A stretch of DNA of 64,000 nucleotides from assembly GCF_003977665.1 (NCBI RefSeq), contig NZ_RYYV01000012.1, positions 62,001-126,000 of the forward strand. Direction: 5' to 3'. This document shows positions 1 through 64,000 of the stretch, piece after piece. The translations under genes were made by a program, and so were the position numbers. This DNA comes from Dyella choica. Its GTDB lineage: Bacteria > Pseudomonadota > Gammaproteobacteria > Xanthomonadales > Rhodanobacteraceae. Below the pieces are notes generated by a model that saw nothing but the letters and a program-made list of their open reading frames with translations, ran no database searches and was not told where the DNA came from. The number at the start of each line of letters is the position of its first letter. The first letter of the stretch is position 1.

Positions 1-626
1 ACGTTCATTGCGCTTATGGCGGTCCACCAAAGTGCTGCGTAGACCAGCCATAGCAGCACAGTTATCAGGCTGGAGAAGGTAATGCGCTTATAGTGATGCA
101 GCAATTTGCCATAATCCTGGACTCTGGTCGGCAGATGGCGCGTCAATGGGCCAAGGAAGTAGAGCAGCTGCCCACCCCATGCTGGCAGCAAGAGTGCCAG
201 GATGGCGAGCCATTTTTGCCCAAAATGCAGCGCCAGGCCGCAGAGACCCATGCCGACGACGCCAGCCAAATCCAGCGCACGCTCTACAAAGAATCCGGCA
301 ATTGCTTGTTGCCAACCATCGTTATCGCGCTGAGGAACCATCCTGATTTTGAGGATCTCGCCCAGCTGCAGAGGCGTAAGCGAAGCCAGCCCTGAAGCGG
401 CGCCGTTGGCGCAGAACGATAGATATAGTCGCCGGCCGTTGATCGGCAATCCGAGTACGATTAGCCAACGAAGTCCGCGCAAGCCAAAAGCGCAGATAAC
501 CAACGCAAATCCTGAAGCCAAAAAGAAAAACCACTTCACCCGCGTTAGGGTCGCGCCGATCTGACGCCAATCGAACAGGTGAATCGTCCATATCACGCAA
601 CTTGTCGTGACAAGAGTAACGATCAT
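1..626 (-). CDS. Flippase-like membrane protein (lysylphosphatidylglycerol synthase TM family, PF03706-like), 3' part off the window
   Basis: This is an open frame running off the left edge. From the ATG at 626 the protein has hydrophobic segments at about residues 1-18, 30-48 and 130-150, and after a cytoplasmic stretch it shows the motif ASLTPLQLGEILKIRMV followed by VERALDLAGVV. In the UPF0104/AglD-type flippase-like family the corresponding elements are a TPxxLGE motif and an ER-x-LD motif, so the family call rests on these. An in-frame TTG at 650 would add the positively charged stretch NRRLVRT before the first membrane segment and is an equally good start; no clear ribosome binding site decides between them. 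It lies about 30-55 bases after the aminotransferase gene in the same operon. A role in moving or modifying a lipid-linked sugar for the surface polysaccharide is inference from context. Confidence 0.6.
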   Translation of the reverse strand, partial: MIVTLVTTSCVIWTIHLFDWRQIGATLTRVKWFFFLASGFALVICAFGLRGLRWLIVLGLPINGRRLYLSFCANGAASGLASLTPLQLGEILKIRMVPQRDNDGWQQAIAGFFVERALDLAGVVGMGLCGLALHFGQKWLAILALLLPAWGGQLLYFLGPLTRHLPTRVQDYGKLLHHYKRITFSSLITVLLWLVYAALWWTAISAMN

Positions 627-681
627 TGTGCGGACAAGACGACGATTCAAGGCAGTTGTCGGGGCAGGAGGGGGCCGGTCA

Positions 682-1860
682 TCATTCGCTGATTGAACGA
701 TGCATTGTCGGACGGGGCGCAAGGGCGCGCTCCGCAGCTCGCATAACCTGATCCAAATGCTCCTCAATACCTATCCAAAGGGGGAGGCGTACCAAGCGAT
801 CGCTGGTCCCGCCTGTGACCGGCAATTGGCCGACGCTCCGCCCATATCGCGTGCCAGCGGGTGAGCTGTGCAAGGGCACATAATGAAAAACCGTGCCGAC
901 TCCGGCAGCCTTCATCGCTTCAATGAATTGTGTGCGCGCCGCAAGATCGCTCAGGAGTAGATAGTACATGTGCGCATTGTGATTGCAACTGACGGGCACG
1001 ATCGGCCGCCGGGCGAATCCGGCATCCTCGATTGACTCCGCCCAGGCGTGATAGCGATTCCAAATGTCGATACGACGACGCGTGAGCTCTTCTGCTTGTT
1101 CGAGCTGGGCGGCCAGAAATGCAGCGATCAATTCGCTGGGGAGATAAGACGATCCGATATCCACCCAGGTATATTTATCGACTTGACCGCGAAAAAATTT
1201 GCTGCGATTGGTGCCTTTTTCGCGAATGACTTCCGCTCGTTCGATCAAATTCGGATTGTTGATCAAAAGCGCGCCACCCTCGCCGGAAATGACGTTCTTA
1301 GTTTCGTGAAAGCTCAGTGCTGCCAGGTCGCCGAAGCTGCCGAGTGGTCGGCCTTCGTAGGTTGACAAAATTCCCTGTGCCGCATCTTCAATGACGGGCA
1401 GTTCGTGGCGCCTCGCGATCGCCATGATAGTGTTCATATCGCATGAGACCCCGGCATAATGAACGACGCAAATTGCCTTGGTGCGCGGGGTAATGGCTGC
1501 CTCTATCAGGCTTTCGTCGATATTGAGGGTATCGGGTCGTATGTCTACGAACACCGGGACGGCGCCCCTCAATACAAATGCATTGGCGGTGGAGACAAAG
1601 GTGAAAGATGGCATGATCACCTCGTCCCCCGGAGCAATTTCGAGCAGCATCGCGGCCATCTCCAATGCGGCGGTGCAGGAGTGGGTAAGCAATGCCTTGC
1701 CGGCACCGGTTATTTGCTCAAGCAAAGTGTGACATTGCCTGGTAAAGCTGCCGTCACCGGAAATATGCCCGTTGGCGTGCGCTTGCGCGATGTAGTCCAG
1801 TTCCTTGCCGACGAGATAGGGGCGGTTGAAGGGAATCGTCATGTAAATTTCAGTCGGCAT
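682..1860 (-). CDS. wecE: dTDP-4-amino-4,6-dideoxygalactose transaminase (WecE/RffA family)
   Basis: PLP-dependent sugar aminotransferase of the DegT/DnrJ/EryC1 class, expected to convert a dTDP-4-keto-6-deoxyhexose into the 4-amino sugar used in an O-antigen-type glycan. The protein is close to E. coli WecE along its whole length: IPFNRPYLVGKELDY at the N-terminus, LLTHSCTAALEMAA, GDEVIMPSFTFVSTANAFVL, VEDAAQG-type cofactor region (here IEDAAQG), SFHETKN carrying the PLP lysine, and REKGTNRSKFFRGQVDKY. It is 392 residues from the ATG at 1860. A second ATG at 1842 gives MTIPFN, which matches the WecE N-terminus better, and neither has a strong ribosome binding site. The WbqC gene ends 9 bases upstream, so they are probably cotranscribed. 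Family assignment is firm; the exact sugar is not visible in the sequence. Confidence 0.9.
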   Translation of the reverse strand: MPTEIYMTIPFNRPYLVGKELDYIAQAHANGHISGDGSFTRQCHTLLEQITGAGKALLTHSCTAALEMAAMLLEIAPGDEVIMPSFTFVSTANAFVLRGAVPVFVDIRPDTLNIDESLIEAAITPRTKAICVVHYAGVSCDMNTIMAIARRHELPVIEDAAQGILSTYEGRPLGSFGDLAALSFHETKNVISGEGGALLINNPNLIERAEVIREKGTNRSKFFRGQVDKYTWVDIGSSYLPSELIAAFLAAQLEQAEELTRRRIDIWNRYHAWAESIEDAGFARRPIVPVSCNHNAHMYYLLLSDLAARTQFIEAMKAAGVGTVFHYVPLHSSPAGTRYGRSVGQLPVTGGTSDRLVRLPLWIGIEEHLDQVMRAAERALAPRPTMHRSISE

Positions 1861-1869
1861 AGGTGGAGT

Positions 1870-2577
1870 TCATGATCTGCTTTCGCGATGCCCCCAGATG
1901 TAGTGCGGCGCCTGTGGACCGGTGTTGAAGATCAGGTCAAGTACGCTGACTTGATGTTCAAAGGGAGGGTAGAGCTGAGGATACTCAGGATAGCCGCTAT
2001 AAGAATGATATCCAAGATGAATGCCGGCTTCTTCAAAGGCTTTCTGATCAATGTAATCTTGGGCCGACGGACCGGAAACATAGTGGGTGGCTCCGAGGGA
2101 ACGAAGAAGATTCAGCAGGCGATCCTGCCGCTTTCCTTGAAGTCCGAATTCTCGCGAATCCCGGAACTGGGTATTTATTCCAAGAATATCTTTGGCGATT
2201 GTCCGGATGATGAATTGATTTAGCTCCGAGAGCGATCGCCAATAATGCCCGAGATAAATATCCTCGAACACCTTCTGATACATCTTGAAATAAGGTGCTT
2301 TCGCATAACTCTGTTTGATGGAAGTCCAATGCTTGCGCTGCCAGTCGTGGGATCTTAGTTCAACTTCGCATATAAGGCGATCAATGCTTGGTCCGGCCGG
2401 TATGCTCAGCCAAAGAGGCCCATTCGGAGTCTTTACACGATTGCGTGAGCGCCAGTCTGATTTCGTGAACTGGACGTCGTCATAGAAAACGAAAGTGTCA
2501 ACATTCTGGATGATGTCGAAATATCCCTTCCAGGGAAGGTAGGACGATTGAACGGCCCCAACGATATGTTTGCTCAT
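1870..2577 (-). CDS. WbqC-family protein
   Basis: A 235-residue protein of the WbqC-like family (PF08889), found in O-antigen clusters and often beside WecE-type aminotransferases, with no settled biochemical role. Recognisable features are the N-terminal AVQSSYLPWKGYFDII, FVFYDDVQFTKSDWRSRN, and a C-terminal HLGYHSYSGYPEYPQLYPPF segment. The gene sits between the methyltransferase and the aminotransferase and points the same way. Its base composition is low for the window: 2161-2220 has 24 G+C in 60 bases, against 43 in 60 at 58921-58980 in mreB. This fits a horizontally acquired polysaccharide cluster. A 132-base gap separates it from the methyltransferase gene upstream, and I see no gene in that gap. 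Confidence 0.88.
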   Translation of the reverse strand: MSKHIVGAVQSSYLPWKGYFDIIQNVDTFVFYDDVQFTKSDWRSRNRVKTPNGPLWLSIPAGPSIDRLICEVELRSHDWQRKHWTSIKQSYAKAPYFKMYQKVFEDIYLGHYWRSLSELNQFIIRTIAKDILGINTQFRDSREFGLQGKRQDRLLNLLRSLGATHYVSGPSAQDYIDQKAFEEAGIHLGYHSYSGYPEYPQLYPPFEHQVSVLDLIFNTGPQAPHYIWGHRESRS

Positions 2578-2709
2578 GAAGGTGCGGAGGCAACGTACGC
2601 AAATTCGGTAAATTTAGACCAGTTCGCTATTGAAGTCGATGCCATAGTCAAATGCAAAGACAAACGAGCAGGACGATACGGCACGGGCCGGATACGGCGA
2701 TGATCTTCC

Positions 2710-3345
2710 TCATGGTTGCTTCTTGACTAGCATGGTGAACTCGAATAGCCCGTAATCATGTAGCAGCGCTACATTGCGAGAATAGCGTCGCTTACACAGA
2801 TCGAAGAGGCTGCATGGATCTGCGTAGTAGAGATAGTCACGCATTTTATCCGCATCTGAGTAGGTGGTCAGGCAGTTGAAGGCAAAACCGCGAAGGCTGT
2901 TTTGATCTAGCAAATCCAGTGTTGCCTCGATATGGCCGAACCATTGCTCAGGCGATCTGCCGAAGTGAACGTTGAAAATGCCGCTAGCGATACTGTAGTC
3001 AGCAATGCTCTGAGGTGCGCTCCCGATTGCGAATTTCGCGTTAGACAGTCCCGCGTGGCGATTTTTTGCTGACCTGATCATGTCTTCGGCAATGTCGATT
3101 CCGCTGTAGGAAAATGAACTATGCGACGAGGCGAGGAAGCTATAGAGCGCGCCATAGCCGCAGCCGAGATCATTGACTGAAAATGGTTCGGAAGTCTCGA
3201 TAATTCTGCTGAGCTGTTTGAACCTGGTCGTTTGGCTTTCCTCGCCATTCCAGTCAACACCGCGTGCCGTTTCGCCATGTTCGGCAAGCTTGTCGGTAAA
3301 ATACCTGGAAACCTGGCCTAACAGATCATCTGTCTTATTTTCCAT
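2710..3345 (-). CDS. Class I SAM-dependent methyltransferase
   Basis: A 211-residue protein with the Rossmann-type SAM-binding motif I at VNDLGCGYGALYSFL (about residues 57-71), followed by an acidic strand end GIDIAEDMI that would hold the ribose hydroxyls. No membrane segment or signal peptide is visible. Its first 11 bases overlap the end of the GT2 gene, which implies translational coupling, and it precedes the WbqC and WecE-like genes. Methyltransferases of this kind recur beside WecE and WbqC in O-antigen clusters, so methylation of a sugar or aminosugar in the same pathway is a reasonable inference. The substrate cannot be read from the sequence. Confidence 0.82.
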   Translation of the reverse strand: MENKTDDLLGQVSRYFTDKLAEHGETARGVDWNGEESQTTRFKQLSRIIETSEPFSVNDLGCGYGALYSFLASSHSSFSYSGIDIAEDMIRSAKNRHAGLSNAKFAIGSAPQSIADYSIASGIFNVHFGRSPEQWFGHIEATLDLLDQNSLRGFAFNCLTTYSDADKMRDYLYYADPCSLFDLCKRRYSRNVALLHDYGLFEFTMLVKKQP

Positions 3346-4255
3346 AGATTTGCCTCACGATAGTGTAAGGGCGACGCTTGGTTTCGGAGAATATCTTTGA
3401 CAGATAAATGCCAACAACGCCTATAAACGAAATGATGAGGCCGCCGATGAGCCAGATTGACGACATCACGGATGTCCAGCCAATCAATGGCCTGGAGAAA
3501 AAAAGCCATCGGAATATCAGGTAAATCGTGTAAATGATGGATGATAGAGATATGAACAATCCCGTATAAAAAATGCCGACAAGTGGCGCGTTGCTGAATG
3601 AGGTGATCGAATCGACGAACAGGGACAGCTTCTTTCGAAGCGAGTAGGTGGTGGTGCTCGTGTTGTGCTTGTTGATCGGTTTTGGGATTTGGGTAAAACC
3701 GGTTATATACCATAAACCATTTATGAAGATTTCCCTTTCTTCATGACGCAATAATGCATCAACGTAACGACGGGTCATCAGCCGAGCAGTAACGGCGTTC
3801 GCTGGCAGCGCCAGTCCAGTGGTTGCACGGAACAGGACATAGAACCATTGGCCAGTCCAACGCTCGACCCATCCACCCTTGCGCTGCGCTTGAACACCAT
3901 ATACAACGTCGCAAGGCTCGTTTTGCATCTGCGCGGCAAAAATACCTAAGTATTCAGGTTCCTCTTCCAGGTCGACGTCGATGAGAAAGACTCGTTCGCC
4001 TCTCGATTGCGCGAGACCAGTCATCATGGCCTTATGATGCCCAAAGTTGCGGGAGAGATCGACTACGACGACATGGTCATCGGTCTCAGTAAGTGCTACG
4101 GCTAGGCCAAGGCTGTCATCGGGCGATCCGTCGTTGACCAGCACGATTTCGAACTCCTCACCTACGAGTTCCCGAGCCTGTTCGCTCGCTCTGCGATGAA
4201 ACTCAGCGAGATAGGGTGCTGAATGGTAGAGCGTGGCGACGATGGAGAGTTTCAT
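3335..4255 (-). CDS. Family 2 glycosyltransferase, GtrB/ArnC-like (polyprenyl-phosphate sugar synthase type)
   Basis: A 306-residue protein with a GT-A fold N-terminus: LVNDGSPDDSL (nucleotide-binding aspartate), LSRNFGHHKAMMTGL and LIDVDLEEEPE in place of the usual DADLQDPPE. Two transmembrane helices follow at about 228-255 and 262-292, the hallmark of enzymes that load a sugar onto undecaprenyl phosphate at the cytoplasmic face. The gene follows the GT-C protein after 76 bases and overlaps the methyltransferase gene. A GtrB-like donor enzyme plus a GT-C membrane transferase is the usual pair for periplasmic decoration of a surface polysaccharide. The GtrA-type flippase normally completing the set is not seen, but the flippase-like protein at 1-626 could serve; that is inference. 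Confidence 0.88.
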   Translation of the reverse strand: MKLSIVATLYHSAPYLAEFHRRASEQARELVGEEFEIVLVNDGSPDDSLGLAVALTETDDHVVVVDLSRNFGHHKAMMTGLAQSRGERVFLIDVDLEEEPEYLGIFAAQMQNEPCDVVYGVQAQRKGGWVERWTGQWFYVLFRATTGLALPANAVTARLMTRRYVDALLRHEEREIFINGLWYITGFTQIPKPINKHNTSTTTYSLRKKLSLFVDSITSFSNAPLVGIFYTGLFISLSSIIYTIYLIFRWLFFSRPLIGWTSVMSSIWLIGGLIISFIGVVGIYLSKIFSETKRRPYTIVRQIYGK

Positions 4256-4331
4256 GTGGATGCTTGTTTCATTTGGCAGCGGACGTCCAGGCAGCGGTTG
4301 GACTGGGCGATGGCAATCTTCATCGTTGTGC

Positions 4332-5876
4332 TTATCTCTTGGCTCTGTAAATTTGATAATAGGGATTCGGAGAGCCAGGAAGCAGGGTGAAGTTGTTTAG
4401 GATGTATTGGTATATAAGCGGGTGCGTATTTTTAAAGCGCAACGCCTCGTGCTCATCGAGCGGCATGTCGTAGATTAATGCAAATCCCGGATTCGAAGCT
4501 TCAATTCGTCGGATCTCATCCAACTCGAACGCTTCCGAGCGTGGGAGCAAGGGATAGATTTCCCACATCGGCGATTTTTGTTCGAGCAAAGCGTAAGCTC
4601 CAGGCCAGAAGGGGGCTGCGATAAAGCCGCGCCCTTGTTTCGCGTATTTGTCGGCGAGGCTACGCAAAAGCGCTATGTCCTGGGCTGTTCCAGGATCGAT
4701 TTTCAAGGTGCTGTGGGAAATTTTGACCTCGGCGCACTTTGCCTCTCTACATTCCCATCCGGGCTGAAAGGGGGTCATTACCCATACGCTTGCAACGCAG
4801 AGAGCCAATACCAAGGGCCATTTGATTCGTCCTGGCTGATAGGAAAGCAGCACCAGGACACCGATCAGCATCGGAAAGACACCCTGCGCCAGATGGCTGA
4901 CGTCGGCTCTGGAAAATGCAAAGTGCGCGTACGGTAGCGTCAAAAATGACGCAGGTACTAGCGCTGGAGCAACCGGCCGGCGTAGCAGTTTTTGCTTAAC
5001 CACCCATAGTGTGGCAAACGTGCCGAAGACGAGTATGCTCATGAAAAAGACGCCAATTAATATTCCTCGAATGGCGTCCTCGGCGGGTAAAGAGGTGAGG
5101 CTGACCGACCATGGCCACGGCACAGGCAGCGGGATATTCGTGGCCTTGACTTCGAACAAATAGCGAACGTCCTCCAGGAACGCGGCGGGAAACCCGGGGA
5201 CCAGAATCAACATGAGCAATATGGGGCTATAGCCAGTTAGGACGCCCACCGACCAGAGCATCAGTACTCTGGCAAGATGAGTTGGGTCAGAGCGTTTGAT
5301 GCTTAGCCAGCAAAGGATGCCGAGGCTGCCCACCGCACCATATACGCCGTGATTTCGTCCAAAGACGGCAGCCAAGCCCACCACAAAGCCCGCTAAAAAG
5401 TAGCTCCGACCGCTGGTTTTTTCGACGAGATGGGTAAGCGCGCCAATTAGAAAGATTGACAACGAAATATCAAAGAGCTTGTGGCGTGGATACATCCACA
5501 CTATCAATATCACCGCTGAGAGAAGCAGATAAACAAAACTCCGCCCTTTGACGGTACGTGCAATGAGCAAAAGTCCCACCGACAAGCCCATTGCCTGGAA
5601 GATCGCAAGGGCTGCACGTAGAACCATGATCCCGTTGTTGCCGCATAGATGCATGAGCGCGGCAGCCCAATAGTAGCGACCAGGGTCATAAGCCATGAAG
5701 TCGCGTATGGGGACCTCCCCCAGCATGACCCGCTGAGCGCCATACCAAAGAAAGCCTTCATCCCAGAGGCTGAAGCTATTGTTGCCTTGCCAGACAAAGA
5801 GGGCTATGACGGCGATGGATGCCAATGCCATCATCGGCAGTGGCCCGAACCGGTCATGATTGAATGCTGATGGCAA
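4332..5876 (-). CDS. GT-C fold integral membrane glycosyltransferase (ArnT/PMT-like)
   Basis: A 514-residue polytopic protein with about ten hydrophobic segments between residues 15 and 360 and a soluble C-terminal region of about 150 residues. Just after the first membrane helix it has FSLWDEGFLWYGAQ. An acidic pair in this first periplasmic loop is the usual catalytic signature of GT-C enzymes that take sugar from a polyprenyl-phosphate donor. It is the first gene of the low-GC operon. The longest frame begins with TTG at 5876; the ATG pair at 5834/5831 (MMALASIAV) lies just before the first helix and may be the real start, as no strong ribosome binding site is visible for either. It probably acts with the GT2 downstream in the operon to add a sugar in the periplasm. 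Confidence 0.75.
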   Translation of the reverse strand: MPSAFNHDRFGPLPMMALASIAVIALFVWQGNNSFSLWDEGFLWYGAQRVMLGEVPIRDFMAYDPGRYYWAAALMHLCGNNGIMVLRAALAIFQAMGLSVGLLLIARTVKGRSFVYLLLSAVILIVWMYPRHKLFDISLSIFLIGALTHLVEKTSGRSYFLAGFVVGLAAVFGRNHGVYGAVGSLGILCWLSIKRSDPTHLARVLMLWSVGVLTGYSPILLMLILVPGFPAAFLEDVRYLFEVKATNIPLPVPWPWSVSLTSLPAEDAIRGILIGVFFMSILVFGTFATLWVVKQKLLRRPVAPALVPASFLTLPYAHFAFSRADVSHLAQGVFPMLIGVLVLLSYQPGRIKWPLVLALCVASVWVMTPFQPGWECREAKCAEVKISHSTLKIDPGTAQDIALLRSLADKYAKQGRGFIAAPFWPGAYALLEQKSPMWEIYPLLPRSEAFELDEIRRIEASNPGFALIYDMPLDEHEALRFKNTHPLIYQYILNNFTLLPGSPNPYYQIYRAKR

Positions 5877-6941
5877 CCGCTATCTCCCAAGCGTGAAATG
5901 TATCGTTCTAGCCTGCTACGCGACGTCTAACCGGCGCTTTTCTGGTCTGATCTCGATGTCGCCAGGCAGCTCGATAAACGGTGGCGGAGGCCGAATCAAC
6001 TCAGTGCATGCTCGGTCGGCGCCCAGGGCGCCGATCCGGCATTCTCGATAACGAATTCTCGACTGCCGCTGACGTTATCGGACCAGATGCATTCGTACTC
6101 AACAGGAATATTGCGGCCACCATCGAGGCGAGTAAAGGCGTGCTTGGTTCAAAGCGATGATCCCCTGCGAACTTTCAAGAATTTTTTCCGTCTGATGCAG
6201 ACGTTTGACCTTCGGACTTTTGAAATGATCATCCAGATTCCGATGAAATTGAGGTGAATTCATCGAAATCTGACGAGAATCCGTCAGTTTTGCGTCAGCT
6301 AACGGGTTAAAATGTTGCGCCGCGGCAATGTTTGGCGGGGTTCAGTCGAGGAGTGAACCCTGGTGCTCACGGGTCGGTCTCGGCAAGTTTGTGGAGATGG
6401 CCTGTTGCGGCACCGTGGGATGCTAGACCAATTGGATTACTGCTGCCTGACGTCATGCTGTCTCCTTGCTTACAACACCTTGGCATGGCGGGGCTGGAAT
6501 CGAGAGGATGTAGATGCACGCAGACTACCTAGCGTTCGTTAGTCTCACGCATAAGAGAGTTTTGGGGCGGGAGTCGTGCGCAGGATGATTTTGCAAATGT
6601 TCAGCCCGCCGCTACCACGTCGAACCCGAAGTTGCTTTTTTGTTACAGTGGCCGGCCGTTGCGCGCAGCCAGTCAATGACCGGGATAGCGGTACTCTGGG
6701 GCCACAGGCGGCCCACGGAAGTCGACGAGCAAGAGTAAAGTGTAGCCGGGCACGCCGCTGCCCAGAATTCAGTGGCGTTATGCCGGAAGACAATTTTCAT
6801 CGATGAGGCGTGAAAGGAATTGCCGCGAGGTTGCGCCCTCGCGGCAAAAATGAAGCATTCCGGGACATCAGCAGGGTGGTCGCTGGTGTCTTCTGGCTGC
6901 AATTCTGTTGGAATCCGCCATTTGCAAATTCCGAGGTATGG
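5877..6941. other. 1.06-kb region without a recognised gene
   Basis: No frame here has both a plausible start and protein-like composition. On the minus strand, 5996-6148 is an open stretch of about 50 codons with reasonable composition (for example VEYECIWSDNVSG) but no start codon, and a second frame continues to a TAG near 5925, so this may be a decayed gene end. The region must hold the promoter of the polysaccharide operon that starts at 5876 and, at its far end, the terminator of the beta-helix gene. AT-rich DNA at about 6180-6320 is a candidate promoter zone, but I cannot place -35 and -10 boxes with confidence. Confidence 0.4.
6820..6847 (-). terminator. Hairpin terminator of the beta-helix gene
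   Basis: An 11-bp perfect stem (TTGCCGCGAGG / CCTCGCGGCAA) with a 6-base loop lies about 95 bases past the stop of the beta-helix gene. On the minus strand it is followed by the pyrimidine-rich TTCCTTTC. It is the only strong hairpin downstream of that gene. Confidence 0.55.
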
Positions 6942-7835
6942 CTAGTAGACGCTCATTTGAGCGTTCGGCGCGCCCGGGGTCGAGTTGGCGACCTGATGAT
7001 TATTGCCCGCGCTTACGACCACGCCACCGCCGGATCCGATGGCGACATTATTGTTAAAGAAGTCCACGTTGGATATACCGACCGATCCGCTGGGGGAGTC
7101 GGCCTGCACTGCCGTACCGTTGAATGAGAACACGCTGCTCTCCACGTTGATAGTGCCAACCTCCGCATGCGCGGCATACGAGGAATTGTTCTGGAACATG
7201 GAGCGCGTCACGTCGATATGCCCACGCAAAGTATGCAGGGCTGTTACGGTCCCTTGAATGGTGACATCCTTCAAGGCCACTGCAATGGGGCCGGGTCCCG
7301 TGGTTCCGTCGATGACAACGCCCTGGCTTCCGCCTGTGATGGTCGAGTTTTGTACAAGCACGTAACCGGTGTTGCTCAGGCTCACCTCGATGTCGTTGCT
7401 GGTGAATCCGTCGAAAGTACAGTGGTCGATGATTACATTTCCGGCGCTATTGATCAGCACACCATCCAAGCCCGAGCCTATTCCGCTGAAATGGAGATTT
7501 CGCAGAATGACGGTGTCGGTAGGGCCGGCGGCAATGACAATGCCATTGGTGCCAGTCACGAGCGTGCTAGCCAGTTCACCATCCCCATCAATGATGATCC
7601 CCTTTGTAATGGTCAGGGCCCCAAATCCACCGGGGTCGAGGACCGAAATTTGACCGTTGGCAGTGGTCTTAGAAATAGCGCCTGCATAGGTCTTGCATGG
7701 AGCGGTTCTGCTGCAAGGATTGGCGTCGTCGCCAACACCCGAAACCCAAGTGCGAGTGGCCTGGGCATGCGCTGCCGTTGCGAACGCAAACGACATAACA
7801 AGCGTCGCCAGGAATGGCTTCAATAGACTTTTCAT
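6942..7835 (-). CDS. Secreted right-handed parallel beta-helix protein (pectin-lyase-like fold)
   Basis: The start at 7835 is chosen because it gives a clean signal peptide (MKSLLKPFLATLVMSF then ATAAHA-QA) and has GGGGA about 6 bases upstream; the frame stays open further upstream without merit. The mature protein of about 275 residues opens with TWVSGVGDDANPCSRTAPCKTYAGAI, split here as TWVSGVGDDANPCSRTA and CKTYAGAI, with two cysteines. It then shows repeated short strands rich in V, I, N and G (IIIDGDG, VILRNLHFSGI, VIIDHCTFDGF, VLVQNSTITGG, VALKDVTIQG), the rung pattern of a parallel beta-helix. No pectate-lyase catalytic residues can be identified, so carbohydrate binding or lysis is only possible, not shown. 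A CRP/Clp-type site about 120 bases upstream suggests regulated export. Confidence 0.8.
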   Translation of the reverse strand: MKSLLKPFLATLVMSFAFATAAHAQATRTWVSGVGDDANPCSRTAPCKTYAGAISKTTANGQISVLDPGGFGALTITKGIIIDGDGELASTLVTGTNGIVIAAGPTDTVILRNLHFSGIGSGLDGVLINSAGNVIIDHCTFDGFTSNDIEVSLSNTGYVLVQNSTITGGSQGVVIDGTTGPGPIAVALKDVTIQGTVTALHTLRGHIDVTRSMFQNNSSYAAHAEVGTINVESSVFSFNGTAVQADSPSGSVGISNVDFFNNNVAIGSGGGVVVSAGNNHQVANSTPGAPNAQMSVY

Positions 7836-7952
7836 CACATTTCCCCTTGGAAGTAAATCGTGCAACGCACGTAACGTCCAGCCGCAAAGCAGATTGGACT
7901 TTACGGCGCCCCTTGAGCCCATGCGGGCCAGGGGCGAAGGATAAACCAATAT

Positions 7953-7968
7953 TGTGACTTAAATCACA
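7953..7968. promoter_or_regulatory. CRP/Clp-type operator upstream of the beta-helix gene
   Basis: TGTGACTTAAATCACA is a perfect TGTGA-N6-TCACA match to the CRP family consensus, set in a longer palindrome CCAATA...TATTGG. It is centred about 125 bases upstream of the beta-helix start codon and about 257 bases past the end of etfA. In Xanthomonadales the CRP homologue Clp, which is released from DNA by c-di-GMP, recognises the same consensus and controls extracellular enzymes. I could not place a convincing -10 box between this site and the gene. Confidence 0.75.
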
Positions 7969-8191
7969 ATTATTGGAGCTGCAATTTGGGTGGCCGGCGC
8001 GCCAGCCTTCTGGAAAGCCTCTTGTGACAGTTTCCGCTGACGGCCGACAAACCTGGGGGAGGGGAAGACGACGAAGCCGGCCCTGCGGCGGACTCGGATC
8101 GCCAGCGCTCCTCGCTTTTTGGGTACGAAGGGCGTCTGTATCAGGTGGCAGCGGAGCCAGCGTAAAGGCGGAGGGAATCGTCTCGGCGCGA

Positions 8192-8212
8192 GGGCGGCAC
8201 CCGGTGCCGCCC
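8192..8212. terminator. GC-rich hairpin at the end of etfA
   Basis: Stem GGGCGGCA / TGCCGCCC around the 5-base loop CCCGG begins 5 bases beyond the etfA stop. Six T follow it on the plus strand, so as an intrinsic terminator it would work best on plus-strand (antisense) transcription into etfA. On the minus strand it is a stem preceded by A-residues and may protect or end the etf transcript. Confidence 0.5.
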
Positions 8213-8217
8213 TTTTT

Positions 8218-9162
8218 TCAGCCGATTGCTTGTTCAAGTTCCGGAATCAGCTTAAACAGGTCGCCCACCAGGCCGATATCGGCCACTTCGAAGATCGGCG
8301 CCTCTCCGTCCTTGTTGATGGCGACGATGGTACCCGCGTCCTTGATGCCAGTGAGATGCTGGATGGCGCCGGATATGCCGATGGCGATATATAGCTCGGG
8401 CGCGATGATCTTGCCGGTCTGGCCTACTTGCAATTCGTTCGGGACATAACCGGCGTCGACAGCGGCGCGAGATGCACCCACCGCCGCCCCGATCTTGTCG
8501 GCGAAGCGATAGATGACTTCAAAGTTCTCCTTTGAGCCGACGCCGCGGCCGCCGGAAACGACCTTACTGGCGCTCTGCAGATCCGGGCGATCGTTCTTGC
8601 CCTGCAAGAGCTCGACGAATCGGGTATGCGTGGGCACGGCAATGTCCAGGCTCAGCGGTTCGATCGGAGCATTGTTCGCGCCGCTGGCTGCTGCCGCCCA
8701 GGAGGCCGTGCGGACGGTCGCCACGACGGCATGTGCCGGATCGGCTTGCACAGTAATGATGGCGTTGCCGGCGTAGATCGGGCGCTTGAAGGTATGGCTG
8801 CCGTCGATGCTCATGATGTCGCTCACCTGAGCGACCCCAAGCAAGGCGGCCACACGTGGCGCAACATCCTTGCCGAATGTCGTGGAAGGGGCGAATACGT
8901 GGCTGTAGCCTGCGGCGGCTTTTGCGATCTGCGGTGCCAATACCGTAGCTAGGGGATGGGCATTTTCGGCGCGGGCGGCGGTAAGTACGCGACTTACGCC
9001 TTCGATCTTGGCGGCTTCGGCGGCGATGGCGTCGACGCTATCGCACAGCACAATGACATCGATTGCATCGGGCTTGACGGCGACGGCTGCGCTAACGGCG
9101 CGGGCGGTGGATGGGTTCAGCTTGCCGCCCAGATGTTCGGCGATAACCAGGACCTTGCTCAT
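8218..9162 (-). CDS. etfA: Electron transfer flavoprotein subunit alpha
   Basis: FAD-carrying alpha subunit of the soluble ETF heterodimer, which collects electrons from acyl-CoA and other flavin dehydrogenases and passes them to ETF-ubiquinone oxidoreductase. The 314-residue length is typical. The C-terminal FAD domain shows [16 protein letters not shown], then [20 protein letters not shown] and [20 protein letters not shown], the signature of the family. It follows etfB by 28 bases. In Xanthomonas the hypervariable lipopolysaccharide locus lies next to etfA; the same neighbourhood is seen here, with the polysaccharide operon beyond the beta-helix gene. An acyl-CoA dehydrogenase that could feed this ETF (fadE) is encoded at 41436-43904. 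Confidence 0.97.
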
Positions 9163-9190
9163 GGGTGTCTCCTAAATGCTGGCCGGCTGC

Positions 9191-9937
9191 TTACAGCAGC
9201 CCCTTCTGCTTCAGAACCGCCACCAGTTCGGCGGCGTCCTTCACCATCACCCCCTTGCTGCGCTTCGTTGGCGCCGCATAGTTCGTGATCTTAAGCTGAT
9301 CGTGCGCGTCTACGCCCAGCGAGGAGAATTCGATGGTATCGATGGGCTTGGCCTTGGCCTTCATGATGTCTGGCAGCTTGATGAAGCGGGGTTCATTCAA
9401 GCGCAGGTCGGTGGTGATGACGGCGGGCAGTTCCGCTTCGATGATTTCGAGGCCGGCGTCGACTTCGCGCGTTACCGTGACTTTGCCGTCCGCGACCTCC
9501 ACTTTGCTGGCGAAAGTGGCTTGCGGGCGGTCCCATAGCCCGGCCAACATCTGACCAGTCTGGCTGGCGTCGTCGTCAATGGCCTGCTTACCCAGGATCA
9601 CCAAACCGGGCTGCTCCTTTTCAATCAGCTTCAGGAACGCGCGCGCAGCGGTGAGAGGTTGCACAGCCTCCGCCGTCACCACGTGAATGGCTCGATTGGC
9701 GCCCATCGCCAGGCCATTACGCAAGTGCGCAGTCAGGTCCGCCGGACCTATGCCGACCACCACTACCTCTTCGATACCGCCCCTTTCTTTGAGTCGTAGT
9801 GCTTCCTCCAGGGCAATATCGTCAAATGGATTAGCGGAAAGTTTCACGCCATCCGTTACAACGCCCGTACCGTCGGGTTTCACTTGAATGCGGACGTTGT
9901 AGTCAACGACGCGCTTGTAGCCGACCAGGATTTTCAT
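9191..9937 (-). CDS. etfB: Electron transfer flavoprotein subunit beta
   Basis: The ATG at 9937 gives MKILVGYKRVVDYNVRI, the standard EtfB N-terminus, and a 248-residue protein of normal length; AAGGA lies 7 bases upstream. The AMP-binding and docking subunit of ETF is recognised by NPFDDIALEEALRLKE, EVVVVGIGP and LVILGKQAIDDDASQTGQML. It is cotranscribed with etfA. The 159-base gap upstream, after the RgpF-like gene, contains the sequence TTTATAC about 25 bases ahead of the leader and is a possible promoter, so etfBA may be transcribed apart from the glycan genes. Confidence 0.97.
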   Translation of the reverse strand: MKILVGYKRVVDYNVRIQVKPDGTGVVTDGVKLSANPFDDIALEEALRLKERGGIEEVVVVGIGPADLTAHLRNGLAMGANRAIHVVTAEAVQPLTAARAFLKLIEKEQPGLVILGKQAIDDDASQTGQMLAGLWDRPQATFASKVEVADGKVTVTREVDAGLEIIEAELPAVITTDLRLNEPRFIKLPDIMKAKAKPIDTIEFSSLGVDAHDQLKITNYAAPTKRSKGVMVKDAAELVAVLKQKGLL

Positions 9938-10096
9938 CAGCGGTTCCTTGATTTGCCGGCGCCCGTAGGGCGCTGGAACGTTTGTATAAACGCGCATTCT
10001 AACCGGATTCGGGGTTCCATGCGGATGCGAATGGTTACGCCTTCCTGGCAGCCCGAGGGCCGAAAGCGCCTTTTTTGGTGTTGATCCATGATGTTG

Positions 10097-12937
10097 TCAG
10101 GAGGTGCCAGGAAGTGTCGTAACACGTCCTCGACCCGTGTATCCGTCGTCGATGATCAGGGACTCACTCCACGCACCAAGCTGCCAGCGCCCCGTCCCTA
10201 CGGCGTGCAATGGCTCCTGCACGGCGCGGGGGACGAGGTTGACATCGAGCACATTTCCGCCAACGACATCCAATAGGTCACCAAGAAAAGCTTCCGCACC
10301 TGCCTGGATCCTTTCGATGAACGTCCAGCGCTGAGAGTGCCCTTCTTCCTCTCGATAGCGGGAAATTAGGCCAGTTCCGTGTTGCTCGAAATGGGAGAAC
10401 TGTCCAGATGGCGAAGTCAGCAATGACTCCAGCAGTAGGTGGTATTTCAATACCGGCGGTGCATCCGCATCGCTGCGGCCATCGTGGAAGCGGGCGACAG
10501 CCCATTGGTCGGCTGCAAGCATGCCATCGATCTCGGCGGTCACCGCGAAGTAAGCGCCACCTAAAGGCTGACCGACGACACGGGCAAGCTGAGCCTGAAT
10601 GCTCCCCGCGTAGCCGATGTCGGTAACGATCGGCTGGTCATCGTCTTTAACTTGCGTGCGCCAGTACCGCAGATAGGCACTCCTTTCCCGTTGGGCCACA
10701 TCTTCCAGCATCGGGGCGATCGGGCGCAGGCGCTCGGTGAGTTCGACAGCCATCTCCGGCAAATAGACTTCGCTCTGAGTCGCGGCTAGCCCTAGTTCCT
10801 GTTGTGCCATTTCCGCTACGTCCCGACCAAGGCGGGATTCGAGCAAACCGAAGAGCGAGCCAGTGTAAGGCTTGCGAAAAACCTTTGCGAGATCCTTGAG
10901 GTTGTGCAGGGCCGAGGTATTCATGCTACGGCGTGATATAAGCAAATAGCGGCCCACAACGTCAGCGAGGGCGGGCACGTGTGTTTGCATGCGCTGATAG
11001 AGTTTATGCAGCAGGTAACCTTCGCGGCTAAAAAATAGGATCTTCTTCGAACCGTGTTGCAGTGCGGTTCGAGCCAGCCACGTGAGATAGTCCGTGATCA
11101 GCGGACCGAGAACGACGTAGCCGAAGCTTTCAGGACTTTCGATCCGCACGGCCTGGGCGAACCATTCTGGCCGTCGGTCGCCCAATTGCGCTAGATGGTT
11201 GGCGATCAGCCCGAGCCAGAGTTCATGCGCCCAGTGGCCACGAAGTTCGGCAGATGGACGGAGGCTACGAAGCGAGGGGACAACATCCAAAAAGAGAGCG
11301 GGTCGCAGCACATGGACCGGAAAGAGCATGCCCGCGTGCAGCGGTCGCATCACGTCGGCATGCTCGTTATCCCCGACATGCAGCCATCGCTTCGGATCAC
11401 CATGTTCTGTCAGCAGGAGCGCACGCCAGCCATCGTCCGTGTCCTTTCGCCATCCTGTATCGCAAGAAACATGCAGACGACTCAATCCCCGGCGTATGGC
11501 CAGTGGCAATAGGGTTCTAAGATCTTGCGAGGAAATGTACATGTCAGATACGCCGACGATTGTCCGCCGTGGATCCGCAGCGAGGCGTTCAAGTGCTTCT
11601 GCCGGCGCTGAGCGCGGCTTGAGCAAGCGACACTCGGTGGAAAGCTCAAGCGCCATAATCGCTTCGAGGACATCCATGTCAAACGAGTTGTCTTCATGGA
11701 GCACGGCATAGATGCGTCTTAGGTTAACGTCCTTGCCCGCTTGCCTGCGCGCTTTTACTTCGGCTTGTGTGCGCAGTTCATCAAACCCTTCGATGCCGAA
11801 CTGCTTTCGCACAAGCATGGAAAAAAAGTTGCGCGCACCTTGCGGGGTGAGGAAAGGCCGAATGACGAGAGTATCGAAGATGTCGAAGGACACCCATGTT
11901 GCATTAGTCGCAAAGTAATCGATCTTCCGCGGTAACGGAGTGTCGAAATAGAGTTGGCGATTGCGCTCACCCTCCTGCGCTAGTGTAAGTCTGCCGTCGC
12001 CGGGTAGGATGCCAATGACGTAGCCCTGATGCTGAGTGACAAGGCAGAGCATGCGTTCGATGGCGTGCTGCAGGGTACCATCGATCTGCCCCTGTTCCGG
12101 TGGGAAGGAGTTGGTGCGAAGGCCAAGCTCAAACAAAGGGCGAAGCGCGTCGGTCCGCGCCCAGAACATAGAACCGGCCGGATAATCGAAATAGCCGGTC
12201 GTGTCGATGTCAAAGCCGAGCTGGTTTGCCAGCTGGCGCCCCCATTCGGCATTGCCAAGCCAGGTGTGTCCCCACAGCGGAATGCGGGCGTAGCTCTCCG
12301 GATAGACGATGCCTAACGCTGGATTCGCCTGAAACATGCCGAGGATCCAAGACAGTCGGTCTGCTGAGCCGAGCAGTGAATCGAGCAGGTAGCCACGCCA
12401 ATGGTTCTGCTCCTGTCCGTTGTACAGGGATTTCTTGGTGTGTACATGACAAATCAGCTGGAGCCTCAGGATCTCGTCGCGGAAAGTCACCAGCAGTGGC
12501 GCGATGTCGCGGCCGCGATTGGGTACGATGCGGATGTGTAGAGCATCCAGTCGAAGTAGGGTCGAAAACCGCTTTTCGGCCAAAGTCCGTGCGGCATCGT
12601 CCATTACGGATACCATCAGGGTGTACGGGTGAGGAATGCGCGAGAGATACCCGGCTAGTTCATCGAGCAGGTCGGCATAGAACACGTGTACCATCACGCC
12701 AACGGTGAGGTCCAATTGTGCGAGCGGCACGGATGGGTTTAGCGCCATCGCTTCGGGTGAGGAAATGGAAACGCTGCACCGCTGTGCGGCATGAATGCGC
12801 GTCAACAGACCGCGCAACCCGAGTGTTCGGCCCACGCGGAGACTCCGCAACAAAATAGATCGGATACCGGCTATGCCCCCGCCATGACGCTTGATGGCGT
12901 CTTGCAGAAAGTCTGTAAATTTGGCGAGTGACAACAT
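10097..12937 (-). CDS. Rhamnan-synthesis-F-like (RgpF) protein fused to a HAD-like domain
   Basis: A 946-residue soluble protein. Residues about 75-330 resemble the RgpF/rhamnan synthesis F domain (PF05045): VGVMVHVFYADLLDELAGYL, IRIVPNRGRDIAPLL, ICHVHTKKS and YPAGSMFWARTDAL. Residues about 345-580 form a HAD-superfamily unit with the nucleophile motif VSFDIFDTLVIRP and a late VGDNEHADVMRP acidic motif. The last 300 residues (ILFFSREGYLLHKLY, VVTDIGYAGS-like IVTDIGYAGSIQ) match the region that follows the HAD unit in similar polysaccharide-cluster proteins. It is 15 bases after the GT2-GT4 gene and clearly works with it. A role in adding or trimming sugars on a lipid-linked glycan is inferred from the domains. 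Confidence 0.8.
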   Translation of the reverse strand: MLSLAKFTDFLQDAIKRHGGGIAGIRSILLRSLRVGRTLGLRGLLTRIHAAQRCSVSISSPEAMALNPSVPLAQLDLTVGVMVHVFYADLLDELAGYLSRIPHPYTLMVSVMDDAARTLAEKRFSTLLRLDALHIRIVPNRGRDIAPLLVTFRDEILRLQLICHVHTKKSLYNGQEQNHWRGYLLDSLLGSADRLSWILGMFQANPALGIVYPESYARIPLWGHTWLGNAEWGRQLANQLGFDIDTTGYFDYPAGSMFWARTDALRPLFELGLRTNSFPPEQGQIDGTLQHAIERMLCLVTQHQGYVIGILPGDGRLTLAQEGERNRQLYFDTPLPRKIDYFATNATWVSFDIFDTLVIRPFLTPQGARNFFSMLVRKQFGIEGFDELRTQAEVKARRQAGKDVNLRRIYAVLHEDNSFDMDVLEAIMALELSTECRLLKPRSAPAEALERLAADPRRTIVGVSDMYISSQDLRTLLPLAIRRGLSRLHVSCDTGWRKDTDDGWRALLLTEHGDPKRWLHVGDNEHADVMRPLHAGMLFPVHVLRPALFLDVVPSLRSLRPSAELRGHWAHELWLGLIANHLAQLGDRRPEWFAQAVRIESPESFGYVVLGPLITDYLTWLARTALQHGSKKILFFSREGYLLHKLYQRMQTHVPALADVVGRYLLISRRSMNTSALHNLKDLAKVFRKPYTGSLFGLLESRLGRDVAEMAQQELGLAATQSEVYLPEMAVELTERLRPIAPMLEDVAQRERSAYLRYWRTQVKDDDQPIVTDIGYAGSIQAQLARVVGQPLGGAYFAVTAEIDGMLAADQWAVARFHDGRSDADAPPVLKYHLLLESLLTSPSGQFSHFEQHGTGLISRYREEEGHSQRWTFIERIQAGAEAFLGDLLDVVGGNVLDVNLVPRAVQEPLHAVGTGRWQLGAWSESLIIDDGYTGRGRVTTLPGTS

Positions 12938-12952
12938 GCAGCCGGTCCCCTC

Positions 12953-15052
12953 TCAATTGTTCGCGGAGCCGAGCGCGCGCTCAAGGGCCTCGTATGCGAG
13001 GCGCGGGGAAAAATGACGTTTCACATTGTCGATGGACGCGGCCGAGAGGCGCCTCCACAGCTCACCATCCTGCTGCAGCTCTTCCGATGCCTGTGCGAAG
13101 CCTTGTGCGGTGTCTGCGAGCAATACGTCTTGACCTTGCACCAAGTGCATGCCTTCGACGGCCAGCGGCGTGGCAATCACGGGCACGCCGTAGCTCATGG
13201 CCATATTGATCTTGCCCTTCACGCCGGCACCAAAGCGCAGCGGGGCGAGCGATGCCAGTGCGCTATCCAGCCAGGGTGCCAGATCGGGAACACGGCCATG
13301 AAACTCCAGGCCCGGTGTGAGGAGTTCGGCACGAGCGGTATCGGGCGCGTCGCCCAGGACGTGTATTCGCGCTTCGGGAAGTTGCTCGCGCAGCGCGGGA
13401 AGGATCTCAGTCGCGATCCAGCGTACTGCATCAGCATTGGGAGGATGTCCAAAGCCACCGATGAACACGAAATCCCTGCGAATCTCATGCGGCCGCCGAC
13501 AATCATGGATCTCGTGGATGTTCGAAAGTAATTCGATATTTGCATGGGGCAGTTCGGCAGCGAGCAGGGTCCGCTCGTGTTCGCTCACGACGAAGGTAAC
13601 GTCGCATTGCCCAATTAGAGCCAGTTCGCTTTTGCGCGATGCTTGTGCTTGGCGAGCCATGGATGCGCTCCCGCTGAGCTCGGCTGCCCGGTGTTCGCGT
13701 AGGAAATGTAGATCGACCGTATCAAACAGTACGCGCGCTTTCGGAGCCAGTTTGCGCACCAGTGATGCGTACTGGCCGGCAACGGTGTGTCGGCAGAGCA
13801 TAACGGCGCGAAGTTCACTACCGTGTGTGTGCAGCCAGTCAGGGAGGTCGGTGACCCAGGGGCGGCATAGCACCTCGGTACCCAGCGCGCCGAGCGCCCT
13901 TACTTCTTCCTCGCTAGCACGACCATCATCAGGGAAGAATGATACGGACCAGCCCTGCTCATCGAGCAGGCGGAGAATGGCGCTCAGCCTCAGTGAGCCT
14001 GAATCGCGTGTGGGATCGGGAGTCATGCTGTCAACGACGAGAATCTGACCTCGGCGGCGCCAGTGCAGCGCCCGCGGCAGCGACGTGTCCGCCGGCGGAT
14101 GATTGCGCAAAGTCTCCCTCCATTTCGCTACAAAAATCGCCTGGTTAGTTAGCTGGTGGCGCTTCATGCCTACATGTAGGTCGGTGCCGGCACTAATGCC
14201 CTCGCAGTGGATGACGGTGCTGGATGGTTCGTAATAGACCTTTAAACCCAACTGCCGTACGGTGAAGGCAAGATCGGCGTCCTCGTAGTAGGCCGGTGCA
14301 TATCGGTTGTCGAAGCCACCGACCTGTTCGAACACTTTACGCCGGATCATCAGGGAAGCGCCGCTGACGTAATCGACCTCACGACGGTACTGCCATCGGG
14401 GCGCATCGCGATGCTCAAAACGTCCGGATGTCCAGCAACTGCCATCGATGAATACGAGACCGCCGGCCTCTTGCAATCGTCCGTCGGGATAAACGAGCCG
14501 GCTGCCAGCGATGCCGCAATCATCGTGATCGTCGAAACAGCAGAGCAGACCATCGAGCCAGTTCGGCATGACCTGCGTGTCGTTGTTGAGGAACACCAGG
14601 AATTCGCCGTGCGCAACCGCGGCACCGGCATTGCAAGCGCTGATGAATCCCAGGTTGCGTTCATTGCGCAGCAATCGAAGTCCCGCGATCTCGGCAAGTC
14701 GCTCAACCGAATTATCGGGGGACGCGTCGTCGACCAAAATGACTTCGAATGGCACGCCGGGCACATGCCGCACGAGCGAGCGCAGACAGGCCAGGGTGTA
14801 GGCGATCTTACCGTGGATCGGGATGATCACCGATACAACTGGCTGGTTTGATATGGGCAGTGCAAAGGGCTTGAATGGAACCTCGAGCGGTTCAACGGGA
14901 AGCGAATCGTCGAACGCTGGTCGACGCTCGAATTCCTGCCGCACGCGAGCGAGCGTGCCACGCCAGCCCCGGAGCGCGACGCTGCCGCGAAATCGCTGCA
15001 ATATGTAATTCAGGCGCCTGAAGCGCCAGATGAGCCTGACGGACAGCGGCAT
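12953..15052 (-). CDS. Bifunctional glycosyltransferase, GT2 plus GT4
   Basis: A 699-residue protein with two catalytic modules. Residues about 70-320 are a GT2 domain of the rhamnosyltransferase type: VSVIIPIHGKIAYTLACL, VILVDDASPDNS, LVFLNNDTQVMPNWL, and YYEDADLAFTVRQLGLKVYY with the ED pair. Residues about 345-695 are a GT4-like GT-B domain, ending in RFGAGVKGKINMAMSYGVPV and EGM, where an E-x7-E-like donor site is replaced by the GVKGKI loop typical of this subgroup. No membrane segment is present; a basic N-terminal stretch may bind the membrane. The gene starts 9 bases after the ETF-ubiquinone oxidoreductase stop and precedes the RgpF-HAD gene. Two linkages of one glycan are probably made by this single chain. 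Confidence 0.87.
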   Translation of the reverse strand: MPLSVRLIWRFRRLNYILQRFRGSVALRGWRGTLARVRQEFERRPAFDDSLPVEPLEVPFKPFALPISNQPVVSVIIPIHGKIAYTLACLRSLVRHVPGVPFEVILVDDASPDNSVERLAEIAGLRLLRNERNLGFISACNAGAAVAHGEFLVFLNNDTQVMPNWLDGLLCCFDDHDDCGIAGSRLVYPDGRLQEAGGLVFIDGSCWTSGRFEHRDAPRWQYRREVDYVSGASLMIRRKVFEQVGGFDNRYAPAYYEDADLAFTVRQLGLKVYYEPSSTVIHCEGISAGTDLHVGMKRHQLTNQAIFVAKWRETLRNHPPADTSLPRALHWRRRGQILVVDSMTPDPTRDSGSLRLSAILRLLDEQGWSVSFFPDDGRASEEEVRALGALGTEVLCRPWVTDLPDWLHTHGSELRAVMLCRHTVAGQYASLVRKLAPKARVLFDTVDLHFLREHRAAELSGSASMARQAQASRKSELALIGQCDVTFVVSEHERTLLAAELPHANIELLSNIHEIHDCRRPHEIRRDFVFIGGFGHPPNADAVRWIATEILPALREQLPEARIHVLGDAPDTARAELLTPGLEFHGRVPDLAPWLDSALASLAPLRFGAGVKGKINMAMSYGVPVIATPLAVEGMHLVQGQDVLLADTAQGFAQASEELQQDGELWRRLSAASIDNVKRHFSPRLAYEALERALGSANN

Positions 15053-15061
15053 GCCTTCGTG

Positions 15062-16663
15062 TCACAAATTCTGATAATTCGGCCCGGACCCGCCTTCCGG
15101 CGGCACCCAGGTGATGATTTCGTACGGATCCTTGATGTCGCAGGTCTTGCAGTGCACGCAGTTGGCGGCGTTGATCTGCAAACGCTTGCCGGCTTCATCC
15201 TGGACGATTTCGTAGACGTTGGCGGGGCAGAACCGCGTGCAGGGGTTGCCGTATTCCTCGGCGCACTTCGTCGCACAGACCGACGTATCGGCGACGCGCA
15301 GGTGGATGGGCTGGTCCTCGTCGTGCTCGGTGGCGGCGAAATACACGCCGGCCAGGCGGTCGCGGGGCGCCAGTTCGCGTTGTACATAGTCGCGCTTGGG
15401 TTCTTCGTACTGGCCGAGCTTGTGCAGGGAGTTCCAGTCAGGCTTGTTCTTCAGCGTCCAGGGCGACTTGCCGCCCGTGACGGTTTCCCAGGCGGAGTTG
15501 AACAAGCCGAACCATAGGCCTCTCTTGAAGCCGGGCTTGATGTTGCGCACCTTCTTCAGCTCGGCCATGACCTCCGAGCTGCGCAGCCTGGCGTCGAAGC
15601 CGGCGGGCTTCAGATCGTTGGCGGCAAGGTGTTCGGCGGCGAGCATGCCGCTCCGGATCGCCTGGTGAGTGCCCTTGATCTTGGGCACGTTGAGCAGGCC
15701 CGCGGTGTCACCGATGAGCAGGGCGCCGGGCATTTCCACCTTGGGCAGCGACTGGTAACCGCCGGTGACGATGGCCCGCGCCCCGGCAGAGAGGATATTG
15801 CCGCCTTCGAGCAGCGACTTGATCATGGGGTGGTTCTTCCATTGCTGGAAGGCTTCCCACGGCTGGTAGCTGGGGTCCTTGTAATCGAGTCCGCTGACGT
15901 AGCCGAGCGCGATGCGGTCTTTGTCCAGGTGGTAAAGGAAGGCGCCACCGTAGGTGCGGTTGTCGGCCGGCCAGCCGAAACTGTGGAAGATCTTGCCAGG
16001 CGTGGCGCGTCCGACGGGCACCTGCCACAGCTCCTTGATGCCGATCGAGTAGCCCTGCGGATCGCTGTCCTGGTCGAGCTTGAAACGTTTGATGAGCTGC
16101 TTGGTGAGGCTGCCGCGCGCGCCCTCGGCGAGTACGGTCACCTTCGCTTTGATGTCGATGCCTTGCGTGTAGCCGCTCTTGTGCGAGCCGTCCTTGGCGA
16201 CGCCCATGTCGCCGATGCGCACGCCGGCCACGGAGCCGTCTTCGTTATATATGGTGTCGGCGGCGGCGAAGCCGGGAAACACATCCACGCCCAAGCTCTC
16301 GGCCTGGGGGGCGAGCCACGCGCACATGGCGCCAAGCGAGACGATGAAATTGCCGTGATTGTTCAGGCTCTGTGGCACCGGCAGCTTGCGGCCACCGGTC
16401 TTGCTGAGTAGCCAGAACTCGTCTTCGGTGGCGGGCACGCAGATCGGCGGCGGGTTGTCGCGCCAACCTGGTAGCAGGGCATCCAACGGCTGCGGTTCGA
16501 TCACCGCGCCGGAAAGGATCTGCGCGCCGATGGTCGACGCCTTTTCGATCACGCACACCGTAAGGTCCGGCTTGAGCTGCTTCAGGCGTATCGCGAACGA
16601 CAGCCCGGACGGCCCCGCACCGACGACGATCACGTCGTATTCCATCGTCTCGCGTTCGGTCAT
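15062..16663 (-). CDS. Electron transfer flavoprotein-ubiquinone oxidoreductase
   Basis: Membrane-associated FAD and 4Fe-4S enzyme that oxidises reduced ETF and reduces ubiquinone. The ATG at 16663 has GGAG about 10 bases upstream and gives MTERETMEYDVIVVGAGPSG, a normal N-terminus; the open frame upstream is not coding. The 533-residue length fits. Visible motifs are VIVVGAGPSGLSFAIRL (FAD), ILSGAVIEPQPLDALLPG, LIGDTAGLLNVPKIKGTHQA, and the C-terminal ferredoxin-like cluster ligands in CPANVYEI and NCVHCKTCDIKDP. Together with etfB and etfA it forms a complete electron route to quinone, but two glycosyltransferase genes are inserted between it and etfB. A 154-base divergent promoter region separates it from the amidase gene. 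Confidence 0.96.
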   Translation of the reverse strand: MTERETMEYDVIVVGAGPSGLSFAIRLKQLKPDLTVCVIEKASTIGAQILSGAVIEPQPLDALLPGWRDNPPPICVPATEDEFWLLSKTGGRKLPVPQSLNNHGNFIVSLGAMCAWLAPQAESLGVDVFPGFAAADTIYNEDGSVAGVRIGDMGVAKDGSHKSGYTQGIDIKAKVTVLAEGARGSLTKQLIKRFKLDQDSDPQGYSIGIKELWQVPVGRATPGKIFHSFGWPADNRTYGGAFLYHLDKDRIALGYVSGLDYKDPSYQPWEAFQQWKNHPMIKSLLEGGNILSAGARAIVTGGYQSLPKVEMPGALLIGDTAGLLNVPKIKGTHQAIRSGMLAAEHLAANDLKPAGFDARLRSSEVMAELKKVRNIKPGFKRGLWFGLFNSAWETVTGGKSPWTLKNKPDWNSLHKLGQYEEPKRDYVQRELAPRDRLAGVYFAATEHDEDQPIHLRVADTSVCATKCAEEYGNPCTRFCPANVYEIVQDEAGKRLQINAANCVHCKTCDIKDPYEIITWVPPEGGSGPNYQNL

Positions 16664-16817
16664 GAGGCTGGGCTCCGTCGGTGGCTTTGGGGCTGATGAG
16701 GGTAGTCCGCACGGGTGGTTACCGTGGCGACCGGGACGGTATTCTCCGGGTTCGCTCGCTGCGCGGCAAACCCGAGCCCGACGAGCTTGGCTGGATATCC
16801 CCTCCACCGGAGCGTGC

Positions 16818-18224
16818 ATGAGTTCCCTTTCCCCGATCGCCGACCTCGATCTCCGCCGCGCCACGCTGTGCCAGATCCTGCACTGGCTGGCTTCCGGCCG
16901 GGTGCAGCCGGGCCGCTTGGCCGAGGTCTATCTCGCAGCCATCGAGCGCATCAATCCTGAACTCAATGTCTACGTCAGTATGAGCCCGGCGTTGACGCGA
17001 GAGCAGGCGCGGGCGGGCGAGCATCGCCGCCGCGATGGCGTGATCGGGCGACTGGATGGGGTTCCCATCGCGCTCAAGGACAACTTCGACATTGCCGGCT
17101 GGCCCACTTGCTGCGGTATGTCGGGTTCCGTCAAGCCGGCCGAACAAGACGCACACGTGGTGGCACGGCTGCGTGCGTCGGGGGCCGTGCTGACTGGCAA
17201 GACCAATATGGATGAAGGGGCGCTGGGTGCCATTACCCATAACGCGCATTTCGGCGCCACCCACAATCCGTATCGTCATGGCTATACGGCGGGTGGCTCT
17301 TCCGGTGGCGCCGCCGCTGCAGTGGCGGCGGGGCTGGCGGTGGCGGCAATCGGATCGGATAGCCTGGGCTCGATCCGCATTCCTGCCAGCTATTGTGGCG
17401 TGTTCGCGTTGAAGCCGACTCAAGGCGAAATATCCACACGCGGCATGACGCCGGCGGCGCGCCGGCTTGATACCGTGGGTTTGCTGGCACGAGGCGTGGA
17501 TGATCTCACCGTGCTGCTGCAGGTGCTTGCTGGCTACGATGCGGAAGATCCGCGCTCGCGCCATCGGCGCGTCGCCCTGTCGCCGCCGGATTGGGAGCCG
17601 GGCAAGTTGCGTTGCGGCGTGCTCCCCGACCTACCTGCGCTCGGCGTACAGCAATCGGTCGCTGATGTTTTCGAAGCCGCGCTCGCCAAGCTCGACCGGG
17701 AACTGGGCGAGTGCCGTAAGGTGGACTTCGATGACTGGGACTTTCCACGTTCGCGCCGTGCAGGCTTTCTGCTGATGGAAGCGGAAATGCTCGGCACTTT
17801 TGCAGCACAGCTCGCCGACACCGAGCATCCCGTATCGCCGCAGTTTCGCCGCCTGCTCGATTACGCGGCGCGCAAGACCGCTGCCGATTACGCCGCCGCC
17901 GATCGTGTGCTCGATGCTGCTGCGCTCAAGATGCGCCGCCTGTTCGCGCAGATCGACGTGCTGGTCACGCCCACTACTCCGCAAGCGGCTTTTCCGCTGG
18001 ACGGGCCGATACCGGACACACAAGGCGATCTCACCAGCTTGGCCAACCTCGCCGGTTGCCCGGCGGTAAGCATGCCCATGGGTACGTTGCCGAACGGCCT
18101 GCCGATCGGCATGCAGCTGATCGGCGCGCGCGGTTCGGACCTGCGCCTGCTCGAACTGGCAGCGGTGTGGTCTGCCACGCTCGATGCGGCGCCCGAGTAT
18201 CCTGGTTTTCGCGATGGTCGGTGA
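16818..18224 (+). CDS. Amidase (amidase-signature family)
   Basis: A 468-residue amidase. The catalytic Ser-cisSer-Lys elements are all visible: IALKDNFDIAG carries the lysine, and YTAGGSSGGAAAAVAAGL followed by AAIGSDSLGSIRIPASYCG carries the two serines. The ATG at 16818 has GGAG 6 bases upstream and replaces a much longer open frame that overlaps the ETF-QO gene. No signal peptide is seen, so it should be cytoplasmic. The family includes GatA, allophanate hydrolase and aryl-acylamidases; there is no gatB or gatC beside it, so a tRNA amidotransferase role is unlikely. It overlaps the AlkB-like gene by 11 bases, so the two are translated in coupling. Substrate unknown. Confidence 0.88.
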   Translation: MSSLSPIADLDLRRATLCQILHWLASGRVQPGRLAEVYLAAIERINPELNVYVSMSPALTREQARAGEHRRRDGVIGRLDGVPIALKDNFDIAGWPTCCGMSGSVKPAEQDAHVVARLRASGAVLTGKTNMDEGALGAITHNAHFGATHNPYRHGYTAGGSSGGAAAAVAAGLAVAAIGSDSLGSIRIPASYCGVFALKPTQGEISTRGMTPAARRLDTVGLLARGVDDLTVLLQVLAGYDAEDPRSRHRRVALSPPDWEPGKLRCGVLPDLPALGVQQSVADVFEAALAKLDRELGECRKVDFDDWDFPRSRRAGFLLMEAEMLGTFAAQLADTEHPVSPQFRRLLDYAARKTAADYAAADRVLDAAALKMRRLFAQIDVLVTPTTPQAAFPLDGPIPDTQGDLTSLANLAGCPAVSMPMGTLPNGLPIGMQLIGARGSDLRLLELAAVWSATLDAAPEYPGFRDGR

Positions 18225-18870
18225 ACTTGCCGGTGGCGCTTGGCAGCGGCTGCCTTTGGCAGACGCCGATGTGTATTACTCGCCGTGCTGGCTTGCTGCG
18301 GGGGAAGCGGACGAGCTGCTTGGGCACCTGCTCGACGAAGTTCCTTGGGAGCGCCATCGCCTACGGGTGTTCGGGCGCGAGGTCGACGCGCCGCGCCTGA
18401 GCTGCTGGATCGGCGATCCAGGCGCCATTTACGTGTACTCGCGCAGCCGTTTCGAGCCGAGGCCATGGACGCCGTCGCTGCTCAGCTTGCGCGCGCGAGT
18501 CGAGCTGGCTTGCGCTGCGCGCTTCAACAGCGTGCTGGCGAATCTGTACCGCAGCGGTCAGGATTCCATGGGCTGGCACAGCGACGACGAGCCTGAACTT
18601 GGCGCGCAACCGATCATTGCGTCGATCAGCCTCGGCGTGGAACGCCGTTTTCGTTTCCGCCGCCGGGTGCCGCCGGGAACAGGCACGGCACGACCTGTTG
18701 GCCTCACCCTGTCGCATGGCAGTCTGCTGTGCATGGCGGGTGATACCCAGCATCATTACCAGCATGATTTGCCCAAGAGCACAGGCACGTCCGGATCGCG
18801 CATAAATCTAACGTTTCGCATGATCAATTCGGCACACATGCCACCGATGACGCCCTGCAGCTTGGATTGA
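18214..18870 (+). CDS. AlkB-like 2-oxoglutarate/Fe(II) oxygenase
   Basis: A 218-residue protein from the ATG at 18214, which lies inside the last codons of the amidase gene. The iron and co-substrate ligands are present: [12 protein letters not shown] supplies the HxD pair, [10 protein letters not shown] the distal histidine, and RINLTFR the arginine that binds 2-oxoglutarate. [15 protein letters not shown] is the usual nucleotide-recognition lid. The family repairs N-alkylated bases by oxidative demethylation, most often 1-methyladenine and 3-methylcytosine; the short AlkB-B type (like human ALKBH2/3) is the closest pattern. It is coupled to an amidase with no evident shared pathway. No Ada-type regulator is nearby. 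Confidence 0.9.
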
Positions 18871-18929
18871 CCGGGAACGGTGGGGATAATGCGCGATCCT
18901 TCCCGTTCCCCAACCCGAGCAGGCCCGCA

Positions 18930-20030
18930 ATGACCCAGAAGACCGTACTCAACGCCCTCCATCGCGAACTCGGTGCGCGCATGGTCGATTTCGGCGGCTG
19001 GGACATGCCGATCAGCTACGGCTCGCAGATCGAAGAACATCACGTCGTGCGCCGCGATGCGGGCATGTTCGACGTCTCGCATATGACGGTAGTCGATCTG
19101 CACGGCGCACGCGCGCGGGAGTTTCTGCGCCACCTCCTGGCCAACAGCGTCGACAAGCTGAAAGTGCAGGGCAAGGCGCTGTATAGCTGCATGCTCAACG
19201 AACAGGGCGGGGTCATCGACGACCTGATTGTTTATCTGTTGGGTGACGAGCACTTCCGCCTGGTCGTCAACGCCGCCACGCGCGAAAAGGATCTGGCCTG
19301 GATCGAACGGCAGGCCAAGGCGTTCGACGTGGCGGCCAAAGAGCGCCCCGAATTCGCGATGATCGCCGTGCAAGGCCCGCATGCACGCGCCAAAGTGATC
19401 GGTCTGCTGCATGAGGTGGACCGTCCGCGCATCGAAAAGCTCGGCCGCTTTGCCGCTGCCGCTGCGCAGGGGCCGCACGGCATGCCGCTGTTCATCGCGC
19501 GCACCGGATACACCGGCGAGGATGGTTTCGAGATCATCCTGCCGGAAGAGCACGCGGTCGCGCTGTGGAAGGAGCTCGCCACGGCAGGCGTCGCCGCGTG
19601 CGGACTGGGTGCGCGCGACACCTTGCGCCTTGAAGCGGGCATGAATCTTTACGGCCAGGACATGGACGAAAACGTCACCCCATGGGAAGCGGGCCTGGCC
19701 TGGACCATTGCACTGGACGCGGGCCGCGACTTCATCGGCCGCAAGGCGCTCGAGGCGCAGCAGGCCGCCGGCGTGCCGCGCACCATGGTCGGCCTGGTGC
19801 TGGACGAAAAAGGCGTGCTGCGCCATGGTCAGAAAGTGCTGACGCCGCAAGGTGAGGGTGAAATCCTTTCCGGCAGTTTCGCGCCCAGCTTGAACAAGTC
19901 GGTGGCGTTCGCGCGCGTTCCTGCGGGGGCCACCGAGCAACTGCGAGTGGACATCCGCGGCCGCGAAGTGCCGGTCCGGCTGGTGAAGTTTCCATTCGTG
20001 CGCGACGGCAAGGCCTGCGAAGGCATCTGA
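18930..20030 (+). CDS. gcvT: Glycine cleavage system T protein (aminomethyltransferase)
   Basis: Transfers the methylene group from the aminomethyl-lipoyl H protein to tetrahydrofolate, releasing ammonia. The ATG at 18930 gives [20 protein letters not shown], and the 366-residue length is normal. Family motifs include [63 protein letters not shown] and [12 protein letters not shown]. The lipoyl carrier gcvH follows 89 bases downstream on the same strand. The P protein gene is not in the window. No glycine riboswitch was recognised upstream: the 59 bases after the AlkB-like gene are too short for one. Confidence 0.97.
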
Positions 20031-20119
20031 GCGCCGGTGCGGGAGTGTCCCATTCCCGCATCGTCAGCAGTTAGAATCCGCAATTCAATCCTCACCGAAA
20101 TCAATCACTGGACCCGACC

Positions 20120-20521
20120 ATGAGCGCGAGCGAGATTCCCGGCGATCTGAAATTCCTCAAATCCCACGAGTGGGCCCGTGTCGAAGACAAGGGGTTGGTC
20201 CGCGTGGGCATTTCCGACCATGCACAGGAGCAGTTGGGCGACCTGGTCTACGTCGAGCTGCCCGAAGTCGGCGCCCAGGTGCAGGCGGGCAACGGTGCGG
20301 CCACGGTGGAGTCGGTCAAGGCCGCTTCCGACATCTACTCGCCGGTGTCCGGCGAGATCGTCGAAGTGAACGAGAGCCTCGCCGACAAGCCCGAGACGAT
20401 CAATGAAGATGCCTACGGCGAGGGCTGGCTGTTTGTGGTCAAGCCCAGTGATCGCGGCGAGCTGGACGAACTGCTCGACGCGGATGCCTACGCCGAACTG
20501 ATCGAGAACGAAGATCACTGA
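20120..20521 (+). CDS. gcvH: Glycine cleavage system H protein
   Basis: A 133-residue lipoyl carrier that shuttles the aminomethyl group between the P, T and L proteins. The lipoylated lysine lies in [19 protein letters not shown], and the N-terminal [20 protein letters not shown] plus [20 protein letters not shown] are standard. The acidic C-terminus (ELIENEDH) is normal. It is followed within 20 bases by a strong hairpin that should end the gcvT-gcvH transcript. Confidence 0.97.
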
Positions 20522-20540
20522 CGGCGCGATCGTCTGATCG

Positions 20541-20568
20541 GAGAACGGCCGCCTCGGCGGCCGTTCTC
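20541..20568 (+). terminator. Hairpin terminator after gcvH
   Basis: GAGAACGGCCGCC pairs perfectly with GGCGGCCGTTCTC, leaving a 2-base turn (effectively a 12-bp stem with a 4-base loop). There is no long T-run, only TTCTCATGTTC, but position and stability fit termination of gcvTH. Confidence 0.6.
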
Positions 20569-21044
20569 ATGTTCAAGGCATTACATGACGCAGGCGTGCG
20601 GCGCGACGGCTGCGCGGCGTGAAGAAAACGCATGGCGGACACCGTGACGGAGCATGGCGATCGTCCATCGCTTGCGTGTCCGGTCCGTCGCGGCGGAGCG
20701 CCTCGAGGGTGCTCAAGCGGTCTTCGGACCGTTTTCAGCACCGGCTCGAGCACCTCCCGGTCTAAATTTGTTCATGCTCCCGGATTGCCCGTTCGGGCAG
20801 TTGGAGTGGCGCGGCACGCCGCATGACTGCATGGCTCGCAACGGCGCCATGTGCGTATCATCGCGGATGAGAAAAATCACGTTTTTAAGCTTGTTTTTGG
20901 CCTTTTTCTAAAATCGCGCGAGGCGAATTCTTTGAATGTCTGGATGGCTGCATGCATTGCATTGAGTCATCGAAATACCGTTCTCCCGAGCGTGCCGAGG
21001 TCCGGTCGCCGGGGCGAAGGGATTGATTTCATGGCAAAAATCAA
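20569..21044. other. Intergenic region between gcvH and the MetJ-H1 gene
   Basis: No gene is convincing here. The stretch contains a hairpin CGGACAC/GTGTCCG at about 20636-20682 and, at 20702-20750, a nested hairpin described separately. AT-rich sequence at about 20870-20935 may hold a promoter. A small RNA is possible but I see no match to a known class. Confidence 0.35.
20702..20750 (+). other. Nested 49-nt hairpin with a UUCG tetraloop
   Basis: Three stacked stems share one axis: CTCGAG/CTCGAG outside, GGTGCT/AGCACC in the middle, and CGGTC/GACCG closing a TTCG loop at 20723-20726. Small internal loops separate them. The symmetry and the very stable tetraloop point to an RNA structure, either a terminator (TTTTC follows the inner stem only) or part of a non-coding RNA. 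Confidence 0.45.
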
Positions 21045-21073
21045 TTGACAGTTGAAATGTTCGGGAATAGCTT
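21045..21073 (+). promoter_or_regulatory. Sigma-70-type promoter of the MetJ-H1 gene
   Basis: A perfect -35 TTGACA (21045-21050) is separated by 17 bases from TAGCTT (21068-21073). Transcription would start near 21080, giving a leader of about 20 bases with GGGGAA ahead of the ATG at 21101. I see no tandem AGACGTCT-like met boxes over this promoter. Confidence 0.6.
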
Positions 21074-21100
21074 TCGCACCATAAACGGGGAACGTTTCCA

Positions 21101-21637
21101 ATGGTGGCATCGAAATACATCCAACCCTACGTAGAACATGGCGCAAAAGCCGACGCGGTGAGAAAGATCACTGTTTCGATACCAATGCATGTATTGCGAC
21201 TGCTGTCGGACCTGCGCACGTACCGGCAGGTCAACAATCTGAGGCACGCCACCAACAGCGATCTGCTGGTTGAGGCGTTCCTCCACGCTTTTACTGGGCA
21301 ACCACTGCCAACTGATGAGGAGCTAAGACGTATTATGGCCACTGCCAAGAAAACCGCACGTAAGTCGGCGAAGAAAGCCGCCAAGAAGACCACTCGTAAA
21401 GCTGCAGCCAAGCGGCCGGTCGCCAAGAAGGCCACCGCCAAGAAGCGCACCGTGCGCAAGACCGCCAAGAAGGCGGGTGCCAAGCGCGTAGGCGCGAAGA
21501 AAGCCACCGCCAAGCGCGTTGGCGCCAAGAAGGCCGCCAAGAAGGCGACCCGTAAGCGCACCGCCAAGAAGGCAGCCGCTGCCAAAGTCGTGAAGGCCAC
21601 CAGGGCCTCCAAGGCCCCCAAGGCCAGCAAGAAGTAA
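21101..21637 (+). CDS. MetJ-like ribbon-helix-helix domain fused to a histone-H1-like Lys/Ala-rich tail
   Basis: A 178-residue two-part protein. Residues 1-78 align almost without gaps to the E. coli methionine repressor Met[56 protein letters not shown] and [10 protein letters not shown]. The DNA-reading strand (RKITVSIP, with the Lys and Thr that contact met boxes in E. coli) is kept. Where MetJ has its final acidic helices, this protein instead has about 100 residues of AKK/TAKK/RKT repeats (residues 79-178), like AlgP and Hc1-type nucleoid proteins. An in-frame ATG at 21335 begins the tail with [18 protein letters not shown], itself the usual start of a free H1-like protein; GAGGAG lies 12 bases upstream, so a second product is possible. 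It has its own promoter and two terminator hairpins. It may be a global, DNA-coating version of a methionine regulator, or a nucleoid protein using a MetJ dimer for anchoring; both are inference. Confidence 0.88.
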
Positions 21638-21668
21638 GCACAACAACTAGACGTTTCACTCGATTTGT

Positions 21669-21694
21669 CTCCCTGCGGTGCCCAGCGCAGGGAG
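21669..21694 (+). terminator. First hairpin after the MetJ-H1 gene
   Basis: A 9-bp stem CTCCCTGCG/CGCAGGGAG with an 8-base loop lies 32 bases past the stop codon. There is no T-run after it. Confidence 0.4.
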
Positions 21695-21711
21695 GTAGTT
21701 CGAAAGCGTTT

Positions 21712-21734
21712 CGTCCCGGCCTCGTGCCGGGACG
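21712..21734 (+). terminator. Second hairpin after the MetJ-H1 gene
   Basis: A 9-bp stem CGTCCCGGC/GCCGGGACG with a 5-base loop is followed by CTTCATTTCC, the better terminator of the tandem pair. The remaining 220 bases to the TonB-family gene hold no recognisable gene. Confidence 0.55.
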
Positions 21735-21958
21735 CTTCATTTCCGGGGATTGGAAATGAAAATAGGTACGAAGAATCTTCATCGTACTAGGGCGTCCGCG
21801 CTGGCCGGGGCTCGACTGACTTCCTTCGCAGCCCATTTGCGGTACCACTCCAATCGCGCTACCTTTGGTTCATCCGCGCCGCGGCGAACCTGGGGCGCTG
21901 CACCTGGATAACAGGGGGGAAGCGCGGGTATCTAATGCCACCGCAGTTGTGAAAATTC

Positions 21959-23017
21959 ATGGATACCCGAAACATTCGTCATACGCGCTCGCTTGCGCGC
22001 GGGGCCATCAAGCCCGTCATCATTGCTGTACTTGCCGTCGTGGCAGGTCTGGCGGTCGTGTCCTGGTTCCTCATCATCAAGCCTCACGAAGACTTGCTGA
22101 CTGCGGACACGGGCGGCCATCCGTCCACGCCGGTCAACCTTAACCAGCAACAGGCCGCGGCGCCGCCAGTGAACGTGGATGCGCTGAGCATCGACGCGCT
22201 GCTGTCCGAGGCGCGCAAGGCGATGAACCAGCAGCGCGTGATCGCACCATCCGGCAACAACGCCTTCGAGTTCTACCTCAAGGTGCTGCAGAAGCAGCCC
22301 GGCAACCAGGTAGCGGCCGATGCCTTGCGTGAAACTTTTCCGTTTGCGGCCAGCAACGTCGAGCAGGTCATCAACCAGCGCCAGTTCGAAGAAGCGGACC
22401 GCGAAATCACCTTGTTGGCCAAGGTGGATCCCACCAACTACACGCTGACCATTCTGCGCTCCAAGCTGGACGCCCAGCGCAAGACGCTCGACCAGGAGCA
22501 GCAGAAACAGCTCGACCAGCAGCACCAGGCCGAACTGGCGGCGCAGAAAGCGGCGACTGACAAGGCCGCGGCGGACAAGCTGCTTGCCGACAAGGCTGTG
22601 GCGGACAAGGCCGCACAGCAGCAGGCCGCGCTGGCCACACAGCAGCAAAAGCTCAAGGCAGACGAAGCCAGGACGCCTTCGGCAGCCGCTGCAAACAACC
22701 AGGTGGCCGGCGCTGTCGGCTCGGCTGGCGGCGGCGAAACGCGCGATGCCATTCCGGTTTCCACCATCCGGCCGCATTATCCCGCTACGGCGCTGCGCAA
22801 CAACCAGGAAGGCTGGGTGGATGTGCAATACACCGTCAACGTGGATGGCAGCGTAAGCAACATTTCCGTGATCGGCGCCGAACCGCGGCATGTATTCGAC
22901 AACGCTGCCGTCGATGCGTTGCGCCGCGCCAAGTTCTCGCCGGCGATGCGCGACGGCACGGCCGCCGCTTCGCAGCAGCAGAAGCGGATCGAGTTCAAGC
23001 TCAGTTCCACGCAGTAG
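21959..23017 (+). CDS. TonB-family energy-transducer-like protein with a coiled-coil domain
   Basis: A 352-residue protein with one N-terminal membrane anchor at about residues 18-40 (IKPVIIAVLAVVAGLAVVSW). A periplasmic segment with a tetratricopeptide-like pattern follows (about 65-165), then a long Gln/Lys/Ala coiled coil (about 168-232; repeated DKAAADK-type units). The TonB C-terminal domain occupies about 258-350, with STIRPHYPATALRNNQEGWV and VDALRRAKFSPAMRDG. The YP motif and the final beta-strand are intact. There is no exbB or exbD nearby, so it may use a remote motor or act as a structural TonB-domain protein spanning the periplasm. A hairpin terminator follows. Confidence 0.82.
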   Translation: MDTRNIRHTRSLARGAIKPVIIAVLAVVAGLAVVSWFLIIKPHEDLLTADTGGHPSTPVNLNQQQAAAPPVNVDALSIDALLSEARKAMNQQRVIAPSGNNAFEFYLKVLQKQPGNQVAADALRETFPFAASNVEQVINQRQFEEADREITLLAKVDPTNYTLTILRSKLDAQRKTLDQEQQKQLDQQHQAELAAQKAATDKAAADKLLADKAVADKAAQQQAALATQQQKLKADEARTPSAAAANNQVAGAVGSAGGGETRDAIPVSTIRPHYPATALRNNQEGWVDVQYTVNVDGSVSNISVIGAEPRHVFDNAAVDALRRAKFSPAMRDGTAAASQQQKRIEFKLSSTQ

Positions 23018-23026
23018 CGCTTCGCG

Positions 23027-23051
23027 ACCCTCTCCTCTGCGGGGAGAGGGT
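23027..23051 (+). terminator. Hairpin terminator after the TonB-family gene
   Basis: ACCCTCTCC pairs with GGAGAGGGT around a 7-base loop, 10 bases past the stop codon. Confidence 0.5.
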
Positions 23052-23068
23052 TAGCCCAGGCGCGAACC

Positions 23069-23141
23069 GTAGGCTGGGATGACAATCCCAGCATGGCCAT
23101 CTAGTCAGCATCATGAGGCTGGGATTCGCATCCCAGCCTAC
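23069..23141. repeat. Paired REP element, GTAG type (copy 1)
   Basis: Two hairpins face each other. The left one is GTAG followed by GCTGGGAT-gaca-ATCCCAGC; the right one is GCTGGGAT-tcgc-ATCCCAGC followed by CTAC. The GTAG tetranucleotide next to a short stem is the mark of REP sequences moved by REP-associated tyrosine transposases, like the SMAG repeats of Stenotrophomonas. It separates two convergent genes. A second copy lies at 31446-31519. Confidence 0.85.
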
Positions 23142-23168
23142 GCCCTCCAGGCTACGGAATCGGTTGCC

Positions 23169-24485
23169 TCAGCGGTGACGACGGGACTTATGCCGCGCTT
23201 TCATCGGCGCCACCGGGGTCGCCGGTGGATCGCTTTCCACGCCGGCCCAATCCACGTGCGGCAAGCCCAGCATCGCGTCGAACACCATCGGCATCAGGTC
23301 AGTACCCACCGAGCCCGTCGAGTTCCACATCGATACCATGCCGACGCGGTATTTCGGAAAGAACGCGATCATCGTGCGATAACCTTCCACGGCGCCGCCA
23401 TGGAAGACCATCGTTTCGCCTGCATAGGTGAATACGCGCCAGCCCAATGCGTAACTCGCTGTAGTCACGCGGGCGCGGCGCCATGGCGTGTTGTGCATTT
23501 CGGTCGGCGTGGGCACCCCGGGCGCGTGCAGTTCGTCCAGCAGGGCTTGTGGCAGAACGTCAGGCCTTCCGCCCATCTGCGCGATCAGCCATTGCTCCAT
23601 GTCGCGCAGGCTTGCGTTGACCCCGGCGGCGGGAGCCACGCGGTAATAGGCTTCCTTCGGATCGAACGATTCCCAGTTGTGCGCGCCACGCGGGCGGTGC
23701 GGACGCGCCCAGCTCTTGCTGCCTTCCAGCGCCTCGCGGCCGTAGCTGGCAGTGGTCATGCCCAGCGGGAAGAACAGGCGTTTGTCGACCTGGTGATAGA
23801 AGAAGTCGCCGGTCTCCGCATAGATCAAGTCGCCGATCAGGCTGAAGGCCACGTTCTGGTAGCCATAGCACTGGCCCACACTGCAGGTCAGCGTCACTTC
23901 GTCAAGCTTGCGCACCAATTCCTCATAGGGAACATTGTCTTCCAGCATCTGATCGTAGGTGTTGTGCGGCAGCCCCAGCCGTTGTCCGAGAATGTCGCGC
24001 ACCGTGACCTGGCTGGAAGCTTGCGCATCCTTCAACTGGAAGAATGGCACTGCGTCGGCTAGCTTGGTATCCCAGGTGAAGCGACCATCCTCGATCAGCA
24101 GGCCGGTGATCGCCGTGGCGAACGCCTTGGAAAGCGACGCCAGACGGAACACGGTGGTGGGGGTGACAGGTTCCTGCGTGGCGACATCCGCGTAGCCGAT
24201 GGTGCGCTCAAGATCCACCTTGTTGTCCACTACTACCGCCGTGGCGAGACCGGCCACCTCGTTTCGTTGCGCGACGACGTCCAACCAGTGCGAATACGCC
24301 TCCAGCGCTGCCTTGATGCGTTCGGGCGGAAGGGCGGCATTGACGTCGGCGGCATCGTGGCGCGCCTGGCGAATGTCGGTTGCCGACGGCGTATCGGTGG
24401 ATGCCTTCGCGGCCGTAACAGGCAGCCAGGACGCGGCGGCGCCGAGCAGGCTGGCGATCAGCAAAGGAAGCTTACGGAACTGCAT
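23169..24485 (-). CDS. Exported beta-lactamase-fold serine hydrolase (class C/PBP-like)
   Basis: A 438-residue protein from the ATG at 24485, which gives a signal peptide (MQFRKLPLLIASLLGAAASW, then a small-residue cleavage region near AKA). The three active-site boxes of the penicillin-recognising serine hydrolases are present: SLSKAF (S-x-x-K), YQN (Y-x-N) and FHGGAV in the place of KTG, as in esterases and D-aminopeptidase-type members. The substitution of HGG argues for an esterase, peptidase or carboxypeptidase rather than a true beta-lactamase. It has a basic, histidine-rich C-terminus (KARHKSRRHR). It stands alone, convergent with the TonB-family gene, and 196 bases follow the end of the GMC oxidoreductase gene. 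Confidence 0.85.
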   Translation of the reverse strand: MQFRKLPLLIASLLGAAASWLPVTAAKASTDTPSATDIRQARHDAADVNAALPPERIKAALEAYSHWLDVVAQRNEVAGLATAVVVDNKVDLERTIGYADVATQEPVTPTTVFRLASLSKAFATAITGLLIEDGRFTWDTKLADAVPFFQLKDAQASSQVTVRDILGQRLGLPHNTYDQMLEDNVPYEELVRKLDEVTLTCSVGQCYGYQNVAFSLIGDLIYAETGDFFYHQVDKRLFFPLGMTTASYGREALEGSKSWARPHRPRGAHNWESFDPKEAYYRVAPAAGVNASLRDMEQWLIAQMGGRPDVLPQALLDELHAPGVPTPTEMHNTPWRRARVTTASYALGWRVFTYAGETMVFHGGAVEGYRTMIAFFPKYRVGMVSMWNSTGSVGTDLMPMVFDAMLGLPHVDWAGVESDPPATPVAPMKARHKSRRHR

Positions 24486-24681
24486 GCTACTCCGCTTCTT
24501 ACGGGCGTGATGTCGCGCCCTTATGCATGGGCTGGTGGAGTCGTCCATGAGTGAGTGCCGGATTGTCCTGTACTTCGAACAGGGTCACAACGCCGTGACG
24601 CCGCAAACAGGCGTTTCTGCTGCACTGCATCGGAATCGCCATGAGCCCGATGCAGCGAGGAATGACTCGCCCCATGGTCCA

Positions 24682-26259
24682 TCACCCCAGCAGCAGAGCG
24701 GCCGCGCGTTCAGCGATCATGACGACCGCTGCGTTGGTGTTCCCGCTTGGCAAGGCTGGCATCACCGAGGCATCCACTACGCGCAAGCCCGCCATGCCGC
24801 GCACCCGCAGTTCGCTGTCCACCACGGCCTGATGGTTCGTTCCCATCCGGCAGCTGCCAACGGGGTGGTAAATGGTCTCGGCCTTGCGGCGGATGAAGGC
24901 CGCCCATTCCGCATCGCCGGTCGGCGCCGATGCCGGGAAAACCGGCTTGCCGCGATAGGGATCGAAGGCAGGTTGCGCAAGGAGGTCGCGGGAAAGCTTG
25001 GCTGCCTCGATCATGCGCGCAAGATCGTGTCCTTCCGGATCGCTGAGATAGCCCGCATGGATGGCGATCGGGGTCGACGGGTCGGCTGAACGCAAACGCA
25101 AGCTTCCGCGGCTGCGTGGATGCAGATAGCAGGCGTGGAGGGTGTAACCGTGGCCGGGCAGCCGGTGGCGGCCATGGTCATCCAGCAAGGCCGGCACGAA
25201 ATGGAACTGGATGTCGCAACGTGCATCAGTGGCCAGCCGGCTGCGTACAAAGCCGCCGGATTCGGCAATGTTGGAGCTACCGGGACCGTCGCGGTGGCGC
25301 AAATAGCGCCAACCTACGGCGACATCGTTGAGCTTGTCGTACGTGATGTCGCGTGTGCAGCCCACCAGCGTGCAGATATCCAGATGATCCTGCAGGTTTG
25401 CGCCGACGCCGGGCAAATCGATGACCGGTGTGATGCCGTGCGTACTCAGATGGCCGGCCGGTCCGATGCCTGACAGCATCAGCAATTGCGGTGAATTGAT
25501 CGCGCCAGCGGCCAGAATGATCTCGCCGGCGCGCACGACGCGCTGTCCGCCCGAACGTCGCAGCACCACGCCGGTCGCACGTTCCTGCTCGATCAGGATG
25601 CGTTCCACCAACGCATGCGTTTGCACGTGCAGATTCGAGCGTGTCTGCGCCGGACGCAGATAGGCCACCGCAGTGGAGCAGCGTACACCTTCGCGTTGGG
25701 TCACCTGATAGAAGCCGAAGCCGGCCTGGGCGGGACCGTTGAAGTCGGCATTGCGCCCGAAGCCCGCGCTGACGCCGGCTTCGATCAGCGTTGCGGAAAG
25801 CGCGTTGTGATGACGCAAATCCGATACGCAAAGCGGTCCGTTCGAGGCATGTAGCGGGCTCGCGCCACGCGAGTTGTTTTCGCTGAGCAGGAACCACGGC
25901 AGCACTTGCGGCCACGACCAGCGCGCATCGCCTGTGGCTTGTGCCCAGGCGTCGTAATCAGCCGCCACGCCGCGCACGTAGCACATCGCGTTGATCGAGC
26001 TGGAGCCGCCCAGCGTCTTGCCGCGCGGCCACCAAAGACGCCGCCCGAGCAAGCCGTGCTCGGGTTCGGTCGTGTAATTCCAGTTGAGCCGGCGGTTGTT
26101 CGCCAGGTGCGCAATGCCAGCAGGCATGTGGATGAAAGGGTGCCAATCGCGCCCGCCCGCCTCCAGCAGCAGCACGCGTCTGCCCGGTTGCGCGCTCAGG
26201 CGGTTGGCCAGCACGCAGCCGGCCGAGCCGGCACCGACGATCACATAGTCGTATTCCAC
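24682..26259 (-). CDS. GMC-family FAD oxidoreductase (choline/alcohol dehydrogenase type)
   Basis: A 525-residue flavoenzyme starting with GTG at 26259, with AGGGAGG 5 bases upstream. The FAD-binding N-terminus YDYVIVGAGSAGCVLANRL, the GMC signatures WPRGKTLGGSSSINAMCYVR and GAINSPQLLMLSGIGP, and the C-terminal active-site histidine region IYHPVGSCRMG and VVDASVMPALPSGNTNA are all intact. It lacks a signal peptide and membrane anchor. Such enzymes oxidise alcohols, polyethylene glycol or choline; betB and betI are absent here, so choline is not supported. It is divergent from the transporter gene across a 183-base gap filled almost completely by a composite hairpin repeat. Confidence 0.9.
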   Translation of the reverse strand: MEYDYVIVGAGSAGCVLANRLSAQPGRRVLLLEAGGRDWHPFIHMPAGIAHLANNRRLNWNYTTEPEHGLLGRRLWWPRGKTLGGSSSINAMCYVRGVAADYDAWAQATGDARWSWPQVLPWFLLSENNSRGASPLHASNGPLCVSDLRHHNALSATLIEAGVSAGFGRNADFNGPAQAGFGFYQVTQREGVRCSTAVAYLRPAQTRSNLHVQTHALVERILIEQERATGVVLRRSGGQRVVRAGEIILAAGAINSPQLLMLSGIGPAGHLSTHGITPVIDLPGVGANLQDHLDICTLVGCTRDITYDKLNDVAVGWRYLRHRDGPGSSNIAESGGFVRSRLATDARCDIQFHFVPALLDDHGRHRLPGHGYTLHACYLHPRSRGSLRLRSADPSTPIAIHAGYLSDPEGHDLARMIEAAKLSRDLLAQPAFDPYRGKPVFPASAPTGDAEWAAFIRRKAETIYHPVGSCRMGTNHQAVVDSELRVRGMAGLRVVDASVMPALPSGNTNAAVVMIAERAAALLLG

Positions 26260-26270
26260 GCCGCCCTCCC

Positions 26271-26430
26271 TTAGGGAAGCTCGGATTTATTCAGAGCTTA
26301 CGCGGTGCAAGGATGCACCGCCCACGAAGCAAGCACGTAAGTGTTTGATTCGTGGTAGCCGCGTGCGAACATGCGCCGCGCGCGACGCGTCTGAAAAAAT
26401 CCAGGACGGATTTTTTCAGACCATCCTTAG
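26271..26430. repeat. Composite multi-hairpin repeat, copy A
   Basis: Five hairpins in series: AAGCTC/GAGCTT (26277-26299); GCGGTGCA/TGCACCGC (26302-26321); CCACGAA/TTCGTGG with inner CAAGCAC/GTGTTTG (26322-26355); CGCGT/ACGCG enclosing the core CGAACATGCGCCG (26360-26389); and a 14-bp stem GTCTGAAAAAATCC/GGATTTTTTCAGAC (26389-26421). The linker GTAG stands at 26355-26358 and CATCC at 26422-26426. The 10-mer TTAGGGAAGC occurs directly repeated at both ends (26271-26280 and 26427-26436), like a target duplication. It fills the divergent promoter region between the GMC and transporter genes. See the finding on this family. Confidence 0.8.
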
Positions 26431-26442
26431 GGAAGCGAACCG

Positions 26443-27804
26443 GTGTCACCCGCGCATGCTAGTCTTGCGCGGCCCCCCGCTGGAAGCCGACCGGTGCGTT
26501 TGCCGTCCCCCGATTCCCCACGCCAGGACGCCACGCCGACGGTGTCCGCACTGGCGTTCTTTTTCCTGCTGACCTCTTACTACATCATCCGCCCGGTGCG
26601 CGATCAGCTTGGCGGGGCGGTGGGTTCCTCGCAGCTGCCGCTGTTCTATCTCGCGACCTTTGTGGCCATGTTGCTGCTGACGCCGGTGTTCGGCATGCTG
26701 GTGGCGCGGTTCCCGCGGCGGCGCCTGCTGGGCTGGAGCTACAGCTTCTTCATCGTCTGCCTGCTGGCGTTTATTCCAGCGTTCCTGGCGCAGGACCGCA
26801 TCGGTGCGCGGGCCCTGGGCGTGGTGTTCTATATCTGGGGCAGCGTGTTCAACCTGTTCGTGGTGTCGCTGTTCTGGAGCTTCATGGCGGATGTCTTCGA
26901 CAGCCGGCGTGCGCGCGAAGTGTTTTCGTTGATAGCGCTCGGAGGCATGGCCGGTGCGATATTCGGTCCGTTGATTACCAGCACGCTGGTTGGCCTGATC
27001 GGAGTTGCGCCGTTGCTGCTGGTGTCGGCGCTGATGCTCGGTTTTGCCGCGCTGCTGCTGCTGCATATTTCCGTACTGCGGGCGGAAGACGGAGGCACTG
27101 ATCAACCGATTGGCGGCTCGCTTTGGGCTGGCGTGCGGGAGCTGTGGTCGCGTCCTTTCTTGCGCTACATGGCCATTCTGATGCTGCTCGGCGACGGTAT
27201 CGGCACGCTTGCTTATGCACTGGTGGCCGATTACGCCAAGGTACATCTGGCGTCGATCACGACGCGAACAGCGTTCTACGCGCACATCGATCTGGCAGTA
27301 AATTTGCTCGGGGCGCTGTTGCAACTCACGCTGTCGCCGTGGTTGCTGATGCGTCGTGGCGCTGTGTGGGCGCTCGTGTTGCCGCAGGTGGTGAATTTCG
27401 GCCTGCTGATCGTGGTGGTGATGGGCGGTCACGCGCAGGTAAGCGTGCTGGGCTATAGCGTACCGTTGCTGGTACTGATGATGGTGGGCACGCGCGGCTT
27501 CATGTACGGCATGACCAAACCGGCCAGCGATGCGCTCTACACGCGAGTACCGCGTGAGACCCGCTACAAGGGCAAGAACTTCGTGGAAACGGCGGTGTGG
27601 CGATTCGGTGACGTGGTGATCACCAGCGGTATCAGCAGCCTGGTAAAGCTAGGTATCGGCGTTAGCAGCATTGCGCTGGTCGGCGTAGGAGCTGCTTCGT
27701 TGGCGGCCTGGGTGGCGCGCAAAGCGGCTACCTCGCCGGATCTGGCGCCGGAGACCAAGGCCGGGACGGGCGAACAGGGAGCGGGGAACGAAAGCCTTGT
27801 TTGA
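26443..27804 (+). CDS. Membrane transporter of the NTP/NDP exchange (ATP/ADP translocase-like) / MFS type
   Basis: A 453-residue protein with twelve or so hydrophobic helices from residue 33 on. The first helix carries FFLLTSYYIIRPVRDQLGG, the pattern found in bacterial relatives of the plastid/rickettsial ATP-ADP translocases; other marks are SLFWSFMADVFDSRRAREVF and YGMTKPASDALYTRVPRETR followed by YKGKNFVETAVWRFGD. Free-living bacteria carry such proteins without proven nucleotide exchange, so the substrate is open. The start is a GTG at 26443 with AGGGAAG 6-12 bases upstream. That ribosome binding site lies inside the direct repeat at the edge of the composite hairpin element, so the element contributes to this gene's translation start. 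Confidence 0.82.
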   Translation: MSPAHASLARPPAGSRPVRLPSPDSPRQDATPTVSALAFFFLLTSYYIIRPVRDQLGGAVGSSQLPLFYLATFVAMLLLTPVFGMLVARFPRRRLLGWSYSFFIVCLLAFIPAFLAQDRIGARALGVVFYIWGSVFNLFVVSLFWSFMADVFDSRRAREVFSLIALGGMAGAIFGPLITSTLVGLIGVAPLLLVSALMLGFAALLLLHISVLRAEDGGTDQPIGGSLWAGVRELWSRPFLRYMAILMLLGDGIGTLAYALVADYAKVHLASITTRTAFYAHIDLAVNLLGALLQLTLSPWLLMRRGAVWALVLPQVVNFGLLIVVVMGGHAQVSVLGYSVPLLVLMMVGTRGFMYGMTKPASDALYTRVPRETRYKGKNFVETAVWRFGDVVITSGISSLVKLGIGVSSIALVGVGAASLAAWVARKAATSPDLAPETKAGTGEQGAGNESLV

Positions 27805-27884
27805 TCGTTAGGGATGCCCTGATCCATTCCACGTACCCGTCACCAGGAATAGATCAGCGCATCCCCAGGGTTGCCCGTTTCGAT

Positions 27885-28313
27885 TCAGCTCGTAATGTAA
27901 CGCTGCAACTGTTCGATCTGTTCTGCCTGCGCACTGATCACCTCCATGACCAGGTCGCCGATCGAGATCACGCCCATTACTCGGTGGCCTTGTACGACCG
28001 GCAAGTGACGTACGCGGCTGTCGGTGCACATGCGCATGCAATCGAACACATCGGTGTCCGGGGTTACGGTCAGCACCGGGCTGCTCATGATCTCCGACAC
28101 GGGTGTCTGTGCCGATGAGCGGCCCTGCAAAATGACTTTGCGCGCGTAGTCGCGTTCGGAAATGATGCCCACGAGTTGTTCGCCGCGCATCACCAGCAAA
28201 GCGCCGACGCGCCGTTCTGCCATGTGTTTGATCGCTTCCAGTACCGGTGCTTCCGGCGCGATCGCGTAGATGTCGTTGCCTTTCCTGTCCAGCAAATGCT
28301 TGACCTGACGCAT
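27885..28313 (-). CDS. CBS-domain-pair protein
   Basis: A 142-residue protein consisting of two CBS domains: IYAIAPEAPVLEAIKHMAER with GIISERDYARKV, and VLTVTPDTDVFDCMRMC with GVISIGDLVMEVI. Stand-alone CBS pairs bind adenosine nucleotides and usually act as energy or ligand sensors for a partner. The partner is not evident. It follows the GtrB-like gene by 43 bases on the same strand, probably in one transcript, though the functions are not obviously linked. Confidence 0.92.
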   Translation of the reverse strand: MRQVKHLLDRKGNDIYAIAPEAPVLEAIKHMAERRVGALLVMRGEQLVGIISERDYARKVILQGRSSAQTPVSEIMSSPVLTVTPDTDVFDCMRMCTDSRVRHLPVVQGHRVMGVISIGDLVMEVISAQAEQIEQLQRYITS

Positions 28314-28356
28314 CAGACCTCCCCGGCGGCCGTAGCAATGGCCGCGTGAGACCAGT

Positions 28357-29322
28357 TTAGCGCGGTGGCGTTGCCCCGGCGTGAACTAGGGATGCGGCCG
28401 GAAGGTGCTCTTCCTCGATGAAGTACAGCGGCCGCTGCTTGGTCTCGTTGTAATTTCGGCCCAGGTATTCGCCGATTACGCCCAGTGCCAGCAGCTGGAT
28501 ACCGCCCAGGAACAGGACCACCACCATCAGGCTTGGATAGCCCGGCACCGGATCGCCCCGCAGCAGCGCCTTCAGCAGCACCTTCAGCCCGAACAGGAAT
28601 GCCAGTACGGATGCACCGAGCCCGGTCCAGGTAGCAAGCTTCAACGGCGCGCTGGAGAACGAAGTAATGCCTTCGACGGCGAGCTGGGTGAGGCGCCAGT
28701 AGTTCCACTTGGTCTTGCCCGCCAGGCGTGGGTCGCGCAGGTACTTCACCGCGGTCTGGCGATAGCCGATCCAGGCGAACAGGCCCTTCATGAAGCGCTG
28801 CCGTTCGCGCAGTTGCGCCAGTGCTTTCAGCGCGCGGCGCGAAAGCAGCCGGAAATCACCCGTATCGCGCGGTACGGCGACGTCCGAGAGCATTTCCATC
28901 GTGCGATAGAACGCCGCCGAGGTGAATCGTTTCAAGCCGGTCTCCCCCGCGCGCGCCGCACGGGTGGCGTAGACCACGTCGTAGCCGGCCTGCCATTGGT
29001 CGACCAGCTGCGGGATGACCTCGGGCGGATCCTGCAGGTCGGCGTCGATCACCACGGCAGCATCCGCATCGACATGATCCAATCCGGCGGTCAACGCCGC
29101 TTCCTTGCCGAAATTGCGCGACAGTTTTAGCGTGCCTACGCGCGGATCGGCGGCCGCCAATGCCTGCATGATGGTCCAGGTGTCATCGCCGCTGCCGTCG
29201 TCCACGTACAGGACGTCGCTCACCAGCGGAAGCTGGTCCAGCACCTTGGAAAGCCGTTCATGAAAGGCGGCAAGCACGGCCGATTCGTTGTAAGCGGGAA
29301 CGACAACAGTGAGTCGCGGCAT
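28357..29322 (-). CDS. Family 2 glycosyltransferase, GtrB/ArnC-like, with two C-terminal membrane helices
   Basis: A 321-residue polyprenyl-phosphate glycosyltransferase type enzyme: VVVPAYNESAVLAAFHERL, YVDDGSGDDTW, LSRNFGKEAALTAGLDH, VIDADLQDPPEVI, DTGDFRLLSRRAL and a KTKWNYWRL segment before two helices at about 228-255 and 266-290. It carries the canonical DADLQDPPE, unlike the enzyme at 3335-4255. No GtrA or GT-C gene is adjacent, so the acceptor system must lie elsewhere. It would load a sugar onto undecaprenyl phosphate for envelope glycan modification. Confidence 0.9.
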   Translation of the reverse strand: MPRLTVVVPAYNESAVLAAFHERLSKVLDQLPLVSDVLYVDDGSGDDTWTIMQALAAADPRVGTLKLSRNFGKEAALTAGLDHVDADAAVVIDADLQDPPEVIPQLVDQWQAGYDVVYATRAARAGETGLKRFTSAAFYRTMEMLSDVAVPRDTGDFRLLSRRALKALAQLRERQRFMKGLFAWIGYRQTAVKYLRDPRLAGKTKWNYWRLTQLAVEGITSFSSAPLKLATWTGLGASVLAFLFGLKVLLKALLRGDPVPGYPSLMVVVLFLGGIQLLALGVIGEYLGRNYNETKQRPLYFIEEEHLPAASLVHAGATPPR

Positions 29323-29371
29323 GCCGGATATCCATAGCTTCTAGCGGGCAGACGGTGAAGTGTAAAGGGTG

Positions 29372-29465
29372 CCTAAGGAACATCTGAATAATTTCAGAGG
29401 TTCCGCGGGCCAAGGAAGGCCCGCCGCAAATCAGGCGCGTAAGCGCTTGATTTGGCATCCCTAAG
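29372..29465. repeat. Composite multi-hairpin repeat, copy B (short form)
   Basis: Three hairpins: GGAAC-a-TCTGAA/TTCAGA-g-GTTCC (29377-29404), GCGGGCC/GGCCCGC (29405-29424), and CAAATCA with GCGC/GCGC then TGATTTG (29427-29454). The tail is CATCC (29456-29460), and CCTAAG occurs at both ends. The fourth and fifth hairpins of the long form are missing. It lies between mtgA and the GtrB-like gene. Confidence 0.75.
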
Positions 29466-29493
29466 CTTGCGTAGTTTAATGTCGGGATATGTC

Positions 29494-30240
29494 CTAATGT
29501 CGTCGCGCAGTACGCGTGTTGCCTGGGGGGCGCCGGCTTTCCAGGTAGGCCGGACCGCCCAACTGGGTGACTTGCTGTTCGATCCAGTGCGCGCGTTCGA
29601 GTACATAGCCGCTTGGGCGGTCGACATGGAAGCGGTCCGGATTGGGCAGCACGGCGGCCAGCCGCGCCGCCTGGCCGGGGCTTAGCTGCGCAGGCGATGC
29701 GTGGAAAAAAGTTTCGCTGGCCGAACCCACGCCGTAAATGCCGTCGCCAAACTGGGCGACGTTCATGTACACCTCCAGGATGCGCTGCTTCGACCAGGTC
29801 AGTTCCAGCAGTACCGTGAAGTAGGCTTCCAGGCCCTTACGCATGAAGCTGCGGCCATTCCACAGGAACAGGTTCTTGGCCGTCTGCTGGCTGATCGTGC
29901 TGGCGCCGCGTAAGCGCTTGCCGTCATCCGCCGCGTCGATCGCGTTCTGGATCGAACCGAAGTCGAAGCCGTGGTGGAACGGAAATTTCTGGTCTTCGCC
30001 GGCCACCATTGCGATCGGCGCCCACGCCGAAATACGCGACCACGGCACCCAGTGCTGGCGTAGCCGGAAATCCTTTTCACCAAGGACCCAGGCATGCAAC
30101 TGGCGCTCCATCATCACCGCCGAGGTCCAGGGTGGCACGAAACGCAAGACCAGCACCACGAACCAGCTCAGGGCCACCCATGACAGGACTACGATACCGG
30201 CGTAACGCAACAGGCGGCGAAAAAGCGGAAGATGCGGCAT
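29494..30240 (-). CDS. mtgA: Monofunctional biosynthetic peptidoglycan transglycosylase
   Basis: Inner-membrane GT51 enzyme that polymerises lipid II into glycan strands without a transpeptidase domain. The 248-residue protein from the ATG at 30240 has one N-terminal membrane anchor (GIVVLSWVALSWFVVLVL, about residues 14-31). The GT51 motifs are present: EDQKFPFHHGFDF with the catalytic glutamate, GASTISQQTAKNLFLW, RKGLEAYFTVLLELTWSKQR and EVYMNVAQFGDGIYGV. An upstream in-frame TTG at 30255 would add five residues. It is flanked by composite hairpin repeats on both sides. Confidence 0.95.
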   Translation of the reverse strand: MPHLPLFRRLLRYAGIVVLSWVALSWFVVLVLRFVPPWTSAVMMERQLHAWVLGEKDFRLRQHWVPWSRISAWAPIAMVAGEDQKFPFHHGFDFGSIQNAIDAADDGKRLRGASTISQQTAKNLFLWNGRSFMRKGLEAYFTVLLELTWSKQRILEVYMNVAQFGDGIYGVGSASETFFHASPAQLSPGQAARLAAVLPNPDRFHVDRPSGYVLERAHWIEQQVTQLGGPAYLESRRPPGNTRTARRH

Positions 30241-30275
30241 GGTGTCGACGGCCAAGGAAAGCCGGTGGATTATAA

Positions 30276-30432
30276 GGATGGTCTGAAAAAGTCCGTCACG
30301 GCCTTTTTCAGACGCGCTTAAGTTCGGTACACGCCCGGACTTAAACTACGCCAGATCAGGCACTTGCGTGCCTGATCTGCGGCGTGCCGTCCCTGGCCCG
30401 GGGAAACTTCGAGCTTATTCAGAGTTTCCTTA
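30276..30432. repeat. Composite multi-hairpin repeat, copy C (inverted orientation)
   Basis: Read on the minus strand it has the same order as copy A. On the plus strand: GGATG tail complement (30276-30280), GTCTGAAAAAG/CTTTTTCAGAC (30281-30313), TTAAGT/ACTTAA around the complement of CGGGCGTGTACCG (30318-30344), CTAC (30346-30349), a perfect 12-bp stem CAGATCAGGCAC/GTGCCTGATCTG (30352-30379), a degenerate second hairpin, and GGAAACT/AGTTTCC (30402-30429). TAAGGA and TCCTTA stand at the two ends. It occupies most of the divergent gap between mtgA and hslO. Confidence 0.78.
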
Positions 30433-30515
30433 AAAAAGCTGCCACAGGCCGGCCATTGTTCATGCCGACGCCAGTCCCCATGTCCAAATCTTTGCGTTTT
30501 ATGAGGTAGTCCTAC

Positions 30516-31412
30516 GTGGAAACCGTGCTTGCCGAGGATGTGCTCCATCGCTTTGTGCTGGAACGTGCCGGCGTCCGGGGCGTGATCGTGCGGCTGGGTG
30601 CCGCTTGGCGTGAGGTTGCCGGCCGCGCCGACTATCCTGCGCCGCTGCTGGATCTGCTGGGGCAGACGCTGGCGGCCAGTGCGCTGTTGACCGGCAATAT
30701 CAAGTTCGAAGGTGCGCTGTCGGTCGAATTGAAGAGCCAGGGCGTCTTGCGCCTGCTGTTCGCCGAATGCACCGATGCCGGACGCCTGCGTGGCCTGGCG
30801 CGCTGGAGCGCCGAGGAACTGCCCGAAATGCTCTCGTTGAGCGAATTGCCGCAAGCCATCATGGCCATCACCATCGGCCAGGCGGACCGCGGGCAGCGTT
30901 ATCAAGGACTGGTCGATCTGCGCCACCCGGATCTGGCAGGGGCGCTGGAGAACTATTTCCAGCAGTCCGAGCAGTTGCCGGCCCGTTTCGTACTGGCTGC
31001 GAATGGGCAGCACGCTGTAGGGCTGATGTTGCAGAAGCTGCCGGGCGAGGGTGGTCACGACGCGCAGCAGGACGAAGATGGCTGGCCGCGCGTGGAGCAC
31101 CTCACTGCGACCTTGGGGCGTGACGAGCTGCTGAGCACGCCGCCGGAGCAATTGCTCTATCGCCTGTACCACGAGGAAACCGTGCGCCTGTTCAAGCCAC
31201 GCCCATTGGCGTTCGGCTGCAGCTGCTCGCGCGAGCGGGTGGAAGCCATGCTGCGATCGCTGGGGCGCGAGGAGATCGAGGCGACGCTTGAGACCCAGCA
31301 AGGCACTATCGAGGTTACCTGCGAGTTCTGCGCACGCACGTACCATTTTGACCGCGTGGATGCGGAACACTTGTTGAGTGGCGGAGCGGCGGCGAATTCG
31401 ACGGTGCAATGA
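30516..31412 (+). CDS. hslO: Hsp33 redox-regulated holdase chaperone
   Basis: Cytoplasmic chaperone activated by oxidation and unfolding. The GTG at 30516 is preceded by GAGGT at a good distance and gives a 298-residue protein of usual length. The zinc-binding redox switch at the C-terminus is complete: FGCSCSRERVEAML supplies C-x-C and VTCEFCARTYHF supplies C-x-x-C. The N-terminal domain has the family's LGQTLAASALLTGNIKFEG and QLPARFVLAANG. It stands alone between a composite repeat and a REP pair. Confidence 0.97.
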   Translation: METVLAEDVLHRFVLERAGVRGVIVRLGAAWREVAGRADYPAPLLDLLGQTLAASALLTGNIKFEGALSVELKSQGVLRLLFAECTDAGRLRGLARWSAEELPEMLSLSELPQAIMAITIGQADRGQRYQGLVDLRHPDLAGALENYFQQSEQLPARFVLAANGQHAVGLMLQKLPGEGGHDAQQDEDGWPRVEHLTATLGRDELLSTPPEQLLYRLYHEETVRLFKPRPLAFGCSCSRERVEAMLRSLGREEIEATLETQQGTIEVTCEFCARTYHFDRVDAEHLLSGGAAANSTVQ

Positions 31413-31424
31413 GGGGCTCTACGT

Positions 31425-31441
31425 ACCTCACGTTTTGAGGT
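31425..31441 (+). terminator. Small hairpin after hslO
   Basis: ACCTCA/TGAGGT with a 5-base loop containing TTTT, flanked by TACG and CGTA that extend the pairing. It is weak but sits 13 bases after the hslO stop. Confidence 0.4.
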
Positions 31442-31445
31442 CTAC

Positions 31446-31519
31446 GTAGGCTGGGATGACAATCCCAGCATCGCTCGCGCCGAATGCATGGCCATGCTGG
31501 GATTAGCATCCCAGCCTAC
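31446..31519. repeat. Paired REP element, GTAG type (copy 2), overlapping a stop codon
   Basis: Same design as 23069-23141: GTAG-GCTGGGAT-gaca-ATCCCAGC at the left and GCTGGGAT-tagc-ATCCCAGC-CTAC at the right. The right end (CTA at 31516-31518) is the TAG stop codon of the GGDEF-EAL gene read on the minus strand, so the element has supplied the last codon of that protein. Confidence 0.85.
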
Positions 31520-34383
31520 TTCACCCATACTTCGGCTGGCCGCGGCTCGGCAAACAGGAAGCCCTGTCCAAAGCGGCATCCGATATGCCGCAATACCTGC
31601 CGTTGCGCATCATCCTCGATGCCTTCGGCGATCACCTGCATCTGCAACGAATCGGCAAGCACCTGGATGGCGCGCACCACCGGCACGCTGTGGCTGTTGG
31701 CTTTGGCCAGTTCGGTGATGAAGCTGCGATCGATCTTCAAGGTTTCGATCGGATACTGGTGCAGATAGCTCAGCGAAGAATAGCCGGTGCCGAAATCGTC
31801 GAGCGCAATGCTCACGCCATGCTGGCGCAGGTTGTCAAGCATGCGTTTGACTTGGGCGGGATTTTCCAGCAGCGTGCGCTCGGTCACCTCGATGCGCAGC
31901 GAGCGAGGATTGACGCGATGCGCGCTCATCAAGTTGAGCAGGCGGTCGTCCAGATCGGACTGGCGGAAATGGCGGCCCGACACGTTGAGGCTGACGAATC
32001 CTTCGGCGCCTGCCAGCGTGCCTGCTTGCGAAGCGATCTGTTCAAAGATCTGCCAGTCGATGCTCTCCGCGCTGCCGTTTTCTTCGGCCACGGCGAGGAA
32101 GTCGCCCGGGGCCAGCAATCCGCGCACCGGGTGGCGCCAGCGCAGCAATGCTTCGTAGCCGACGGTGCGACCGTCCTCCAGCGATACGATGGGCTGATAG
32201 AAAGGTACGAATTCATTGCGGCTTAACGCGCGGCGCAAGTCGCCTTCCATTTCCAGCAGCGACAGCACTTCGCGGCGCAGGCGGTCGTCGAACACCGCGG
32301 CGCGATGACGGCCTTCGTCCTTGGCGCGATACATGGCGGCATCCGCGTCGCGCAACAATTCTTCCGGCTGTTGATAGTGCGGGCCGGGCAGCGCGATGCC
32401 GACCGAGGCAGAGGTGAAAATCTCCTTGACGCCCAAGCGGAACGGCACGTGCAATTCCGCAATGATACGCTCGGCGACCACGCGGGCCTTGCCGGCGTCG
32501 CTGATGCCTTCCAGCAGAACGGCGAACTCGTCGCCGCCCAGGCGCGCGACCAGGTCGCGCGTCTTGAGGCAGGCCCGGATACGGCTGCCGGCCTGGAACA
32601 GCAGGTCATCGCCGATCAGGTGGCCGACCGAATCGTTGATGACTTTGAACCGATCCAGGTCGATGAACAGCACCGCGAACAGCTTGTTTGGATCGGCGTG
32701 ATACGCCTGGAGCGCCTGGCCCAGTCGCTGTAGCAGCAACGTACGGTTGGGCAGGCCGGTCAGCGAATCGTGCAGGGTTTCGTACATCAGCCTGCGCTCG
32801 ACGCGTTCGCGCTCGGCGATCTGCTCGCGCAAGTCGCGGTTGGCCAGCGCCAGCGCGCGCGTGCGTTCGGTAACGCGGCGCTCCAGATTGATGTAGGCCT
32901 GCTTCAGCGATTCGCTGGTCTGTTTGCGTTGCAGCGCGTTCGCGATGTGGTAGCTGACGAAAGTGAGCAGTTCCTGGTCGCGTGCGTCATAAATGTGCTT
33001 GGGTGAGTAGCTTTGCACGGCGAGCACGCCTTTGACGCGGTCGTCCCATACCAGCGGCACGCCCAGCCAGCACACCGATTTCGCCCCCATTTCCACGCAT
33101 TCGCCCGTAGAGGCCAGGCGCTCGAAGGTCTGGCTGTCGGCCAGCAAAGGCTTACCGTACTTGAGCACGTATTCGGTGGCGCCGTTGGCCACTGGCCGCG
33201 ACGTGCGGCCTGTATCGAGTTCGTCCACCGAGTAGGGAAAGCTGATGTTCTGGCCGCTTTCGTCCAGCAACGCGATGTAGAAGTTGCGCGCGTAAAGCAA
33301 GCCGCCGACCACGCGATGGACGGCGGCATAGAAGTTCTGCTGGCTTTCTGGCGCGCTGGCCAGCTCCGCAATGCGGAACAGCGCGGACTGCAGGCGCTCG
33401 CCGCGCTGGCGCTGTAGCACCTGCTGGCGCAACACGCGATTGGTGGCGCGCAGCGCCGCGGTGCGATCGGCCACGCGCCGCTCCAGTTCGGCGTGCGCCT
33501 CGCGGCGCTCCAGCGCGGTTTGCATATGCTGCGCGACGTAGTTGAGCAGGTCGCGATCGTGATGCGTGTAGTGCGTGTCGGACCGATAGCTCTGTACCAC
33601 GATGCCGCCCACTGCCTGGCTGCCGCGCAGGAGCGGTACGCCCAGCCAGTGTTCGCATGCCGGTCCGACCAGCATGAAGCGCCCTTCGAGCTGACGTGCC
33701 AGCTCCTCTACCGAACCCATGATCGGTTGGGCGCCCTGCAGCAGGTTCCAGGTCAGGCTGTAGCGCATGTCCTGCAGAGGATAGCTTTCGTCCGGTGCAG
33801 GCGGCTTCTGATCGACCGTGTCCACATAATACTGGAAGCGCACGCTGTCGCTGCCCGGGTCATACAGGAAGATGTAGAAGTTCTCGGCATACATCAGCAT
33901 GCCGACAATGGAATGCAGCGACTGCATCATCTCGGTCATGTTGTGCGTGGTAGCTGCCAGCTCGGCAATGGCGTACAACGCGCGCTGCAGGCGTTCGGCC
34001 ATGGCCAGGCGCGAGATGGATTCGTAAAGCCGGCCGGTTTCGCTGAGTTGCCGCAGGCGAATGCCGGCCAGGCGACCCAGCCAGGCCAGTTCGGCGCCGG
34101 CCTCCTGGCCGGGCACGATGTCACCTTCCCAGACCAGCATCTGCAGGGTTTGCGGGTCGATGGCCAGGTTGAGCCGGCCCGGCTCCGAGCTGCTGTCCGC
34201 CTCAGGCGGCAGCCAGTGCAGGGTCCCTTGCAGTCCCAGCCGGTTCAGCGCTGTCTCGCAAATCTCCAAGACGCCGTCCGCATCTGCTGCCCGGAACAGC
34301 CGTTCCAGCATCTCACGCAGGGTCGCCGGCAGAATTCCACCGGGAGCTGGCGCAAGATTGCGGCTTTCTGGCACTGAACTCAT
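31516..34383 (-). CDS. GAF-GAF-GGDEF-EAL cyclic-di-GMP signalling protein
   Basis: A 955-residue cytoplasmic protein. Two GAF sensory domains (about 140-295 and 335-490) are each followed by a short coiled coil with ERRVADRTAAL and ERRVTERTRAL. The GGDEF domain (about 530-690) has an intact RLGGDEFAVLL at 614-624 but KTRD where an inhibitory RxxD site would be. The EAL domain (about 715-950) has YEALLRW, DDFGTGYSS and AEGIED, so both synthase and phosphodiesterase sites look usable. Which one dominates cannot be told. No membrane segment or signal peptide is visible, so its input is probably a small cytoplasmic ligand bound by GAF. The stop codon is contributed by a REP element. Confidence 0.93.
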   Translation of the reverse strand: MSSVPESRNLAPAPGGILPATLREMLERLFRAADADGVLEICETALNRLGLQGTLHWLPPEADSSSEPGRLNLAIDPQTLQMLVWEGDIVPGQEAGAELAWLGRLAGIRLRQLSETGRLYESISRLAMAERLQRALYAIAELAATTHNMTEMMQSLHSIVGMLMYAENFYIFLYDPGSDSVRFQYYVDTVDQKPPAPDESYPLQDMRYSLTWNLLQGAQPIMGSVEELARQLEGRFMLVGPACEHWLGVPLLRGSQAVGGIVVQSYRSDTHYTHHDRDLLNYVAQHMQTALERREAHAELERRVADRTAALRATNRVLRQQVLQRQRGERLQSALFRIAELASAPESQQNFYAAVHRVVGGLLYARNFYIALLDESGQNISFPYSVDELDTGRTSRPVANGATEYVLKYGKPLLADSQTFERLASTGECVEMGAKSVCWLGVPLVWDDRVKGVLAVQSYSPKHIYDARDQELLTFVSYHIANALQRKQTSESLKQAYINLERRVTERTRALALANRDLREQIAERERVERRLMYETLHDSLTGLPNRTLLLQRLGQALQAYHADPNKLFAVLFIDLDRFKVINDSVGHLIGDDLLFQAGSRIRACLKTRDLVARLGGDEFAVLLEGISDAGKARVVAERIIAELHVPFRLGVKEIFTSASVGIALPGPHYQQPEELLRDADAAMYRAKDEGRHRAAVFDDRLRREVLSLLEMEGDLRRALSRNEFVPFYQPIVSLEDGRTVGYEALLRWRHPVRGLLAPGDFLAVAEENGSAESIDWQIFEQIASQAGTLAGAEGFVSLNVSGRHFRQSDLDDRLLNLMSAHRVNPRSLRIEVTERTLLENPAQVKRMLDNLRQHGVSIALDDFGTGYSSLSYLHQYPIETLKIDRSFITELAKANSHSVPVVRAIQVLADSLQMQVIAEGIEDDAQRQVLRHIGCRFGQGFLFAEPRPAEVWVK

Positions 34384-34671
34384 GACCTGTGAGCGGGTCC
34401 ATGTGCGGTACGTCGGGTGACTATATCTCGTGAAGATACCGTCATGTGGCGGTGCCCATGGCTTTCACCCATCTGGCTGGCGAGATGGCCTTTGCCAAGC
34501 ATCCCTCGTGCCAGCAAGTCTTTGTTTCGTGAATCCGTTTTTGGCGACCCCGGCACGGAAAACCTCCCTTTCCAGGGTGTTAGTAAAAAGTAAAGCAAGG
34601 TATACTGAACCAACGGGAGTCCGGAGTCGATCGAAAGAAACGGACGGGGTTATCAAGGGTTTCGAACTTTC
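34384..34671. promoter_or_regulatory. Divergent intergenic region with a structured leader on the minus strand
   Basis: Read towards the GGDEF-EAL gene, 34495-34415 can fold: CCATCT/AGATGG (34469-34488), GGGTGA paired with TCACCC (34465-34470 with 34415-34420), and TATCT/AGATA (34424-34438). On the plus strand TATACT at 34601-34606 is a good -10 box for the gene at 34672, with a leader of about 65 bases. No riboswitch class could be assigned. Confidence 0.4.
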
Positions 34672-35565
34672 ATGCGCCGCTTGCTGCTCACATTACCGCT
34701 GCTCTGCATGCCGCTCCTAGCGGCAGGGCAGACGCTGCCCGGTGATCAGCCGGTAAAACCCGTGTGGATGGAGTCATCGCAGACGTTACAGACGGCTGCT
34801 CAGCCGCCGCCGGTGCAGGGTTCGCTGCTGGTGCGGTCGCAGAACGAAACGACAGCGGACGTGCTGGGCGATAGCAACAGCTCGCTGTCGCTCAATCCGC
34901 TGGCCGGCGGTACCGTCAAGTCCAGCGCAGTTCAATACGGCATCACCTCTAATGTTACAGCGCAGGCAGGCGTTACTCAGCGCTCGTGGGCCACGCAGCC
35001 CCGCATCATCAGCAGCGAAGTAGGCGCCACCTACAACGCCGGCCGCTATAGCGTTGGGGTTAGCGTGGCACAGGATCAGGCTCCCAATCCCACGCCGCTG
35101 CCGCGTGTGTTGCCCGGTGCCGTGCCTGGCGTCAACGGGCTGCCCGATTTCGATAGCGCCACGCAGTTGAACGCGCGCGGACGCTTTGCATTGAACAGCA
35201 ACAGCGGCGTGTTGCTCGGCGCAAGCATGGGCCGCATCCGTCTGCTGCCCGGCAATCAACTGGGCCTGACCACGCTGGACCAGAAAGCGCTGAGCTTCGG
35301 AGTCGAACACGGTTCGGTGAGCACCAGCATCGTCGGTCGCACCATGCAGCCCGAACCAGGAATGGCCGTGCCGGGCATGCTCAATGCCGAGCGCCGTTGG
35401 AACAGCATCGATCTGGGTGTGACTTGGCATTTGCCATGGCAAGGTTCATTGAGTTTCGGCGCTCAAAATTTGTGGTCGTCCGGTAATGCCGTGAATACGC
35501 CGGCCGGTCCACCGGAACCGGATCAGTCGCGTACCCCGTACGTGCAGTATCACCAGGATCTTTAA
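34672..35565 (+). CDS. Exported protein of unknown function, probably an outer-membrane beta-barrel
   Basis: I do not recognise this 297-residue protein. It has a clean signal peptide (MRRLLLTLPLLCMPLLAAGQ) and a mature region rich in S, N, G, Q and T with alternating hydrophobic residues: YGITSNVTAQAGVTQRSW, SEVGATYNAGRYSVGVSVAQ, FALNSNSGVLLGASMGRI and WNSIDLGVTWHLPWQGSLSF. That alternation and the aromatic residues at strand ends suggest a small beta-barrel, but no terminal phenylalanine is present (it ends YHQDL). It has its own -10 box and a strong bidirectional terminator, and neighbours give no functional clue. Confidence 0.7.
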   Translation: MRRLLLTLPLLCMPLLAAGQTLPGDQPVKPVWMESSQTLQTAAQPPPVQGSLLVRSQNETTADVLGDSNSSLSLNPLAGGTVKSSAVQYGITSNVTAQAGVTQRSWATQPRIISSEVGATYNAGRYSVGVSVAQDQAPNPTPLPRVLPGAVPGVNGLPDFDSATQLNARGRFALNSNSGVLLGASMGRIRLLPGNQLGLTTLDQKALSFGVEHGSVSTSIVGRTMQPEPGMAVPGMLNAERRWNSIDLGVTWHLPWQGSLSFGAQNLWSSGNAVNTPAGPPEPDQSRTPYVQYHQDL

Positions 35566-35582
35566 TCCATTCCGTATTTAAA

Positions 35583-35607
35583 AAAACGCCCCCGACGGGG
35601 GCGTTTT
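35583..35607. terminator. Bidirectional intrinsic terminator
   Basis: AAAACGCCCCC/GGGGGCGTTTT with a 3-base loop, flanked by A-run and T-run on both sides, lies between the convergent exported-protein gene (34672-35565) and the DUF4097 gene (35647-36555). It can end both transcripts. Confidence 0.92.
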
Positions 35608-35646
35608 GTTTTGCGGCGGAAACGAGGAGCCGTTCGTTGCTTTTCA

Positions 35647-36555
35647 TCACCGTCCGCCGTTCCTGATCTTCACGTCGCCACTGAAGCTCTCGATGTGGAT
35701 CTTTCCGCTGCCGTTGCCGACTACGGTGTCGAGCGTGCTGCCCGGGCCGTGCTCAGTATGCGTGGGCGTGCCGAAGTCGCTGCGCAGATCACCGCTGAAG
35801 GTGTTGGCATGCAGGCTGGCGTTGAATGGCGCCGGAAACTGCAATTGCACATCACCGCTCATGCTGTCGACGTTCATGCTGCCATCTGCGCCGACTACGC
35901 CGGTAAGCTGCACGCTGCCCGACACGGTGCTGATGGATAGTTGATGCCACGGGCCGCCGCCGGCCTGGATTCGGCCCGAAACCGTTTGCAGTTCGACTGT
36001 ATCGCCCAGTGTCGGTGCGAGGATGTCGCCGCTGACCGTTTGCAGCTTCGCTTGCCTGGCAAGTCCGGAGAAAGCGATGTTGCCACTCACGGCAACGACG
36101 TTGAGCATCGGCGTCTGCGCATCGATGCGCACGCGTCCGCTGACCGAATTGGCCTCGATATCCCCGCCATGGATTCCGGTCACGCTCACTGGCGCGCTGA
36201 CGACGTTCACTTTCACCGAAGCACCACGCGGCACGTTGATGTCCAGCGTGCTGGGTTCCATGGCGTTTTCACCGGTCCAGTTGAACCAGCCGCCGTGCCC
36301 CTTGGCCTGCACATGGATGCGGAGATTGTTGTCGCTGCCCTCGATGGCGAGCGGCTCGGCGCCATCGCCAAGCTGACCGCCGACGTGCACTTCGGAGCGG
36401 TCCCAGGCGGTGATGGTGACTTCGCCTTTGACGTTGCTGACGTCGATGTGCGCAGTTGGCGCGGCCGGATGGTGGAGATCCAGCGGGGTGTCGGCAATGG
36501 CTTTCCCTCCTGGGAGCAGGCACAGTAGCAGCGGCAGATAGCGGGCGGTTTTCAT
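35647..36555 (-). CDS. Exported DUF4097 beta-strand repeat protein
   Basis: A 302-residue protein with a signal peptide from the ATG at 36555 (MKTARYLPLLLCLLPGGKA). The mature part is a solenoid of short repeats with the pattern V-x-S/G-V-S-G-x-V/I: ISTVSGSVQLTG, LQTVSGDILAPT, LQTVSGRIQAG, MDSMSGDVQLQF-like units and ESFSGDVKIRNGGR at the C-terminus. This is the adhesin-like DUF4097 fold. It begins 13 bases after the anti-sigma gene, so it is the third gene of an ECF sigma operon. Such proteins often follow ECF or anti-sigma genes, and a role in envelope sensing or as a regulated target is plausible. Confidence 0.85.
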   Translation of the reverse strand: MKTARYLPLLLCLLPGGKAIADTPLDLHHPAAPTAHIDVSNVKGEVTITAWDRSEVHVGGQLGDGAEPLAIEGSDNNLRIHVQAKGHGGWFNWTGENAMEPSTLDINVPRGASVKVNVVSAPVSVTGIHGGDIEANSVSGRVRIDAQTPMLNVVAVSGNIAFSGLARQAKLQTVSGDILAPTLGDTVELQTVSGRIQAGGGPWHQLSISTVSGSVQLTGVVGADGSMNVDSMSGDVQLQFPAPFNASLHANTFSGDLRSDFGTPTHTEHGPGSTLDTVVGNGSGKIHIESFSGDVKIRNGGR

Positions 36556-36568
36556 CGTTGTTATGTCC

Positions 36569-37027
36569 TCAGCCGGCTTGTTTCTCGAGTTCGCGCAAAC
36601 TGTCTTGCTGCGCGTGGGTTCGCTGCAGCAGGCGCTGCAGCGCAGGTGAATCGGGAGCTTGCTGCATGGCCTGTTGCAATTCCATGCGCGCGGCATCCAG
36701 TTCGAGCGCGGCGCCGGCCAGGCGCGGGTCGCTCGGTTTCCAGCGCGCGGCCGCGGTGGGCGCGGCGGTGCTGGCGACCTGCGTTGCGCCCTGCGGAACC
36801 GCGCGCATGTGCCACACGATGCCGCAGGCAAGCACCACAACCGCAGCAACGCTTGCCGCCATCGCCCACATGCGTACGTGCCGTGTTTGTGCCCGCCGTG
36901 CGGGTGCTGAGGCCTCGTGCGATGCGTTGTCGTCGAGTGCGGCATCGATGCGTGACCACAGATCACTCCGCGGCGCGACCGGCTGGTTCAATTCGCGCAT
37001 CTGGCGCAGCCATTCGAATTCGTTCAT
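36569..37027 (-). CDS. Transmembrane anti-sigma factor-like protein
   Basis: A 152-residue single-pass protein. The cytoplasmic N-terminus (about 1-50) would bind the sigma factor; one membrane helix spans about 52-72 (MWAMAASVAAVVVLACGIVW). The periplasmic part is Ala/Gln-rich and helical. It lacks the HxxxCxxC zinc motif of ZAS-type anti-sigmas. Its ATG overlaps the sigma stop codon by four bases (ATGA), which indicates translational coupling, and this position is the main evidence for function. Confidence 0.75.
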   Translation of the reverse strand: MNEFEWLRQMRELNQPVAPRSDLWSRIDAALDDNASHEASAPARRAQTRHVRMWAMAASVAAVVVLACGIVWHMRAVPQGATQVASTAAPTAAARWKPSDPRLAGAALELDAARMELQQAMQQAPDSPALQRLLQRTHAQQDSLRELEKQAG

Positions 37028-37572
37028 CGCGTTTCTCCAAGAATCCTGCGCAACAAGCCCCGTGCGCGATGCAGTTGCGCTTTGGACGAGCCTACCGCCA
37101 TCTCCAGCTCGCTGGCGATTTCCTCATGGCGCCAGCCTTCCACGTCGTGCAATACCAGTACTGCACGCGCTCGTGGCGGCAGCTTGCCGATCGCGCGTTC
37201 CAGCTCTTCGCGCTCCGCCGCGCAAAACGGGGTTTCGCCGTGCTCGGGTATGCAGTCCTCATCGACATAGCCGACCGGGTCAGCACCCCGTGCGCGGATG
37301 TCCATGAGCGCCACATTCACTGCCAGGCGATAAAGCCAGGTGCCGAATGAACTTTGCTCGCGGAAGCTGCCCAGCTTCTGCCAGGCCCGCACAAAGGCAT
37401 CCTGCGTAAGATCCTCGGCGCGCGCGTGATCGTAGCCGGCGAGCCGCAGCATGGCGCCATGGATCCGTCCCGCATGCTCGCGATACAGGCGCTGGAATGC
37501 CTGTCGGTCGCCCGCGGCGGCCGCACGCACGTCATCCCTATCGTTGTTTCCCGCAGCTAGCGCAGGTGGCAT
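37024..37572 (-). CDS. ECF-type RNA polymerase sigma factor
   Basis: A 182-residue sigma-70 family regulator. The ATG at 37572 (MPPALAAGNNDRDD) has GGAAG upstream and gives a normal ECF length; the longer open frame runs back into a repeat. Region 2 is visible in RAEDLTQDAFVRAWQKLGSF and TWLYRLAVNVALMDIRA, and region 4 in LPPRARAVLVLHDVEGWRHE and EIASELEMAVGSSKAQLHRA. It heads a three-gene operon with the anti-sigma and the DUF4097 protein. Upstream lies composite repeat D, so its promoter sits within about 70 bases of that element. Confidence 0.93.
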   Translation of the reverse strand: MPPALAAGNNDRDDVRAAAAGDRQAFQRLYREHAGRIHGAMLRLAGYDHARAEDLTQDAFVRAWQKLGSFREQSSFGTWLYRLAVNVALMDIRARGADPVGYVDEDCIPEHGETPFCAAEREELERAIGKLPPRARAVLVLHDVEGWRHEEIASELEMAVGSSKAQLHRARGLLRRILGETR

Positions 37573-37640
37573 GGGGCTTCCGGTGGCGATGCAAACGGCA
37601 ATCATCTTGCCAGCTTGGATGCAGCCCAGGGCAGTTGGGT

Positions 37641-37794
37641 TTAGCAGGCTGTTGAGAAGCAGTCTGCTAATGCGGGGCTCGGATGCCCCGCCGCCCATCA
37701 AGCGCTGCAAGCGCTTGATGGGACGTAGCCAAGTACGGACCTGCGCCGGACTTGGCACGTTGAGAAAGGGCAGGAAAGCCCTTTCTCAACATCC
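37641..37794. repeat. Composite multi-hairpin repeat, copy D
   Basis: Five hairpins: TTAGCAG/CTGCTAA (37641-37670), GCGGGGC/GCCCCGC (37672-37691), a perfect 12-bp CCCATCAAGCGC/GCGCTTGATGGG (37694-37722), CCAAGT/ACTTGG around the core CGGACCTGCGCCG (37729-37755), and GTTGAGAAAGGGC/GCCCTTTCTCAAC (37759-37790). GTAG lies at 37725-37728 and CATCC at 37790-37794. Every stem differs in sequence from copies A and C yet pairs perfectly. Confidence 0.8.
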
Positions 37795-37838
37795 TGTTGG
37801 AGAAGCCAGCCCAGTGCGTGCGGCGGGCGCTCTTCTCA

Positions 37839-37862
37839 CTCCCCTCCGGCAAGGGAGGGGAG
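37839..37862 (-). terminator. Hairpin downstream of pckG
   Basis: CTCCCCTCC/GGAGGGGAG with a 6-base loop lies 10 bases past the pckG stop on the minus strand. No clear T-run follows. Confidence 0.45.
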
Positions 37863-37872
37863 GAGCTTGTCA

Positions 37873-39657
37873 TCAGGCATTCGCCGCCTTGCGCGGCAGT
37901 TGCAGGGCTTGTTGGACGCGTTGCTGTTCCTGCCGTAGACGCGAGGGCAGGCGACTGCCGAAACTTTCGAGGTATTCGCCAATGGCGTGCAGTTCCGCCT
38001 GCCAGCCGGCGTGGTCGACATCGAGCAATTCGGCCAGCGTCTCGCGAGGCAGCTCCAGGTCGTCCAGCTTCAGCTCGCCGCTGGCGGGCAGGGTGCCGAT
38101 GGGGGTTTCCAGGCCGCGCACCTTGCCTTCCACGCGGGCAATCATCCATTCCAGCACGCGCAGGTTTTCGCCGAAGCCGGGCCACAGGAACTTGCCGTCT
38201 TTGCCTTTGCGGAACCAGTTCACGTGGAAGATCTTCGGCAGCTTGGCGCCGGGCCGGTCGAACGACAGCCAATGATTGAAATAGTCGCCGTAGTGGTAGC
38301 CGCAAAACGGCTTCATCGCCATCGAATCGCGACGCAGCACGCCTACGGCGCCGGTGGCGGCCGCGGTGGTTTCCGAACCCATGGCAGCGCCCATCAGCAC
38401 GCCATGCACCCAATCCTGCGCCTGAATCACCAGCGGAAGCAGCGACGGGCGGCGGCCGCCGAACACGATGGCGCTGATTGGCACGCCTTGCGCATCTTCG
38501 GCCTTGGACGACCAGGTGGGACATTGCTTGGCGCTGACGGTAAAACGCGAGTTCGGATGCGCGGCCGGACCATTGGCCGGGTCGTACGGGCGACCTTGCC
38601 AATCGGTCACCGGCGTACCCGGCAGGCCTTCCCACCACGGCTGGTTGTCGGCAGTGAGCGCAACGTTGGTAAAGATCGTGTCGCGCGAGATCGAAGTCAG
38701 CGCATTGGGATTGCTTGAGTCGCTGGTGCCCGGCGCGACGCCGAAGAAGCCGGCCTCGGGATTAATGGCGTAGAGACGGCCGTCTTCGCCTGGGCGCATC
38801 CAGCAGATGTCATCGCCGATGGTCCACACGCGCCAGCCGTTCTTGCGATACCCTTCCGGCGGAATCAGCATCGCCAGGTTGGTCTTGCCGCAAGCGGAAG
38901 GAAATGCAGCGGCAATGTAGTGCGTTTGTCCTTGCGGGTTCTCGATGCCGACGATCAGCATATGCTCGGCCAGCCAGCCCTCGCGCCGCGCCTGGAAGCT
39001 GGCGATGCGCAACGCATGGCACTTCTTGCCCAACAGCGCGTTGCCGCCATAGCCGGAGCCGTACGATTTGATCGAAAGTTCTTCCGGGAAATGCATGATG
39101 AAGCGGCGCTCGGGATCGAGTTCGCCGATGGAGTGCAGGCCCTTCACGAACACGCCGTCTGAGTGCAAGCCTTCGCGCTCGATGCGCGCCAGCGCCTCGG
39201 CTCCCATGCGCGTCATCGTGCGCATGTTGGCCACCACGTAAGGGCTGTCAGTGATCTCCACGCCGCAGCGTGAAAGCGGGGAGTCGATCGGCCCCATGCA
39301 ATAGGGAATCACGTACATGGTGCGGCCTTCCATGCTGCCCTCGAACAGCGCATCGATCTTTGCGTGCGCGTCGGCCGGCGCCATCCAGTGATTGTTCGGG
39401 CCCGCGTCCTGTTCGTGCTCAGTGCATACAAAGGTGAGGTGCTCCACGCGCGCCACGTCGGAAGGGTTGGAGCGATGCAGGTAACAGCCCGGATGGGTCT
39501 GCTGATTCAGTTCGATCAGATCGCCTGTCTGCAGCATCTGCTGCACCAGTGCGCGATATTCGGCGTCGGAACCGTCGCACCAATGGATCTGCGCAGGGCG
39601 GGTCTTGGCCGCCACCTCATTGACCCATCGTTCGAGCGCCGCCAGCTTGCTCGTCAT
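37873..39657 (-). CDS. pckG: Phosphoenolpyruvate carboxykinase (GTP)
   Basis: Decarboxylates and phosphorylates oxaloacetate to PEP with GTP, the entry step of gluconeogenesis. The 594-residue length and sequence match the GTP-dependent class: FPSACGKTNLAML (P-loop with the hyper-reactive cysteine), IGDDICWMRPGEDG (metal-binding aspartates), GSGYGGNALLGKKCHALRIA, FGGRRPSLLPLV and NWFRKGKDGKFLWPGFGENL. It is monocistronic. With fadE nearby and the ETF genes in the same window, growth on fatty acids with gluconeogenesis is well supported. Confidence 0.98.
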   Translation of the reverse strand: MTSKLAALERWVNEVAAKTRPAQIHWCDGSDAEYRALVQQMLQTGDLIELNQQTHPGCYLHRSNPSDVARVEHLTFVCTEHEQDAGPNNHWMAPADAHAKIDALFEGSMEGRTMYVIPYCMGPIDSPLSRCGVEITDSPYVVANMRTMTRMGAEALARIEREGLHSDGVFVKGLHSIGELDPERRFIMHFPEELSIKSYGSGYGGNALLGKKCHALRIASFQARREGWLAEHMLIVGIENPQGQTHYIAAAFPSACGKTNLAMLIPPEGYRKNGWRVWTIGDDICWMRPGEDGRLYAINPEAGFFGVAPGTSDSSNPNALTSISRDTIFTNVALTADNQPWWEGLPGTPVTDWQGRPYDPANGPAAHPNSRFTVSAKQCPTWSSKAEDAQGVPISAIVFGGRRPSLLPLVIQAQDWVHGVLMGAAMGSETTAAATGAVGVLRRDSMAMKPFCGYHYGDYFNHWLSFDRPGAKLPKIFHVNWFRKGKDGKFLWPGFGENLRVLEWMIARVEGKVRGLETPIGTLPASGELKLDDLELPRETLAELLDVDHAGWQAELHAIGEYLESFGSRLPSRLRQEQQRVQQALQLPRKAANA

Positions 39658-39834
39658 GCTTCCCTCACTTTTGGTATGCCCATAAAACAGAAGAGTTACG
39701 CTAAGTTACGACAACTGGGCCTGGCAAGGTGTGGTGCAGCATAAGTATGACTAAAGCGGATTGAGGCAAGGTTGAACGTGAGAGTCGACCGGAGCCGCTC
39801 CCACGATCAATTTCGAATGGATGCGCGCCCGGGC

Positions 39835-40413
39835 TTACGAAGGAATCAGCGTGGCGATCATGTGTTCGACGTAGGTGTCGAACTCTTCGTGGGTCAACCG
39901 TGGCAGACCGAGCGTGAAATTCAGTTGCAGGAAGCCGACATAGGCGGCATAGGTGAGGCGCGCCCGATTGAGCGCTGCAGCGGACTCCATGCCAACCTCG
40001 GTGTAGGCGGTGTGGAGGAATTCCGTGCGGCGCTGAGAGACGCGGGCCATCACCGGCACGACGAGCGGATGGTCCAGGGCCTTGAGCAGCGCCGCGTAGA
40101 CGCGATGCGGATGCAGCTCGTGCGCGACCCGCCGGAACAATTCCGGCAGGCGTTCGCGCGGGTCCGGAAGCGCCTCGATCTGGCCGATGATTTCGCGTTC
40201 GCCGTATTGCTCCCAGCGTTCCAGGGCCGCCTGCAGCAAAGCTTCGCGGGTACGGAAATGCCAGTAGAAACTGCCCTTGGTAACGCCTAGTTGACGGGCC
40301 AGCGCTTCGACGGCCAATGCGCCCACGCCTTGTTCGGCGATCAGGTTGAGGGCGGCGTCTTCCCAGTCTTCGGCGGAGAGGCGCGTACGTTCAGGCTTTT
40401 GGCGGACATTCAT
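39835..40413 (-). CDS. TetR-family transcriptional regulator
   Basis: A 192-residue repressor with an N-terminal helix-turn-helix (DAALNLIAEQGVGALAVEAL, ARQLGVTKGSFYWHFRTREA) and a ligand domain. It is divergent from the alpha/beta hydrolase-fadE operon across 119 bases, so fatty-acid or acyl-CoA-responsive control of that operon is a fair inference. The 12-base palindrome CATACCCGTATG includes its own start codon (40411-40413), and TACCAT upstream would place transcription start at about the ATG, so the mRNA may be leaderless. Autorepression is expected. Confidence 0.88.
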   Translation of the reverse strand: MNVRQKPERTRLSAEDWEDAALNLIAEQGVGALAVEALARQLGVTKGSFYWHFRTREALLQAALERWEQYGEREIIGQIEALPDPRERLPELFRRVAHELHPHRVYAALLKALDHPLVVPVMARVSQRRTEFLHTAYTEVGMESAAALNRARLTYAAYVGFLQLNFTLGLPRLTHEEFDTYVEHMIATLIPS

Positions 40414-40422
40414 ACCCGTATG
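40411..40422. promoter_or_regulatory. Candidate TetR operator at the regulator's own start
   Basis: CATACCCGTATG: half-sites CATAC and GTATG two bases apart, overlapping the regulator's start codon. The same half-sites recur six bases apart at the divergent gene. Confidence 0.5.
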
Positions 40423-40496
40423 GTAGCCGATGCCGCGCGAAACTGCGCTTGTTCAGGCTGGCAAAGCAGCGGGCCGCGGCCGCTTCCGAGGCAGGT

Positions 40497-40536
40497 TGAC
40501 GGCGCCCCGGCAGCCAATCCATACTCAAGCGTATGG
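40497..40536 (+). promoter_or_regulatory. Promoter and candidate TetR operator of the hydrolase-fadE operon
   Basis: TTGACG (40497-40502), 18 bases, then CATACT (40520-40525) form a promoter whose start point would be at or next to the ATG at 40533. CCATAC-N6-GTATGG (40519-40536) overlaps the -10 box and the start codon. A repressor bound there would block initiation directly. Confidence 0.5.
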
Positions 40537-41426
40537 AATCCATCCAAACCCATCCCTCCGCGTTCCTTGCTGCCGATGGTCTGACCTTGGCTGTGGACGT
40601 GCGCAATCCTTCGGGCAAGCCGACGCTGTTGTTCGCGCATGGCTTCGGGCAGACCCGCGGCGCATGGAATGCTGCTGCGACGACGATGGCGGCGCGTGGT
40701 TGCCGCTGCGTGTCGTTCGACAGCCGGGGCCATGGTGAAAGCACCCGGGCGTCGGGTGGCGACTACCATATGCAGCAATTCGTTGACGACTTGCGCGCGC
40801 TCGCTCACGCCCAGCCGGAACCGGCGATTCTGGTCGGTGCTTCGATGGGTGGTTTGCTCGGTCTGGTCGTGGCCGGAGAGCTGCGGCCTTCGCCGTTCCG
40901 AGCACTCGTGTTGGTGGATATCACGCCACGTTGGGAAACCGCCGGGGTTGAACGTATCCTCGCCTTCATGCAAGCGCATCCGGACGGTTTCGCCAGCTAC
41001 GCCGAAGCGGCGGACCAGATCGCCGCCTATCTGCCGCAACGTCGCGAACGCAAGAGCGAGCAGCAATTGCGTCCCTTGTTGCGCGAAGGCGCGGATGGAC
41101 GCTTGCGCTGGCACTGGGATCCAGCCTTGCTGGCCGGCGACCTGATCAGCGAATGCGAGCGCTACCAGCCGCGACTGTTGGAAGCGGCGGCCAAAGTCGA
41201 GGTGCCGGTGCTGCTGCTGTCGGGCGAGCGCAGCGACGTCGTCTCGCAGCACACGGTCGAAGAATTCCTTGCGCTGGTACCGCATGCGCAGCATGCGCAA
41301 GTGCCTGGCGCTACCCATATGTTGGCTGGGGATGCGAATGACGCATTCACGGCCGCGATCGCAGGCTTCATCGGGAGCCTGGAGCCTGCCTTTCGTCCGC
41401 GGGACGAAGCTAAGCAACCTGCATGA
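40533..41426 (+). CDS. Alpha/beta-hydrolase
   Basis: A 297-residue cytoplasmic hydrolase. The nucleophile elbow is LVGASMGGLLGLVVAGEL (G-x-S-M-G-G), the oxyanion region is LLFAHGFGQTRGAW, the acid is probably the aspartate of LSGERSDVV, and the histidine is in VPGATHMLAGD. The fold fits esterases, thioesterases and haloalkane-type enzymes. It lies 9 bases ahead of fadE and is cotranscribed, so an acyl-ester or acyl-CoA substrate is likely. The ATG sits inside a candidate repressor site and no ribosome binding site is visible, which fits a leaderless transcript. Confidence 0.87.
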   Translation: MESIQTHPSAFLAADGLTLAVDVRNPSGKPTLLFAHGFGQTRGAWNAAATTMAARGCRCVSFDSRGHGESTRASGGDYHMQQFVDDLRALAHAQPEPAILVGASMGGLLGLVVAGELRPSPFRALVLVDITPRWETAGVERILAFMQAHPDGFASYAEAADQIAAYLPQRRERKSEQQLRPLLREGADGRLRWHWDPALLAGDLISECERYQPRLLEAAAKVEVPVLLLSGERSDVVSQHTVEEFLALVPHAQHAQVPGATHMLAGDANDAFTAAIAGFIGSLEPAFRPRDEAKQPA

Positions 41427-41435
41427 GGTGTTGAA

Positions 41436-43904
41436 ATGTCCGTCCTATTGACCGTGTTGGCCGCGCTCATTGCGACCGGCGCCAGCGCCTACCACCGCAG
41501 CAGTCTGCGCACCTGGGCGATCGCCACGATTGTCACCACTCTTGCCGTGGGCGTGTTGGCGCGCGCGCCGATCACGACGGTGATTTTGCTGATGATCGAG
41601 GTGCTGATCGCGGTGCCGTTGCTGAACCTGGCTTTTCGCCGCAAGCAGATCAGCGCACCGCTGTTGAAAGTTTTCGCCAAGGTGACACCGAAGCTTTCGG
41701 ATACCGAACAGACTGCGCTGGAAGCCGGTACCGTCGGCTTCGAGGGTGAGTTGTTCTCCGGCAAGCCGGACTGGCACGAACTGCTCAAGCAGCCCAGACC
41801 TGAGTTGAGCGTGGAAGAAAAGGCCTTCCTCGATGGGCCGGTCGAGCAGCTGTGCGGCATGCTCGACGACTGGCAGATCACCCACGAGCTAGCTGATCTG
41901 CCGCCGGAAGTGTGGGACTTCATCAAGAAGCACAAATTCTTCGGCATGATCATTCCCAAGCAGTACGGCGGCCTGGGCTTCTCCGCGCTGGCACACTCGG
42001 CGGTACTGCAGAAGCTCGCCAGCATGTCGGCAACGGCGGCTTCCACCGTCGCGGTGCCCAATTCGCTCGGGCCGGCTGAATTGTTGCTGCACTACGGCAG
42101 CGACGAGCAGAAGAACTATTACTTGCCGCGCCTGGCGTTGGGCGAAGAAATTCCGTGTTTTGCGCTTACCGGCCCGTACGCGGGCTCCGATGCGACTTCG
42201 ATTCCCGATTACGGCGTGGTCTGCAAGCAAGTAGTCGATGGTGTCGAAACGCTGGGCATGCGCCTGAATTTCGACAAGCGCTACATCACCCTGGCGCCGG
42301 TTGCCACCGTAGTGGGCCTGGCCTTCCGCTTGTACGACCCCGATCACCTGCTTGGCGACAAGGACGATCTCGGCATCACGCTTGCGCTGCTGCCGCGCAG
42401 CACGCCGGGTCTGGAAATCGGCCGCCGGCATTTTCCGTTGAACGTTCCGTTCCAAAACGGACCGGTGCGCGGCAAGGACGTGTTTGCGCCGATGTCCACC
42501 TTGATCGGCGGCCCGCACATGGCTGGCCATGGCTGGCGCATGCTGGTGGAATGCCTGTCGGTCGGGCGTGCGATTTCGCTGCCTTCCAATGCAACGGGCG
42601 GAGTGCGCATGGCGGTGGCGGGCACTGGCGCGTACGCACGAATGCGCAAGCAGTTCGGCCTGGCTGTGGCGCGTTTCGAGGGCGTGGAAGAGGCCTTGGC
42701 GCGTATCGGCGGCCTCACTTATGCCACGGCCGCGCTCTCGCGTGCGACGGCTGCAGCGGTTGACCGCGGCGAGAAGCCGGCGGTGCCTTCGGCGATCGCC
42801 AAATATCACGCGACCGAATGGGGCCGTGCCGTGGCGGGCGATGCCATGGACGTGCACGGCGGCAAGGCCGTGCAGCTCGGCCCGAAGAATTATGCCGGTC
42901 GCGCCTGGCAAGGCGTGCCGATTGCGATCACGGTCGAAGGCGCGAACATCATGACGCGCAGCCTGATGATCTTCGGCCAGGGCGCGATCCGTTGCCATCC
43001 TTATGTATTGAAGGAGATGCAAGCACTGTCGATCGAGGATTACAGCGAGCGCCTGAAGGCGTTTGACCGAGCCTTGTTCGGGCATCTCGGCTTCGGCGTT
43101 TCCAATGCCGTGCGCAGCCTTGCGCTGGGCATCACCGGCGCGCGCATCGGCGATTCGGCCGGCGATGCCTATGTGCGCCGTTACTACCGCAAGCTCAATC
43201 GCTATTCCTCCGCTTTGGCATTGTGTGCCGACACCTTCATGGGCGTGCTGGGAGGCAAGCTGAAGTTCAAGGAAAAGCTCTCCGCGCGATTGGGCGACGT
43301 GCTGAGCTATCTCTATATCGCCAGCGCCATGCTGAAGCGCTATGAGGATACCGGCCGCCCGGAAGCGGACCGTCCGCTGCTGGCATGGGCGTTCCATGAG
43401 TGCATGTGGCGCACGCAGATGGCGCTCGATGGCGCGATCCGCAATTTCCCGGTGCGTCCGGTGTCCTGGCTGCTGCGTGCCTTGGTGTTCCCGTTCGGCC
43501 GCCGTGAGGTACCGCCGTCGGATCGTCTGGGTCGCCGCGTCGCCGCAATCATCACGGCGCCCGGAGAAGCTCGCGATCGCTTGCTGGAATGGGCCTATCT
43601 CACCCCCACGTCCAACAACACCGTCGGCCGCATGAACGAGCTGCTGCCGGATGTGATTGCCGCCGAGCCGGTGGAGCGCAAGTTCCTCAAGGCGCAGAAA
43701 GCCGGCCAGTTCAAGTCGCACGACTATCTTGGCCAGCTGGACGAGGCGATGCGTTCCGGCGTGATCGACAGCTCGGAAGCCGCCTTGCTCAGGCGAGTGC
43801 GTGAAGGCGTGTTCGAGTTCATCTCCGTGGACGATTTCGATCCGGCGGAGTTGCAGTCGGCCGTCACCCGCAAGCATGCCAAGAAGCTGGCTGATGCCGC
43901 TTGA
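41436..43904 (+). CDS. fadE: Acyl-CoA dehydrogenase, FadE type
   Basis: First step of beta-oxidation, giving trans-2-enoyl-CoA and passing electrons to ETF. The 822-residue protein has the FadE layout: two N-terminal membrane helices (about 2-20 and 24-66), then the dehydrogenase core with FFGMIIPKQYGGLGFSALAH, IPCFALTGPYAGSDATSI and DVHGGKAVQLGPKNYAGRAW, and the long FadE-only C-terminal domain (about 570-820). It shares an operon with the hydrolase gene upstream (40533-41426) and is followed by an inverted REP pair. ETF alpha and beta and the ETF-quinone oxidoreductase encoded at 8218-16663 are the expected electron acceptors. Confidence 0.95.
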   Translation: MSVLLTVLAALIATGASAYHRSSLRTWAIATIVTTLAVGVLARAPITTVILLMIEVLIAVPLLNLAFRRKQISAPLLKVFAKVTPKLSDTEQTALEAGTVGFEGELFSGKPDWHELLKQPRPELSVEEKAFLDGPVEQLCGMLDDWQITHELADLPPEVWDFIKKHKFFGMIIPKQYGGLGFSALAHSAVLQKLASMSATAASTVAVPNSLGPAELLLHYGSDEQKNYYLPRLALGEEIPCFALTGPYAGSDATSIPDYGVVCKQVVDGVETLGMRLNFDKRYITLAPVATVVGLAFRLYDPDHLLGDKDDLGITLALLPRSTPGLEIGRRHFPLNVPFQNGPVRGKDVFAPMSTLIGGPHMAGHGWRMLVECLSVGRAISLPSNATGGVRMAVAGTGAYARMRKQFGLAVARFEGVEEALARIGGLTYATAALSRATAAAVDRGEKPAVPSAIAKYHATEWGRAVAGDAMDVHGGKAVQLGPKNYAGRAWQGVPIAITVEGANIMTRSLMIFGQGAIRCHPYVLKEMQALSIEDYSERLKAFDRALFGHLGFGVSNAVRSLALGITGARIGDSAGDAYVRRYYRKLNRYSSALALCADTFMGVLGGKLKFKEKLSARLGDVLSYLYIASAMLKRYEDTGRPEADRPLLAWAFHECMWRTQMALDGAIRNFPVRPVSWLLRALVFPFGRREVPPSDRLGRRVAAIITAPGEARDRLLEWAYLTPTSNNTVGRMNELLPDVIAAEPVERKFLKAQKAGQFKSHDYLGQLDEAMRSGVIDSSEAALLRRVREGVFEFISVDDFDPAELQSAVTRKHAKKLADAA

Positions 43905-43916
43905 GGAGAAAGCATA

Positions 43917-43981
43917 GGTTAGGGTGCAAACCCCAACTCGGGATGTAGGATGTGTGCTGACGTTGGGGTTTGCACCCCAAC
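43917..43981. repeat. Paired REP-like element of a second family
   Basis: Two 20-base hairpins face each other: GTTAGGGT-gcaa-ACCCCAAC (43918-43937) and GTTGGGGT-ttgc-ACCCCAAC (43962-43981). Each folds on itself, and they are inverted copies with one difference. The layout is that of the GTAG-type pairs but the sequence is unrelated. It ends just before the DUF4442 gene. Confidence 0.75.
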
Positions 43982-44000
43982 CCACGCGGCAGGAGCTTTC

Positions 44001-44474
44001 ATGGGTGCACCGTTGTTGTCCTTGTACCAGCGCATCACGCGCTGGCCAGCCGGCCATTGGCTGTTTTCCCGCGCTGTCTGCCTGCGAGCCCCTTACTTCG
44101 CCACCGTCGCTCCATTGTTCGTTGCCCTGGAACCGGGACGCTGCGAGGTGCTTATGCGCGATCGCAGGCGTGTGCATAACCATATCGGCACGGTGCACGC
44201 CATCGCGTTGTGCAATCTGGCCGAGTTGAGTGCAGGCGTCATGGCCGAGGTGACGCTTCCGCCCGACGCACGCTGGATACCCAAAGGCATGAGCGTGGAA
44301 TACCTCAGCCGGGCCAAAGGCAGCATGCACGCGGTGGCGGCTCCGGAAGCACCGATGGATGCCGTGGATGCCGGCAAGGAGTGGCCGGTGCGGGTGGAGG
44401 TGACGGATCCAAGTGGAACGCCGGTGTTCCGTGCGCGCATCACGATGTGGGTGTCGCCTCGCAAGAAGGCGTGA
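44001..44474 (+). CDS. DUF4442 hotdog-fold thioesterase-like protein
   Basis: A 157-residue protein from the ATG at 44001, with AGGAG 5 bases upstream; the earlier start at 43950 lies inside the REP pair. It matches the DUF4442 branch of the hotdog superfamily: NHIGTVHAIALCNLAELSAG places the usual H-x-G-T-x-H-x(n)-N-x-x-E active-site region, and WIPKGMSVEYLSRAKGS follows. Such proteins are predicted acyl-CoA thioesterases. It follows fadE on the same strand, so a housekeeping role in acyl-CoA turnover is likely. Its last 35 bases overlap the convergent CPBP protease gene. Confidence 0.85.
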   Translation: MGAPLLSLYQRITRWPAGHWLFSRAVCLRAPYFATVAPLFVALEPGRCEVLMRDRRRVHNHIGTVHAIALCNLAELSAGVMAEVTLPPDARWIPKGMSVEYLSRAKGSMHAVAAPEAPMDAVDAGKEWPVRVEVTDPSGTPVFRARITMWVSPRKKA

Positions 44475-45372
44475 CGCCGCGCGACTTGCGCAAGCGGATG
44501 ATGCTCTTGCGTCGCAAGGCAATCCGCAGCAACACTGCCGAAACCGACGTACACACCAGCAGGGCCACCACCGAGGCTTCCGCGCCGAACGCGCCACCGC
44601 TCAGCCAGTCCGGGCCGGTCCGCGACGACAGCAGCCAGCCCTTGGCGTCTGTGCCGGATACCGGTATGCCGTAGATCGTCCCCTGCGTGATGTTCCAGGC
44701 GGCATGCAGCCCTATGCATGCCCAAAGCGTCCGTGTCACGTGGAAAACCAGGGCGAGCAGAATGCCGGCTTCGATGGCGATGGCCAACGAGCTCCACGGC
44801 GTAGCGCTGGGGTTGAAGATGTGTGCGACGCCGAAAAAGACGGCAGAAATCGCCAGCGCCCACCAGGTGCCCAGGCCTTCCTCGGCGATGCGGAATAGCA
44901 CCCCGCGCATGGCGATTTCTTCGCCGATGCCGGCTCCAGCACCCGCGATCAGCACGCCGGACAGCCAGTCCACGTGTGCATTGATGCCAAGTACATGATA
45001 GCTGCCGCACAGCCACAGCACGCCCACCACGGTGCTGAAGATGAGAAAGCCTGACAGCAGTCCGGCCAGACCGTAGGCAGGAAAAGCACGCAAGGACAAT
45101 TCGCTTGGCGATCTTCGCTCAATCAGGCAGACCAAAGCCAGATAGGCAATGACAGTGGCGGAAAGCTCGATCGACAGGCCGGCTAGCGCACTTTGCAGCG
45201 GCGTTGCCGTTTTGCTCATCCAGCCCAGCGAGGACAGGACGCTACGCACCGAGAAGCCAAGGCCGATGGCGATGGCGGTAAAGATGGCGATACGGGCCAC
45301 TGCTGAATAAATCAGCCAGCGCTGCCACGCCGGTGCCGAGGCCGGCGTACGAAAGGCGATGTTTTCGGGCAT
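44440..45372 (-). CDS. CPBP-family intramembrane glutamic protease
   Basis: A 310-residue polytopic protein with about eight hydrophobic segments. The CPBP (Rce1/Abi) active-site motifs are present: IGEEIAMRGVLF (EExxxR), FFGVAHIFNP (FxxxH) and LHAAWNITQG (HxxxN/D). The ATG at 45372 is preferred because GGGGAA lies about 9 bases upstream; an ATG at 45378 is also in frame. Bacterial members act in peptide processing or immunity. The basic C-terminal tail overlaps the end of the DUF4442 gene in the opposite direction. Confidence 0.87.
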   Translation of the reverse strand: MPENIAFRTPASAPAWQRWLIYSAVARIAIFTAIAIGLGFSVRSVLSSLGWMSKTATPLQSALAGLSIELSATVIAYLALVCLIERRSPSELSLRAFPAYGLAGLLSGFLIFSTVVGVLWLCGSYHVLGINAHVDWLSGVLIAGAGAGIGEEIAMRGVLFRIAEEGLGTWWALAISAVFFGVAHIFNPSATPWSSLAIAIEAGILLALVFHVTRTLWACIGLHAAWNITQGTIYGIPVSGTDAKGWLLSSRTGPDWLSGGAFGAEASVVALLVCTSVSAVLLRIALRRKSIIRLRKSRGVTPSCEATPTS

Positions 45373-45418
45373 GGCCATTTCCCCATGGTGAGCAATCAGG
45401 CTACGACCGTGCGACTGA

Positions 45419-46417
45419 TCACATCGGCGCCAGCGCACAGCCGTTCTTGCCGCTCTCCTTGACTTGATACAGCGCCCGATCTGCGGCTTGGATCAGTGTC
45501 TCGTCTGAATCGATTTTTTCGCTCCACAACGCGATGCCGATGCTGGCGCTCACGCGGGCAAGGAAGGCGCCGTGTTCGCCCTGCAGCGGATACGGCTGCG
45601 CCAGCACCTTGCAAATTTCCTGGCAGCGATTCAGCAGCGGCTGGATGTCATCGGCACCTTGGAAGATCAGCGCGAACTCGTCGCCGCCCAGGCGCGCCGC
45701 GGTATCGTCGGCACGCACCTGACCGTTCAGCCGCGAGGAGATCGCCTGCAACAGCGCATCACCTGCCGGATGGCCGTACGTATCGTTGACCGCCTTGAAG
45801 CCATCGATATCGACCAGCGCCAGCGCAAAGGGAATGCCGTGCAGCATGCTGTATTGCACTGCCGAGCGCAGCCTCTCGTGGAACAGCATGCGATTGGGCA
45901 ATTCGGTCAGCATGTCGTGGGTGGCTTGATGGCGCACCCGGGCTTCGGCGCGCTGCCGCTCGGCGATCTCGGCCTGCAATTGCCGGTTGCGGGCGGACAG
46001 TTGCTCGAGTGTCTCCTGCAATTGCATGCGCGCGTTATGCAGTTCGAGGAACACGCGTACCTTGGATTTCAGGATCGTGTCGTTGATCGGCTTGGCGATA
46101 TAGTCGACTGCGCCGGAGCTATAACCTTTCAAGCGGTTGATGTCGTCCGCATAGGCGGCGGTGACGAAGATCACCGGCGTATCGCGCAGGTGCTCGGTTT
46201 CGCCAAGCAATTGCGCGACTTCGAAGCCGTCCATGTCAGGCATGTTCACGTCGAGCAGGATCAGCGCGAACTGTTGGTCCAGGCAGGCCGCCAGCGCCGA
46301 GTTGCCGTTGCTTGCCTCCACCAGTTCGGCGCCGCAGTCGGCGAGCAGATGGCGCATGGCGACCAAGTTGGCGCGGGTGTCATCGACGACCAGGATCTTG
46401 GGAATGTGAGTATTCAT
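45419..46417 (-). CDS. Response regulator with GGDEF output (diguanylate cyclase)
   Basis: A 332-residue protein: receiver domain at 1-125 with VVDDTRAN, the phospho-acceptor Asp56 in LILLDVNMPDMDG, and the lysine in YIAKPI; a coiled coil at about 128-165; and a GGDEF domain at 165-332 with RLGGDEFALIF (GGDEF at 244-248). An intact RADD (RxxD) inhibitory site sits at 235-238, so product feedback is expected. It starts within the end of the cheB gene (38-base overlap) and is the last of four genes. Phosphorylation by the hybrid kinase should switch on c-di-GMP synthesis. Confidence 0.94.
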   Translation of the reverse strand: MNTHIPKILVVDDTRANLVAMRHLLADCGAELVEASNGNSALAACLDQQFALILLDVNMPDMDGFEVAQLLGETEHLRDTPVIFVTAAYADDINRLKGYSSGAVDYIAKPINDTILKSKVRVFLELHNARMQLQETLEQLSARNRQLQAEIAERQRAEARVRHQATHDMLTELPNRMLFHERLRSAVQYSMLHGIPFALALVDIDGFKAVNDTYGHPAGDALLQAISSRLNGQVRADDTAARLGGDEFALIFQGADDIQPLLNRCQEICKVLAQPYPLQGEHGAFLARVSASIGIALWSEKIDSDETLIQAADRALYQVKESGKNGCALAPM

Positions 46418-46976
46418 GGCAGAGTTGATTGAGGACGGGGGCGATGTCCGAAAGCGGCAGGCAGTAATCGGCGCCGGCCAGGTCCAGCGCGGCCTGCGGC
46501 ATGGCGGTGGCCTCGGCGTCAGCGGGAGATTGCACGATGGCGACTCCGCCGAGCTGTCGAATGCGTAGCAGTCCCGCAGCGCCATCGGCATTGGCGCCGG
46601 TCAAGATCACGCCGATCAGGGCCTGGCGCCAAACTTCGGCGGCGGAACAGAACAGCACGTCGATGGAGGGGCGCGAATAGTTCACGCGCGGGTCGACCGA
46701 CAGGGCGAAATTGAGATCGCTCTCCACCAGCAGATGGTATCCGGCGGGCGCAAGATGCACGACGCCGGGCTGGACCGGCTGGCGCTCGACCGCCTCGATC
46801 ACCGGCAATACGGAATTGCGTCCCAGCACGTCACCCAGAATGTCCATGGCGTCGGACCGGTGGCAGCAGACCAGCACGGGTTGCTGCAGCCCGGCATCGA
46901 GCCCGCCGAGCAACGTCATCAGTGCATCCACACCGCCCGCCGAACAGCCGATCGCGATGGCGGCGGGTGAGGTCAT
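46380..46976 (-). CDS. CheB-type methylesterase, catalytic domain only
   Basis: A 198-residue protein that is only the CheB esterase domain, without a receiver. The active site is visible: AIGCSAGGVDAL (serine 12), VCCHRSDAMD (histidine 39) and LTGANADGAAG (aspartate). Normal CheB removes methyl groups from chemoreceptor glutamates. Here the likely target is the hybrid kinase or its partner, since no receptors, cheA or cheW are present. It overlaps cheR by four bases (ATGA) and the receiver-GGDEF gene by 38 bases. Confidence 0.92.
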   Translation of the reverse strand: MTSPAAIAIGCSAGGVDALMTLLGGLDAGLQQPVLVCCHRSDAMDILGDVLGRNSVLPVIEAVERQPVQPGVVHLAPAGYHLLVESDLNFALSVDPRVNYSRPSIDVLFCSAAEVWRQALIGVILTGANADGAAGLLRIRQLGGVAIVQSPADAEATAMPQAALDLAGADYCLPLSDIAPVLNQLCHEYSHSQDPGRR

Positions 46977-47818
46977 TCGGCGATATCGTCCAGGTGGCTG
47001 GCGAGCCGGTAGATGCGCTGCGGCTCGCTGAACGGCACGAAGGCCCGCGCGACAGGCGAGCGGTCGATGTTCTCGCGTGCCCCCAGGCAGAGGAAGCCGG
47101 CGCGTACCAGGCTGTCGCGAAACAGCGACAGCGCGCGGTTCTGCAACGTGTTGGAAAAATAGATCAGCACGTTGCGGCACAGTATCACGTGCGCCTCGCA
47201 AAAGACGCCGTCAGTGGCCAGATTGTGCACAGCGAAAGTCACGTTCCGGCGCAGGCGCTGGTTGAGTTTGAGCAGCTTGTAGCCGGCGCTGCAGTAATCG
47301 GCCAAAGAGCGCCGGCCGCCGGCGGCCTGGTAATTGCGCGACCACTGTTGGGCTTCCTGCGCGGGATAAATGCCCTCGCTCGCGCGCTGCAACGCACGGT
47401 CGCTCAAATCGGTGGCAAAGATCTGCGTGCGCTCGTACAGCCCGGCCTCTTCCAGCAGGATCGCCAGGGAATACACCTCCTGCCCGTGCGCGCAACCGGC
47501 CTGCCAGATGTTGATGTGCGGATAGGACGCCAGCAGCGGAAACACCTGCTCGCGCAGCGCACGGAACATGTCCGGATCGCGGAACATGTCCGACATAGGT
47601 ACGGTCAGGCCTTCCAGCACGCGCGGCAGCAGCGCGGGTTCGTGCAGCATGCGTTCGGTCAGGCCGGTAATGGACCTGCATTCGAGCTGATCAGCCAGCA
47701 GGTGCACGCGGCGCTTGAGCGAAGCCGGCGCATACTGGGTGAAATCGTGCCCGTGGCGCTTTTGCAGCGCCTGCACGAAGAGGTCCATTTCGATGCAGTC
47801 CAGCTCGGAGGCATCCAT
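46973..47818 (-). CDS. CheR-type protein-glutamate methyltransferase
   Basis: A 281-residue SAM-dependent methyltransferase. The ATG at 47818 has AAGGGAG 8 bases upstream and is preferred over 47845. The N-terminal helical domain is followed by the SAM site WQAGCAHGQEVYSLAILLEE, IFATDLSDRAL and ILCRNVLIYFSNTLQNRAL, all family signatures. It pairs with the CheB domain gene in an operon headed by a hybrid kinase, a module known outside flagellar chemotaxis where methylation tunes a sensor. Confidence 0.94.
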   Translation of the reverse strand: MDASELDCIEMDLFVQALQKRHGHDFTQYAPASLKRRVHLLADQLECRSITGLTERMLHEPALLPRVLEGLTVPMSDMFRDPDMFRALREQVFPLLASYPHINIWQAGCAHGQEVYSLAILLEEAGLYERTQIFATDLSDRALQRASEGIYPAQEAQQWSRNYQAAGGRRSLADYCSAGYKLLKLNQRLRRNVTFAVHNLATDGVFCEAHVILCRNVLIYFSNTLQNRALSLFRDSLVRAGFLCLGARENIDRSPVARAFVPFSEPQRIYRLASHLDDIAE

Positions 47819-47837
47819 GGGAGCAGCTCCCTTAAGG

Positions 47838-51494
<3,657 letters not shown>

Positions 51495-51641
51495 GCGAAA
51501 TCCCGCTGAGGTTGACTTTGGATAGGCCGCGCCTCCGGTCGGATGGCGGCCCCCTTGGCAATCAGATTAGCGAGATGCCCTGCCGGGCGGTACTGCCCGG
51601 CAAAAATGACGATTGTGTGAAGGCAGGCCGGCCGCCGTCGC

Positions 51642-53243
51642 TCAGACGTCCACCGCAGCGGCGTGCTCGCGGGTGGCGGAGAAGCGCACGGCGGGCGCAC
51701 GCTCCTGCGTCAGCTGCAGGTTTACGCGGGAAGGTGCCAGATAGACCAGCTCGCCGGCCGCATCGATGGCCAGGTTCATGCTGTTCTTCTCGCGGAATTC
51801 TTCCAGCTTCTTGGCGTCGTCGCAGTGCACCCAGCGGGCCGTCACCACGCCGACCGGCTCGAAGCTGGCTTCCACGCCGTACTCGTCCTTCAAGCGGTAC
51901 GCCACCACATCGAACTGCAGCACGCCTACCGCACCCAGGATCAAATCGTTGCTCATCAGCGGACGGAAGAACTGCGTGGCGCCTTCCTCGGAAAGCTGGG
52001 CCAGCCCCTTCTGCAACGCTTTCATCTTCAAGGGATCGCGCAGGCGCGCACGCCGGAACAATTCCGGGGCGAAGTTGGGGATGCCGGTAAAGCTGATCGC
52101 CTCGCCTTCCGTGAAGGTGTCACCGATGCTGATGGTGCCATGGTTGTGCAGGCCGATCACGTCACCCGGGTAGGCGCTTTCCACGATTTCGCGATCGCTG
52201 GCCATGAAGGTGAGCGCGTTGGCGATGCGGACTTCCTTGCTGGTGCGCGTCTGGATCATTTTCATGCCGGCGGTATAGGTGCCGGAACAGATGCGCATGA
52301 AGGCGACACGGTCCCGATGTGCCGGATCCATGTTGGCCTGGATCTTGAACACAAAGCCGGTGAGCTTTTCTTCCGCCGGTTTTATCTCCCGCGAAAGCGT
52401 GTTGCGTGAGCGAGGCGAGGGCGCGTGCTCCACGAAGAAATCCAGCAGCAGCTGCACACCGAAGTTGTTCACCGCCGACCCGAAGAATACCGGGGTCAGC
52501 TTGCCGGCGAGGTATTGCTCCAGGTCGAACGGATGCGAAGCGCCCTGGACCAGTTCCAGTTCCTCGCGCATTTCGTTCAAGGCCTCCGTGCCGATGGCCT
52601 GCTCCAGCCCGGGCGCGTCCAGGCCCTTGAAGATGGTCGAATCCTGGCGCGTAAAATTCTTGCCCTGCTCGAACACGTGCACTTCGTCCAGCAGCAGGTG
52701 GTACACGCCCTTCAGTCGCTTGCCCATGCCGATCGGCCAGGTCAGCGGCGCGCAGGCGATGCCGAGCACGGATTCCACTTCGTCCAGCAGCTCGATCGGC
52801 GAGCGGCCCTCGCGGTCGAGCTTGTTGATGAAGGTCATGATTGGGGTGTCGCGCAGGCGGCACACCTCCATCAGCTTGATCGTGCGCTCCTCCACGCCCT
52901 TGGCGCAGTCGATCACCATCAGCGCCGAGTCCACCGCGGTAAGCACGCGATAGGTGTCCTCGGAGAAGTCCGCGTGGCCGGGGGTGTCGAGCAGGTTGAC
53001 GATCTTGCCCTCGTAGGGAAACTGCATCACCGAGGAGGTCACCGAAATGCCGCGCTCCTTCTCCAGTGCCATCCAGTCCGAAGTGGCGTGGCGCGCGGCC
53101 TTGCGGCCTTTCACTGAGCCGGCCATCTGGATGGCGCCACCGAACAGCAGCAGCTTTTCCGTCAGCGTGGTCTTGCCCGCGTCGGGGTGGCTGACAATGG
53201 CAAAGGTGCGGCGGCGCTGGGTTTCTTGCAGGTGGGTGGACAT
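51642..53243 (-). CDS. prfC: Peptide chain release factor 3
   Basis: GTPase that recycles RF1 and RF2 from the ribosome after termination. The ATG at 53243 gives [20 protein letters not shown] and a 533-residue protein, as in E. coli RF3. G-motifs are complete: [47 protein letters not shown]3-specific stretches include [20 protein letters not shown] and [12 protein letters not shown]. It is alone between the kinase operon and a toxin-antitoxin pair. Confidence 0.97.
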
Positions 53244-53328
53244 GGGCGGTTGGGCTGGCAGGCGAACCGCGTATTGTAGCGTGGATGGCTCGCCGGGACG
53301 CGCTCGGATTGGCATCCCAGTCTTGGTT

Positions 53329-53628
53329 TCACCGGCGAAGCTGACCCGGCCGCAACCGTCTTTCGCTGCGTAGCACATAGAGCACGAACACACGCTCGCC
53401 ATCAACGCGATAGATGATTCGACAAGGAGGCTCAATAACCTGGCGATAACGCCAGCCTTTCAATTCCTGCGGCCTTGAACCGCTTTCGGGGTGGTCGGCC
53501 AGCTGCTCTACGTGCCTGACAACGCGCGCGACGAGTTTGCGCGCGGCCCCGGGATTGTCCAGTGCGATGTAGTCGGCGATTTCGTCCAGCTCGCTAAGGG
53601 CCGGATCGGTCCAAATTATTTCAGCCAT
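53329..53628 (-). CDS. ParE/RelE-family toxin
   Basis: A 99-residue basic protein of the type II ParE/RelE superfamily: [20 protein letters not shown], the conserved NPGAARKLV helix, [20 protein letters not shown] and the C-terminal [20 protein letters not shown]. ParE members poison gyrase and RelE members cut mRNA; the long helical hairpin and missing RelE catalytic pattern make ParE slightly more likely. The gene begins 13 bases inside the antitoxin gene, the usual coupling for such pairs. Confidence 0.92.
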
Positions 53629-53873
53629 CGGCTCAGGCGTTCCTTCGCCTGCTCGTGCGAGACCGTTCGCCCTTCCTCCAGGGCGCGCTCCCCGCGTGCG
53701 ATGCCTTCCAGCAGCTTGATGCGCTGTTGCATGGTTTCGAAAGACTCAACGTCGACCAAGTACGCACTAGGCAAGCCATGCTGGGTAATCAGGATCGGCT
53801 CGCGATCGCGCTCCAGGTCGGCCAGCAATTCAGTGGCCTGCCGCTTGAGGGTGGTGACTAGTTCGGTGCGCAT
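53616..53873 (-). CDS. Phd/YefM-family antitoxin
   Basis: An 85-residue antitoxin. The N-terminal DNA-binding and dimerisation part has TTLKRQATELLADLERDREP and ILITQHGLPSAYLVDVESFE, the Phd/YefM signature, and the C-terminal helix (ERALEEGRTVSHEQAKERL) should wrap the toxin. A near-perfect palindrome lies directly upstream of its start codon, as expected for autorepression by the complex. Confidence 0.92.
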   Translation of the reverse strand: MRTELVTTLKRQATELLADLERDREPILITQHGLPSAYLVDVESFETMQQRIKLLEGIARGERALEEGRTVSHEQAKERLSRWLK

Positions 53874-53875
53874 GA

Positions 53876-53897
53876 AAGTGATACTAAAGTGTCACTT
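53876..53897 (-). promoter_or_regulatory. Toxin-antitoxin operator and promoter
   Basis: AAGTGATACT-aa-AGTGTCACTT is a 22-base palindrome with one mismatch, ending 2 bases before the antitoxin start. On the minus strand TAGTAT within it is a -10 box, preceded at 17 bases by TTGCGC. The start point would fall at or next to the ATG, so the transcript is probably leaderless and the operator covers the -10 box. Confidence 0.65.
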
Positions 53898-53933
53898 CGG
53901 GGGGCGCAAGACCGCAGCGTCCGGATACAAAAA

Positions 53934-53959
53934 AAGCCCAGGGATGGCTCCCTGGGCTT
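53934..53959 (-). terminator. Intrinsic terminator of the EF-G paralogue gene
   Basis: AAGCCCAGGGA/TCCCTGGGCTT with a 4-base loop, followed on the minus strand by a run of seven T (complement of 53929-53935). A textbook terminator 26 bases after the stop codon. Confidence 0.93.
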
Positions 53960-53985
53960 GGACTTTCCAGTGCGGCAACGAAAGC

Positions 53986-56124
53986 TTACTTCGCTTCCTT
54001 TTCCATCAGCTTGGCGACCATGCTGGCCGGCACTTCTTCGTAATGATCGAAGATCATCGAGAAGGTGCCGCGGCCGCTGGTGGCCGAGCGCAGGAAGTTG
54101 ATGTAGCCGAACATTTCCGCCAGCGGCACGAAGCCCTGCACGAAGGCGTTGGTGCCCTTCTGGCCCTGTTCGCTGACCGAGCCGCGGCGACGGTTGATAT
54201 CGCCGATCACGTCGCCGAGGTAGTCGGCTTCAGTGACGACTTCCAGCTTCATCACCGGCTCCAGCAGTTTGGGCTTGGACATCTTCTGCGCTTCGCGGAA
54301 GCAGGCGCGGCCGGCGATTTCGAAGGCGAGCGCCGAGGAGTCCACGTCGTGGAACTTGCCGTCGATCAGGCGTGCCTTGAAGTCCAGCACTTCGTAGCCG
54401 GCCACCTGGCCCTGGCGCGATTCCACGGTGATGGCGTATTCCACCGCGGGGATGTACTCGCGCGGTACGCGGCCGCCGACGATTTCGTCGGAGAACACCA
54501 CGCCGCTACCCGGTTCGCCCGGTTCGAAGATCATCTTCACTTCGGCGAACTGACCCGAACCACCGGACTGCTTCTTGTGCGTGTAGGTATGCTCGACGGT
54601 CTGGCCGAAGGCTTCACGGAAGCTGACCTTGGGCTTGCCCATGTTCGCTTCCACGCCCAGTTCCGTGCGCATGCGGTCGATGGTGATTTCCAGGTGCAGT
54701 TCGCCCATGCCCTTGAGCACGGTCTGCCCGGTTTCCTTGTCCACTTCCATGCGCAGCGACGGGTCGGCCTTCACCATCTTGTAGAGCGCGGTGGACAGCT
54801 TGTCGATGTCATTGCGGCTCTTCGGTTCCACCGCCACGCTGATCACCGGGTCGGGGAAGCGCATGCGCTCCAGGAGAACCTGGTGAGCCGGATCGGTGAG
54901 CGAGTCGCCGGTCTCGGTTTCTTTCAGCGAGACGAAGGCACAGATGTCGCCGGCGCGCACTTCGTCGATTTCCTTGGTGGCGTTGGCCTGCACTTCCACG
55001 ATGCGGCCGATGCGCTCTTTCTTGCCGCGGGTGACGTTCTGCAGCGTGTCGCCCTTCTTGATCACGCCGGAGTAGATGCGGGTGAAGGTGAGGGTGCCGA
55101 ACTGGTCGTTGATCACCTTGAAGGCCAGCGCACGAACCGGGGCGTCGTCAGTCACCGCCTGCTCGCCGATGATGTTGCCGTCCTCGTCCACCATCGAGAT
55201 GCCGCCGTTCTCGCCCGGGAACGGCATGTAGTCGATCACACCGTCGAGCATCTGCTGCACGCCCTTATTGCGGTACGAAGAGCCGCAGAACACCGGCACC
55301 AGCTTGCCCGCCACGCAGCCCTGGCGGATGCACTTCTTCAGCGTTTCCAGGCTCGGCTCGTTGCCTTCCAGGTAAGCGTGCATCGCGTCATCGTCCATTT
55401 CCACGGCGGTTTCGATGCTTTCCGCGCGCAGCTCGGCGAGCTTTGACACCCATTCTGTGTCGGCGGCAGTGGTGAAAGCTTTCACCCGGGGGTGATCGGC
55501 AATCTGGTCCAGCGGGATGGTCTCCCACTTGCTGTCCTTGTCGCTGGTTTCCCAGATGTAGCCTTGGCCTGCGATCAGGTCGGCCATGCCGATGAAGTCG
55601 TCGTGGCTGCCCAGCGGCACCTGGCAGAGCACGATCTTGGCGCCCAGGCGGTTCTTGATGCCGTCCACGGCGTGCTTGAAGTTCGCGCCGATGCGGTCCA
55701 TCTTGTTGATGTAGCACATGCGCGGCACGTTGTACTGGTCGGCCAGGCGCCAGTTGGTTTCAGTCTGCGGTTCCACGCCGGCCACCCCGTCGAACACCAC
55801 CACGGCGCCGTCGAGCACGCGCAGGGAGCGGTTCACCTCGATGGTGAAGTCCACGTGCCCTGGGGTATCGATCACGTTGATCTGGTGACCCTTCCACTCG
55901 GTCGACACGGCGGCGGACTGAATGGTGATGCCGCGCTTCTTTTCCTGTTCCAGGTAGTCGGTCGTGGTCGAGCCCTTGCCATCCTTCGTGTCATGCACGT
56001 CGATGATCTGGTGCTTCTTGCCGGTGTAGTACAGGATGCGCTCGGTGGTGGTGGTCTTACCAGCGTCGATGTGCGCAATGATGCCGATGTTGCGATAGAG
56101 GTTGAGAGGTTTTTGGCGGGCCAC
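53986..56124 (-). CDS. fusA: Elongation factor G paralogue
   Basis: A 712-residue EF-G starting with GTG (MARQKPLNLYRNIGIIAHID). All GTPase motifs are intact: AHIDAGKTTTTERIL, DTPGHVDFTIE and NKMD, and domain IV has the usual GGRVPREYIPAVE. It is not in a str operon (no rpsL, rpsG or tuf beside it), and its switch-I region reads VHDTKDGKGSTTTDYLEQEK instead of the canonical EVHDGAATMDWMEQEQ. That insertion with KDGxG resembles the spdEFG1/mitochondrial EF-G1 group. It is therefore probably a second EF-G, used for translocation under special conditions, though it could be the only one. A strong intrinsic terminator follows. Confidence 0.9.
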   Translation of the reverse strand: MARQKPLNLYRNIGIIAHIDAGKTTTTERILYYTGKKHQIIDVHDTKDGKGSTTTDYLEQEKKRGITIQSAAVSTEWKGHQINVIDTPGHVDFTIEVNRSLRVLDGAVVVFDGVAGVEPQTETNWRLADQYNVPRMCYINKMDRIGANFKHAVDGIKNRLGAKIVLCQVPLGSHDDFIGMADLIAGQGYIWETSDKDSKWETIPLDQIADHPRVKAFTTAADTEWVSKLAELRAESIETAVEMDDDAMHAYLEGNEPSLETLKKCIRQGCVAGKLVPVFCGSSYRNKGVQQMLDGVIDYMPFPGENGGISMVDEDGNIIGEQAVTDDAPVRALAFKVINDQFGTLTFTRIYSGVIKKGDTLQNVTRGKKERIGRIVEVQANATKEIDEVRAGDICAFVSLKETETGDSLTDPAHQVLLERMRFPDPVISVAVEPKSRNDIDKLSTALYKMVKADPSLRMEVDKETGQTVLKGMGELHLEITIDRMRTELGVEANMGKPKVSFREAFGQTVEHTYTHKKQSGGSGQFAEVKMIFEPGEPGSGVVFSDEIVGGRVPREYIPAVEYAITVESRQGQVAGYEVLDFKARLIDGKFHDVDSSALAFEIAGRACFREAQKMSKPKLLEPVMKLEVVTEADYLGDVIGDINRRRGSVSEQGQKGTNAFVQGFVPLAEMFGYINFLRSATSGRGTFSMIFDHYEEVPASMVAKLMEKEAK

Positions 56125-56264
56125 AGCGTTGGTTCCGTAGTAGAAGTCGTTGGTCGATCGAAAAAGGGTGCTCTCTCCAAGGGGAGCGTCAACAGTTGGG
56201 CGGGGCGTCCGTGCTCCGCAGCGTACGATTCAAATGTGTATGCCTGGTTGCCGGCCGGGCCTGT

Positions 56265-56936
56265 TCATGCCACAGGGCCGGCAAGCAAATCTTCATAAAA
56301 AGCACCGTAAGGTTCGCTCGGGTGGGCAATCTGGACTTCCAGGACCCACAAGCCCTGGCCGGGCGTGCGGTCGAGATCTCCCAGGTTGCCGCCCTTGTGC
56401 ACCGAGTGCGGGAAGTCGCTCACCCGATGCCCCTTGACGGCATGGTTGAAGCGCCAGCCCATCTCCTCGGCGCGCTCGCAGGCATAATCATAAAGCTTTC
56501 GGCCGTTCCAGCCTTCACTGCGCCAGATGCCGGCGACATCCTGAAACAAGTCCCGTGCAGCCTGCGCGCAGGCCGCCCGCTCGGGCGCATGGCCGACCAC
56601 GAACGTGTCGCCCACATCGCCCTCATGCCCGGCGAACACCAGGCCCAGATCGATGAAGTAGCTGTCGTTCGGGCCGAGGCGCACATCGGGCAGGGACGGT
56701 TCCCGGTACGTCCGGGTGGTATTGGGACCGATGCGGATGATCACCGGATGCCACAGCCGCTCCATGCCCAGCGTTTCGAACACCTGCATGGCTTCGGCGC
56801 GTGCTTCGTCCTCGCTGATGCCCGGCCGCATGCGCTCACGAATGCCTTGCAGCGCCTGCCAGCTCAGTTCGCGCGCGCGCTGCATAAGCGCGGGATCGAA
56901 CCGCTGGCCGACAGCTTCGCGATCGTGCTCCCCCAT
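56265..56936 (-). CDS. M24-family metallopeptidase (Xaa-Pro aminopeptidase-like)
   Basis: A 223-residue single-domain pita-bread protein. Candidate metal ligands are in SYFIDLGLVFAGHEGDVGDT (two aspartates), HAVKGHRVSDFPHSVHKGG (histidines) and VLEVQIAHP (glutamate). It lacks the N-terminal domain of classic aminopeptidase P. One glutamate of the usual set is replaced by Q in VLEVQ, so activity is uncertain. It ends an apparent operon of three genes with the PfkB kinase and DUF1304 genes. Confidence 0.8.
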   Translation of the reverse strand: MGEHDREAVGQRFDPALMQRARELSWQALQGIRERMRPGISEDEARAEAMQVFETLGMERLWHPVIIRIGPNTTRTYREPSLPDVRLGPNDSYFIDLGLVFAGHEGDVGDTFVVGHAPERAACAQAARDLFQDVAGIWRSEGWNGRKLYDYACERAEEMGWRFNHAVKGHRVSDFPHSVHKGGNLGDLDRTPGQGLWVLEVQIAHPSEPYGAFYEDLLAGPVA

Positions 56937-56937
56937 A

Positions 56938-57306
56938 TTAGCTCATCAGCACCAGGGCGATGCCGATCGCGGCAGGGAGTCCCTGGATCCACAGCACCTT
57001 GCGCGTCGCGGTCAGGCCCCCATACACGCCGGCCACCAGCACGCAGGCAAGGAAGAACAGCTTCACGTGCATGCCTTCGCTGCCGCCGAGGATCACCCCC
57101 CAGCCCAGACCGGCCGCGAGAAAGCCGTTGTACAGGCCCTGGTTGCCGGCCAGCACCTTGGTCTGCGCGGCGTATTCAGGCGTGATGCCGAACGCACGCA
57201 GGCCAGCGGGCTTGTCCCACAGCAGCATTTCCAGCACCAGAAACCATACGTGCATCAGCGCGATGATCGTAACCACGATGCTGGCGAGGGTGGACATGGC
57301 AGCCAT
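56938..57306 (-). CDS. DUF1304 integral membrane protein
   Basis: A 122-residue protein with four membrane helices. It matches the DUF1304 family by MHVWFLVLEMLLWDKPAGLR, NQGLYNGFLAAGLGWG and a final hydrophobic hairpin. The function of the family is unknown. It lies 2 bases from the M24 peptidase gene downstream and 9 bases after the PfkB gene. An ATG at 57297 is an alternative start. Confidence 0.88.
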   Translation of the reverse strand: MAAMSTLASIVVTIIALMHVWFLVLEMLLWDKPAGLRAFGITPEYAAQTKVLAGNQGLYNGFLAAGLGWGVILGGSEGMHVKLFFLACVLVAGVYGGLTATRKVLWIQGLPAAIGIALVLMS

Positions 57307-57315
57307 TCCCTGCGC

Positions 57316-58251
57316 TCAGCCCAGCGCGTAGCCGAACTGCTGCTTGAATTCGGCAGCGAACTGGTCGTACGTGAAGTGCTGGTTCTGCGTGCCGGGGTGC
57401 TCCACTTTGAGCGCACCCATCAACGAGGACATGCGGCCGATGGTGGGCCAATCCAGGCCCTTCATGACGCCAAAGATGAGGCCGGCGCGGTAGGCGTCAC
57501 CGCAACCGGTGGGGTCCACCACCTGGCGTTCGCGTGCGGCCGGAATCTCGTGCGTGGTGCCTCCGGTGTGGATCAGCGAGCCGCGCGGGCCCAGCGTCAC
57601 CACATAGGCCTTCACGCGCGAGGCGATCTCCTGTGCGCTCCAGCCGGTGCGCTGTTGCAGCAGCTGGGATTCATAGTCGTTGACGATCACGTAGGTGGAT
57701 TTTTCGATCATCGCCCGGAACTCCTCGCCGTTGAACAGCGGCATCGCCTGGCCGGGGTCGAACACGAACGGCACGCCGCGCGCGGCGAATTCGTCCACAT
57801 GCTGCAGCATGGCCTCACGGCCATCCGGGGCTACGATGCCGAAGCTGATATCCGGGATGTTGCGCACGTGGTTGGCATGGGCGCTGGACATTGCGCCCGG
57901 GTGGAAGGCGGTGATCTGGTTGTTGTCCAGGTCCGTGGTGATGAAGCACTGCGGCGTGAACTGGTCCTCGAACACGCGGATGCAATCCATGCGGATGCCG
58001 CAGCGCTTGAGATGTTCGCGGTAGGGGGCGAAATCCTGTCCCACGGCCGCCACCGGCAGCGGGTCGCCGCCCAGCAGCTTGAGGTTGTAGGCGATGTTGC
58101 CGGCGCAGCCGCCGAATTCGCGGCGCATCCGCGGCACCAGGAACGACACGTTCAGGATATGCACCTGGTCGGGCAGGATATGGTTCTTGAACTGGTCCTG
58201 GAACACCATGATGGTGTCGTAGGCTAGCGATCCGCAGATGACGGCAGACAT
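57316..58251 (-). CDS. PfkB-family carbohydrate/nucleoside kinase
   Basis: A 311-residue ribokinase-fold enzyme from the ATG at 58251. The second PfkB signature is clear, with the catalytic base in VVDPTGCGDAYRAGLIFG; GGCAGNIAYNLKLLGGDP is the first, and YVVTLGPRGSLIHTGG the ATP-side strand. The sequence is of the adenosine-kinase-like group found in proteobacteria, but the substrate is not certain. It heads the DUF1304 and M24 operon and is divergent from mreB across 347 bases. Confidence 0.87.
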   Translation of the reverse strand: MSAVICGSLAYDTIMVFQDQFKNHILPDQVHILNVSFLVPRMRREFGGCAGNIAYNLKLLGGDPLPVAAVGQDFAPYREHLKRCGIRMDCIRVFEDQFTPQCFITTDLDNNQITAFHPGAMSSAHANHVRNIPDISFGIVAPDGREAMLQHVDEFAARGVPFVFDPGQAMPLFNGEEFRAMIEKSTYVIVNDYESQLLQQRTGWSAQEIASRVKAYVVTLGPRGSLIHTGGTTHEIPAARERQVVDPTGCGDAYRAGLIFGVMKGLDWPTIGRMSSLMGALKVEHPGTQNQHFTYDQFAAEFKQQFGYALG

Positions 58252-59645
<1,394 letters not shown>

Positions 59646-59667
59646 TCCGCACGCAGGGGTGTAGGCC

Positions 59668-60672
59668 ATGCCGCTCGCGCGCGAGGAATCCTCGCCCCTG
59701 TTCGCCGGTACTGCCGCGGGAACCCTGCGGCTGATGTTCTATCTTGCCCTGGCGATGGTGCTGATGGTGCTGGACCATCGCAATGGCTGGCTGTGGCGGC
59801 TGCGCTATGCCACAGCCATTGTGGTCGAACCGGTGTACCGCTTGGCCAGCCTGCCGGCTGACGGTTTTCACGCACTCAGCGTAGCCTTCGCCGACCGCCG
59901 CCTGCTCACCGAGCAGAACCAGCGCCTGCGCGAAGACCTGCTACTGGCCAATGCCAAGCTCAATCGCATGGCCGCGGTGGCCGAGCAGAACCAGCGCCTG
60001 AAGGAACTGCTCGATACCCAGCACAGCCTGGAATTGCATGTGCAGATGGCGCGCGTGATCGGCGTGGACATGGGCGCATCCCGGCATCGCATGATGATCA
60101 ACCTGGGGGCACGCGACGGCATCAAGTCCGGCCAGCCGGTGATCGATGCGCACGGCGTGGTCGGGCAGATCGTCGAGGTATTGCCGAATTCCGCCCTGGT
60201 GATGCTGGTGACCGATCCGGATCACGCCGTGCCGGTAATGATCCAGCGCACCGGCTTGCGGACCATCGCCTACGGCTCGCGCAACAGCCAGCAGCTCAGC
60301 TTGCCGAACGTGCCGATGGCGGCGGATGTGCACGCCGGCGACAAGCTGCTCACCTCCGGCCTCGGCGGACGTTTCCCGCAGGGCTTTCCGGTCGGCGAGA
60401 TCGGCAGCGTGGTGCCCTCTGCCAGCGGCATGTTCCTGGAGGCGCATGCGGCGCCCAGTGCCGACCTGGACCGCGCCGACGAAGTCCTGGTCCTGCATGA
60501 CCTGCCCGAGCCGGCTGGTCCGCCACCGCCGGCTGCGCCGGTGGGTCCACCTGCCAGCGAGGCGCCGGCACCGGCGTCCACAGCGGCGCTGCCGCACGCT
60601 ACGGTGCCGGGCACGCCAACCACGTCGGCCAGGGCTGCTGCGGCTCAAACGATCGGGACCCCGTCGACGTGA
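59668..60672 (+). CDS. mreC: Rod-shape-determining protein MreC
   Basis: A 334-residue periplasmic scaffold. After one membrane helix (about 12-36) it has the dimerising coiled coil (about 70-112), then the beta-barrel core with RVIGVDMGASRHRMMINLGA, NSALVMLVTDPDHAVPVMIQ and SGLGGRFPQGFPVGEI. The C-terminus is an unusually long Pro/Ala tail (about 275-334). It binds PBP2 and activates it. Its stop overlaps the mreD GTG start. Confidence 0.96.
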   Translation: MPLAREESSPLFAGTAAGTLRLMFYLALAMVLMVLDHRNGWLWRLRYATAIVVEPVYRLASLPADGFHALSVAFADRRLLTEQNQRLREDLLLANAKLNRMAAVAEQNQRLKELLDTQHSLELHVQMARVIGVDMGASRHRMMINLGARDGIKSGQPVIDAHGVVGQIVEVLPNSALVMLVTDPDHAVPVMIQRTGLRTIAYGSRNSQQLSLPNVPMAADVHAGDKLLTSGLGGRFPQGFPVGEIGSVVPSASGMFLEAHAAPSADLDRADEVLVLHDLPEPAGPPPPAAPVGPPASEAPAPASTAALPHATVPGTPTTSARAAAAQTIGTPST

Positions 60673-61157
60673 GCCGCCAGCGACTGTCTTTCTGGTGGTT
60701 CGTCGGTACGCTCGCGGCCTCCCTGGTGCTGATGCTGGTACCGCTGCCACACGTGCTCGATGCGTTCAAGCCGTATTGGCCTGCGCTGGTGCTGTTGTAC
60801 TGGGCGCTCGAATCGGGCGAGCAGCGCGTCACGCTGGGCCTCGCCTTCCTGTTCGGCCTGTGTGCGGATCTGCTCACCGGCGTGTTGCTCGGCGAACAGG
60901 CAGTGCGCTTGTGCGTGCTGGTGTTCATTGCTTTGCGCTTTCGTTCGCGCCTGCGCTTTTTCCCGATGTGGCAGCAGACGCTGGCGGTACTGGCCCTGCT
61001 GCTCAACGACCGCTTCCTGCTGCTGGTGGTGCGGGCCTTTGCCGGCGAATCCACGCCGCCGGCGCTGTGGTGGGCCTCGCCGTTCGTCAGCGCGGTGTTG
61101 TGGCCGTTCCTGTTCCTGTTGCTTGACGATTTGCGGATGCGGTTGAGGCTGCAATGA
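60669..61157 (+). CDS. mreD: Rod-shape-determining protein MreD
   Basis: A 162-residue membrane protein with five or so helices that completes the rod complex. It starts with GTG overlapping the mreC stop (GTGA) and ends overlapping the mrdA start (ATGA). Typical content includes LVPLPHVLDAFKPYWPALVL and GLCADLLTGVLLGEQAVRLC. Confidence 0.94.
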   Translation: MSRQRLSFWWFVGTLAASLVLMLVPLPHVLDAFKPYWPALVLLYWALESGEQRVTLGLAFLFGLCADLLTGVLLGEQAVRLCVLVFIALRFRSRLRFFPMWQQTLAVLALLLNDRFLLLVVRAFAGESTPPALWWASPFVSAVLWPFLFLLLDDLRMRLRLQ

Positions 61158-63172
61158 AGCCGGGTGCAAAACGCCTGCGCATCTACAAGGACACGCGCGG
61201 CGAAGGCGAGCTGTTCCGGCGCCGCGCGCTGGCGGGTTTTGCGCTGATTCTGCTTGGCCTGTGCGCGCTAGTGGGGCGCTACGTGTTCCTGCAGGTGCTG
61301 CGCCACGACGAATTCGCCATCCGTTCGGTCAACAACAGCGTGAAGCCGCGCGCCATTCCGCCCGCACGCGGCCTGATCTACGACCGCAATGGCGTGTTGC
61401 TGGCCGATAACGTCCCAGCCTTCCGGCTCGAAGTGGTGCCCGAGCAGATTCACAACATGAATCAGGTACTGGCGGAGCTGGGCACGGTGATTGCGCTGGA
61501 CCAGGACGACCTGGATGCCTTCCGCAAGCAGCTCAAGCAGTCGCGCCGCTATGACAGCGTGCCGCTGAAGATGCGCCTGACCGAGGACGACATCGCGCGT
61601 TTCGCCGTGAACCGCTGGCGCTTTCCGGGCGTGGACGTGGTGCCGTACCTCACGCGCCAGTACACGCTGGGGCCATTGTTCGCGCATGTCATCGGCTATG
61701 TCAGCCGCATCGACGCGGACGATCTGCAAAACCTCGATGCCGATCGCTACAAGGGCACCACTCACATCGGGCGCACCGGCGTCGAGCGTTCCTACGAGGA
61801 CATGCTGCACGGCACCCCGGGTTACGAGCTGGATGAAGTGAACGCCGACGGGCGCATTCAGCGCGTGCTGAAAACCGACGCGCCGGTGCCGGGAAAGAAC
61901 CTCTATCTCAGCATCGACGCGCGCATTCAGAAGGCGGCGCAGGATGCGCTCGAAGGCCGTCCCGGCGCCGCCGTGGCGATCGATCCGCGCAACGGCCAGG
62001 TGCTGGCCATGGTCAGCTTGCCGTCGTTCGACCCCAACCTGTTCGTCAACGGCATCAGCTCCGCCGATTACAAGGCGCTGATGACCGCTGCCGACAAGCC
62101 ATTGCTCAATCGTGCGCTCAGGGGCGCGTATCCACCCGGTTCCACTGTGAAACCGTTCATGGGCCTGGCCGGCCTGGAATACGGTATCCGTACCCCCCAG
62201 GACTCGGTGCTTTCCACAGGCGTGTTCTACATCCCGGGCCAGTCGCGCGGTTATCGTGACGACGTGCGCGGCGGCGTGGGCACGACCAATCTCTATAAGG
62301 CGATCTACGCCTCGGTCAATACGTACTTCTACAAGCTCGCGCTGGATCTGGGCATCGACCGCATCAGCGAGTTCATGGGCAGCTACGGCTTCGGGCATCC
62401 CAGCGGCGTCGATCTTCCCGGCGAGGTGTCCGGCATCCTGCCTTCGCGCGAATGGAAGGCCAGGCATTCGCCCAAGGAGCGCAACTGGTATCCCGGCGAG
62501 ACGGTGATCACGGGCATCGGCCAAGGCTACTGGTCGGTCACCGCCGTGCAGCTGGCGCACGCCTTGGCAACGTTTGCCGGCCGAGGCGTACCCTATGCGC
62601 CGCGAGTGGTGATGTCGACGGCGGATGTCAGCAGGCCGCCGTCGCCGTTGCCCAATCCGCCCACCGGCCCTTCCCTGATCAAGAACATGAAGGATTGGGA
62701 GGCGGTGAACGAGGGCATGCAGCTGGTGATCTACAGCAACGACCCGACTTCGACCGGTTTCGGCACCAAGCTGGCTGACGGCTTCCCGTACCGCATCGCC
62801 GGCAAGAGCGGTACGGCTGAGCGCTTCTCGCGCACCACCAATGCGTACAACGAGGACAAGAACACGGCGTATCTCGCCGCGCGCCATCGTGCCTGGTTCG
62901 AAGCTTTTACTCCGGCCGAAAATCCGCGCATCGCGGTCGCCGTCGTGCTGGAAGCGGGCGCCTGGGGTGCCAAGGATGCCGGTCCGATTGCACGCAAGAT
63001 CCTCGACGCATGGCTGTCCGCGCAAGGTGGCGCGGTGCCACCGCACCAGCCGCTGCAGGAGTCGGTCATGTCGCCGGCCGCGTCGACGCAATCGCCACCG
63101 ACACCCGAGGACACTCCGCAGGGCGACATGCCCGCCCCCGACAGTTCCAGCGCCGGAGACGACGACCAATGA
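61154..63172 (+). CDS. mrdA: Penicillin-binding protein 2
   Basis: Class B transpeptidase that works with RodA in lateral wall growth. The 672-residue protein has one N-terminal helix (about 27-46), the non-catalytic domain with [20 protein letters not shown], and the transpeptidase motifs [10 protein letters not shown] (S-x-x-K) and AGKSGTAE (K-S-G). [20 protein letters not shown] is also characteristic. Its last 35 residues are a Pro/Ser-rich tail. It overlaps both neighbours by four bases. Confidence 0.97.
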
Positions 63173-64000
63173 CGATCGATATCCTGCGCATCCGCTTCCA
63201 TCGTTTCCTACGGCGCCTTTGGATGCGTCCGCGCATTGATCTCCCGCTGGCTTTCGCCCTGCTGCTGCTGTGCTGCGTGGGGCTGACAACGCTGTATAGC
63301 GCCGGCGGCGGCAATCTCGGCCTGGTCGGCGGACAGGCCGCCCGCTTTGCGCTGGGCGGTGCCCTCATCCTGCTGATGTCGCGTCTTCCGCCCTCCCTGC
63401 TGCGCAACTGGACCCCATGGCTCTATGCCGGCAGCGTGATGCTGTTGGTGGTGGTGGCGGTGCTGGGCGAGGGCCGCGGCGCGGATCGCTGGCTCAATCT
63501 GGGCATCATGCGTTTCCAGCCGTCGGAGCTGATGAAACTCACCATGCCGATGATGGTCGCCTGGTATCTGCACCCGCGCCAACTTCCGCCGCGCTGGAAG
63601 GATATCGTCGTGGTCGGCGGAATGATTGCCATCCCCGCCGGCCTGATTGCCAAGCAGCCGGATCTGGGCACGGCCCTGCTGGTGGCGGCGGCCGGCGGCT
63701 TCGCGCTGTTTCTATCCGGCATGGCCTGGTGGCGTATTGGCATGCTGCTCGCCGGTGCTGCGAGCATGGTGCCGGTGGCCTGGCATTTCATGCACCAGTA
63801 CCAGCGCGAACGCATCCTCACCATGCTCAACCCGGAATCCGATCCGCTCGGCAACGGCTGGCATATCATCCAGTCGCAGATTGCGGTGGGCTCGGGCGGC
63901 GTCTTCGGCAAGGGCTTCGAGCAGGGCACGCAATCGCGCCTGGACTTCCTGCCCGAACACACCACCGACTTCATTTTTGCGGTGTTCTGCGAAGAATTCG
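63169..64000 (+). CDS. rodA: Peptidoglycan polymerase RodA, N-terminal part
   Basis: SEDS-family glycosyltransferase, cut by the right edge after about 277 residues. It is identified by [60 protein letters not shown] and [20 protein letters not shown], where the catalytic aspartate would lie just beyond the SQIAVGSGG segment. It starts inside the mrdA stop (ATGA). Confidence 0.97.

Follow-up and report, generated by a model that had tools for sequence, protein, structure and literature searches.

Introduction

MetJ is an intertwined dimer, and its core has what we take to be the fold of the ribbon-helix-helix repressor family, Lys23 and Thr25 presumably being the residues that read DNA. According to the accessible part of a simulation study, Glu39 and Arg42 are the interaction partners of SAM in MetJ, and a salt bridge between Glu59 and Arg43 acts as a relay (PMC2775130); the roles of Arg40, Arg43 and Glu59 considered below are taken from the same source. 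Excerpts of one report describe the E. coli system as apparently conserved in many Gram-negative bacteria, including Xanthomonas (PMC7270179), and those of a regulon survey list MetJ in six gammaproteobacterial groups and give no MetJ regulon for the four Xanthomonadales genomes surveyed (PMC4239095). A search of the open-licence literature, partly in the form of excerpts and with subscription papers largely outside its scope, retrieved no description of a fusion of MetJ to a histone H1-like tail (hereafter MetJ-H1) or of metboxes placed before a SAM riboswitch.

Here, a gene encoding such a protein was analyzed in a stretch of 64,000 nucleotides from Dyella choica (hereafter the window). Dyella belongs to the Rhodanobacteraceae, bacteria mostly from soil, and the locus was compared with its counterparts across this family and beyond.

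Results

A MetJ core with an H1-like tail

The gene and its surroundings comprise the following features:

21101..21637, + strand: metJ-H1 coding sequence, 178 aa, an intact ORF
21110..21343, + strand: MetJ core, residues 4-81, from Pfam, NCBIfam and PDB sequence matches
21344..21634, + strand: H1-like Lys/Ala/Arg tail, residues 82-178, with 0 acidic and 0 aromatic residues
21212..21214, + strand: codon of residue 38 (Leu), aligned with the Glu39 position of E. coli MetJ
21221..21223, + strand: codon of residue 41 (Tyr), aligned with the Arg42 position of E. coli MetJ
21712..21734, + strand: terminator-like stem-loop 3' of metJ-H1 (2 such sites in the window against 2.0 expected by chance)
20120..20521, + strand: gcvH, conserved upstream neighbour, kept in 78/80 named loci
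21959..23017, + strand: gene for a TonB C-terminal domain protein, conserved downstream neighbour, kept in 72/80 named loci

The first-pass annotation, made from the letters of the window, had described the protein as a MetJ core carrying an H1-like tail, and profile searches confirmed it. The protein matched Pfam MetJ (PF01340) with an E-value of 3.6e-36 and 123.5 bits (cut-off 25), NCBIfam MetJ (NF003622) with 127 bits (cut-off 110) and, in a PDB sequence search, the E. coli MetJ structure 1cma with an E-value of 7.2e-31, 52 of 78 aligned core residues being identical to the latter. The PF01340 match stopped at profile position 81 of 97, and the E. coli-type C-terminal region, after residue 82, was absent; K, A and R made up 75% of residues 82-178. 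An AlphaFold2 monomer model of the protein (mean pLDDT 50.7, pTM 0.16) was set aside.

Lys/Ala-rich repeats, strong basicity and a lack of aromatic residues are, we assume, the hallmarks of bacterial H1-like tails such as those of AlgP, HupB and Hc1. The tails of MetJ-H1 proteins display all three: among 107 distinct tails, K accounted for 37% and A for 35% of residues, aromatic residues were 0 and the median net charge was +0.41 per residue. The motif K/R-x-x-K/R-A-T/S was found at the C-terminus of 83/107 distinct tails, a count that has no chance control. Comparison of tail codons in close pairs gave pN/pS values of 0.04-0.17 in 7/8 pairs, indicating purifying selection in frame; the eighth, the window versus D. 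flagellata, gave 1.5 on few changes. The tail probably adds sequence-independent contact with DNA, as the analogous Lys-rich domain of HupS suggests; lysine acetylation of HupS lowers its DNA affinity, as reported in the accessible part of PMC11229371.

The fusion is general in Rhodanobacteraceae

A MetJ match was found in 227/233 Rhodanobacteraceae genomes (226 above the cut-off), representing 26/26 genera, with one copy in 220/227, including the window's own genome, and two in 7/227. Of 132 family loci read, some of which share a genome, 126 reach the stop codon and 6 are cut by contig ends. A K/A/R-rich tail, 31-306 residues long, was present in 126/126 complete loci (109 distinct proteins) and in 14/14 further loci, one apiece from 14 genera, that is, in 140/140 complete loci; with some other loci counted in, among them L077 for genus g26, a tail was read in every one of the 26 genera. 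Such recurrence excludes an assembly or sequencing error that had joined two genes, which was the first doubt about the annotation. The other doubt, that relatives might carry MetJ and H1 as separate genes, found no case, since tail-less MetJ was absent from the 140 complete family loci. Among the 8/80 named loci without a TonB-domain neighbour, 7 have at most 705 bases left. One ancestral fusion within Rhodanobacteraceae would be the simplest reading of this distribution. The contig of locus L067 bears the title Candidatus Eremiobacteraeota; its metJ-H1 is of the Dyella type, with a core 96% identical, and in the GcvT+GcvH tree the locus clusters among Dyella, so the title of this record looks wrong.

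Across the order Xanthomonadales, MetJ was found in 145/398 genomes. Thirteen MetJ loci were read outside Rhodanobacteraceae, all from one order family (f9); they had no Lys/Ala tail, stopped within about 25 residues past core position 71 and lacked the E. coli-type C-terminal region. MetJ of two other order families (f12 and f8) was seen solely in the form of open frames 80-93 aa long. In a class-wide sample, 5/369 genomes had MetJ; in the 3 outside the order, the profile match was near-full and the frames were 112-118 aa, and therefore leave no room for such a tail. The first-pass annotation had proposed that the tail replaces the C-terminal helices of MetJ; in MetJ-H1 the region is missing and a tail is present, but the loss is not tied to the tail, because the 13 tail-less f9 loci lack the region too. 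Judging from these sequences, the E. coli-type C-terminal region is probably not a strict requirement for MetJ.

Met boxes precede a SAM-I riboswitch at metX-metB-hom

The met operon of the window's genome, reached via metF, encodes MetX and MetB, both above NCBI cut-offs, and a third, homoserine-dehydrogenase-like product below cut-offs. Its leader contains a SAM-I riboswitch, an element present in 215/233 family genomes, and just 5' of the -35 lie three boxes in 8-bp register, TTACGTTT-AGACGTCT-AAACGGCC, an arrangement that recurs in two other genomes of the genus. Met boxes were scored as matches of a 16-mer to two copies of AGACGTCT, and at least 13/16 was counted as a tandem box at the met operon. 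In 69 family promoters from 26 genera (30 + 16 + 3 loci, plus 20 hand-picked for genus spread), tandem boxes of 13-16/16 were found in 68, between -43 and -64 (for the most part at -52) relative to the SAM-I riboswitch and on the -35 or within about 10 bp of it; the sole exception scored 10/16 (L258, genome G053). By contrast, among 20 genomes of MetJ-less order families, 14 had a SAM-I riboswitch, and their promoters (second riboswitches of two genomes being left unscored) reached at most 10/16 in every case. The family promoters are kin by descent and their counts are not independent events, so the weight rests on the contrast with MetJ-less families and on the spread over 26 genera.

Two further riboswitch classes were seen near methionine-related genes or elements. 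A cobalamin riboswitch (RF00174) lies upstream of metE in 4/4 Dyella-genus loci scanned (L175, L177, L178 and L180); 11 metE genes above cut-off were found in 25 genomes searched, none of them in the window's genome. One Dyella-genus genome carries a SAH riboswitch (RF01057, L189:2985-3119) about 10 kb from its SAM-I riboswitch.

Other candidate met-box sites

A scan of the window's genome for the 16-mer with up to 3 mismatches gave 13 sites versus 18 for the reversed control, that is, no enrichment, and a stricter exact degenerate pattern was not found there. Across the family, the exact degenerate tandem pattern occurred in 96/230 genomes (22/26 genera) versus 2/230 for its reversed control, as read from the table. 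Because of the lack of enrichment in the window's genome, box matches in a single genome were trusted only where relatives repeat them.

Ten own-genome sites were read (L146-L149 and L320-L325). Apart from the met operon, just two, the cysB-cysG and aromatic aminotransferase sites, have counterparts upstream of genes in other genera; two others are located between convergent genes, and six have none of 14 probe genes nearby. Twenty extra family sites, 7 of them near none of the 14 probe genes, and 10 more were picked among the matches listed for the exact pattern. Boxes were seen between cysB-like and cysG genes (own genome, L321; relatives, L312, L317, L318 and L331), before an aromatic aminotransferase gene (own genome, L149; relative, L310) and, in genus g22, before a TonB-dependent receptor gene (L315, L316, L327-L330, L332 and L333); among NCBIfam models this receptor fits the B12 receptor best, at a score below cut-off. 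From their sequences, these three kinds of site are met-box candidates only. The best tandem-box match of the window's genome (L146:1501-1524; C3:82554-82577) has three boxes in register and lies between two similar genes for secreted-protein-like products.

Boxes between the convergent genes pdxJ and exbD were considered as architectural sites and rejected: over 30 pdxJ loci they are patchy, and a Dyella copy (L352) keeps the palindrome and loses the box. A box between convergent lipoprotein and hydrolase genes was rejected by analogy. The pdxJ/exbD palindromes, on the 3' side of pdxJ (L348, L352 and L367), appear from their sequence to be most likely terminator hairpins, and their resemblance to met boxes makes them a trap for met-box scans.

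A distant box upstream of metJ-H1

Upstream of metJ-H1, the window contains three elements:

21045..21050, + strand: -35-like hexamer TTGACA, from family conservation
21068..21073, + strand: -10-like hexamer TAGCTT, 17 bp past the -35, from conservation
20934..20949, + strand: decayed tandem met box GAATGTCTGGATGGCT, at about -170, 10/16 to two copies of AGACGTCT, score counted by eye

TTGACA-N16-18-TA was present in 116/116 distinct family upstreams, and the assignment of the hexamers rests on this conservation. Neither hexamer was picked up by a scan for general promoters, which listed none in the metJ-H1 upstream of the window, as the -10 deviates from TATAAT. Most of the family has a tandem box some 170 bp 5' of the metJ-H1 start and about 112 bp 5' of TTGACA. 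The best 16-mer of the 350 bp upstream was located at -155 to -195 in 107/116 distinct upstreams, when 14 were expected by position; of these, 79 scored at least 12/16 and 28 scored 9-11/16. The far box was also found in 13 of 14 further loci, at 10-14/16. Since these boxes and the promoter-like site do not overlap, auto-control would have to involve looping, spreading or a second promoter. Upstream of the far boxes, about 200-240 bp 5' of metJ-H1, a conserved stretch resembling an inverted repeat (e.g. GGAAACC...GGTTTCC, L063) was noticed by eye in several genera.

DNA-reading residues are kept and SAM-contact residues vary

Residues were compared in 78 distinct cores, loci L001-L017 being left out. 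The equivalents of Lys23, Thr25, Arg40, Arg43 and Glu59 were kept in at least 77/78, and Glu59 and Arg43 in 78/78. Glu39 and Arg42 were both kept in 50 of the distinct cores and both lost in 28; among the 80 named loci, 23 keep both, 57 lose both and 0 are mixed. In the window protein both SAM-contact positions are lost, Glu39 being replaced by Leu and Arg42 by Tyr, and met operators are still present in Dyella despite this loss. Among 14 further genera, 9 keep both residues, 4 lose both and 1 is mixed. The mixed case (L373, genus g10), in which Glu39 is kept and Arg42 is replaced by His, is the sole such MetJ-H1 seen and could possibly represent an intermediate of the two-residue switch. When placed on the GcvT+GcvH tree, the trait needs 7 changes, of which strongly supported branches force only 1. 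Given these substitutions, it is doubtful whether part of the family senses SAM through MetJ-H1.

Discussion

From the fusion, the placement of the boxes, their co-occurrence with MetJ and the riboswitch, all of which can be read in the DNA, we infer binding, repression and a job for the tail. MetJ-H1 would be a true MetJ-type met-box repressor of Rhodanobacteraceae, with a tail that adds general DNA affinity and an action stacked on that of the SAM-I riboswitch, a reading to which we assign a probability of about 0.8. The MetJ core would dimerize and read tandem 8-bp met boxes; at metX-metB-hom, where the boxes abut, overlap or closely precede the -35, the bound repressor would block RNA polymerase, and the riboswitch in the operon's leader would provide a second, RNA-level control by SAM. 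The very basic tail would make sequence-independent contacts that hold the protein more tightly, and it may bridge or spread, for example from the boxes situated some 110 bp 5' of the -35 of the metJ-H1 promoter. In Rhodanobacter thiooxydans FW510-R12 exposed to rising nitrate, the accessible part of PMC12146267 reports MetJ protein going up and four methionine enzymes going down, and its authors suggest MetJ as the cause. Against the repressor reading stand the lack of met-box enrichment in the window's genome, the decayed box before its metJ-H1, its loss of Glu39 and Arg42, the one family promoter with only 10/16 and the 7 of 20 extra sites away from the probe genes.

Where Glu39 and Arg42 are gone, it is conceivable, if rather unlikely, that MetJ-H1 is a SAM-independent or other-ligand silencer nucleated by sequence, whose tail would coat or bridge the DNA to the promoter 110 bp away and which would leave SAM sensing to the riboswitch. 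The first-pass annotation had considered that the fused protein might spread from met boxes, condense DNA in response to SAM, or have lost specificity and become a nucleoid protein. In a version of the last proposal, the former MetJ core would serve only as a dimer and DNA-docking platform with a residual met role. H1-like tails of 31-306 residues with 0 aromatic residues and a median charge of +0.41 per residue, the conserved metJ-H1 promoter with its consensus -35, the disappearance of Glu39 and Arg42 from many lineages and the decayed distal box of the window would all suit this proposal; it is nevertheless improbable, because met-operon boxes accompany the fused gene in 26/26 genera and are missing at the same promoter in MetJ-less families, and the DNA-reading positions stay conserved.

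Of similarly low probability is the view that MetJ-H1 is an ordinary MetJ whose Lys/Ala tail has no function and reflects neutral expansion of low-complexity sequence. The wide variation in length (31 to 306 residues) and repeats would be expected from it, but the tail occurs in 140/140 complete loci, is under in-frame purifying selection in 7/8 pairs and ends in the K/R-x-x-K/R-A-T/S motif in 83/107 distinct tails, with the proviso on chance given above. It would be more surprising still if the boxes before the riboswitch served a different regulator, for instance the ArsR-type SamR, with MetJ-H1 acting elsewhere. The accessible part of PMC4239095 predicts that met genes of Xanthomonadales are under SamR control, but the SamR motif partly resembles ATC-10 nt-GAT, unlike AGACGTCT repeats; the boxes fit the published MetJ consensus in 8-bp register and, among the scored promoters, occur only where MetJ does.

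As a met-box repressor, MetJ-H1 would extend MetJ to a family of the order for which the available excerpts of a four-genome regulon survey report no MetJ regulon (PMC4239095). A histone-like tail on a bacterial pathway repressor would then have been maintained in 26 genera, and the pairing of a repressor with a riboswitch, both SAM-type controls, at one promoter suggests stacked control of methionine synthesis. The near-coupled change of Glu39 and Arg42 offers a natural test of SAM sensing by MetJ.

Comparison with known systems

MetJ-H1 resembles E. coli MetJ (PF01340, 1cma) in its core, its tandem AGACGTCT-type operators and its putative targets, the met genes. It differs in having a basic tail of 31-306 aa and no E. 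coli-type C-terminal region, in a met operon that also carries a SAM-I riboswitch, in the loss of Glu39 and Arg42 in many lineages and in boxes near its own gene that are some 170 bp 5' of the start. The met operon of Xanthomonas campestris likewise has a SAM-I riboswitch in its leader, as described in excerpts of PMC6230763 and PMC7270179; however, in strain Xcc 8004 metJ is missing and the met promoter is unresponsive to methionine (PMC6230763, accessible part), whereas the Rhodanobacteraceae promoter has MetJ-type boxes. Repressor boxes ahead of a riboswitch are also found at btuB, where, in the available text of PMC3228920, metboxes precede a cobalamin riboswitch; in that case the riboswitch responds to B12 and MetJ uses SAM, whereas at metX-metB-hom the repressor family and the riboswitch are both SAM controls. 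Finally, HupS and HupB, in the portion available of PMC11229371, combine a DNA-binding core with a long Lys-rich domain, as MetJ-H1 does, but HU is a general nucleoid protein and MetJ a sequence-reading pathway repressor.
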